From Candidatus Atribacteria bacterium (GTDB lineage Bacteria > Bipolaricaulota > Bipolaricaulia > UBA7950 > UBA9294), in the NCBI GenBank assembly GCA_004525685.1, contig SPBW01000003.1, positions 1-38,608 of the forward strand: a stretch of 38,608 nt of DNA, given 5' to 3'. Shown here in pieces: positions 1-38,608 of this stretch; position 1 is the stretch's first letter; the number at the start of each line of letters is the position of its first letter. The notes under the pieces were generated by a model that worked only from the letters and a program-made list of their open reading frames with translations, made no database searches and was not told where the DNA came from. The position numbers were made by a program, and so were the translations under genes.

Positions 1-3000
1 GACCTGTATCGCAGAATCATCAACCGCAACAATCGCCTCAAGAAACTAATCGACATGGGAGCGCCTGAAGTGATCCTGCGCAACGAGCGACGCATGCTGC
101 AGGAAGCTGTGGATGCTCTGATTCACAATGAGAAGAAGGAAAGCCCGATCCGAGGGCGCGACAATCGCCCGCTGAAATCGCTCTCAGAGCGCATCCACGG
201 AAAACATGGGCGCTTGAGGCGAAACCTCCTCGGGCGCCGCGTCGACTATTCTGGGCGCGCTGTCATCGTGGTGGATCCCACGCTCAAGCTCCATCAGTGC
301 GGTCTTCCCAAGAAGATGGCACTTGAGCTGTTCAAGCCCTTCATCCTGCACGGTCTGGAGACAACGACCTTCTCGGACTTTGACGAAATCAAGAACAGTG
401 CCATGGCCGGCGAGATGCCTGAGGTATGGGATATTCTCGACAAGTTGATCAAATCTCATCCGGTCTTGCTCAATCGCGCCCCCACTCTGCATCGGCTCTC
501 CATGCAAGCATTCGAGCCTGTGCTGGTGGACGGGGAAGCCATTCATATCCATCCGTTTATCTGCCCTCCCTATAACGCAGATTTTGATGGCGACCAGATG
601 GCAGTACATCTCCCGCTATCAGAGGAGGCGATCCGTGAGGCGCGAGAATTGATGGCGGCACCCAGGAACATCCTTTCTCCCTCCGATGGAGAGCCGATCA
701 CGCTACCGACGCAAGATCCAGTGTATGCCTACTATTACCTTACCGTGGAAGTGAAGGACGGGAAGGGGGCAGGGAAGACGTTCTGCGATATTGAAGAAGC
801 TCGCAAGGCCGAGGAGGCAGATATCATTGCCCTCCACAGCCCGATTCAGATTCGTATCGACGGAAAGCGGATCAAGACGACACTGGGACGAGCCGAGCTG
901 AACCGCATCTTCCCTGAGTCAGTGCGTGACTACGACAAAGTGATGAATCGAAGTGCGATTCGGCGTGTCGTGCGCACGTGCTACCATGAATTCGGCTGGG
1001 AGAAGACGGCTGAAGTCTTAGACGATCTGAAGGATCTGGGATTCAAGTACGCGACTCAGTCTGGATTGACCATCTCGCTGAAGGACTGCTTGATCCCTGA
1101 AGAGAAGGAAGGCATTGTCCGAATCTCGCTGGCAGCGGTCCAACGAATCGAGACGATGCACCGCATGGGCTTGTCCACTGAAGACGAGCGGAAGCAGGCC
1201 GTCATTCGAATCTGGCGACGTACTGTTGATGATGTCGAAGATGCAACCATGGCAAACTTGGCGAGCCATGCATTTAATCCGGTCTACGGAATTGTTATAT
1301 CAGGCGCTCGCGGTGGCCCGGATCAGGTGAAGCAGTTGTGTGGCATGCGCGGTCCCATGGCCGGCCCTTCGGGAGAGATTGTTGAACGTCCCGTCATCTC
1401 CAATTTTAGAGAGGGCTTGGACATGATGGAGTACTTCATCTCTACACATGGCGGACGCAAGGGTGCGGCTGACACGGCACTCAAGACAGCCGATTCGGGA
1501 TACCTCACCCGGCGATTGGTGGACGCATCCTCTGACACCATCACTACCGAATTGGACTGTGGCACGTCGCAGGGAATCGATATCGATCCACTTTGGTTCA
1601 GTAAGACAGAACTGATGGAATCGATCGAAGAGCGGATTTACGGCCGCGTCACAGCTGAACCTGTGGTTGACCCCGCGTCGGGTGAAATCCTGGTTGATGC
1701 GAATCAGTGGGTCTCACAAGAGACGGCAGATCATCTTGGTCGCCTGGACTGTGAGCTATCGATGAGTAAACCGGCAGAGCGTGAGCGGATGATCGGCACC
1801 AAGAATGTGGCTGAGATTCGCGATGCTGAAGCCAAGCGCGTGCTTGTTAAGGCGGACGAATTGCTGACACCGCGGCACATTGATGTGCTCAAAGAAGGCG
1901 GCGTCAAGACAGTTCGAGTGCGCCCTCGCATCGTGATACGGTCGCCCATGACATGTGAAACGTCCAGCGGGATCTGTCAGCTCTGCTATGGCTTTGACAT
2001 GAGTAACCATCAGCCCGTGAGTCTGGGCACAGCTGTTGGTGTGATTGCTGCGCAATCTGTGGGTGAGCCGGGAACGCAGCTGACCATGCGTACGTTCCAC
2101 ACGGGAGGCGTCGCTGGTGATGACATCACTCAGGGACTTCCGCGTGCCGAGGAGTTGTTCGAGGCACGTAAGACCATGAAGAGCGGAGAAGCGGGCATTT
2201 CGCCTCTCGACGGATATGTCACCAACATCACGCCGACGGCAACGGGCGATGATCAAGTGGAAGTCACCGGTGAGATTCGCACTGCGCGTCTGCCCATTTC
2301 CATCCTGAGGGCTGAAGTCGATGAGCAGATCGACGTGAGCGCACTCATTGATCACTCTAGCCCATGCGCTGGTGAGCTTTACGTTCTGAATCTCGATGAT
2401 GGATCCCAAGAGTTGTTCATCACGGATGCGTCGGCAGGAGACCGCAGCTATTCGCTGCCTATTGCCGCTCAACCCAAGGTGAAAGACGGCGATCAGGTAT
2501 CTGAAGGAGACGCGCTCACGGATCGCTTCAATGTGGATGGCATCGTCGCGGACTGCCATGCGGTAGTTCAGATCCCAGAGGGAGAAGACCGAATCGTCGT
2601 CCTGGTAGACGAGAATGGCGTAGAGACGAAGCATGAGATTCCGTTTGGTGCACGCTTGATGGTTGAGGCAGGAGCGAAGGTCAAAGAAGGGGATCATGTT
2701 ACCTCTCGCTCCAAGCCGATATTCATTGCCAGTGAGACAGAGGGAACGGCGCTTGTGCTTTCGGATCGCATTGTCGTTTTCAACCCAGCTGGGAACAGCC
2801 TGCGGATACCGCTTACATCAGATTTGCATGTCGCCAAACCGCATGGAGCGACTGTGAAGGCTGGGGAGAACGTGTTGTCTCTAGAAATCGCTCATCAGGG
2901 AGACGTTGTCGTTACATCAATTACCAAGAAGAAAGGCATCGCGACGATCCTCCTGCAACCCAAGAGTATCGTGAAGATCGACAAGGCCTTGATAGTCAGA

Positions 3001-3744
3001 GTTGGAGACAAGGTTGAGGAGGGAGACCTTCTCACCAAGGGGGTTGTTGCTCCTCACACGTTGCTGGAAACAGCGGGCGTGAACAAGGCGAGACAGTACC
3101 TGCTCAGTGAGATACACAAGGTCTACAAACAGCAGGGCGTGGACATCAACGACAAGCACTTGGAAGTCATCATCCGTCAGATTCTGAACAACGTTAAGAT
3201 CGTTGATCGAGGCGATGCCAGATTCCTGCTTGGCGACTCTGTCACGCTCGAGGAGTTCCGCAAGGAGATTCGCGCGCTAACGCAGTGGAATCAGGAAGCG
3301 GATCGTTTGCGGCGCGATGTACTAGGCGAACCACTTGCTGAAGATGTTGCCTCAGGTGGCCACTTGATCGCTACGAGCGGTGAATTGCTTAGCCAAGAAA
3401 TCCTCGCTCGAGCCAGCAAGGCAGGAATTGAACGGGTGTTTGTGACCCACGGCGAAGAGACAGTAGAAGTATCGTTGCTCGTCAAGAACTACCCTGACGG
3501 TGAGCGCGAGCTGCTTCGAATCTCACGTGCCGCTCTGCAGACCAAGGGATGGCTTTCAGCTGCGTCATTCCAGCGTACGACGAAGGTGCTGTCTGAAGCT
3601 GCTCTACGCGGTGAAGTCGATGAGCTGAGCGGGCTCAAGCCGAGTATCATTGTGGGTAAGAGGATTCCATCGGGGACCGGCTTCAAGATTCCTGTGGTTC
3701 TAGCTGACCTACCGAAGACCGATATCGACGACGGGTCGAGGTAG
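1..3744 (+). CDS. rpoC: DNA-directed RNA polymerase subunit beta' (5' end outside window)
   Basis: Frame is open from base 1 ([40 protein letters not shown]); [12 protein letters not shown] catalytic motif, [27 protein letters not shown]-terminal motif. Confidence 0.98.
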
Positions 3745-3783
3745 AGATCGATTCCGCGACGAGTGATGAAACAGACATGTAGG

Positions 3784-3812
3784 TTGAATGAGGCGTTGCC
3801 AGGTTCTATAAT
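3784..3812 (+). promoter_or_regulatory. Sigma70-type promoter upstream of rpsL (TTGAAT - 17 nt - TATAAT)
   Basis: TTGAAT at 3784-3789, 17-nt spacer, TATAAT at 3807-3812; followed by AGGAG and the rpsL ATG at 3837. Confidence 0.75.
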
Positions 3813-3836
3813 CCGTTTCAATTCTTAGGAGACACT

Positions 3837-4208
3837 ATGCCGACGATTAACCAATTGATCCGTATGGGAAGGAAGCCGAAGCGCAAGAAGAGCAAGGCTC
3901 CTCAACTTGATTCCTGCCCGCAGCGTCGTGGCGTATGTACACGTGTCTATACGCGTACACCCAAGAAGCCGAACTCTGCACTTCGCAAAGTTGCACGTGT
4001 TCGACTCAGCAACGGCAGGGAAGTGTCCGCCTACATCGGTGGTGAAGGGCACAAGCTGCAAGAACACTCGATGGTGCTGGTTCGTGGAGGACGTGTCAAG
4101 GATCTTCCTGGCGTGAGGTATCACATCGTTCGAGGAACTTTGGATTCCGAAGGTGTAAGTGGCCGTCAGCAAGGGCGTTCGAAGTATGGCGCCAAGAAGG
4201 GAAGCTAG
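3837..4208 (+). CDS. rpsL: 30S ribosomal protein S12
   Basis: MPTINQLIR..., [37 protein letters not shown]. Confidence 0.98.
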
Positions 4209-4214
4209 GAGATC

Positions 4215-4676
4215 TTGATGAAATTACCTGGGCGAAATGTCAGTCCCGATATGAAGTATGGCAGCCAGCTTCTGGCCAAGCTGATTAACTACATCATGCT
4301 TGAGGGAAAGAAGTCGGCAGCGAGGCGAATCGTTTACTCGGCGCTAGAGATTGTCGAGGAGCGGAGTGAGCAAACGGCGCTCGAAGTATTCAATGAGGCA
4401 TTAGCCAACTGCTCTCCGCGACTTGAAGTTCGAACTCGTCGAGTCGGCGGTGCCAACTATCAGGTTCCTTACGAAGTCGCGCAGGATCGTCAGATTGCGC
4501 TTGCTCTAAGATGGCTCGTAGCTGCCGCGAGAGCGCGCGGCGACAAGACCATGGCTGGGAAACTTGCCGCTGAGATCCTTGACGCGTCACGCAAGGAAGG
4601 CAAAGCATACAACAAGCGCCTCGATGCACATCGCATGGCTGAAGCAAACAAGGCATTCGCGCACTATCGCTGGTAA
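4215..4676 (+). CDS. rpsG: 30S ribosomal protein S7
   Basis: S7 motifs [13 protein letters not shown](L)[27 protein letters not shown]; position after rpsL. Confidence 0.97.
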
Positions 4677-4749
4677 TTGACGCCAGCAGCGAGTTCTTGG
4701 TCTTTCCCTTCTCTGTCGAGATTGGGCTTTGCGTGGAGGAGAGAATGAC

Positions 4750-6819
4750 ATGGATGCTCCAGTTCGTCTAGACAGGATTCGAAACATCGGTATCATGGCG
4801 CATATCGATGCGGGGAAGACCACGACGACGGAGCGGATCCTCTTCTACACCGGCGAGATCCACAAGATGGGAGAGGTTCATGAGGGCGACACCGAAATGG
4901 ACTGGATGGTCCAGGAGCGAGAGCGCGGCATCACGATCACATCTGCGGCCACAACCTGCTCCTGGCAAGACTATCGCATTAACATCATCGACACGCCCGG
5001 ACACGTTGACTTCACAGCAGAAGTAGAACGCTCGTTGCGGGTGCTGGATGGCGGCGTGGTCGTCTTCTCTGGCGTGGAAATGGTCGAATCGCAATCCGAG
5101 ACCGTATGGCGACAAGCCGACCGCTACCACATTCCACGCATCGCCTTCGTCAATAAGCTCGACCGGGTCGAGTCGAACTACGTAGGCACAGTGGAGATGA
5201 TTGAAGAGCGTCTCGGAGTGTGCGCGGTTCCGCTCATCCTTCCTCTACGCAATGAGGATCGCAGGCCCGAAGGGCTCGTCGATCTGATCGAACGTACGTA
5301 CTTGGTCTGGGACGCAGAATCTCTTGGAGCTGACTACGAGAAGCGGGACATTCCACCCGAGATTCGTAACGAGGCAGAGCGCTTGCGCGACATGGCGATC
5401 GAGCGCGTTGCGAACATTGATGATCGTGTGATGGAACTCTTCCTTGCGGATGAAGAGATTCCCGCAAGTCTGTTCCACGAGGCGCTCCGCAAGGGATGCA
5501 TCGAGCATGGCATGATCCCCGTTGTGGGCGGATCGGCGTTCCAGAACCAGGGCATTCAGCTCCTGTTGGACGCAGTAATCCGATATCTGCCTTCCCCTCT
5601 TGACGTTCCTGCCATTCAGGGCATTGACTCCGACGAGTTGCGTCACGCTGATCCTGACGAACCCTTCTCAGCGCTCGCCTTCAAAGTCGTTGCCGACCGC
5701 TATGCAGGACGACTGGTGTTCATTCGAGTGTATTCGGGATGCTTGGATGCGGGTGGACATACGCTGGATGTGTCATCTGGAAAAGGGATGCGCATCTCCA
5801 AGATCTTCCGCATGCACGCCAATCAACGCATTCCCCTTATGCAGGCAACGGCTGGGGATATTGTAGCGATTGTTGGATCCCAAGATATCGCCACAGGTGA
5901 TACGCTAGCCAGTAAAGACGCTCCGATTCTTCTCGAGAAGATCGACTTCCCAGATCCCGTTGTCTTCATTGCCGTAGAGCCGCGCACGGAGGCCGAATTC
6001 GATGATCTGCTCTCTGCGTTGACCACGCTGGCGATCGAAGACCCCACGTTCCATGTGCGCACGGATGAGCTTACCAACCAGACCATTCTGGCCGGAATGG
6101 GCGAGTTGCACCTTGAGGTGCTTGTGCGGAGACTTCGCGACGAATTCAACATGACGGTTCACGTGGGACGGCCGCAGGTGGCCTATCGGGAGACACTCGC
6201 TGCGCCTGTAGAAGTAGAGGAGCGGTTTGAGAAGCAAGCCGGCGGCAAGGGCCAGTTCGCTCATGTGCGAATAAAGCTAGAGCCACTCCAGCGTGGCGAT
6301 GGATTTACATTCGCCTACTGCGCCCCCACGGAGGAGATCCCCAAAGAGTACAGAAGCCCCATAGAAAGCGCACTTCGTGCTACATTGACAAATGGGCCTA
6401 TTGCCGGTTATCCTCTGGCCGATATTGGAGCCACCGTAATCGGTGGGTCTTTTCATCCAGTTGACTCGTCTGAACTGGCGTTTCGAGCAGCAACAGCAGG
6501 AGCGTTGCACCGAGCGTACAGGGAGGGTGTGTTTGAGCTTCTAGAGCCAATCATGGAAGGCGAAGTGATCACACCAGCGGATTACCTGGGTGAGGTGATG
6601 GAGGACTTGGCTCGCAGGCGAGGGGAAATCCGGGAACTACAGCAACGCGAGACCGTGCAGATACTACGCGTGTCGGTTCCGTTGGCTGAGACATTCGGAT
6701 ATGCCACACGGCTGCGTTCTTTAACCCAAGGGAGGGCGACGTACTCATTGCGCGTTGAGCGCTATGATATCGTTCCCCAAGGTTTGAAAGAAAAGATCAT
6801 TCGAAGCAGAGGATATTGA
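4750..6819 (+). CDS. fusA: Elongation factor G
   Basis: [55 protein letters not shown]. Start [12 protein letters not shown] preferred over the upstream in-frame ATG at 4729 because a GGAGGAGAG Shine-Dalgarno precedes it. Confidence 0.97.
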
Positions 6820-6820
6820 A

Positions 6821-7129
6821 ATGGCAAGAGAGAAAATTCGAATCAAGCTGCGGGGATACGACCACGAACTCGTTGACAGTTCGATCCGCAAAATCGTTGA
6901 ATCGGCCAAAGAAACACGCGCCAAAATCTCCGGCCCCATTCCTCTGCCCACTCAGAGGCGAATCTACACGGTGCTGAGATCGCCACATGTTGACAAGCGG
7001 TCGATGGAACACTTCGAACGGCGGATCCATACGCGTCTTCTGGACATCAAAGAGCCGACCTCGGAGACCATTAATTCCTTGATGGATATCGAACTGCCAA
7101 CAGGCATCGATATCGAGATCAAACTGTAG
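6821..7129 (+). CDS. rpsJ: 30S ribosomal protein S10
   Basis: [52 protein letters not shown]. Confidence 0.98.
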
Positions 7130-7146
7130 ACGGAGGTTGGCAGATC

Positions 7147-7770
7147 ATGGCTCGCGGAATACTTGGACGAAAGATCGGCATGACCCAGCTCTTCGTCGAT
7201 GACCGGGCAATTGGTGTTACGGTGATCGAAACGGCTCCATGCACGATCGTCCAGATCAAGACGATTGAATCCGACGGATACAACGCACTGCAGCTCGGAT
7301 ACGGCGAAATCAAGGAGTCGAGAGTGACGCGGCCGATTGCTGGACACTTCAGCAAAGCGGGGGTAACGCCGCAGCGGCACCTCTTCGAAATCCGTATCGA
7401 CAATCCGGAAGACTACACCGTTGGCGAGACACTGAGCGTGGATCTGTTCGAAGAAGGCGATAAAGTTGACATCGCAGGCACGTCGAAGGGACACGGTTTC
7501 CAGGGTGTTGTCAAGCGATGGAATTTTGCAGGCGGACCTGCGTCACACGGGTCCCATTTTCATAGACGTCCAGGTTCCGTAGGTAACTGCGTGAGGCCAG
7601 GACGTGTCATCAAAGGAAAGAAGCTCCCCGGCCAGATGGGATCACGCCGTGCGACCGTGCGAGCTCTTCAAGTCCTTCGAGTCGATCCGGAACGGAACCT
7701 GTTGATCGTCAAGGGCTCCACGCCGGGCTCGCGAGGGGCCATTCTTGAATTGGGGAAACGTCATGGCTGA
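7147..7770 (+). CDS. rplC: 50S ribosomal protein L3
   Basis: [50 protein letters not shown]. Confidence 0.97.
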
Positions 7771-8392
7771 AGCGAAACTTTACTCATTTACTGGAGCGAA
7801 CGATCCGCAACCGACGTCACTTGACGATCGACTGTTCGCAGCCCACGTGAACAAGGACCTGCTGTATCGTGTGGTGCGAATGCAGCTAGGCAACCGCCGT
7901 CAGGGCACACATTCGACAAAGACTCGCGGCGAAGTCAGTGGTGGCGGAAAGAAGCCATGGCGACAGAAGGGAACAGGGCGCGCTCGAGCTGGATCTCGTC
8001 GTTCGCCAATCTGGGTCGGCGGGGGAACGATTTTTGGCCCCAAACCCCGATCCTACGAATCCAAACTCACCAAGAAGATGAAACGAGGCGCGCTTGCTGC
8101 TGCGTTGTCTGATCGCGCTGAATCCGGGAATCTGGCACTCATCGACCACATCCAGTTTGACACGCCCAAGACCAAGTCAGCTGTTGCGCTACTGAATCGC
8201 ATGGAGTTATCAGGCAAGACCCTGGTTGTCGTCGCAACGGCTGAGTACGATCGGGCTGTCAAGAAATCGTTTACCAACCTCCCTACGGCGAAATGCATCG
8301 CTTGCGGGGGCGTTAACGTCTATGACATCCTTCGTCACGATCATCTGTTGATGACAGCGAAGGCTGTAGAAGAACTGACGGAGAGGTTTTAG
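7763..8392 (+). CDS. rplD: 50S ribosomal protein L4
   Basis: [43 protein letters not shown]; start MAEAKL overlaps the rplC end. Confidence 0.97.
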
Positions 8393-8394
8393 CC

Positions 8395-8694
8395 ATGGCA
8401 AGGTTTGATCATCACGAGGATGTTCTGCTCGCTCCCATTCTTACTGAAGAGACGTGGCAGAGGATGGAAGAGCGGAAGTACTCGTTCCGTGTGGCTCTCG
8501 GTGCGAACAAGATTCAGATTCGCAAGGCCGTCGAGCACCTATTTGACGTGAAAGTTGAAAAGGTCTGGACAGCCAATCGAAAAGGCAAACCGCGACGAGA
8601 ACGTCTCAGTCAGCTACATGGAAAGACACCGCGCTGGCGAAAAGCAATCGTTCGGTTGGCTCCTGGCAATCGAATTGACATTATGGGAGGCTAG
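8395..8694 (+). CDS. rplW: 50S ribosomal protein L23
   Basis: L23 features (LAPILTEETW, YSFRVALGANKIQIRKAVEHLFDVKVEKVWT) and operon position. Confidence 0.95.
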   Translation: MARFDHHEDVLLAPILTEETWQRMEERKYSFRVALGANKIQIRKAVEHLFDVKVEKVWTANRKGKPRRERLSQLHGKTPRWRKAIVRLAPGNRIDIMGG

Positions 8695-8697
8695 GAC

Positions 8698-9534
8698 ATG
8701 ACGCTGAAACGATATAATCCAACGTCCCCGGGGCGTCGCCATGCAGAGCTTCCTGACTTTTCAGAGCTGTGCAAAGTAGCTCCTGAGAAGAGTCTGCTCC
8801 AGCCGATTATCAAGACGGGCGGACGCAATAGCCAAGGCAGAATCACGTCGCGCTTCCGTGGCGGTGGGCATAAGCGTCGCTATCGAATGATCGACTTTAC
8901 GCGTGGGAAGGACGGCATCCCTGCTCGCGTTGCTACGCGTGAATACGATCCCAATCGATCGGCATGGATCACTCTCTTGAACTATGTCGATGGTGAGAAG
9001 CGATACATTGTCGCCCCAGTGGAACTGGAATTGGGCTCCATGGTTGAGTCCGGCGAGAACGCAGAAGTTCGCGTCGGAAATTCGATGCCTCTTGCGAGAA
9101 TTCCATTGGGAGCGATTGTTCACAACCTAGAATTCTCGCCCGGCAGTGGCGGGAAGATTGCCCGATCTGCCGGAACCTCGGCCAAACTCATTGGAAAAGA
9201 AGGGAAACGAGCACACATCCGACTCCCTTCGGGCGAAGTGCGCATCTTCAGCACGGCATGCCGCGCGACCATTGGCGAGGTCTCCAATCCCGATCATAAG
9301 AATATTAAGCACGGAAAAGCCGGACGAGTGAGGCACCTGGGTCGCAAGCCGCATGTTCGTGGTGTGGCTATGAACCCGGTCGATCACCCGCATGGCGGCG
9401 GTGAAGGACGAGCTCGTATCGGGCGTCCGCAAGTCTCGCCTACTGGTGTGTTGGCTAAGGGCGGACGTACGCGACAGAAGCGGAAGAAGAGCACGGCTTT
9501 GATCGTTCGACGGGCCGGCAAGGGTCGACGGTAA
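8698..9534 (+). CDS. rplB: 50S ribosomal protein L2
   Basis: [49 protein letters not shown]. Confidence 0.98.
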
Positions 9535-9543
9535 GGAGACAGT

Positions 9544-9828
9544 ATGCCCAGATCGACAAGTAAAGGACCGTTTGTCAAGGACAGCCTTCTGAAGAAGGTT
9601 TACCGCGCGAAGCGTGGGGATCTTGATGAGATCATCACGTGGTCACGCTCTTCGATGATCATCCCTGACATGGTGGGACTGACAATCAAGGTTCACAACG
9701 GGAAGCTGCACATGCCCGTCTCTGTTGTTGAGAACATGGTAGGACACAAGCTGGGCGAGTTCGCCCCAACGCGAACGTTCCGTGGCCATGGTGGAATGAA
9801 GAAAAAGAGGGCTGCGGGCCTGACGTAG
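9544..9828 (+). CDS. rpsS: 30S ribosomal protein S19
   Basis: [57 protein letters not shown]. Confidence 0.98.
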
Positions 9829-9840
9829 GGAGAGCGAATC

Positions 9841-10182
9841 ATGGAAGCACGAGCTGTTGCCAAGTACGTACGCATGTCTACGCGTAAAGCGCGATTGGTG
9901 ATTGATGCCATTCGTGGAAAGAACGTCAATGACGCCTTGCGTATTGTGCGGCTTTCTAGCAAAAAGGCGGCACTACCTATTCGAAAGACGTTGGAGTCAG
10001 CCATAGCCAACGCCGAAAACAACTTCGATATCGACGTAGACGAGCTGTATGTAGTCAAGGCAACCGCAGATATGGGAAGGTCGCTTCGGCGACTACGCCC
10101 GCGTGCGTATGGCCGGGCAGATATCATCCGCCGTCCGACGAGTCACATTACCATCGTCGTGGGCGATAGGGAGAGTGAATAA
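9841..10182 (+). CDS. rplV: 50S ribosomal protein L22
   Basis: AKYVRMSTRKARLVIDAIRGKNV, LRRLRPRAYGRADIIRRPTSHITIVV. Confidence 0.97.
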   Translation: MEARAVAKYVRMSTRKARLVIDAIRGKNVNDALRIVRLSSKKAALPIRKTLESAIANAENNFDIDVDELYVVKATADMGRSLRRLRPRAYGRADIIRRPTSHITIVVGDRESE

Positions 10183-10835
10183 TGGGCCAGAAGATCCATC
10201 CAGTGGGTTTTCGCATAGGGGTCAACCGAAAATGGGTTTCCAATTGGTATAACCCCGCACTGGCCCCGGAGTATATCAATGAAGACAAGCGAATCCGTGA
10301 CATGATCATGGATCAATATCGCCGTGCTTCAGTAGCAGAAATCAATATCGAGCGCTCCAAAGAAGATCGTGTCTCGATCGTGATTCGATCGGCTCGCCCT
10401 GGCATCATCATTGGCCGTGGCGGCTCTGAGATTGAGAAGCTGCAAGCCTCGCTGGAGGGCATGACGGGTAGAACCGTTAAGGTCTCAATTCAAGAGATCG
10501 AACGCCCTGATCTTGAGGCGCGCCTTGTAGCGCAGGATGTGGCCATGCAGATCGAAAGCCGCACTGCGCCTGCACGCGTCATGAAAGAAGCGATGCGCCG
10601 GGTCATGGGCGCTGGTGCAGGTGGCGTGAAGTTCAAGGTCAGCGGTCGATTGGGTGGTACTGATATCGCACGCTCCATTACGATGAAGGAAGGCCGTGTT
10701 CCTCTTCAAACCATTCGAGCAGACATTGATTATGGATTGGTGGAAGCGCACACGAAATACGGAAACATTGGCGTCAAAGTGTGGATCTTCCGCGGTGAGC
10801 ATCCGCGCAAGGGCCAGCGGGAAGAGGTGAACTAG
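10182..10835 (+). CDS. rpsC: 30S ribosomal protein S3
   Basis: MGQKIHPVGFRIGVNRKWVSNWY, KH-like IIIGRGGSEIEKLQ, VKVWIFRGE. Confidence 0.98.
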   Translation: MGQKIHPVGFRIGVNRKWVSNWYNPALAPEYINEDKRIRDMIMDQYRRASVAEINIERSKEDRVSIVIRSARPGIIIGRGGSEIEKLQASLEGMTGRTVKVSIQEIERPDLEARLVAQDVAMQIESRTAPARVMKEAMRRVMGAGAGGVKFKVSGRLGGTDIARSITMKEGRVPLQTIRADIDYGLVEAHTKYGNIGVKVWIFRGEHPRKGQREEVN

Positions 10836-10836
10836 A

Positions 10837-11268
10837 ATGGCACTTCTATTCCCGAAACGAACCAAGCATCGCAAGACCCATCGAGGAAGACGGCGAGGCC
10901 TTGCTTCTCGCGGAGCACAAGTTACTTTTGGTGAGTATGGCATTCAGTCGTTGGACGCTGCGTGGATCACGGGAGCGCAAATTGAGGCATGCCGTACAAC
11001 CATTGCGCGAACGACGCAGCGTGGAGCGCGTGTTTGGATTCGCATCTTCCCTGACAAGCCGATCACAAAGCATCCCGCTGAAGCGCGAATGGGAAAAGGT
11101 AAGGGACCCGTGGACCATTGGGTTGCCGTCGTCCGGCCCGGAACAATCCTGTTTGAGATCTCAGGTCTGGAAGAGAAGCAAGCCAAGCGTGTGCATGAGC
11201 TGGTCAGCCACAAGCTGCCCATTCGAACGAAACTGAAGCAGCGAATTGTTCTTGGAGGAGAGGTATGA
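10837..11268 (+). CDS. rplP: 50S ribosomal protein L16
   Basis: LFPKRTKHRKTHRGRRRGLASRG, VWIRIFPDKPITKHPAEARMGKGKGPVDHWVAVV. Confidence 0.98.
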   Translation: MALLFPKRTKHRKTHRGRRRGLASRGAQVTFGEYGIQSLDAAWITGAQIEACRTTIARTTQRGARVWIRIFPDKPITKHPAEARMGKGKGPVDHWVAVVRPGTILFEISGLEEKQAKRVHELVSHKLPIRTKLKQRIVLGGEV

Positions 11269-11468
11269 AGGCTGTTGAATTGCGTGAGTTGACGCCTGAT
11301 GAGCTTGTGCAGCGGGAGATGGATCTCAAGCGTAAGCTCTTCAATCTGCGATTCCAGCGCGCGTCCGGGGAACTCGACAACAGCGCAGAGCTAACGAAAA
11401 CCCGGAAAGATATAGCACGCTTGATGACGATCATCACGGAGCGTAGGCTGGGGGCGAGCGGCTCATGA
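11265..11468 (+). CDS. rpmC: 50S ribosomal protein L29
   Basis: KAVELRELTPDELVQREMDLKRKLFNLRFQRASGELDN. Confidence 0.96.
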   Translation: MKAVELRELTPDELVQREMDLKRKLFNLRFQRASGELDNSAELTKTRKDIARLMTIITERRLGASGS

Positions 11469-11710
11469 GGAAGACAAAGACGGGGCATGTCGTTAGCGAC
11501 AAGATGACACAGACGATTGTCGTGCGAGTGGAAGAGCGAACGATGCACGCGAAGTATCGCAAACACATCAGCCAACACGTCAAGTTCCATGCGCATGATC
11601 CTTTAGAGTTGGCCGGAATCGGTGACATCGTCAAGATTGAGGAGTGTCGACCGATGAGTCGATTGAAGCGTTGGCGTTTGATTGAAGTTCTTGAGAAAGC
11701 GGAGGGATAG
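11465..11710 (+). CDS. rpsQ: 30S ribosomal protein S17
   Basis: [33 protein letters not shown]; overlaps the rpmC stop by 4 nt. Confidence 0.96.
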
Positions 11711-11712
11711 CC

Positions 11713-12081
11713 ATGATCCAGATGCAAACCATGCTAAAAGTGGCCGACAACTCCGGCGCCAAGCTTGTTCGCTGTATCAATGTGTTGGGACCATCGAATA
11801 GAGGCGAAGGTGTCATTGGTGACATCGTTGTCGCATCTGTGCGAAAGCGACTTCCCAATAGCGATATCGAGAAGGGTGAGCTCGTGCGCGGCGTGATCGT
11901 GCGCACGCGACGACCCTATCGACGCAAGGACGGCACGTCCGTTCGATTTGATGACAACGCAATCGTATTGATCAACCCGGCAGGCGAGCCCATTGGCACG
12001 CGCGTATTCGGTCCTGTGGCGCGTGAGCTTCGCGACAAGAAGATGATGAGAATCATTTCGCTCGCACCTGAGGTCCTATAG
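11713..12081 (+). CDS. rplN: 50S ribosomal protein L14
   Basis: [55 protein letters not shown]. Confidence 0.98.
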
Positions 12082-12093
12082 GAGAGTTCGGTC

Positions 12094-12405
12094 ATGAAGA
12101 AAATACGAAAAGGTGATCGAGTACGGGTAATCGCGGGAAACGATCGAGGCAAGATCGGACGTGTCCTCGCCATTTATCCTGAGCGTGGCCGTGCCATCGT
12201 TGAGAATGTGCATATGATCACCAAGCATCAGCGAGCGACACAGACTCTGCGTCAGCCAGGCATCGTGAAGCGTGAAGGGACGATCAACTTGTCAAACCTT
12301 CTAACGATCTGCCCGGAATGTGACGAGCCAACGCGCGTCGGCTTCATGGAAGTGGACGGCAAGAAACTACGGCGCTGCAAGCAGTGCGGGGAGAATTTCG
12401 AATAA
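12094..12405 (+). CDS. rplX: 50S ribosomal protein L24 (with C-terminal CxxC...CxxC)
   Basis: [45 protein letters not shown]-terminal CPEC...CKQC. Confidence 0.97.
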
Positions 12406-12407
12406 TC

Positions 12408-12938
12408 ATGTTTCGCGAACGTTACCAAACAGAGATTGCGCCGAAGCTGAAGGATGAACTTGGGCTGGCTAATGTGATGGAGATTCCGCGCATCGTCAAG
12501 GTGACCCTGAACATGGGAGTCGGCGACAAGGACAATCCGAAGGTTCTTGAAGGGGCAGTCAAGAATCTCATGAAGCTCACTGGACAGAAGCCGATTGTCA
12601 CCAAGGCGAAGAAGTCGATTTCGGACTTCAAACTGGTTCAAGGTGATCCGATCGGCTGCAAGGTGACGCTTCGCAGGGACCATGCTTATGAGTTCCTCAA
12701 TCGACTTTTCAATGCCGTGCTTCCAGGCATCCGTGACTTTCGCGGGTTGTCTTCATCGGCATTTGATGGGCGAGGCAACTACACGTTGGGTCTGAGGGAG
12801 CAACTGTCGTTCCCGGAGATCAGCTACAACGAGGTTGTGAAGAGCCAAGGGATGGACATCACGATCGTAACGTCGGCAAAAACTGACCGGGAAGGGTATG
12901 CCTTGCTCAAGGCGCTAGGCTTCCCATTCAACGATTAA
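12408..12938 (+). CDS. rplE: 50S ribosomal protein L5
   Basis: [66 protein letters not shown]. Start MFRERY preferred over the upstream ATG at 12384 inside rplX. Confidence 0.97.
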
Positions 12939-12947
12939 GGGGGCGAC

Positions 12948-13133
12948 ATGGCACGAACAGCATTGATTGTGAAGAGCAAGCGATCGCCGAAATTCAGTTC
13001 GCGGGGATACAATCGATGTTCCCTGTGTGGGCGCCCTCATGCCTACATACGCGATTTCGGTATCTGCAGGCTCTGCTTCCGGAAGCTTGCGCATCTCGGT
13101 GAGATCCCGGGCGTGAAGAAGGCGAGTTGGTGA
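12948..13133 (+). CDS. rpsN: 30S ribosomal protein S14 type Z (zinc-binding)
   Basis: 61 aa; [38 protein letters not shown]. Confidence 0.97.
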
Positions 13134-13134
13134 G

Positions 13135-13539
13135 ATGATTCCTTATCCGATTGGAGATATGTTAACCCGGATTCGAAACGCAAATTCGTGTTTCCATCCG
13201 AGCGTGTCCATGCCGCACTCGAAGATGAAAGAAGCAGTTGCCAAGGTCTTGGAGTCTGAGGGATACATACGAGGCATTGAAGTCGTGGCGAAGGATCCTC
13301 AGCCCGAGCTGAAGATTCAATTGAAGTATCAAGGTGACCGGGCAGACACTGTTTGTGCGATCAATTCGATACATTTGGTCAGCAAGCCGAGTCGCAGGGT
13401 GTATGTCGGGAAAGACAATGTGCCGCAGCCGCTGGCAGGAATGGGAATCAGTATCATTTCTACATCGCAAGGCATCATATCCGGCAAAGAAGCCAAGGTG
13501 CGGGGCATCGGCGGCGAAGTCCTTTGTGTAGTCTGGTAG
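13135..13539 (+). CDS. rpsH: 30S ribosomal protein S8
   Basis: YPIGDMLTRIRNANS, SKPSRRVYV, GMGISIISTSQGIISGKEAKVRGIGGEVLCVVW. Confidence 0.97.
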   Translation: MIPYPIGDMLTRIRNANSCFHPSVSMPHSKMKEAVAKVLESEGYIRGIEVVAKDPQPELKIQLKYQGDRADTVCAINSIHLVSKPSRRVYVGKDNVPQPLAGMGISIISTSQGIISGKEAKVRGIGGEVLCVVW

Positions 13540-13551
13540 GGAGAATCCAAG

Positions 13552-14103
13552 ATGTCTAAAGTAGGCAAAGTACCTATTGCGATTCCCGATGGCGTCAAGG
13601 TGACCGTGGGCAGCGGCACGATCGCTGTCGAGGGAAAATACGGCCGTCTCGAACAGGCGTTCCGCCCTGACATGGTTCAAATCGCCGTTGACGATGCAGA
13701 GGCAACTGTCACTCGCGTCAAGGAAGGCAAACAATACCGTGCATTCCACGGGCTGTATCGCAGTCTGTTGGCAAACATGGTTTATGGCGTGTCGCAGCGG
13801 TGGGAGAAGGGAATGCTGGTGCGTGGACTGGGATATCGAGCACGACTTCAGGGCAACACCCTGATGCTCGACTTGGGATACTCCAATCCCATGGAGTACG
13901 AGATTCCTGAGGGCATCGAAATCGAGGTCCCTAATCCGAATGAAGTCATCGTACGGGGCGCTGACAGACAGGCAGTTGGTCAAGCGGCAGCAGAGATACG
14001 GAAATTCCGCAAGCCCAATGTCTATGATGGGAAGGGTATTCGATACAAAAATGAGCAGGTCATTCAGAAGGCTGGAAAGCTCGGCGGCCCTGGTTCTGGG
14101 TAG
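13552..14103 (+). CDS. rplF: 50S ribosomal protein L6
   Basis: SKVGKVPIAIPDGVKVTV, VRGLGYRARLQGNTLMLDLGYSNP, RKPNVYDGKGIRYKNE. Confidence 0.97.
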   Translation: MSKVGKVPIAIPDGVKVTVGSGTIAVEGKYGRLEQAFRPDMVQIAVDDAEATVTRVKEGKQYRAFHGLYRSLLANMVYGVSQRWEKGMLVRGLGYRARLQGNTLMLDLGYSNPMEYEIPEGIEIEVPNPNEVIVRGADRQAVGQAAAEIRKFRKPNVYDGKGIRYKNEQVIQKAGKLGGPGSG

Positions 14104-14117
14104 GGGGAGTGAGATTC

Positions 14118-14480
14118 ATGGCAGGATTTAATCGCGCCGCAGAAATCGTCAAGCGACACAAACGGATCCGCAAGAGGGTATCCGGTACGAGTGATCGTCC
14201 CCGTCTGTGCATCGCCAAGACGTTGCGCCAACTCTATGTTCAGATCATAGACGACGAAGCACGCGTTACGCTTTTGCAGGCCTCTACACTTGAGCCAGCA
14301 TTTCGTGAAGAACTTCGTGGAGCCAATATTGCCTCCGCTGAAAGACTCGGCGCACTATTGGCGGAACGGGCGAAAGAAAAGGGTGTTGCGACGGTCGTCT
14401 TTGATCGTGGCGGACATGCCTATCATGGCGTCATAAAAGCGTTTGCTGATGCCTGTCGCAAAGGGGGCTTGCAGTTCTAA
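14118..14480 (+). CDS. rplR: 50S ribosomal protein L18
   Basis: RHKRIRKRVSGTSDRPRLCI, LYVQIIDD, VVFDRGGHAYHGVIKAFADACRKGGLQF. Confidence 0.96.
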   Translation: MAGFNRAAEIVKRHKRIRKRVSGTSDRPRLCIAKTLRQLYVQIIDDEARVTLLQASTLEPAFREELRGANIASAERLGALLAERAKEKGVATVVFDRGGHAYHGVIKAFADACRKGGLQF

Positions 14481-14986
14481 TGCGCCGCAATCAACGTATT
14501 CAAGACGAGTTTGAGAACGAGATCATCGATATCCGTCGCGTAAGCAAGGTAACCAAGGGTGGACGAAACCTGCGGTTCCGCGTCACGATGGTTGTTGGTG
14601 ATGGAAAGGGGCGCGTTGGCGTGGGCATGGGCAGTACCACGGAGATTCCCAGAGCCATTCAACAGGCCATTCGAGACGCCAAGAAGAGCCTTATTCAAGT
14701 CAATATGGATGGGAGCACAATCCCTCATGAGATCATCGGCAAGTTCAAGGCTGGCAACGTATTGCTGAAGCCAGCGTATCCGGGAACTGGCGTGATCGCC
14801 GGCACTACGGTAGGCGCGATTTGTCGCTTAGCTGGGATCAAGGATATCTTGACCAAGTCGATCGGAACGACCAATCCATTGACTCTATCGAAAGCTGCAT
14901 TGAAGGGACTAGAGCAACTGCGCAGCCGGCAAGAGATCGAGCAGGTGCTCGGTGTGGGCGCTCAGGAGGTAAGAGATGCGGCTTGA
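14480..14986 (+). CDS. rpsE: 30S ribosomal protein S5
   Basis: RRVSKVTKGGRNLRFRVTMVVGDGKGRVGVGMG, LKPAYPGTGVIAGTTVGAICRLAGIKDILTKSIGTTNPL. Confidence 0.97.
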   Translation: MRRNQRIQDEFENEIIDIRRVSKVTKGGRNLRFRVTMVVGDGKGRVGVGMGSTTEIPRAIQQAIRDAKKSLIQVNMDGSTIPHEIIGKFKAGNVLLKPAYPGTGVIAGTTVGAICRLAGIKDILTKSIGTTNPLTLSKAALKGLEQLRSRQEIEQVLGVGAQEVRDAA

Positions 14987-15422
14987 GGATCTACGCCCCA
15001 CTGCAGGTGCCAAACATCGCAAGAAGCGCGTTGGCCGAGGATACGGATCTGGCCTAGGTGGTCACGAGTCCGGCCGAGGAAACGCCGGTCAGAACTCTCG
15101 TTCTGGTGGCGGAACCCGACCTGGATATGAAGGTGGACAGACCCCCATCTGGATGCGTTTCCCGAAGCGTGGGTTCAAGAACTACGCACGCGTGGAATAC
15201 GTGTGTGTGAACGTGGATACGCTTGACAACCTGTTCAACGCCAATGAGGAGATCACACCTGAGCGCTTGCGCAAAGACGGATTGATCAAGGGGAAGACGC
15301 AGCTGGTGAAGATCCTCGGACGAGGAGAACTAACCAAGCCTCTTGTGGTACGGGCTCATCGATTTGGTGCTGAAGCAATGCGCAAAATCGAGGATGCTGG
15401 AGGAAAGGCTGAGGTGATTTAG
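14976..15422 (+). CDS. rplO: 50S ribosomal protein L15
   Basis: LEDLRPTAGAKHRKKRVGRGYGSGLGGHESGRGNAGQNSRSGG...RPGYEGGQTPIWMRFPKRGF; overlaps the rpsE 3' end. Confidence 0.97.
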   Translation: MRLEDLRPTAGAKHRKKRVGRGYGSGLGGHESGRGNAGQNSRSGGGTRPGYEGGQTPIWMRFPKRGFKNYARVEYVCVNVDTLDNLFNANEEITPERLRKDGLIKGKTQLVKILGRGELTKPLVVRAHRFGAEAMRKIEDAGGKAEVI

Positions 15423-15424
15423 GC

Positions 15425-16702
15425 ATGTGGGAGAAGTTCGCGAGTCTGTTCAAGGTTCCAGAACTACGCAAGCGAATCCTGTTCACACTGGGCGCGATCA
15501 TCGTCATCCGATTGGGAACTCACATTTCCGTCCCTGGCGTGAATTGGAGAGATATCGGTGAGTTTCAATCGGGCGGACTTCTTGATTTCATGAACATGTT
15601 CAGCGGCGGCGCACTACAGAAGTTCTCGCTGTTTGCCCTAGGCGTTACGCCGTACATCAATGCCTCGATCATCTTTAGCCTGCTGACATCAGTCATTCCC
15701 AAGCTGAAGGAATTGCAGCAGCAAGGGCGCGAAGGCCGACGCAAGATCACGTCCTACACACGTTACGCCACAGTTGGATTAGCCATTGTGCAGGGCGTCG
15801 CCTTCTCAACGATCATCAAAGGTGCGTTTCCTATTGACGCCAACTTGTGGTTCTACACGACGACCATTGTCACGCTGACGACGGGAACGATCTTCCTGAT
15901 GTGGCTGGGCGAGCGCATCACAGAGAATGGAATCGGTAATGGTATCAGTCTGATCATCATGATCAGTATCTTGTCGCGGTTCCCCACGCAGCTGGCGCAG
16001 CTATTCACAGGGATCGGCAATGGGCAGATCTCGGCCATTTGGGCGCCTTTGTTTATCGTCTTGCTCATTGTCGTGGTGGCCGGTATGACGATGGTGCAGC
16101 AGGGCCAACGCAAGATCTCGATTCAGTATGCCAAGCGCACGATGGGCCGCCGTATCTACGGCGGGCATTCGTCGCATCTGCCGCTCAAGGTGAATCAATC
16201 GGGCGTTATCCCCGTCATTTTTGCGATGGCGTTGTTGACGTTCCCCATTACCATCTTCAGCGCGCTCAATTGGACACTAGCGCTCGACTTGTTTGCGCAA
16301 GGCAGCCTCTTGTACATCATCTGCTATGTAGCTCTGATCTTCTTCTTTACGTATTTCTACAGCTCCATCGTGTTCGATCCGAATGATGTAGCAAAGAACA
16401 TCCGTGAAGCAGGAGGATTCATTCCTGGCGTACGTCCTGGAAAGCCGACGGCTGAATACATCACCGCCATTCTCGGACGAATGCTGTTGGTGGGAGCCGT
16501 ATTCCTGTCAGGAGTGGCCGTCTTGCCATACATCTTGTCGTCGCTGAGCAAGTCTCCAGCGATGTTCCTGATTGGCGGGACATCACTGCTCATTGTTGTC
16601 GGTGTAGGTATTGACACGCTCATGCAGATTGAGACACACCTTGTCATGCGACATTACGATTCGCTGACCAAGTCCGGTGGATTGCTAGGAAGGCGAGGCT
16701 AA
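15425..16702 (+). CDS. secY: Preprotein translocase subunit SecY
   Basis: Multispanning; RKRILFTLGAIIVIRLGTHISVPGV, NGISLIIMISI, KVNQSGVIPVIFA, GGFIPGVRPGKPT. Confidence 0.97.
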   Translation: MWEKFASLFKVPELRKRILFTLGAIIVIRLGTHISVPGVNWRDIGEFQSGGLLDFMNMFSGGALQKFSLFALGVTPYINASIIFSLLTSVIPKLKELQQQGREGRRKITSYTRYATVGLAIVQGVAFSTIIKGAFPIDANLWFYTTTIVTLTTGTIFLMWLGERITENGIGNGISLIIMISILSRFPTQLAQLFTGIGNGQISAIWAPLFIVLLIVVVAGMTMVQQGQRKISIQYAKRTMGRRIYGGHSSHLPLKVNQSGVIPVIFAMALLTFPITIFSALNWTLALDLFAQGSLLYIICYVALIFFFTYFYSSIVFDPNDVAKNIREAGGFIPGVRPGKPTAEYITAILGRMLLVGAVFLSGVAVLPYILSSLSKSPAMFLIGGTSLLIVVGVGIDTLMQIETHLVMRHYDSLTKSGGLLGRRG

Positions 16703-17335
16703 ATGGCTCTTCGACATGTCGTCCTTCTAGGCCCTCCTGGTGCGGGTAAGGGTACGCAGGCCAAGCAGATCATCAACGAACTTGGCTTGGTGCACCTGTC
16801 TACTGGCGATATTCTGCGCGATGAAGTGTCCCGTGAAACGGAATTGGGGAAGACGGCGAAGGGGTTCATGGATCGCGGTGATCTTGTACCTGATCAACTC
16901 ATCATCGACATGATCCGTGGACGCATTGAAGCTGCTGATCAAGGTTTCTTGCTGGACGGATTTCCACGTACAACTGCTCAGGCCGAAGCGTTGGCCGCGT
17001 TTGCCACCATCGATGTTGTGCTGAACATCGGACTTGCTCGCGAAGAAGTGGTCCGTCGACTGGCAGGTCGCCGTGTCTGCCGTGATTGTGGCGCGATCTA
17101 TAACCTGACGTTCAATCTCGCAGAAGGGGAAACCACTTGTGCGAAGTGCGGCGGCGAGTTGTATCAGCGCGATGATGACAAAACAGAGGTTATCGCCAAT
17201 CGATATGACATCTATGAGCGCTCGACTGCCCCCCTGATCGAGTACTACACTCGACAGGGAGTCGTGCGAACACTTGATGGCGCTGCTGGATCTGAGAATG
17301 TCTTTTCGGAGATCCTTGAACTCCTGAGCGCATGA
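16703..17335 (+). CDS. adk: Adenylate kinase with zinc-type LID
   Basis: VVLLGPPGAGKGTQAK, FLLDGFPRTTAQAEAL, LID CRDC...CAKC. Confidence 0.97.
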   Translation: MALRHVVLLGPPGAGKGTQAKQIINELGLVHLSTGDILRDEVSRETELGKTAKGFMDRGDLVPDQLIIDMIRGRIEAADQGFLLDGFPRTTAQAEALAAFATIDVVLNIGLAREEVVRRLAGRRVCRDCGAIYNLTFNLAEGETTCAKCGGELYQRDDDKTEVIANRYDIYERSTAPLIEYYTRQGVVRTLDGAAGSENVFSEILELLSA

Positions 17336-18096
17336 TTGCACTGAAGACGCCCGCAGAGATCGCCATCATGCGAGAGAACGGGCGCATTCTGGCTCAGATC
17401 CTTGACAAGCTCTGTGAGAAGGTTAGGCCCGGCCGAACGACGCAGTTCTTCGACAACTTGGCAGAGATGCTCATTCGTGAAGCGGGGGCTGTACCCTCGT
17501 TCAAGGGCTACTCTGGATATCCGGCGTCGATCAATGCATCGATCAACGAAGAAGTTGTACACGGGATTCCCTCTCTAGAGAGGTGGCTGGAAGAGGGCGA
17601 TGTGTTTTCGATTGACATCGGACTCCTACGAAATGGGATGCACGTAGATATGGCCACAACGGTCGCTGTTGGGAACGTTGATGACATAGCTCGCCAAATG
17701 ATGGACGTTGGTGAGCGCAGCTTGTGGGAAGGAATCGAACAAGTTAAGATAGGGAACCGTTTGTCCGATATTTCGCATGCCATCGGAAGCTGTGTCGAAG
17801 CGGCAGGGTTTCACGTGGTGAAAGAGTATGTTGGGCATGGAATCGGGAAAGCTTTGCACGAGGATCCGCAGATTCCCAACTACGGACCGCCTGGTCATGG
17901 AATGCGATTGAGACCGGGAATGGCGCTCGCGATAGAGCCGATGATCAAGATCGACTCACTACCGACGCAGGTTCAAGCTGATCGATGGACCGTGGTTACG
18001 GGATCAGGTGGATTGTCCGTGCATTTTGAGCATACGATTGTACTGACGGACGACAGAGCTGTCGTCGTAACGCTAGGAGGTGACGAAAAAGCGTAG
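17332..18096 (+). CDS. map: Type I methionine aminopeptidase
   Basis: [56 protein letters not shown]; 4-nt overlap with adk. Confidence 0.96.
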
Positions 18097-18338
18097 TGGC
18101 AACGAACGAGAAACAACGCGGAGGTAAGAAGGACGTGCTTCGAGTTCGGGGTGAGGTGATTGAATCTCTTCCCAATTCGACGTTTCGAGTGAAGCTCGAT
18201 AACGAGCATGTCGTGCTCTGTCACATCTCGGGACGGATTCGGAAGCACTATATTCGAATTCTTACTGGCGATCGTGTGATTGTTGAGTTCTCACCGTACG
18301 ATCTTACCAAAGGAAGGATCGTCTATCGTGAGTCCTAA
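18096..18338 (+). CDS. infA: Translation initiation factor IF-1 (GTG start)
   Basis: [64 protein letters not shown]; start overlaps the map stop by 1 nt. Confidence 0.96.
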
Positions 18339-18355
18339 TTGCTACGCTTGACATT

Positions 18356-18469
18356 ATGAAGGTTCGAGCTTCTGTTAAGAAGATGTGCGCCAAATGCAAG
18401 GTCATCCGGCGTGAAGGACGAGTGCTCGTGATCTGTCGGAATCCAAAGCATAAGCAGCGGCAAGGGTAG
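18356..18469 (+). CDS. rpmJ: 50S ribosomal protein L36 (not in the supplied ORF track)
   Basis: Manual translation: [37 protein letters not shown] (37 aa), between infA and rpsM. Confidence 0.97.
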
Positions 18470-18480
18470 GGGGAAGATCA

Positions 18481-18846
18481 ATGGCGCGAATAGCAGGTGT
18501 CAATCTGCCGAACAACAAGCGAATCGAGATCGCGTTGACGTATATCTACGGGATTGGTTCGACTCGTGCGGCTGAAGTCATCGAGAAGACAGGGATTTCT
18601 CCCGACGTGCGCGTGAAGGATCTCACAGAAAATGAGGTCAATAATCTGCGCCGCGAAGTTGAGCAATTCATGGTCGAGGGTGATCTGCGACGACGAATTC
18701 ATTCAAGCATACAACGCTTGAAAGACATCGGATCGTATCGCGGAAGTCGACACGCGAGGCGCCTACCGGCGCGCGGACAGCGGACTCGGGCCAACGCTCG
18801 GACGTGGAAGGGACCACGCCCTGCGAAGGCGGGTAAGAAGAGGTAG
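18481..18846 (+). CDS. rpsM: 30S ribosomal protein S13
   Basis: [55 protein letters not shown]. Confidence 0.98.
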
Positions 18847-18852
18847 CGGCCT

Positions 18853-19200
18853 ATGGCAAAAAACATCATCAAGCTTGAACGTGCTCAGGTTCACATTCAT
18901 GCCTCGTTCAACAACACGATCATCACGATCACGGACATGAATGGGCATCCGGTCATGTGGAAGTCACCGGGCATGGTCGGGTACAAGGGATCGCGAAAAG
19001 GTACGCCCTATGCCGCGCAGATTGCCGCTGAGTCCTTATCTCGGGAAATGAAAGATGCCGGAATTCGCTCCGTTGCCGTCTTTGTCAAGGGAACGGGGTC
19101 AGGTCGGCAATCGGTCATTCAGACAATCAAGTCTTCTGGGATCCGCGTCGAAGAAGTGAAGAATGTTACACCGGTTTCCCATAGCAAGGGGAGACGATAA
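18853..19200 (+). CDS. rpsK: 30S ribosomal protein S11
   Basis: HIHASFNNTIITITDMNGHPVMWKSPGMVGYKGSRKGTPYAAQ, VKGTGSGRQSVIQTI. Confidence 0.97.
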   Translation: MAKNIIKLERAQVHIHASFNNTIITITDMNGHPVMWKSPGMVGYKGSRKGTPYAAQIAAESLSREMKDAGIRSVAVFVKGTGSGRQSVIQTIKSSGIRVEEVKNVTPVSHSKGRR

Positions 19201-19823
19201 TGGGACGAGATACTGGTGGTAAGTGCAAACAATGCCGCAGAGAGGGCGAGAAGCTCTTCCTGAAAGGGGATCGGTGCTATTCGCGCAGCTGCGCGATGGG
19301 TTCGCGTGCGAAGCCCCCTGGAGAAGGTCCAAAGAAACGGCGTCCTCGAAGAAGTCAGTATTTGCTGCATCTACGAGAGAAGCAAAAAGCGCGACGGATC
19401 TACGGTGTACGTGAGAAACAGTTCCGTAACTACATGATTGAGGCAAAGCGCCGCAAGGGCATTACAGGCGTAGCGTTGCTTGTGTTGCTTGAGCGACGGT
19501 TCGACAACCTCGTCTACAGAGCTGGATTTGCGTCCTCTCGCCAGCAAGCACGACAGATGATTGTCCATGGACACCTTGAAGTGAATGGACGAGCATCCAA
19601 TGTGCCGTCCATGCTGCTCAAAGATGGAGACTTCGTTTCTATCAAAGAGGGGCGACGTAGCCGATTGAAAGCAATCGTGGAATCGAATCAGGGACGGGAA
19701 GTTCCGAACTGGTTGGACAAGAACGCAGATGCGATGAAGTTCCAACTTGTTACGACACCGAACGTGGACCAGATTGGTCTGACCATCGCCACCAACCTGA
19801 TCGTTGAGTTCTATTCCCGCTAG
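19200..19823 (+). CDS. rpsD: 30S ribosomal protein S4 (zinc-type, C+)
   Basis: CKQC...CYSRSC at the N-terminus; EKQKARRIYGVREKQFRNY, LLERRFDNLVYRAGFASSRQQARQMIVHGHLEVNG. Confidence 0.97.
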   Translation: MGRDTGGKCKQCRREGEKLFLKGDRCYSRSCAMGSRAKPPGEGPKKRRPRRSQYLLHLREKQKARRIYGVREKQFRNYMIEAKRRKGITGVALLVLLERRFDNLVYRAGFASSRQQARQMIVHGHLEVNGRASNVPSMLLKDGDFVSIKEGRRSRLKAIVESNQGREVPNWLDKNADAMKFQLVTTPNVDQIGLTIATNLIVEFYSR

Positions 19824-19831
19824 GAGGCGAC

Positions 19832-20785
19832 ATGGATGAGCTTGTCTTCCCACAGGGGATAAAGATTGAAGAGTTAACAGATACTAGAGGGAAGATTTCG
19901 ATCGAGCCTCTCGAGCGTGGGTTTGCCACGACGCTTGGAAACTCGCTTCGTCGTGTACTGCTTTCCGCAATACCGGGCGCGGCTGTCGTGCGTGTCCGTT
20001 TTGCTGGCAAGTATCATGAATACGACACGATCGAAGGCGCGCGCGAGGACATCCTGGAGATTATCCTAAACTTCAAGAGCCTGTCCCTTCGCACGACAAG
20101 CGATGAGGTGCAGCGGCTGACATTGACGAAGAAGGGACCGGCCGTGGTCACTGCCGCTGACATTGTTACTCCTCCGGGAGTCGAAATCATTAATCGTGAC
20201 TTACACATTGCGACCTTGAATAAGACAGGAGAACTTGAGGTTGAACTGGAAGTGGAGACAGGATTCGGGTACGTGGCCTCAGAGGCAAACGGACTTGAAG
20301 ACTCGCCGCTGTCGGTGATTCCCATAGATGCTGACTTCTCTCCTGTGCGTCGCGTCGACTTCCATAGCGAAGAAACTCGCGTTGGTGGGAAGACCGGCTA
20401 CGAGCGATTGGTACTTGAATTGGAAACCAATGGAGGCATCAAGCCTGAAGAGGCATTGTCAGAAGTGAGCCGAATCCTTCGGCGACATCTGGACATATTC
20501 AACAATTTTGCGGAGCATCCATTTGGCATTTCCGTGGACGAAGCAGAGGAAGCTGAGGCGGAAGAGCTCTCAATTGCTCTCATAGATCTTGACATCGATC
20601 AGCGCGCCTGCAACCTGCTACAGGAAGCGGACGTTGTCACGCTACATGACCTGATCACGCGTCCCCGCGAGGAGCTGCTTGATATTCATGGCTTCGGCGG
20701 AAAGACCTTGAGCAAGGTTGAGGATCGATTGAAAGAGCTTGGGTATTCCCTACGAAGCGAAGGAGACATTCGCCATGAGGCATAG
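19832..20785 (+). CDS. rpoA: DNA-directed RNA polymerase subunit alpha
   Basis: EPLERGFATTLGNSLRRVLLSAIPGAAV; alpha-CTD DLDIDQRACNLLQEADVVTLHDLITRPREELLDIHGFGGKTLSKVEDRLKELG. Confidence 0.97.
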   Translation: MDELVFPQGIKIEELTDTRGKISIEPLERGFATTLGNSLRRVLLSAIPGAAVVRVRFAGKYHEYDTIEGAREDILEIILNFKSLSLRTTSDEVQRLTLTKKGPAVVTAADIVTPPGVEIINRDLHIATLNKTGELEVELEVETGFGYVASEANGLEDSPLSVIPIDADFSPVRRVDFHSEETRVGGKTGYERLVLELETNGGIKPEEALSEVSRILRRHLDIFNNFAEHPFGISVDEAEEAEAEELSIALIDLDIDQRACNLLQEADVVTLHDLITRPREELLDIHGFGGKTLSKVEDRLKELGYSLRSEGDIRHEA

Positions 20786-21137
20786 ACAGACTGTCGAAAA
20801 GCTCGGCATGGTGCGTAGTCACCGCAGGAGTGTGCTGGCGAATTTGGCTAGTGGATTGATCATGCATGAACGTGTAGATACCACGTTCACAAAAGCCAAA
20901 GCCAGCCAGCGGTATTCCGAGCGACTCATTACGTTGGCTCGTCGAGGGGACCTGCACGCGCGACGTATTGCGTTCTCTCGAATTCGAGACAAGGCCGCTG
21001 TGACGAAGCTGTTCGATGAACTGGGTCCACGATTCAAGGATCGACCGGGCGGATATACGCGCGTCCTTAAGCTTGGTCCCCGAAGGGGCGATGGCGCTGA
21101 GATGGCGCGCATCATGCTTGTGGAGTCTGGCGAGTAG
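20775..21137 (+). CDS. rplQ: 50S ribosomal protein L17
   Basis: MRHRQTVEKLGMVRSHRRSVLANLASGLIMHERVDTTFTKAKASQRYSERLITLAR; ATG 20775 overlaps the rpoA 3' end by 11 nt. Confidence 0.96.
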   Translation: MRHRQTVEKLGMVRSHRRSVLANLASGLIMHERVDTTFTKAKASQRYSERLITLARRGDLHARRIAFSRIRDKAAVTKLFDELGPRFKDRPGGYTRVLKLGPRRGDGAEMARIMLVESGE

Positions 21138-21160
21138 ATCAAGTCATCAATCAGACAATG

Positions 21161-21198
21161 AACGCCTCTCGCGTGAGAACGCGAGAGGCGTTTTCGTT
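21161..21198 (+). terminator. Intrinsic terminator closing the alpha operon
   Basis: aacgcctctcgcg (21161-21173), tgagaa, cgcgagaggcgtt (21180-21192): perfect 13-bp stem followed by a T-rich tract (ttcgtttgtcttt). Confidence 0.9.
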
Positions 21199-21221
21199 TG
21201 TCTTTGCAGAGTGTTGCCTGA

Positions 21222-22193
21222 TTAGCTCCGAGACATCAATCGAGCGGTAAGCTTCTCAATCATGTCGATGGTCATGGATGACAGGTCAAATCGAGGATGC
21301 CAGTTCCATTCTTCACGCGCCGGGGCATCATCAATGGTCTGTGGCCAGGAATCGGCAATCGCTTGTCGAAAGTCCGGATCATAGGTGCAGACAAAATCGG
21401 GCAGGTGCTTTTGAATCTCAGAGGCGAGCTCTTGTGCTGAGAAGCTCATGCCAGCGACATTGAAGTTGCAGTGTCCTTTCAATGAATCGAAGTCGGCATC
21501 CATCAGGTCAAGCGTCGCCTTGATGCAATCGGGCATATACATCATAGGAAGGACCGTGTCTGGGCGAACGAAGCAAGAGTATGTTCTAGACAGAATGGCT
21601 TGATAGAAGATGTCGACTGCGTAATCAGTCGTTCCTCCGCCAGGCGGCGTTTCTGACGAAATGATGCCTGGATATCGTACGCCGCGAATGTCTAATCCGA
21701 ATCGCTGCACGTAGTACTCTCCCAGCAATTCGCCAGCGACCTTGGTGATGCCATACATGGTTGTCGGCTGGAGAATCGTCGTCTGTGGAGCACAGTCATG
21801 TGGCGTATCCGGACCGAACACGGCAATAGAGCTGGGGCAGAATATTCGCAGCAGATGTCGCTCGCGGGCTATCTCAAGAACGTTTTCCAACCCTCGAATA
21901 TTCACGTCCCAAGCCAAGGCTGGTTTCTCTTCGCCTGTTGCTGAGAGGATGGCCGCCATATGGTATACCGTATCGATTTCGTATTGCTCGATGAAGCGGC
22001 CCATTGTCGTGCGATCACAGACATTGAGTTGCTCAAATGGACCCTGATCTCTAAGACATGCGGTCTCAGGCGGGCGGATATCTGTCGCCACGACACTGTC
22101 ATTGCCATAGCGCTGGCGAAGAATAGGGATCAATTCAGATCCGATTTGTCCACATGCTCCAGTAACAAGAACTCGCTTGGTCGTACGCGTCAA
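21222..22193 (-). CDS. NAD-dependent epimerase/dehydratase, L-threonine 3-dehydrogenase (SDR-type)-like; TTG start
   Basis: VLVTGACGQIGSEL Rossmann motif, YGITKVAGELLGEYY (YxxxK), PGGGTTDYAVDIFYQA, LPMMYMPDCIKATLDLM; strong GGAGGAGG Shine-Dalgarno upstream of the TTG. Confidence 0.85.
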   Translation of the reverse strand: MTRTTKRVLVTGACGQIGSELIPILRQRYGNDSVVATDIRPPETACLRDQGPFEQLNVCDRTTMGRFIEQYEIDTVYHMAAILSATGEEKPALAWDVNIRGLENVLEIARERHLLRIFCPSSIAVFGPDTPHDCAPQTTILQPTTMYGITKVAGELLGEYYVQRFGLDIRGVRYPGIISSETPPGGGTTDYAVDIFYQAILSRTYSCFVRPDTVLPMMYMPDCIKATLDLMDADFDSLKGHCNFNVAGMSFSAQELASEIQKHLPDFVCTYDPDFRQAIADSWPQTIDDAPAREEWNWHPRFDLSSMTIDMIEKLTARLMSRS

Positions 22194-22321
22194 TGGTGCC
22201 TCCTCCTATGACGGGGGAATTGTACGCAAGATGTCAGGTGTGGGGTAGGTTCGTGTTGAGATTACGCAGTGATTCATCGACACTTCGGAACCTGACTGAC
22301 AACTTCAGAAGGAGGACTGGC

Positions 22322-23221
22322 ATGGGGATCTTGCTAGACGTCATCCTCCCCGTCTTCCTTGTCGGCGGATGCGGTTATCTGGTGGGGCGATCCGCTCGGA
22401 CAGACCCAGTGGTTCTCACACGAATTGTCTTCTATCTTCTCGGCCCTGCGCTGATCTTCCGATCGATCTACACATCCACGGTATCGTTTGACAGCGTCTT
22501 GTCGATCGGCGTGTTCATCATCCTGATCCAGGGCGTCCTGTTTGCCGTATCCCGCGTCGTTGGGCGAGTGCGCAAGTGGGACGGCGACTCTCAGGCAGCA
22601 GGATCTGTCGTACTTATGTTTGCCAACTGCGGCAATTATGGATTACCTGTGCTGCTCTTTGCGTTTGGAGAGGAGGGGTTTGCACTTGGCATTATCTACG
22701 TGCTCATTTCCGGCATGATGCAGGCCACCCTTGGCATCGGTGTGGCTTCTTGGCACAAGGGAGCATCTTGGAAGCACGGCCTGCTGCAGGTATTGCGGGT
22801 TCCCTATCTCTACGCGTTCTTGCTTGCCCTGCTCTTGCGGTCTGCAACCATAGAGCTTCCCCAGAGCTTGTTCCGAGCCGTTGATCTTCTGGCACAGGCG
22901 GCCATACCGGGGCAACTCCTTATGCTGGGGATTCAGCTGTCGCGTGTCAGGCTGCATCACTTCGGAGTCGATTCGATCTTCTTGAGTGTTCTGAAGCTGA
23001 CGATCCCACCAATCCTCGGATGGGCCGTAACGTCAGTTCTTGGCATCACGGGATTGTTGCAGGCCGTACTCATTGTGGAGGCCAGCATGCCCAGCGCAGT
23101 CAATGCGCTGATTCTTGCCACCCACTTCAGGCGAAACGTGGAGCTCGCTGCAACCACGGTCTTCTTGTCGACAATCATGAGCCTGGTCACGATTACGGTT
23201 CTGCTGAGCATCCTCAGGTAG
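22322..23221 (+). CDS. AEC-family (auxin efflux carrier-like) transporter
   Basis: Hydrophobic multispanning protein; LLDVILPVFLVGGCGYLVGR, FYLLGPALIFRSI, FANCGNYGLPVLLFAFGEEG. AGGAGG upstream of ATG 22322; the longer track ORF start is not preferred. Confidence 0.82.
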   Translation: MGILLDVILPVFLVGGCGYLVGRSARTDPVVLTRIVFYLLGPALIFRSIYTSTVSFDSVLSIGVFIILIQGVLFAVSRVVGRVRKWDGDSQAAGSVVLMFANCGNYGLPVLLFAFGEEGFALGIIYVLISGMMQATLGIGVASWHKGASWKHGLLQVLRVPYLYAFLLALLLRSATIELPQSLFRAVDLLAQAAIPGQLLMLGIQLSRVRLHHFGVDSIFLSVLKLTIPPILGWAVTSVLGITGLLQAVLIVEASMPSAVNALILATHFRRNVELAATTVFLSTIMSLVTITVLLSILR

Positions 23222-23259
23222 TTTGCGGGGGCTGCGGTCGCCTCCTATACTCCACGCCT

Positions 23260-25296
23260 ATGGCCAAGGCAATTGGGATCGACATCGGCGGTACCTTCAT
23301 AGATCTCGTTGTCTCCGACGAATCGGGACTTCGGCTGTTCAAGTTTGCTTCTACTCCCGACGCTCCAGAACGCGGCGTGTTGGAGGCGTTGGACACGCTG
23401 ATCTCTCAAGGCGTCTTTGCAGCAGCAGAAGTGAGTCGTATCGCCCATGGATCGACTGTGGCCACCAACGCGCTTCTGGAGGGGGCGTGGGCCAGGACCG
23501 CGCTTCTTACCACACGTGGGTTTCGAGACGTTCTCGAAATCGGCCGCCAGAATCGAGCGCATCTCTATGACTTGAATGTTGATCGTCCGGATCCCATCGT
23601 GTCTCGAGATCTCCGGTTTGAGAACTCTGAGCGGTTGGACTCTCGGGGGCAGGTGCTTCGCGGCTTGGACGAGGCTGAGCTCGATGCCGTTGCTAGCAGT
23701 CTAATCGACGCGAACGTTGAAGCCGTCGCCGTCATGTTCCTGTTCTCGTATCTCAATCCCGAACATGAGCGGGCGGCGCGGGATCTGCTGGAGAGCAAAC
23801 TAGGGTGCCCGATTACGCTATCCAGTGACGTGTTGCCCGAGTTTCGAGAATATGAGCGGGCGTCAACGACGGCGGTGTGCGCGTCACTGCGTCCTGTGAT
23901 TGAGCGCTACATGCGCAATCTTGCCCTGAAGTCGGCCGACATGGGGATTGCCCCTGAATGGCAGATCATGCAATCCAACGGCACCGTCATCAGTGCAACA
24001 CAGGCTCAGAACGAGCCTGTGAGAATCCTCTTGTCTGGTCCGGCAGCAGGTGTCCAAGGAGCCAAGACAATTGGCCAGCTGACGGGGTGCCTCAATCTGA
24101 TCACCATGGATCTTGGTGGAACCAGTTGTGATGTCGCGTTGATCCAAGAAGGAGAGATTGGACAGACGACGACAGGAGCTGTCGGAGAACATCCCGTTGC
24201 CGTTCGGATGAACGAGATTCATACCATTGGCGCGGGAGGCGGAAGCATCGCCTGGATTGATGAAGGAGGCGCTCTGCGTGTCGGACCAAGAAGCGCAGGC
24301 GCGGTTCCCGGGCCTGCATGCTATGGCCGCGGTGGCCAGCTTCCGACAGTGAGCGATGCGCACGCCGTGCTTGGGCACCTTCTTCCAGACTTGCCTCTGG
24401 GGGGCTCTCTTTCTTTGGATATTCAGAAGGCGAAGGACGCCATCCGGTCAATTGCCGAGCCACTGGGACTTTCACTCGAGAGAGCGGCGTTGGGAATTCT
24501 GAACGTGGCGGATGCGGCGATGGAACGGGCTGTGCGCGTCATCTCTGTGGAGCGGGGGTACGATCCTCGGCAGTTCTCTCTGTTGGCATTCGGTGGAGCC
24601 GGTCCGCTTCACGCTGTCTCGATCGCGCGGCGACTCTCGATTCCACAAGTCATTGTTCCTGCTGCTGCGGGAGTGCTGTCTGCGATGGGCTTGCTGACGT
24701 GCGAAGTGGGCAGGGACTACGGCCGAAGCATTCTTCGATCGATGTCGGATCTTTCGCCCTCCTCACTCATGGATGGATTGAGGGACCTTGAAGCACGCGG
24801 CCTGAGCGAGTTGAACGCTGAGGGCATCGACGAGACAACGCTTCGGCGCGAGATCTCCGGTGATCTTCGATATCTTGGACAGTCGCATGAGCTGAATGTT
24901 CGAATCACTCCTGGGGCGGGTTTTGAGCTCTCGGCTGTGGATATTGAGACGTGGGTGGAGTCCTTCCATAACGAGCATGAATCACGCTTCGGACACGCGT
25001 CTCGTGACGAAGGCGTGGAGTTGGTGGCGTTGCGTCTTCGAATAACAGCGCCTCCGGCGTTCTCTCAACCGCGCGTGCGACTCGAAGGGCAGTTGCTCAC
25101 GCATCGAGAGATGCCCGTGTGGTTTAATGGGAGCGGCCCAGTCGTGTCGCAGGTCATCGATCGCCGCGGACTAGAGAGCCAGGCTCGCATTGTCGGCCCT
25201 GCGGTGCTGTGGGGTATCGATGCCACTCTGATTGTGCCTCCAGGAGTCGAAGGGATGTGCGATGACATGGGAACGATCGTGCTGGAGGTCGCATGA
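23260..25296 (+). CDS. Hydantoinase/oxoprolinase family protein, subunit A (HyuA-like)
   Basis: MAKAIGIDIGGTFIDLVV, HGSTVATNALLEG, GPAAGVQGAK, DLGGTSCDVALI, GAGGGSIAWIDEGGALRVGPRSAGAVPGPACYGRGG. Confidence 0.93.
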   Translation: MAKAIGIDIGGTFIDLVVSDESGLRLFKFASTPDAPERGVLEALDTLISQGVFAAAEVSRIAHGSTVATNALLEGAWARTALLTTRGFRDVLEIGRQNRAHLYDLNVDRPDPIVSRDLRFENSERLDSRGQVLRGLDEAELDAVASSLIDANVEAVAVMFLFSYLNPEHERAARDLLESKLGCPITLSSDVLPEFREYERASTTAVCASLRPVIERYMRNLALKSADMGIAPEWQIMQSNGTVISATQAQNEPVRILLSGPAAGVQGAKTIGQLTGCLNLITMDLGGTSCDVALIQEGEIGQTTTGAVGEHPVAVRMNEIHTIGAGGGSIAWIDEGGALRVGPRSAGAVPGPACYGRGGQLPTVSDAHAVLGHLLPDLPLGGSLSLDIQKAKDAIRSIAEPLGLSLERAALGILNVADAAMERAVRVISVERGYDPRQFSLLAFGGAGPLHAVSIARRLSIPQVIVPAAAGVLSAMGLLTCEVGRDYGRSILRSMSDLSPSSLMDGLRDLEARGLSELNAEGIDETTLRREISGDLRYLGQSHELNVRITPGAGFELSAVDIETWVESFHNEHESRFGHASRDEGVELVALRLRITAPPAFSQPRVRLEGQLLTHREMPVWFNGSGPVVSQVIDRRGLESQARIVGPAVLWGIDATLIVPPGVEGMCDDMGTIVLEVA

Positions 25297-26927
25297 ATCC
25301 AGCGCCCAATCGAGTTGACGCAATTAGCCTTGAGGTGTTGCGCAATGCCATTTCTGCCATTGCAGACGAGATGAACGCCAACCTTGTCCGTACGGCATAT
25401 AGCCCCAACATCAAAGAGCGGCGGGACTGTTCCAGCGCAGTGTTTGACGCCCACGGCCAGATGGTCGCTCAAGCAGAATCAATTCCCGTCCATCTAGGTG
25501 CGATGCCCTACTCCGTTCAAGCGGCAATCAGGCACGTGAAGGCGTTTGCGCCTGGCGATGTCGTTGTGCTCAATGACCCCTATGCCGGGGGGGCGCACCT
25601 TCCCGATATCACCTTTGTCGCGCCCGTGTTCATGGATGATCGACTGATTGCATTTGTTGCCAATCGGGCGCATCACGCCGATGTAGGTGGCAAGGAACCA
25701 GGAAGCTTGGCCGGCGACACGGTGGAGATCTATCAAGAGGGGTTGCGGATTCCACCCATCCGGCTATGGGAAGAAGGCACCTTGCACGAGGATCTGTTGC
25801 AGTTGATCCTGGCCAACGTGCGTACGCCTGACGAGCGATGGGGCGACTTGCGAGCACAGAAAGCAGGTTGCGCGATCGGCATCGAGCGATTGCGAGCCCT
25901 GTGTCTTCGCGAAGGAGAAGCTGTACTTGCTGATGCCATGGCGGCGGTGTTGGATTACTCGGAGCGTCGCATGCGCCATCAAATTGCGCAGCTACCAGAC
26001 GGCGAGGCCTCGTTTGAAGATGCGCTCGACAACGACGGCATTTCCGATGATAGGATCCCCATTTGCGTCCACGTCAAGATCCAGGGTGATCGGATCGGTG
26101 TCGATTTCCGTGGCACGGCCAAGCAGGTGCGCGGGCCAGTTAATGCTGTACTGGCAGTGACTGCTTCAGCTACGTATTTCGCAATACGAGCGTTTGCTGA
26201 TCCTGACATTCCGCCGAACTCGGGGTGCTTTCGCCCCATCGAGATCACCGCAGCGGAAGGCAGCGTGGTCAATGCCTGCCTACCTGCTCCCGTAGTTGGC
26301 GGGAATCTAGAGACATCGCAGCGAATTGTCGATGTCATTCTTGGAGCACTCGGCAAACTCGTGCCAGAGCAGTCGATGGCGGCTTGCCAAGGTTCGATGA
26401 ACAACCTAGCCATCGGTGGGCTTGATCCCCGAACAGAGAAGCCATTTACGTTGTATGAGACGATGGCTGGTGGATTTGGAGGGCGGCGTACCAAGGATGG
26501 AATCGACGGCATCCATTCGCACATGACCAATACCCTGAATACGCCTGTTGAGGCATTGGAGACGAGCTATCCACTTCGTGTGGAGCGCTACGAATTGCGC
26601 CCTGGTACAGGCGGCGAAGGGCAGTTTCGCGGCGGGCTTGGTATTCGCCGTGACATGACTTGCTTGGCAGAGAGTGCTCGCGTGTCATTCCTGACAGATC
26701 GCCGTCTCACACGGCCCTATGGTGTAGAAGGCGGAGAGCCCGGCGCGCTTGGTAGGAATGTGCTTATTCGAGGCGGTCAAGAGGTTGATCTGCCTTCGAA
26801 AGGCACAGCCACTCTGCACCAAGGTGATACCATCAGTATTCAAACACCCGGTGGCGGAGGATTCGGGCTACGATCCGCACGATCGCAAGCGTCCATCGAG
26901 CGAGATCAACGCGAAGGCAGGATCTAG
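25293..26927 (+). CDS. Hydantoinase B/oxoprolinase family protein (HyuB-like)
   Basis: IKERRDCSSAVFDAHGQMVAQAESIPVHLGAMP, GDVVVLNDPYAGGAHLPDITFVAPVF, PGGGGFG C-terminus; ATGA overlap with HyuA. Confidence 0.93.
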   Translation: MNPAPNRVDAISLEVLRNAISAIADEMNANLVRTAYSPNIKERRDCSSAVFDAHGQMVAQAESIPVHLGAMPYSVQAAIRHVKAFAPGDVVVLNDPYAGGAHLPDITFVAPVFMDDRLIAFVANRAHHADVGGKEPGSLAGDTVEIYQEGLRIPPIRLWEEGTLHEDLLQLILANVRTPDERWGDLRAQKAGCAIGIERLRALCLREGEAVLADAMAAVLDYSERRMRHQIAQLPDGEASFEDALDNDGISDDRIPICVHVKIQGDRIGVDFRGTAKQVRGPVNAVLAVTASATYFAIRAFADPDIPPNSGCFRPIEITAAEGSVVNACLPAPVVGGNLETSQRIVDVILGALGKLVPEQSMAACQGSMNNLAIGGLDPRTEKPFTLYETMAGGFGGRRTKDGIDGIHSHMTNTLNTPVEALETSYPLRVERYELRPGTGGEGQFRGGLGIRRDMTCLAESARVSFLTDRRLTRPYGVEGGEPGALGRNVLIRGGQEVDLPSKGTATLHQGDTISIQTPGGGGFGLRSARSQASIERDQREGRI

Positions 26928-27385
26928 TACAGGCTGGCTGGTACGGGCTCTGTCACGAGTATGGCTTCCCACTCGAAGGCGTAGGCTGTTCCATCGATCG
27001 ATTGCGTTCCTTCTCCTGACATGGTTGTCTGATCGAATTGCCCGTCGATGTCGAATTCAACCGTTGGCTGAGATGGGACTAATGGGTTGGGCCCACGTGC
27101 AATCAGAGACATGTTTACACTTCGGGCGCCACCCTGGATGATGGGAATCTCGAACGTCGATCCAGCATGGCTGGGGAGCGTCACCGTGCCTGTGACTTCT
27201 TTATCTTCGTGTAGAAGAGACATCGAGAAAGAGTAGACAAAACCCGCTGCAGGCCCTGATGTCCACTCCATCGTTCCCGTCCATGTCCCCGTGATGTTGA
27301 TGGGAGCCGAGAAGAAACAACCCCAGAAGAACAGGCAACTGACGAGTAGTACACGGGCAACGAGTGCCTTCTGCCATGTGCTCAT
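26924..27385 (-). CDS. Small putative lipoprotein, function unknown
   Basis: N-terminal signal MSTWQKALVARVLLVSCLFFWGC with lipobox-like FWGC; beta-rich GTWTGTMEW... body. Start chosen at MSTWQ rather than the far-upstream ATG of the 261-aa ORF. Confidence 0.6.
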   Translation of the reverse strand: MSTWQKALVARVLLVSCLFFWGCFFSAPINITGTWTGTMEWTSGPAAGFVYSFSMSLLHEDKEVTGTVTLPSHAGSTFEIPIIQGGARSVNMSLIARGPNPLVPSQPTVEFDIDGQFDQTTMSGEGTQSIDGTAYAFEWEAILVTEPVPASLY

Positions 27386-27498
27386 GATCCACCTCGCCCT
27401 ATCTTCGCCTGTTCTTGCGAACAGTGCAGCGACCTGGGTGGCATCTTGATGGGACGCTTGGCACCTGCTGCGACAGGCGCGCGATGGTTGTTGATTTG

Positions 27499-27504
27499 TA
27501 TAAT
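27499..27504 (+). promoter_or_regulatory. Candidate -10 element (TATAAT) upstream of the Fpg-like gene
   Basis: Consensus TATAAT 21 nt before the ATG; no good -35 at 17-nt spacing. Confidence 0.4.
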
Positions 27505-27524
27505 CCGAGGCGGAGGTCTTCAAC

Positions 27525-28373
27525 ATGCCCGAGTTGCCGGAACTGGTAGTGATGCAGGAGGTTCTAACGGAAAGGATTCTCGGCCGCCGGATTGCTGCGG
27601 TGAGGGCCTTGCACCCAGGCATTCTCAAGACCGTTGAGCCGGGGATAGATTCGCTGGTGGGACAAAGCTTCTCGTCGATCTCGCGTCGAGGAAAACACCT
27701 CATCTTCACAGTAGCCGATGAGCTTCATCTGGTCATGCACCTCATGCTCGCTGGGCGCTTGATTATCTGCCAATCAAACACCAAGGCGACCAAAGCGTCC
27801 GGCTGCTCTATCACGTTTGAGGATGGGGAAGACTTGCGCATCATCGAGAATGCGACGATTCGCCGTGTTCGCGTCCACGTGGTCCGCGATCCGTCCGATG
27901 TCGAGTCCATTGCCAAGGCCGGCATCGAGCCATTGTCCGATGCATTCATGCTTGAGTATCTGTCGAAGCACGTCCTTGAGCGAAGGCGGGAACTGAAGAA
28001 GCTGCTGACGGATCAGACGATCATTGCCGGCATTGGCTCAGCCTATGCGGACGAGATTCTGTTCGATGCCAAGCTGTCGCCCATTCGATATGGGACGACG
28101 ATGCATGAGAAGGAGATCGAACGGCTGTATGCGTCCATCCAGTCTGTCTTGCGCTGGGCGATTGACGCCATTCGCGCCGAAGCGGGTGGGGCGACCGTGA
28201 CGCCGCATGAGCGTCCGTTTGCTCGAGTCTATCAGCGAAGTGAATCTCCCTGCCCCGACTGCGGAACCAAGATCACTGAGATCCGATACGCACAGACCAA
28301 GACCTATTATTGCCCCAGCTGTCAATCTCAAGGCAACGCACTACGGGATCGTAGATCTTGGATCACGCGCTGA
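27525..28373 (+). CDS. Fpg/Nei-family DNA glycosylase (formamidopyrimidine-DNA glycosylase-like)
   Basis: N-terminal MPELPEL, RRGKHLIF (beta-elimination lysine), GIGSAYADEIL H2TH region, C-terminal zinc finger CPDC...CPSCQ. Confidence 0.9.
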   Translation: MPELPELVVMQEVLTERILGRRIAAVRALHPGILKTVEPGIDSLVGQSFSSISRRGKHLIFTVADELHLVMHLMLAGRLIICQSNTKATKASGCSITFEDGEDLRIIENATIRRVRVHVVRDPSDVESIAKAGIEPLSDAFMLEYLSKHVLERRRELKKLLTDQTIIAGIGSAYADEILFDAKLSPIRYGTTMHEKEIERLYASIQSVLRWAIDAIRAEAGGATVTPHERPFARVYQRSESPCPDCGTKITEIRYAQTKTYYCPSCQSQGNALRDRRSWITR

Positions 28374-28488
28374 GATCCTGCTTCGCAGGGTTCCTAAACT
28401 CAGAGAACGAATGACTGTCTCTCCTTCTCCGGTTTCGGATGAGAGTCACTTCTGTCGTCTGTCCTTCTAGACCTCGGCAACACGCGTT

Positions 28489-29751
28489 CTAGAGCTGGAT
28501 GGATTCGCTGATAGGACGGCGATCCCATTCGGGACTTCGAGGAATGATCTGTCCTGCCTTCATCACCCAATTGACGTTGGCCAACGCGGTGATATCAGCG
28601 AGGGGATTGCGCTCAACGCGAATGAGGTCTGCGATCTTGCCGGGTTCAACTGTGCCCAGATTGTGCTCCTGTCCAAGCGCTTCAGCGCCGATACGTGTCG
28701 CTGACTCGATCGCCTCTGTGGGCGTCAGTCCCAACTGGACCATGTAGCCAATCTCTTCGTGTAGAAGCGCCCAGGGAAAATCGGACATGACGAAGTCTGT
28801 TCCAGCTGCCATTCGGACACCGTGCTTTCTTGCCAGTGCGATCGTTTCGGGGAGCTGATCGACACATCGCTGGAACCATCGTTCACTTTCTTCCAAGTCA
28901 TTGGCATCGCCCCACGGGAACTTCTCTGGAGTCCCTTTCCAGCGCTTAAGGCGAGCCGCAAGATCGTGCTTCACCCACAGTGTGGGGACAAGAATGATGG
29001 ACTTCTCTGTCATGAGCTGCATGGTCGCTTCGTCTATGCAGCTGCCATGTTCGATGACATCGACTCCAGCTCTGGCCGCCATGCCCGTGGTGACGAAGTT
29101 CGCAGCATGGATGGCCACGCGTAGGCCCAATCGGTGTGCCTCATCGACACCGGCGTCAATCTCTGCTTGGCTGAACTCGGGATACTCGGTGCGATGCGAC
29201 GTGAGTAGCTTGATGAAGTCGGCGCCCGCTCTTCGCTCTTCACGAACGGCGTGCCTTATGGCCGAAGGCGTATCGACTTGATGTACGGCACTGGGATCGC
29301 CCGAGCCATGTCCGCCCGTCATGCAGATGCCCTTGCCTGATGTGAAGATGCGCGGACCTATCATCTGTCCACGTTCGATGGCCGTGCGCAGTGCTAGATT
29401 CATGCGCGGACCGCAGACATCGCGAACCGTCGTGATCCCCGCCTGGAGTGCGCTGCGCAGATTGCGTGCAGCAATGATGGTCATGTAGACCGTCGGATCC
29501 CCTTTCGGCGGAATGGGGATGAATTCCTGTGCCGAGACATGTACATGCGCATCGATCAATCCGGGAAGTAGCCACTGGCCGTACGCGTCGATGATGTCTG
29601 CGCCTTCAGGAATGTGGATCATGTCCTCTGAACCGACAGACACGACGCGATCATCCTCGATCATGACGATCGCGTTCTCCAAAGGAGGAGCTCCGGTTCC
29701 ATCGATCAGTGTCGCATGAGTGATGGCTATGAGTCTGGGCTGCGGTGACAT
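28489..29751 (-). CDS. Amidohydrolase family protein (imidazolonepropionase/prolidase-like)
   Basis: GQWLLPGLIDAHVHV metal motif, KLLTSH, VAIHAAN, GVDVIEHGS, MAAGTDF; start MSPQPR preceded by GGAGGAG. Confidence 0.85.
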   Translation of the reverse strand: MSPQPRLIAITHATLIDGTGAPPLENAIVMIEDDRVVSVGSEDMIHIPEGADIIDAYGQWLLPGLIDAHVHVSAQEFIPIPPKGDPTVYMTIIAARNLRSALQAGITTVRDVCGPRMNLALRTAIERGQMIGPRIFTSGKGICMTGGHGSGDPSAVHQVDTPSAIRHAVREERRAGADFIKLLTSHRTEYPEFSQAEIDAGVDEAHRLGLRVAIHAANFVTTGMAARAGVDVIEHGSCIDEATMQLMTEKSIILVPTLWVKHDLAARLKRWKGTPEKFPWGDANDLEESERWFQRCVDQLPETIALARKHGVRMAAGTDFVMSDFPWALLHEEIGYMVQLGLTPTEAIESATRIGAEALGQEHNLGTVEPGKIADLIRVERNPLADITALANVNWVMKAGQIIPRSPEWDRRPISESIQL

Positions 29752-29875
29752 GACGCACTCCTCCTTGGCTGCAAGCAAACGCTACTGCCGGGATCCAACC
29801 AGATCAAGCCGAGAACTGCTTGACCACTCGGAGAACGCAGGGATTCGATATCGCCGCTTGTCCGAAAGATGGGTG

Positions 29876-30901
29876 CTAGCAGATTCTCGGGACGGGGTCA
29901 CCGAGGGGCATGTCCAGGAATCGGCGACCGCCGACATCCGTCGTCACGACGACACGGCCAGGATAATCGATACTGACATGTCCGATGATGGCTGCATCAC
30001 AGCCCAGCGGATGTCGCTGCAGCGTCTCCAGAATCTGAGGAGCGACAGCCGGATCGACGATGAGCACGGCCTTGCCTTCGTTGGCGACCTCAAGCGGCGA
30101 GATGCCGAGAAGATCAGAGAGCGCTTGGACGGCATCTCGGATGGGAATGTCTGACTGCTGGATCTCCACGGTCATGTGCGACTTGCGAGCCATTTCATTG
30201 AGTGCTGCTGCCAATCCGCCACGCGTCGGATCCTTCATTGCGTGGATTCCGCCCAACGGGAGAATCGTCTGGATCATCGGCCAGATCGAGGCCACATCAG
30301 ATACGAGTTCTGTCTCCAGATGGAATTCCTCGCGAGCGGCAAGAAGCGCCATGCCATGATCGCCCAGCGTGCCGGAGACAATCACGACGTCTCCAGGGCG
30401 AGCGCCCGCGTCACCGATGGCCGGATCAGCAAGGCCGATGCCCGTCGTGTTGATGACGATACCATCCAGCTCGCCGCGTCCCATCACCTTGGTGTCCCCA
30501 CAAATAAGCGCTGCCTCGGAGCCAATCAGTGTTTCAGCAAACGACTGTACAATGCGATCAATATCTGCGATAGGGAAGTCCTCTTCGATGATGACGGCCA
30601 AACTCAAGGCGAGTGGTTTCGCGCCCATGACAGCCAGATCATTGAGCGTGCCGGCCGCGGCCAAGGTTCCGATGTTGCCGCCCGGGAAGAAGATCGGCTT
30701 GACCACGTGACTGTCTGTTGTCATCACCAATTCACCCGATGTGGGGAGAGCAATCGTGGCACCGTCATCCATGTCGGACAGGTTGATGCGTCCGGCAGAC
30801 GATGCCGCGAAGTGAGGCAACACATGCTCTGCCAGAAGCTTACCCATCAATTCGCCGCCAGCGCCATGCAACGGGGAAATGCGATCATCGGTGTGTGTCA
30901 T
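29876..30901 (-). CDS. hypE: [NiFe] hydrogenase maturation protein HypE
   Basis: ISPLHGAGGELMGKLL, GDTKVMGRGELDGIVINTTGIG, DPTRGGLAAALNEMA, C-terminal PRIC. Confidence 0.96.
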   Translation of the reverse strand: MTHTDDRISPLHGAGGELMGKLLAEHVLPHFAASSAGRINLSDMDDGATIALPTSGELVMTTDSHVVKPIFFPGGNIGTLAAAGTLNDLAVMGAKPLALSLAVIIEEDFPIADIDRIVQSFAETLIGSEAALICGDTKVMGRGELDGIVINTTGIGLADPAIGDAGARPGDVVIVSGTLGDHGMALLAAREEFHLETELVSDVASIWPMIQTILPLGGIHAMKDPTRGGLAAALNEMARKSHMTVEIQQSDIPIRDAVQALSDLLGISPLEVANEGKAVLIVDPAVAPQILETLQRHPLGCDAAIIGHVSIDYPGRVVVTTDVGGRRFLDMPLGDPVPRIC

Positions 30902-31983
30902 GGGAGCTCGCGACCTCCGTAGCGGAACCAAATGCTGCATGCCCCTTCAGAGCCAACCATGCAGGGGCCGACGGGAGTCAACGGCGTGCAGCGTGTCCCA
31001 AACAGCGGGCAATCAGTTGGCGTGGCTCGGGCGGTTAACACATCAGCGCACCGACACCCGGGAATGTCTTCATCACCCGTCACGCCTTCGATTTGGAATC
31101 TCGCTCGTGCATCAAACTGGGAGAATTCGGGACGCAGGCGAACGCCCGAGTTAGGAATCGTCCCGATCCCTCGCCAACGGACATCGGCAGATTCGAACAC
31201 CGTCTCGATCAGGAGCTGCGCCACCGTGTTCCCTTCATCAGCAACAGCGCGGGGGAACCCGTTCTCCACGAATCCCTTGCCATCACGAATCTGCCTGAGA
31301 ATGAGTGCGATTGCATAAAGAATATCAAGCGGCTCAAACCCGCCGACAACGACCGGAATCTCAAACTTGCCGAGATGTTGCCGATACGGAGCGAGTCCGA
31401 GGATTGTCGAGACGTGACCGGGAGCCAAATACCCGTCGATGTTCGTGCCCGGCATGCCAAGTAGCACGCCCATGGCTTCAGGGATCTTCTTGTGCGAGAC
31501 GAGAACCGATAGGTTTGCAGGCGGATCATCAAGCAGAATGGCTGCGGTCATCGGCGTTGTCGTCTCGAAGCCGACGGCGAAGAACACAACTTGTCGGTCC
31601 GTTTCTCGCGCAATCCTGACGGCTTCGTCTGTAGATAGAACCACGCGAATGTCGCATCCCTTGGAGCGTGCTTGTTCCAGTGTCAGCCGAGTGCCAGGCA
31701 CGCGCGTCATATCGCCGAACGTGCAGAGGATGGCACCCGCCTCAGCAATCTGAACGGCGGCATCGATATCGGCAGTTGGTGTTACGCAGACGGGGCAGCC
31801 AGGCCCCTCTAGGACTTCGACGGTATCTGGCAGAAAGCGACGCAACCCATGTTGCGTAATCGCCATCTCGTGCGTGCCGCACACATGAACGATTTTGACC
31901 GGCCTCGGCGGAGCGAGAATGGCAATGGCATCCGCCAGCTGGCGTGCACGAACAGGATCTGAAAGCTGAAACGGCCGTGCCAT
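30898..31983 (-). CDS. hypD: [NiFe] hydrogenase maturation protein HypD
   Basis: VHVCGTHEMAITQHGLR, GPGCPVCVTP, FGDMTRVPGT, FFAVGFETTTP, GFEPLDIL, C-terminal Cys cluster; 4-nt overlap with hypE. Confidence 0.97.
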   Translation of the reverse strand: MARPFQLSDPVRARQLADAIAILAPPRPVKIVHVCGTHEMAITQHGLRRFLPDTVEVLEGPGCPVCVTPTADIDAAVQIAEAGAILCTFGDMTRVPGTRLTLEQARSKGCDIRVVLSTDEAVRIARETDRQVVFFAVGFETTTPMTAAILLDDPPANLSVLVSHKKIPEAMGVLLGMPGTNIDGYLAPGHVSTILGLAPYRQHLGKFEIPVVVGGFEPLDILYAIALILRQIRDGKGFVENGFPRAVADEGNTVAQLLIETVFESADVRWRGIGTIPNSGVRLRPEFSQFDARARFQIEGVTGDEDIPGCRCADVLTARATPTDCPLFGTRCTPLTPVGPCMVGSEGACSIWFRYGGRELP

Positions 31984-32378
31984 TAGGACTCGCTCTTGGA
32001 GCTGGCGTTCTGTTCCTTACCAGCACGAGAACGCTTCGCGTTCTCGTCCGAACTCAACTCAGCCTGCCGGTCAGAGCGCCTGACGTCACCAACCGGAGAA
32101 CGCTTTGCGTTCTCCAACGAACTCAATTCATCTCTCTGAACTGAGTTCGCGTTCGCACCCAGCGAGTCTGCTAACTCGTCAAATAGTTTGAGCGTCTCCT
32201 CGCCATCCTCAGGAGAGAGGCGGCGAATGGCAAAGCCGGTATGAATGAGGACGTAGTCGCCTGGAGCCAGAGGCTCGGTCAGCGTGTCTAAACGCGTTGT
32301 CGTACGCACGCCGTTGTAGTCGACGACGGCTTCGTTATCTGTAATGGAGATTACCTTCGCAGGAGCTGCCAAGCACAT
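31983..32378 (-). CDS. hypC: [NiFe] hydrogenase maturation chaperone HypC with atypical repetitive C-terminal extension
   Basis: MCLAAPAKVISI...VDYNGV...GDYVLIHTGFAIRRLSPEDGEETLKLFDEL core; residues ~74-131 are repeat-derived. Confidence 0.93.
   Translation of the reverse strand: MCLAAPAKVISITDNEAVVDYNGVRTTTRLDTLTEPLAPGDYVLIHTGFAIRRLSPEDGEETLKLFDELADSLGANANSVQRDELSSLENAKRSPVGDVRRSDRQAELSSDENAKRSRAGKEQNASSKSES
32026..32130. repeat. Two in-frame 69-bp-period repeats containing perfect 9-bp-arm palindromes, within hypC
   Basis: cgagaacgc-ttc-gcgttctcg (32026-32046) and ggagaacgc-ttt-gcgttctcc (32095-32115), each followed by cgaactcaa(c/t)tca; offset exactly 69 bp. Encodes repeated ELSSxENAKRS. 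Confidence 0.92.
32119..32148. repeat. Third inverted repeat in the hypC tail (12-bp arms, one mismatch)
   Basis: gaactcaattca (32119-32130) - tctctc - tgaactgagttc (32137-32148). Confidence 0.8.
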
Positions 32379-32396
32379 GTTGAATCACCGGTCGGG

Positions 32397-32402
32397 ATTA
32401 TA
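32397..32402 (-). promoter_or_regulatory. Candidate -10 element for hypCDE
   Basis: attata on + strand = TATAAT on minus strand, 18 nt from the hypC ATG; weak -35; implies a very short leader. Confidence 0.4.
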
Positions 32403-32472
32403 TCGCAGGAGAGCGCCGATCTCAGCAAGTCCGTTGAATTGGGCAGTTGCAGCCACGGGGTGGAGCGGCTGA

Positions 32473-32478
32473 TATACT
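32473..32478 (+). promoter_or_regulatory. Candidate -10 element (TATACT) for the alpha/beta hydrolase gene
   Basis: TATACT 24 nt before ATG 32503 in the divergent intergenic region; no clear -35. Confidence 0.35.
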
Positions 32479-32502
32479 CTGCCAAAGAGCGAGGTGCCTA
32501 CG

Positions 32503-33309
32503 ATGGCCCATCCATTCGAGTACGACGTACAAGCAGCATTCGACGCTCGCCTTGTGAGTGAACGGCAACAGCAAGGCGTTATGCAATCTGAGCTAACCTA
32601 CATGGCGACATCGAATCAACGGCGTGCGGCATCTCTCCTTCGTCCGATTGGCGACGGCCCGTTTGCTGTCGTCCTCTACGTACACTGGTACGAACCCCAC
32701 GCTTGCGATTCCAATCGCACTCAGTTTCTGGATGAGGCGAAGGCCATGGCATCAAAGGGCGTCATGTCTCTACTCATTGAAACGATGTGGTCGGACAGGG
32801 AGTGGTTTCTCAAGCGCACACAGGCTGGTGACTACGATGCTTCCGTTCAGCAAGTGATTGAGCTGCGCCGTGCCATGGATCTCTTGCTCTCGCAACCAGA
32901 TGTCGATCCAGAGCGATTCGCCTATGTCGGGCACGACTTTGGAGCCATGTATGGTGTGCTCGCCGGCAGTGTTGACGCGCGTCCTTCGTGCTACGTCCTG
33001 ATGGCGGGCACGCCTCGATTCCCGGATTGGCTCCTCTACTATCCACAATTGGACGGCGATGAACGCGCCGAGTTCATCGAGCAGATGAAGTTCTTGGATC
33101 CGATTGAGCGCGTGGGTCGGCTATCGTCGACTCCGATTCTGTTCCAGTTTGGGAATTTGGATCCACACGTGCCCGTCGAGCGTGCGCATGCCTTCACAGA
33201 TGCTGCTGGCGAAGGCGCAGAGTCGCGATCCTACGAGGCCGGCCACGACCTGAATGACCAGGCGCGGAGGGATCGGATGGCGTGGCTTGAGATGAAGCTG
33301 CGCCTGTAG
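32503..33309 (+). CDS. Alpha/beta hydrolase (dienelactone hydrolase-like fold)
   Basis: PFAVVLYVHWYEPH, nucleophile-elbow-like YVGHDFGAMYG, FGNLDPHVP, AGHDLND. GAGGTG precedes ATG 32503. Confidence 0.8.
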   Translation: MAHPFEYDVQAAFDARLVSERQQQGVMQSELTYMATSNQRRAASLLRPIGDGPFAVVLYVHWYEPHACDSNRTQFLDEAKAMASKGVMSLLIETMWSDREWFLKRTQAGDYDASVQQVIELRRAMDLLLSQPDVDPERFAYVGHDFGAMYGVLAGSVDARPSCYVLMAGTPRFPDWLLYYPQLDGDERAEFIEQMKFLDPIERVGRLSSTPILFQFGNLDPHVPVERAHAFTDAAGEGAESRSYEAGHDLNDQARRDRMAWLEMKLRL

Positions 33310-33432
33310 ATGGTTTGAGGATCGCGACCGCCTTGGCGCGAGTTGCAGAGAATCATCTGTCCGCTAATCAGTTGAAGAAGAAGGAATACTCAGGCTAGAG
33401 GCAGCCAATCCAACGTGCACAGCGGAGGCGTA

Positions 33433-33855
33433 ATGGCAGATGAGCCAATCATGACGCTTGAGAGCAAACTGAGCGTGCTGGCTGAAGATCTTGGCAAGAT
33501 CGTTGACTGGAAATGGGATGGTCGGTTTAGCACGGCGGTGGGAGAGTTTGCGGCCACTGAGAAGGATCGCGTGCTTGGCGTGCTAGAGAAACATCTGGTC
33601 TCCACTTGGGATTCTCTGACGGTGAAGGATGCGCCGGATGTTGTCCAGGAGATCTCAAAGAAACTGGGTGGCCTGATGTCCGGGCAGTTGCTCCTTCTTT
33701 CAGACTCAAGACAAGCGGCCTGCATCTTCTGTGCATGGTGGCCGTGGGGCAGCGGGGCGAAGATTTCGATTCGCATCGCTCCATTCAATACGTCGCTTGC
33801 TGACGAGGACGCCACAGCATTGACAGCTCAGTTTCGAGAGGTGTTCAAGATCTGA
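33433..33855 (+). CDS. Hypothetical protein
   Basis: 140-aa ORF with composition typical of coding sequence, between two other genes; the antisense ORF at the same place is arginine/serine-rich. Confidence 0.55.
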   Translation: MADEPIMTLESKLSVLAEDLGKIVDWKWDGRFSTAVGEFAATEKDRVLGVLEKHLVSTWDSLTVKDAPDVVQEISKKLGGLMSGQLLLLSDSRQAACIFCAWWPWGSGAKISIRIAPFNTSLADEDATALTAQFREVFKI

Positions 33856-33897
33856 CCGACTGCTTCGCTTCGAGTAAGAACGCCCTACAGCCGATTG

Positions 33898-33930
33898 GCC
33901 ACCCGCAAGGCCGAGTGCGCTGCGGGTGGC
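33898..33930. terminator. Hairpin between convergent genes, possible bidirectional transcription barrier
   Basis: gccacccgca (33898-33907) - 13 nt - tgcgggtggc (33921-33930), perfect 10-bp stem; no strong U-tract on either side. Confidence 0.45.
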
Positions 33931-33953
33931 ATCTTGCTGTCCGACGTTGTTTC

Positions 33954-34853
33954 TTACTTGTCCTTCTTCGGCTCAACGGACGTGCCATGACCGAGGATAT
34001 CGGCGATATTAGCCTTTGGATCGATGATGGGTTCGATGCGTGAGGTTCCACATGTGATCAGCGTGGTCACGCCGGGACCGTGGCCTGACAAGAGACAATC
34101 CGAATGCACGACGATGCCAATGGTGATCGAACCCTTGCGATAGGTGCGGCCGTAGCGGTTGTCGTGATCAAGCAGGGCGACGAAATCGCCGAAGCGGATC
34201 TTGTCGAGGCCGTACTGGGCAACCGTCTCGGGATCGCTGGTCATGATATCGTAATCGCCGGTTCCTGGCATGGTGGCGCCGACGCCAGATCCCATGCAAG
34301 GCGCAGGCACGAGCGTTGTGACAGGGACACGGAGCTTGCCGCCTATTTCCTGAATGTTCATCTTGTGCAGCAACTGCGGATCGAGATTGAATAGCGAGAT
34401 CTCTGGATAATCGATCAGCTTCAGTCCCTGTCCACGACCACGAATGATGATGTCATCTTCGTACGACATCTTCTCCTTGACCTCACGTGGGAACTCGACC
34501 ACCACATGCTCGCTGCCACCGTGATGGCCGATGGCGTAGCCCGTGCTGCCTTCTGCTTTTCCAGAAGTGAGGATGGCCTTGTTGCCAGCGCAGGCATAAA
34601 GCTGAAGCGATACATTGGGATGCTCGAACGGCTTCTTCGAGTTGGCGGTGCAGCTGACGCTGGGTTCGACATGATCGCCCGCCCAGCCAAAAGCCGAGTC
34701 TCCGACTGCAACGTTGGTTGTGATGCCGCCGATGCTGGGCAGAACGAACGGTGCGCCTTCATGATCGACGCTCCAATGTGCCCTTCCTCGTGGCATGCCG
34801 GGATTGCACTGCAGCAGGAATTCTACGACTTTTTCTTCGTTTGTCTTGAGCAT
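33954..34853 (-). CDS. DUF4438-like protein
   Basis: Conserved-looking protein with [62 protein letters not shown]; assigned from memory of the family. Confidence 0.7.
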
Positions 34854-34902
34854 ACTGCCTCCAGGAGTAAGTGATTGCCTCCATTGTAGCGTGAGTCCTC
34901 AA

Positions 34903-34920
34903 TCGATTCTTGCGAATCGA
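34903..34920. repeat. Palindrome in divergent DUF4438/ATL intergenic region
   Basis: tcgattc - ttgc - gaatcga, perfect 7-bp arms. Confidence 0.7.
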
Positions 34921-34980
34921 AGCCGTTCGACGTAGGCTTGCGAAGCGTCAGCGAAAACCTCAACGCGCAAGGTGATTCCA

Positions 34981-35295
34981 ATGGCAAGCAGCCTGTATGA
35001 GCGTATCTACGAAGCCGTCATGCAGATTCCCGAAGGGTGCGTTTCCACCTACGGTCAGATCGCCGGAATGGCAGGGATTCCCCGCGGCGCTCGCCAAGTG
35101 GGCTACGCCATGGCAGCACTCGGCCGTGGAAGACCTCGGCCAGAAGTTCCATGGCATCGCGTGGTCAATGCCAAGGGCGAATCGAGCATTGGCGAAGAAC
35201 AAATCGCCCGTTTGGAAGCCGAAGGCGTGGTCTTCGATGAGAAGGGGCGCGTCGACCTGAAAGTCTTCGGCTGGGATGGATTGGAGGGATTTTGA
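34981..35295 (+). CDS. Alkyltransferase-like protein (ATL; MGMT fold with PWHR instead of PCHR)
   Basis: YERIYEAVMQIPEGCVSTYGQIAGMAGIPRGARQVGYAMAAL, VPWHRVVNAKG; active-site Cys replaced by Trp. Confidence 0.93.
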   Translation: MASSLYERIYEAVMQIPEGCVSTYGQIAGMAGIPRGARQVGYAMAALGRGRPRPEVPWHRVVNAKGESSIGEEQIARLEAEGVVFDEKGRVDLKVFGWDGLEGF

Positions 35296-35942
35296 AATTT
35301 CGGCTTGTGATGCTTGTTGTTCTCTGTGTGACTGCCGGTGTCATAAGCGGCTGCATCGGACCGATCGAACGGCCGGTGGCCGATTTTGACTGGTGTCCTA
35401 ACGGCTACTTGGGCAATCTCGACTACCAGTTCACCTCCACTTCCAGGTCGCCTCAAGGGACATGGATCGAGTCGATGGAGTGGGAATTTGACGATGGGAC
35501 CCCGCCCGATGCGGCCTGGGATGCCTGGCACCGATTCGAGGACGAAGGTCGCTATCATGTGACCTTGACAGTCAAGGATTCGCGCGGCGTGCCGGGTACG
35601 GTCACCAGGGAAGTCAACGTGTTCCCTGCGGTCGAGGTGTTCCCAAATTGGCAACTCACCTTGGGTTGGCCGATACGCGTCGCTGGCATCATCGCCAATC
35701 GTGCGGATGTGAGGCTTGATGCCGTTGTCGTTAAGGCGAAATTCTACGATACGGATGGTGTGAGGATCGCGGATGGCACGGTGACGATTGATGACATCGC
35801 ACCAGGCGAGAAAGTGGCCTACTCGATTGATGCACCGGAATACTCAGCGCGTATCTTCCACGCTACGGTGGAGATCGACTCGTTTGTCGCCGATTGCGGC
35901 AATCCCTGGTTCATGCCGTTTGCCGATCAAGAGATCCAGTGA
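35292..35942 (+). CDS. Putative lipoprotein with PKD-like domain (TTG start)
   Basis: MKFRLVMLVVLCVTAGVISGC lipobox; WEFDDGTPPDAAWDAWHRFEDEGRYHVTLTVKDSRG is PKD-like. Overlaps the ATL stop (TTGA). Confidence 0.75.
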   Translation: MKFRLVMLVVLCVTAGVISGCIGPIERPVADFDWCPNGYLGNLDYQFTSTSRSPQGTWIESMEWEFDDGTPPDAAWDAWHRFEDEGRYHVTLTVKDSRGVPGTVTREVNVFPAVEVFPNWQLTLGWPIRVAGIIANRADVRLDAVVVKAKFYDTDGVRIADGTVTIDDIAPGEKVAYSIDAPEYSARIFHATVEIDSFVADCGNPWFMPFADQEIQ

Positions 35943-37135
35943 CCGTTGTCGCCGACCTGCACATTCATTCAAGATACTCCAATTCGACCAGTCCACAGAT
36001 GGAGTTGCCGACTCTGGCACATGGTGCACGGCGCAAGGGCATCGACCTCTTGGGAACCGGCGATTGCACGCATCCGTACTGGCTGGATACGTTGTCGTCT
36101 GAGTTAAGAGACGAAGGCTCCGGCATCTACAGCTACGACGGCGTTTCCTTCATGGTGACAGGCGAAGTGAGCCTGGTGTGGAAGCACGACGGCAAGGGTC
36201 GGCGCATTCATCTCGTATTGCTCGTGCCGTCACTCGATGATGCCGTGAAGATACATGAGGCGCTGTCACCGCGTGGAAATCTGGTGTATGACGGGCGCCC
36301 CATGCTCGGGCTGTCTGCGCCCGACTTCTGCGAAATCGTGTGGGAACAATCGCCGGACACGCTGATCATTCCCGCACATGTCTGGACGCCGTGGTATGCC
36401 GTGTTTGGCGCCAAGAGCGGCTTTGATTCCCTGAACGCGTGTTTCGGCGAATATACTGATCGCATTGTTGCCATTGAAACAGGGTTGTCGAGCGACCCGC
36501 CGATGAACCGGCGCGTGTCGGCGCTCGATCATCTGCGCCTGTTGTCTTGCTCCGACGCCCATTCTCCAGCCAAGTTGGCGCGTGAAGCGACCTTGTTCGA
36601 TGTGAAGTCGCTATCCTTTGCCGCCATCGCCCATGCCTTGAAGACAGGCGAAGGATACGGTGGCACGTTGGAGTTCTATCCCCAAGAAGGCAAGTACCAC
36701 TACGACGGCCACCGAAGCTGCAGCATCTCTTGGTCGCCGGAACAATCGATGGCTGCTGACGACATCTGCCCGGTGTGTGGCAAGACATTGACTATCGGCG
36801 TACTTCATCGGGTAATGGATCTGGCCGACCGTTCTGAGCCTGAGTTGGGATGCGTGCCCTTCAAGAGCCTGATCCCACTGGCCGAACTGATTGCACAGGC
36901 CGTGGGCAAAGGCGTGAACACGAAGACTGTTACGTGCCTCTGTGACGCCATGCTGGACCGGCACGGCAGCGAACTCGACATCCTTCTTGAGCATTCGCTC
37001 GATGATCTAGCTGTGGACACACCCGGCCGCGTCCTCGAAGCCATCGCCAAGATGCGCTCGGGCGATATCACCATCGAACCCGGCTACGACGGCGTCTACG
37101 GCAAGATTGAGATACCGTTTGAGTCCCGGGCATGA
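35939..37135 (+). CDS. Endonuclease Q homologue (PHP domain + zinc-binding motif; GTG start)
   Basis: DLHIHSRYSNSTS, LLGTGDCTHP, IIPAHVWTPWYAVFGAKSGFDS, LLSCSDAHS, GHRSC...CPVCGKTLTIGVLHRVMDLADR. GTG overlaps the lipoprotein TGA (GTGA). Confidence 0.9.
   Translation: MTVVADLHIHSRYSNSTSPQMELPTLAHGARRKGIDLLGTGDCTHPYWLDTLSSELRDEGSGIYSYDGVSFMVTGEVSLVWKHDGKGRRIHLVLLVPSLDDAVKIHEALSPRGNLVYDGRPMLGLSAPDFCEIVWEQSPDTLIIPAHVWTPWYAVFGAKSGFDSLNACFGEYTDRIVAIETGLSSDPPMNRRVSALDHLRLLSCSDAHSPAKLAREATLFDVKSLSFAAIAHALKTGEGYGGTLEFYPQEGKYHYDGHRSCSISWSPEQSMAADDICPVCGKTLTIGVLHRVMDLADRSEPELGCVPFKSLIPLAELIAQAVGKGVNTKTVTCLCDAMLDRHGSELDILLEHSLDDLAVDTPGRVLEAIAKMRSGDITIEPGYDGVYGKIEIPFESRA
36971..37084 (+). repeat. EndoQ 3'-end segment, copy 1 of a duplicated 114-bp stretch
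   Basis: Ungapped match to 38495-38608: 95/114 identical by hand alignment; 31/38 amino acids identical. Confidence 0.93.
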
Positions 37136-37233
37136 TCCAGACGATCCGCCTCTTGCTGCTGGACTGCGGAACGGAATACTGGCGGCATGGTTTCATTGTC
37201 CCTGACTGCGCCGAATGGATGGACCTGGCAAGC

Positions 37234-37264
37234 GGGGGCGTCCACACGGAATGCGTACGCCCCC
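37234..37264 (-). terminator. GC-rich hairpin downstream of the minus-strand micropeptide ORF
   Basis: gggggcgt (37234-37241) - 15 nt - acgccccc (37257-37264), 16 nt past the micropeptide stop on the minus strand; no strong U-tract. Confidence 0.4.
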
Positions 37265-37279
37265 TGCCCGTTACAGTTG

Positions 37280-37348
37280 CTACTTCTTCTTCGGGGTTGG
37301 TTTGTCAGTCTTCTTTGGCCCCGCGGCCGGTTTCTTTTTTGCAGGCAT
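37280..37348 (-). CDS. Candidate 22-aa Lys/Pro/Ala-rich micropeptide
   Basis: Minus strand: AAGAAGAAGGGGGTGGATCAA-ATG..., MPAKKKPAAGPKKTDKPTPKKK*; purine-rich Shine-Dalgarno-like sequence upstream, hairpin downstream. Confidence 0.4.
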   Translation of the reverse strand: MPAKKKPAAGPKKTDKPTPKKK

Positions 37349-37710
37349 TTGATCCACCCCCTTCTTCTTCAGAGTTCTTGGGTGTCCGTGTTTCTGCAAG
37401 CAGAAAGCGATCTCCCACTCGCGCGAACGCCACTCCCATCAGAGTACGACTATTGATTGCGATTCGGCAAATCGAAAAGCGGCGCTTCTGTTCTCTGTTC
37501 TCACGTTGAGACTGTGGGTTCCATGAAGTGATGCCTGAAGATCCCAGAAATGCAAGCAGAAAAGGCAAACGAGGGTTTATGTCTTGATCTTGGGCCGACT
37601 CGCTTAGTACCGTCCAGTTCCCCACACCGGCAGCACAGGAGTTTACGAGATCCAGAGACGAGGGAGGGACGCGATCCAGCCCAAGAATCATGTCTTGTCC
37701 TCCGTGCGCA

Positions 37711-37734
37711 CAGGAATGGGGACAGGAATGGGGA
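37711..37734. repeat. Two tandem copies of a 12-bp direct repeat
   Basis: caggaatgggga x2 (37711-37722, 37723-37734), running into the palindrome. Confidence 0.9.
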
Positions 37735-37773
37735 CAGGCTACTTTTCGCGCCTGCGAAAAGTAGCCTGTCCCC
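37730..37773. repeat. Perfect 20-bp-arm palindrome, REP-like (possibly REP-associated tyrosine transposase related)
   Basis: ggggacaggctacttttcgc (37730-37749) - gcct - gcgaaaagtagcctgtcccc (37754-37773). Confidence 0.9.
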
Positions 37774-37850
37774 TCAATGGAACCTCGAAACCAGACGCCT
37801 GGCGCGGCATACTTACTCCTACGAACAGACGAAGGGATGGCAACGCTACC

Positions 37851-38465
37851 GTGGGAACGTTCCTCTTGGGAGCCATCTTGGTTTCCCTGTCAGGTGTCTT
37901 TGCACCTGGCCCAATGACTGCCGTGACTGTCGGTGAAGCGACTCGCTCTCCGCACGTGGGGGCATGGATCGCTATCGGGCATGGAATCATCGAGATTCCC
38001 CTGATGATTGGGGTTCTGTATGGGTTTGGCGCGGTACTGAATCTTCCCCTTGCGCAAACGCTGATTGGCCTGGTTGGAGGCTTATTCCTGCTGTTCATGG
38101 GAATTAACATGCTTCGTACGTTCAGGCACATGGAAGTCAAGCCGCAAACCTCAACCCGGCCGCCGATCATGACGGGGATCGTGCTCAGTGCCGCCAATCC
38201 CTACTTCCTCGTCTGGTGGGCAACCGTTGGGGCGACATTGATCGTGAAGTCTGTCGGCTTCGGTATCCTTGGATTCGCGTTATTCGCCGTGGCACACTGG
38301 TTGTGTGATTTCCTGTGGTGCTATTTTCTCTCAGCCGTTTCGTATCACGGGAGAAGCGTCTTTGGTGGAACCTTTCAACGGGTGATTCTCGTGGTATCTG
38401 GCGTCGGCCTGCTCTTCTTCAGCGGCAAGTTCCTGTTCGATGCGGTGAGACCTCTCTTCTCATAG
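37851..38465 (+). CDS. LysE-family exporter (start uncertain; GTG 37851 or upstream)
   Basis: VGTFLLGAILVSLSGVFAPGPMTAVTVGEATRSPHVGAWIAIGHGIIE, LVGGLFLLFMGINMLR, LSAANPYFLVWWATVG. The ORF 5' part (37695-37850) reads through the palindrome and looks non-native. Confidence 0.8.
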   Translation: MGTFLLGAILVSLSGVFAPGPMTAVTVGEATRSPHVGAWIAIGHGIIEIPLMIGVLYGFGAVLNLPLAQTLIGLVGGLFLLFMGINMLRTFRHMEVKPQTSTRPPIMTGIVLSAANPYFLVWWATVGATLIVKSVGFGILGFALFAVAHWLCDFLWCYFLSAVSYHGRSVFGGTFQRVILVVSGVGLLFFSGKFLFDAVRPLFS

Positions 38466-38608
38466 CGACGCGGGTATTACACGGTTACAGCATAGAACTA
38501 GACATGCTCCTGGAGCATTTGCTCGATGACCTGGCTGTGGATATGCCCGCCCACGTTCTCGAAGCCATCGCTAAGATGCGCACGGGAGACAGAACCATCG
38601 AACCCGGC
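38466..38608 (+). pseudogene. 5'-truncated EndoQ-like fragment (duplicate of EndoQ C-terminus), runs off window
   Basis: ELDMLLEHLLDDLAVDMPAHVLEAIAKMRTGDRTIEPG matches EndoQ ELDILLEHSLDDLAVDTPGRVLEAIAKMRSGDITIEPG; clear homology from 38495, begins just after the LysE stop. Confidence 0.75.

Follow-up and report, generated by a model that had tools for sequence, protein, structure and literature searches.

The window, the whole 38,608-nt stretch of DNA that was analysed, corresponds to contig C118 of a 2.4-Mb genome (G000) and carries the gene order hypC-hypD-hypE on the minus strand. The hypC gene (31983..32378; 131 codons, 131 aa) is an open reading frame matched by PF01455 and TIGR00074, and its stop codon overlaps the start of hypD, the next gene of the operon (30898..31983, minus strand; PF01924). 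An AIR synthase family gene (29876..30940, minus strand; PF00586 and PF02769) follows, and its name, hypE, is inferred from the operon order. The closest named relatives of the HypD protein come from Candidatus Bipolaricaulota genomes, with identities of at most 88%.

The conserved core of HypC covers residues 1–73 (32160..32378, minus strand). The Pfam match stops at residue 66 and the TIGR00074 match at residue 73, and approximately 58 residues lie beyond, including both peptides that a first-pass annotation had quoted as an in-frame extension of the protein. AlphaFold modeled HypC with confidence to approximately residue 80, with a predicted helix at residues 56–92, whereas the pLDDT values past residue 90 were 53–62, which makes disorder probable over most of the added tail. 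The element described below is probably neutral to HypC. In three hypC loci of other genera (L033, L034, and L037), the tail carried a different tandem repeat at the protein level (RSATTQA..., up to 149 aa), indicating that HypC tails in this bacterial family are variable by other means too.

The tail contains a complete double-hairpin element at 32095..32149 (minus strand), which reads, on the coding strand from 32149 down to 32095, CGAACTCAGTTCA-gagaga-TGAATTGAGTTCG, TT, GGAGAACGC-aaa-GCGTTCTCC. Hairpin A (CGAACTC...GAGTTCG; 32118..32149, minus strand), recognized by sequence and fold, has a 13-pair stem with one G-T mismatch. Hairpin B (32095..32115, minus strand) is a perfect inverted repeat with 9-bp arms, and the two together fold at −32 kcal/mol. 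The family junction GTTCGTTGGAG, an 11-mer enriched in the genus, lies at 32112..32122 (minus strand). The full unit matched the covariance model of the family with E = 2.3e-9, a value that is not independent because the model seed contains the hypC sequence. A second, truncated unit extends from 32061 down to 32025. It consists of the 3′ arm of hairpin A only (TGAGTTGAGTTCG, 32049..32061, minus strand), which was identified by sequence and by its direct repeat with the first unit and whose partner arm is absent, and then a variant hairpin B, ACGAGAACGC-gaa-GCGTTCTCGT (32025..32047, minus strand), which is a perfect 10-bp inverted repeat. This variant recurs at position 2446 of contig C26 in the same genome and in the hypC gene of the congener G027.

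Several details of the first-pass annotation were confirmed. The 69-bp offset of the two copies is exact, with 43-nt direct repeats at 32019–32061 and 32088–32130 that are 81% identical, and the perfect palindromes with 3-nt loops have arms of 10 bp at 32025–32047 and of 9 bp at 32095–32115. The third inverted repeat that it had described is also present, at 32118–32149, but it is not separate: it is hairpin A and forms one unit with the palindrome at 32095–32115. All the described parts were thus found where they had been placed, and only their grouping changed, because the palindrome at 32025–32047 belongs to the truncated unit. Across the 38.6-kb window, five perfect inverted repeats (arms ≥9, loop ≤10) were counted versus 0–4 in five Markov-simulated sequences, and two of the five sit in the hypC tail. 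A perfect inverted repeat at 21161–21192 with 14-bp arms, AACGCCTCTCGCGT-gaga-ACGCGAGAGGCGTT, is unrelated by sequence to the double hairpin.

Searching the genome with the tail revealed further copies, and the hypC element belongs to an apparently undescribed family of dispersed repeats that occupies dozens of sites in G000 and the congeners. Its members consist of two near-perfect hairpins linked by a constant junction, GTTCNTTGGAG; the inner arms vary widely and stay complementary, and the loops are not conserved. The unit is approximately 40–70 bp long and comprises two separate hairpins. Counts of the junction GTTCNTTGGAG in the five congeneric genomes were 29, 30, 10, 13, and 11, compared with 1–6 for the reversed pattern, and elsewhere in the bacterial family they were near the control level. 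A covariance model was then built from 26 copies, with a seed partly chosen for pairing. At E ≤ 0.001, it gave 110 matches in the five congeners versus a single match in the remaining 95 genomes of the class; at E ≤ 0.1, it gave 60, 53, 23, 12, and 30 matches in the five congeners and 0–3 in other members of the bacterial family. The best within-genome identity of the copies had a median of approximately 0.7, and near-identical copies were mostly tandem neighbors or located at contig ends; with dispersed copies mostly about 70% alike, recent transposition was not seen. Dense double-hairpin arrays were observed near contig ends at L126 (G000:C17), L127 (G000:C26), and L312 (G025:C74), suggesting that the repeats break assemblies and that the copy numbers are underestimates. 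Rfam returned nothing above the gathering score for 13 sources (84.8 kb), and assignment to an Rfam structured RNA family was rejected on this basis. Among the IMG/VR matches listed for a loose gapped pattern, all were taken as chance, and they are uninformative about phages. A literature search, with most subscription journals outside its reach, returned no paper on comparable repeats in Bipolaricaulota or Acetothermia.

The genomic context of the copies was analyzed in stretches around the matches, a sample enriched in element-bearing loci. Although 74% of the sampled DNA was called coding by a simple codon-usage gene finder, 95 of the 104 model matches were intergenic, a proportion (~91%) that is only approximate because short genes, hypC among them, escape the gene finder. 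Long open reading frames across intergenic copies mostly look spurious and were left out of the count of coding insertions. The elements showed no preferred orientation relative to neighboring genes (19 same, 20 opposite, 15 convergent, and 8 divergent).

The full element is present at the same position of hypC in G000 and in two congeners, G026 and G025, whereas in G027 nothing but a variant-type hairpin B remains. The element is absent from outgroup hypC genes. Because the hypC copy is common to three congeners, it is old, and no recent movement is shown at this locus. The 69-bp-offset repeat, together with the varied HypC tails of relatives (L033 and L034 carry other protein-level repeats), could be read as an ordinary extension of HypC that was duplicated locally, with no mobile or dispersed component. 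However, the unit is dispersed across the genus, mostly outside genes, and the differences within the element ignore codon position. The second hairpin, moreover, matches the hairpin in G027 hypC and that at C26:2446 and is therefore more than a duplicate of the first. We consider such an extension highly improbable, and local tandem duplication alone, which the first-pass annotation had tied to a unit occurring nowhere else, is contradicted by the dispersed family and was rejected.

Three genes were found to carry in-frame copies: hypC in three species, a Y1 transposase gene, and, at its extreme end, a radical-SAM gene. The Y1 transposase gene on contig C157 (PF01797; a match to NF047646 was below the cut-off) has a 45-bp (15-codon) in-frame insertion that is absent from 17 homologs; the inserted DNA consists of a double hairpin of 41 bp. 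In G028, an AmmeMemoRadiSam radical-SAM gene ends inside an element with ...ANPSGSLEF-stop. The three copies agree in orientation and reading frame (AAC...TTG GAG), which would occur by chance approximately once in 36 given six possibilities. All six frames are open in 30–38 of 45 elements, so that frame openness does not explain the common frame. Resting on three cases, the common frame is no more than suggestive.

The occurrence of sites that lack the element in relatives, which had been named as support for a mobile palindromic repeat, was observed at the Y1 transposase gene and at an element-bearing spacer of G026 that is missing from G000 (L212 versus L113; taken directly from the sequences, the aligner gap being poorly placed). 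Such filled and empty contrasts were seen between species or paralogs only, with no clear target duplication. A classical REP-like element moved by the Y1 (RAYT-type) transposases of the genome was considered, since Y1 genes are present, one of them carries a copy within, and REPs, which are hairpins and often paired, may also occupy in-frame positions within genes (PMC3733652). Y1 genes, however, occurred in 26 of 33 genomes of the bacterial family irrespective of the repeat, and all four Y1 loci of G000 were bordered by GGGGTCAG instead of the double hairpin. The GTAG tag was found at 1 and 0 of 72 flanks and the CGTC tag at 3 and 1 of 72, with approximately 2.5 expected; the flanks instead showed YG before hairpin A (G in 70/72) and G at position +2 past hairpin B (54/72). 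With the tags absent and the Y1 termini different, membership of the REP/RAYT system was rejected, and mobilization by Y1 transposases in the classical manner appears improbable.

The surroundings of the Y1 genes had features of their own. At L166, L167, L168, and L218 and in relatives of the bacterial family, the Y1 genes were bordered approximately 40 bp off by GGGGTCAG(A/G)(T/C)CTT, often at both ends, in a TIR-type arrangement. Most of the inspected Y1 copies, including all four of G000, had GGGGTCA-type motifs beside the gene, which resemble the GGGGWSAS ends of the TIR-type relatives of RAYTs (PMC3733652). Within the window, a perfect palindrome with 20-bp arms, GGGGACAGGCTACTTTTCGC-gcct-GCGAAAAGTAGCCTGTCCCC, lies at 37718–37773 just after another GGGGACAGG, and its end agrees with GGGGWSAS, the motif at the ends of TIR-type Y1 transposases. 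A similar pair was observed at G000:C108:13696–13745 and a single end at C26:331.

The pairing of the arms was quantified in the seed alignment. A total of 95.8% of the pair cells were paired, compared with 77% after shuffling, and 58 cells were changed on both sides, compared with 18 after shuffling; because the seed was partly chosen for pairing, the double changes are stronger evidence than the pairing percentage. Within hypC, hairpin B has AACGC/GCGTT in G000 and AATGC/GCATT in G026 and G025. In hairpin A, G026 and G025 differ from each other at three inner pairs, each of them changed in both arms. In the three species, the hypC differences at codon position 3 versus positions 1 and 2 were 48:14 in the core (36 codons) and 11:21 in the element (18 codons; Fisher p ~9e-5, the three pairwise comparisons not being independent). 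Judged from these alignments, the differences in the hypC element follow the palindrome, not the codon. Just upstream of the element, G026 hypC contains a palindrome of 41 bases: the conserved core sequence encoding DELAESL serves as its left arm, and the right arm is an exact reverse complement of the left. In G025, the counterpart of this right arm finds its best match in the left arm of G025 itself. Either an inverted copy was made twice independently or the arms were homogenized, and both point to hairpin-templated copying.

Arm complementarity maintained by selection on structure would also be compatible with the comparative data. The double hairpin could be a selected RNA structure, acting in mRNA processing, stability, or intergenic attenuation and located here near the hypC-hypD junction, that is conserved for its function. 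The strong covariation (58 versus 18 doubly changed cells), the mostly intergenic location of the copies, and the retention of elements at the same spacers across species, with arms changed in pairs, are all in line with this explanation. A fixed-sense RNA stem, however, would be expected to tolerate G-U but not A-C pairs, and the 170 stems contained 38 mismatches beside 1638 Watson–Crick pairs, with G-T (10) and A-C (7) similarly rare; selection of the stems and of the seed for pairing inflates this perfection. The rarity of both mismatches and the lack of orientation bias (19 same, 20 opposite) favor a palindrome at the DNA level, and the nonconserved loops and the lack of an Rfam match also speak against an RNA function, which we regard as unlikely.

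Template switching is reported to generate perfect hairpins and to repair them (PMC8794818, PMC7202029), and it was put forward as the cause of coding palindromes in nematomorph mitochondria (PMC6649704). We infer that it is at work on these arms. The reading that we favor, at a probability of roughly 0.62, is a genus-specific dispersed DNA repeat of two hairpins that entered hypC in an ancestor, with arms matched by template switching and a near-neutral protein tail. An ancestral copy would have entered the 3′ end of hypC before G000, G026, and G025 split, and the insertion may have been tolerated for being in frame, polar, and located outside the folded core. Arm complementarity would be kept mainly at the DNA level, through template switching in replication that uses one arm of a hairpin as the template for the other, and not mainly by selection on RNA or protein. 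Copies would multiply by local tandem duplication and by a rarer insertion route, and the tail would be close to neutral for HypC function. A bolder version, which we put forward only tentatively, is a separate class of bacterial repeats whose sequence is inherited only at the junction and the outer base pairs. Template switching would keep rewriting the arms as perfect palindromes, which could capture neighboring host DNA, even coding DNA, and thereby create new in-frame protein tails.

The earlier interpretation of an in-frame palindromic element resembling those of Rickettsia was largely right. Rickettsia palindromic elements (RPEs) are dispersed palindromic repeats that are mostly tolerated and lie in frame inside protein genes (PMC2229807, PMC3733652). 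Likewise, the present repeats are dispersed palindromes, with dozens of copies in five congeners, and in-frame gene copies that are absent from homologs (hypC, the Y1 transposase gene, and the radical-SAM end). Their size and architecture nevertheless differ, with 40–70 bp, two hairpins, and a fixed junction here, whereas RPE-1-type elements are long stem-loops of 105–146 bp with terminal inverted repeats; the hypervariable paired arms, the mostly intergenic location, and the unrelated organism also set them apart, RPEs being distinguished here by their descriptions. GTAG/CGTC REPs share the features of 20–40 bp hairpins, often dimers, that are mainly intergenic and sometimes in genes (PMC3733652). 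Unlike these REPs and their RAYTs, the present family lacks the tags, its inner arms are not conserved between copies, and the Y1 ends carry GGGGTCAG. By the features tested, the family behaves like RPEs, has a double-hairpin form, and belongs to neither RPEs nor tagged REPs. The DHE/RHE elements of fungal and sponge mitochondria are also double hairpins that are mostly intergenic, have complementary stem substitutions, and occasionally occur in genes (PMC2800124), but they are organellar and are likened here by architecture, not sequence. Nematomorph mitochondria similarly have inverted repeats in protein genes with arms evolving in concert (PMC6649704); those palindromes reach 284 bp, form no dispersed unit family, and encode conserved protein in both arms, whereas the present ones are short, dispersed, and located in a low-confidence tail.

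These results place a gene-entering palindromic repeat, a type best known from Rickettsia, in a deep-branching uncultured phylum and with a different architecture. They also raise the question of whether paired changes in a stem always indicate a selected RNA structure or whether palindromes may be maintained by replication alone, a question that is directly testable because the same in-frame copy can be traced in three species.
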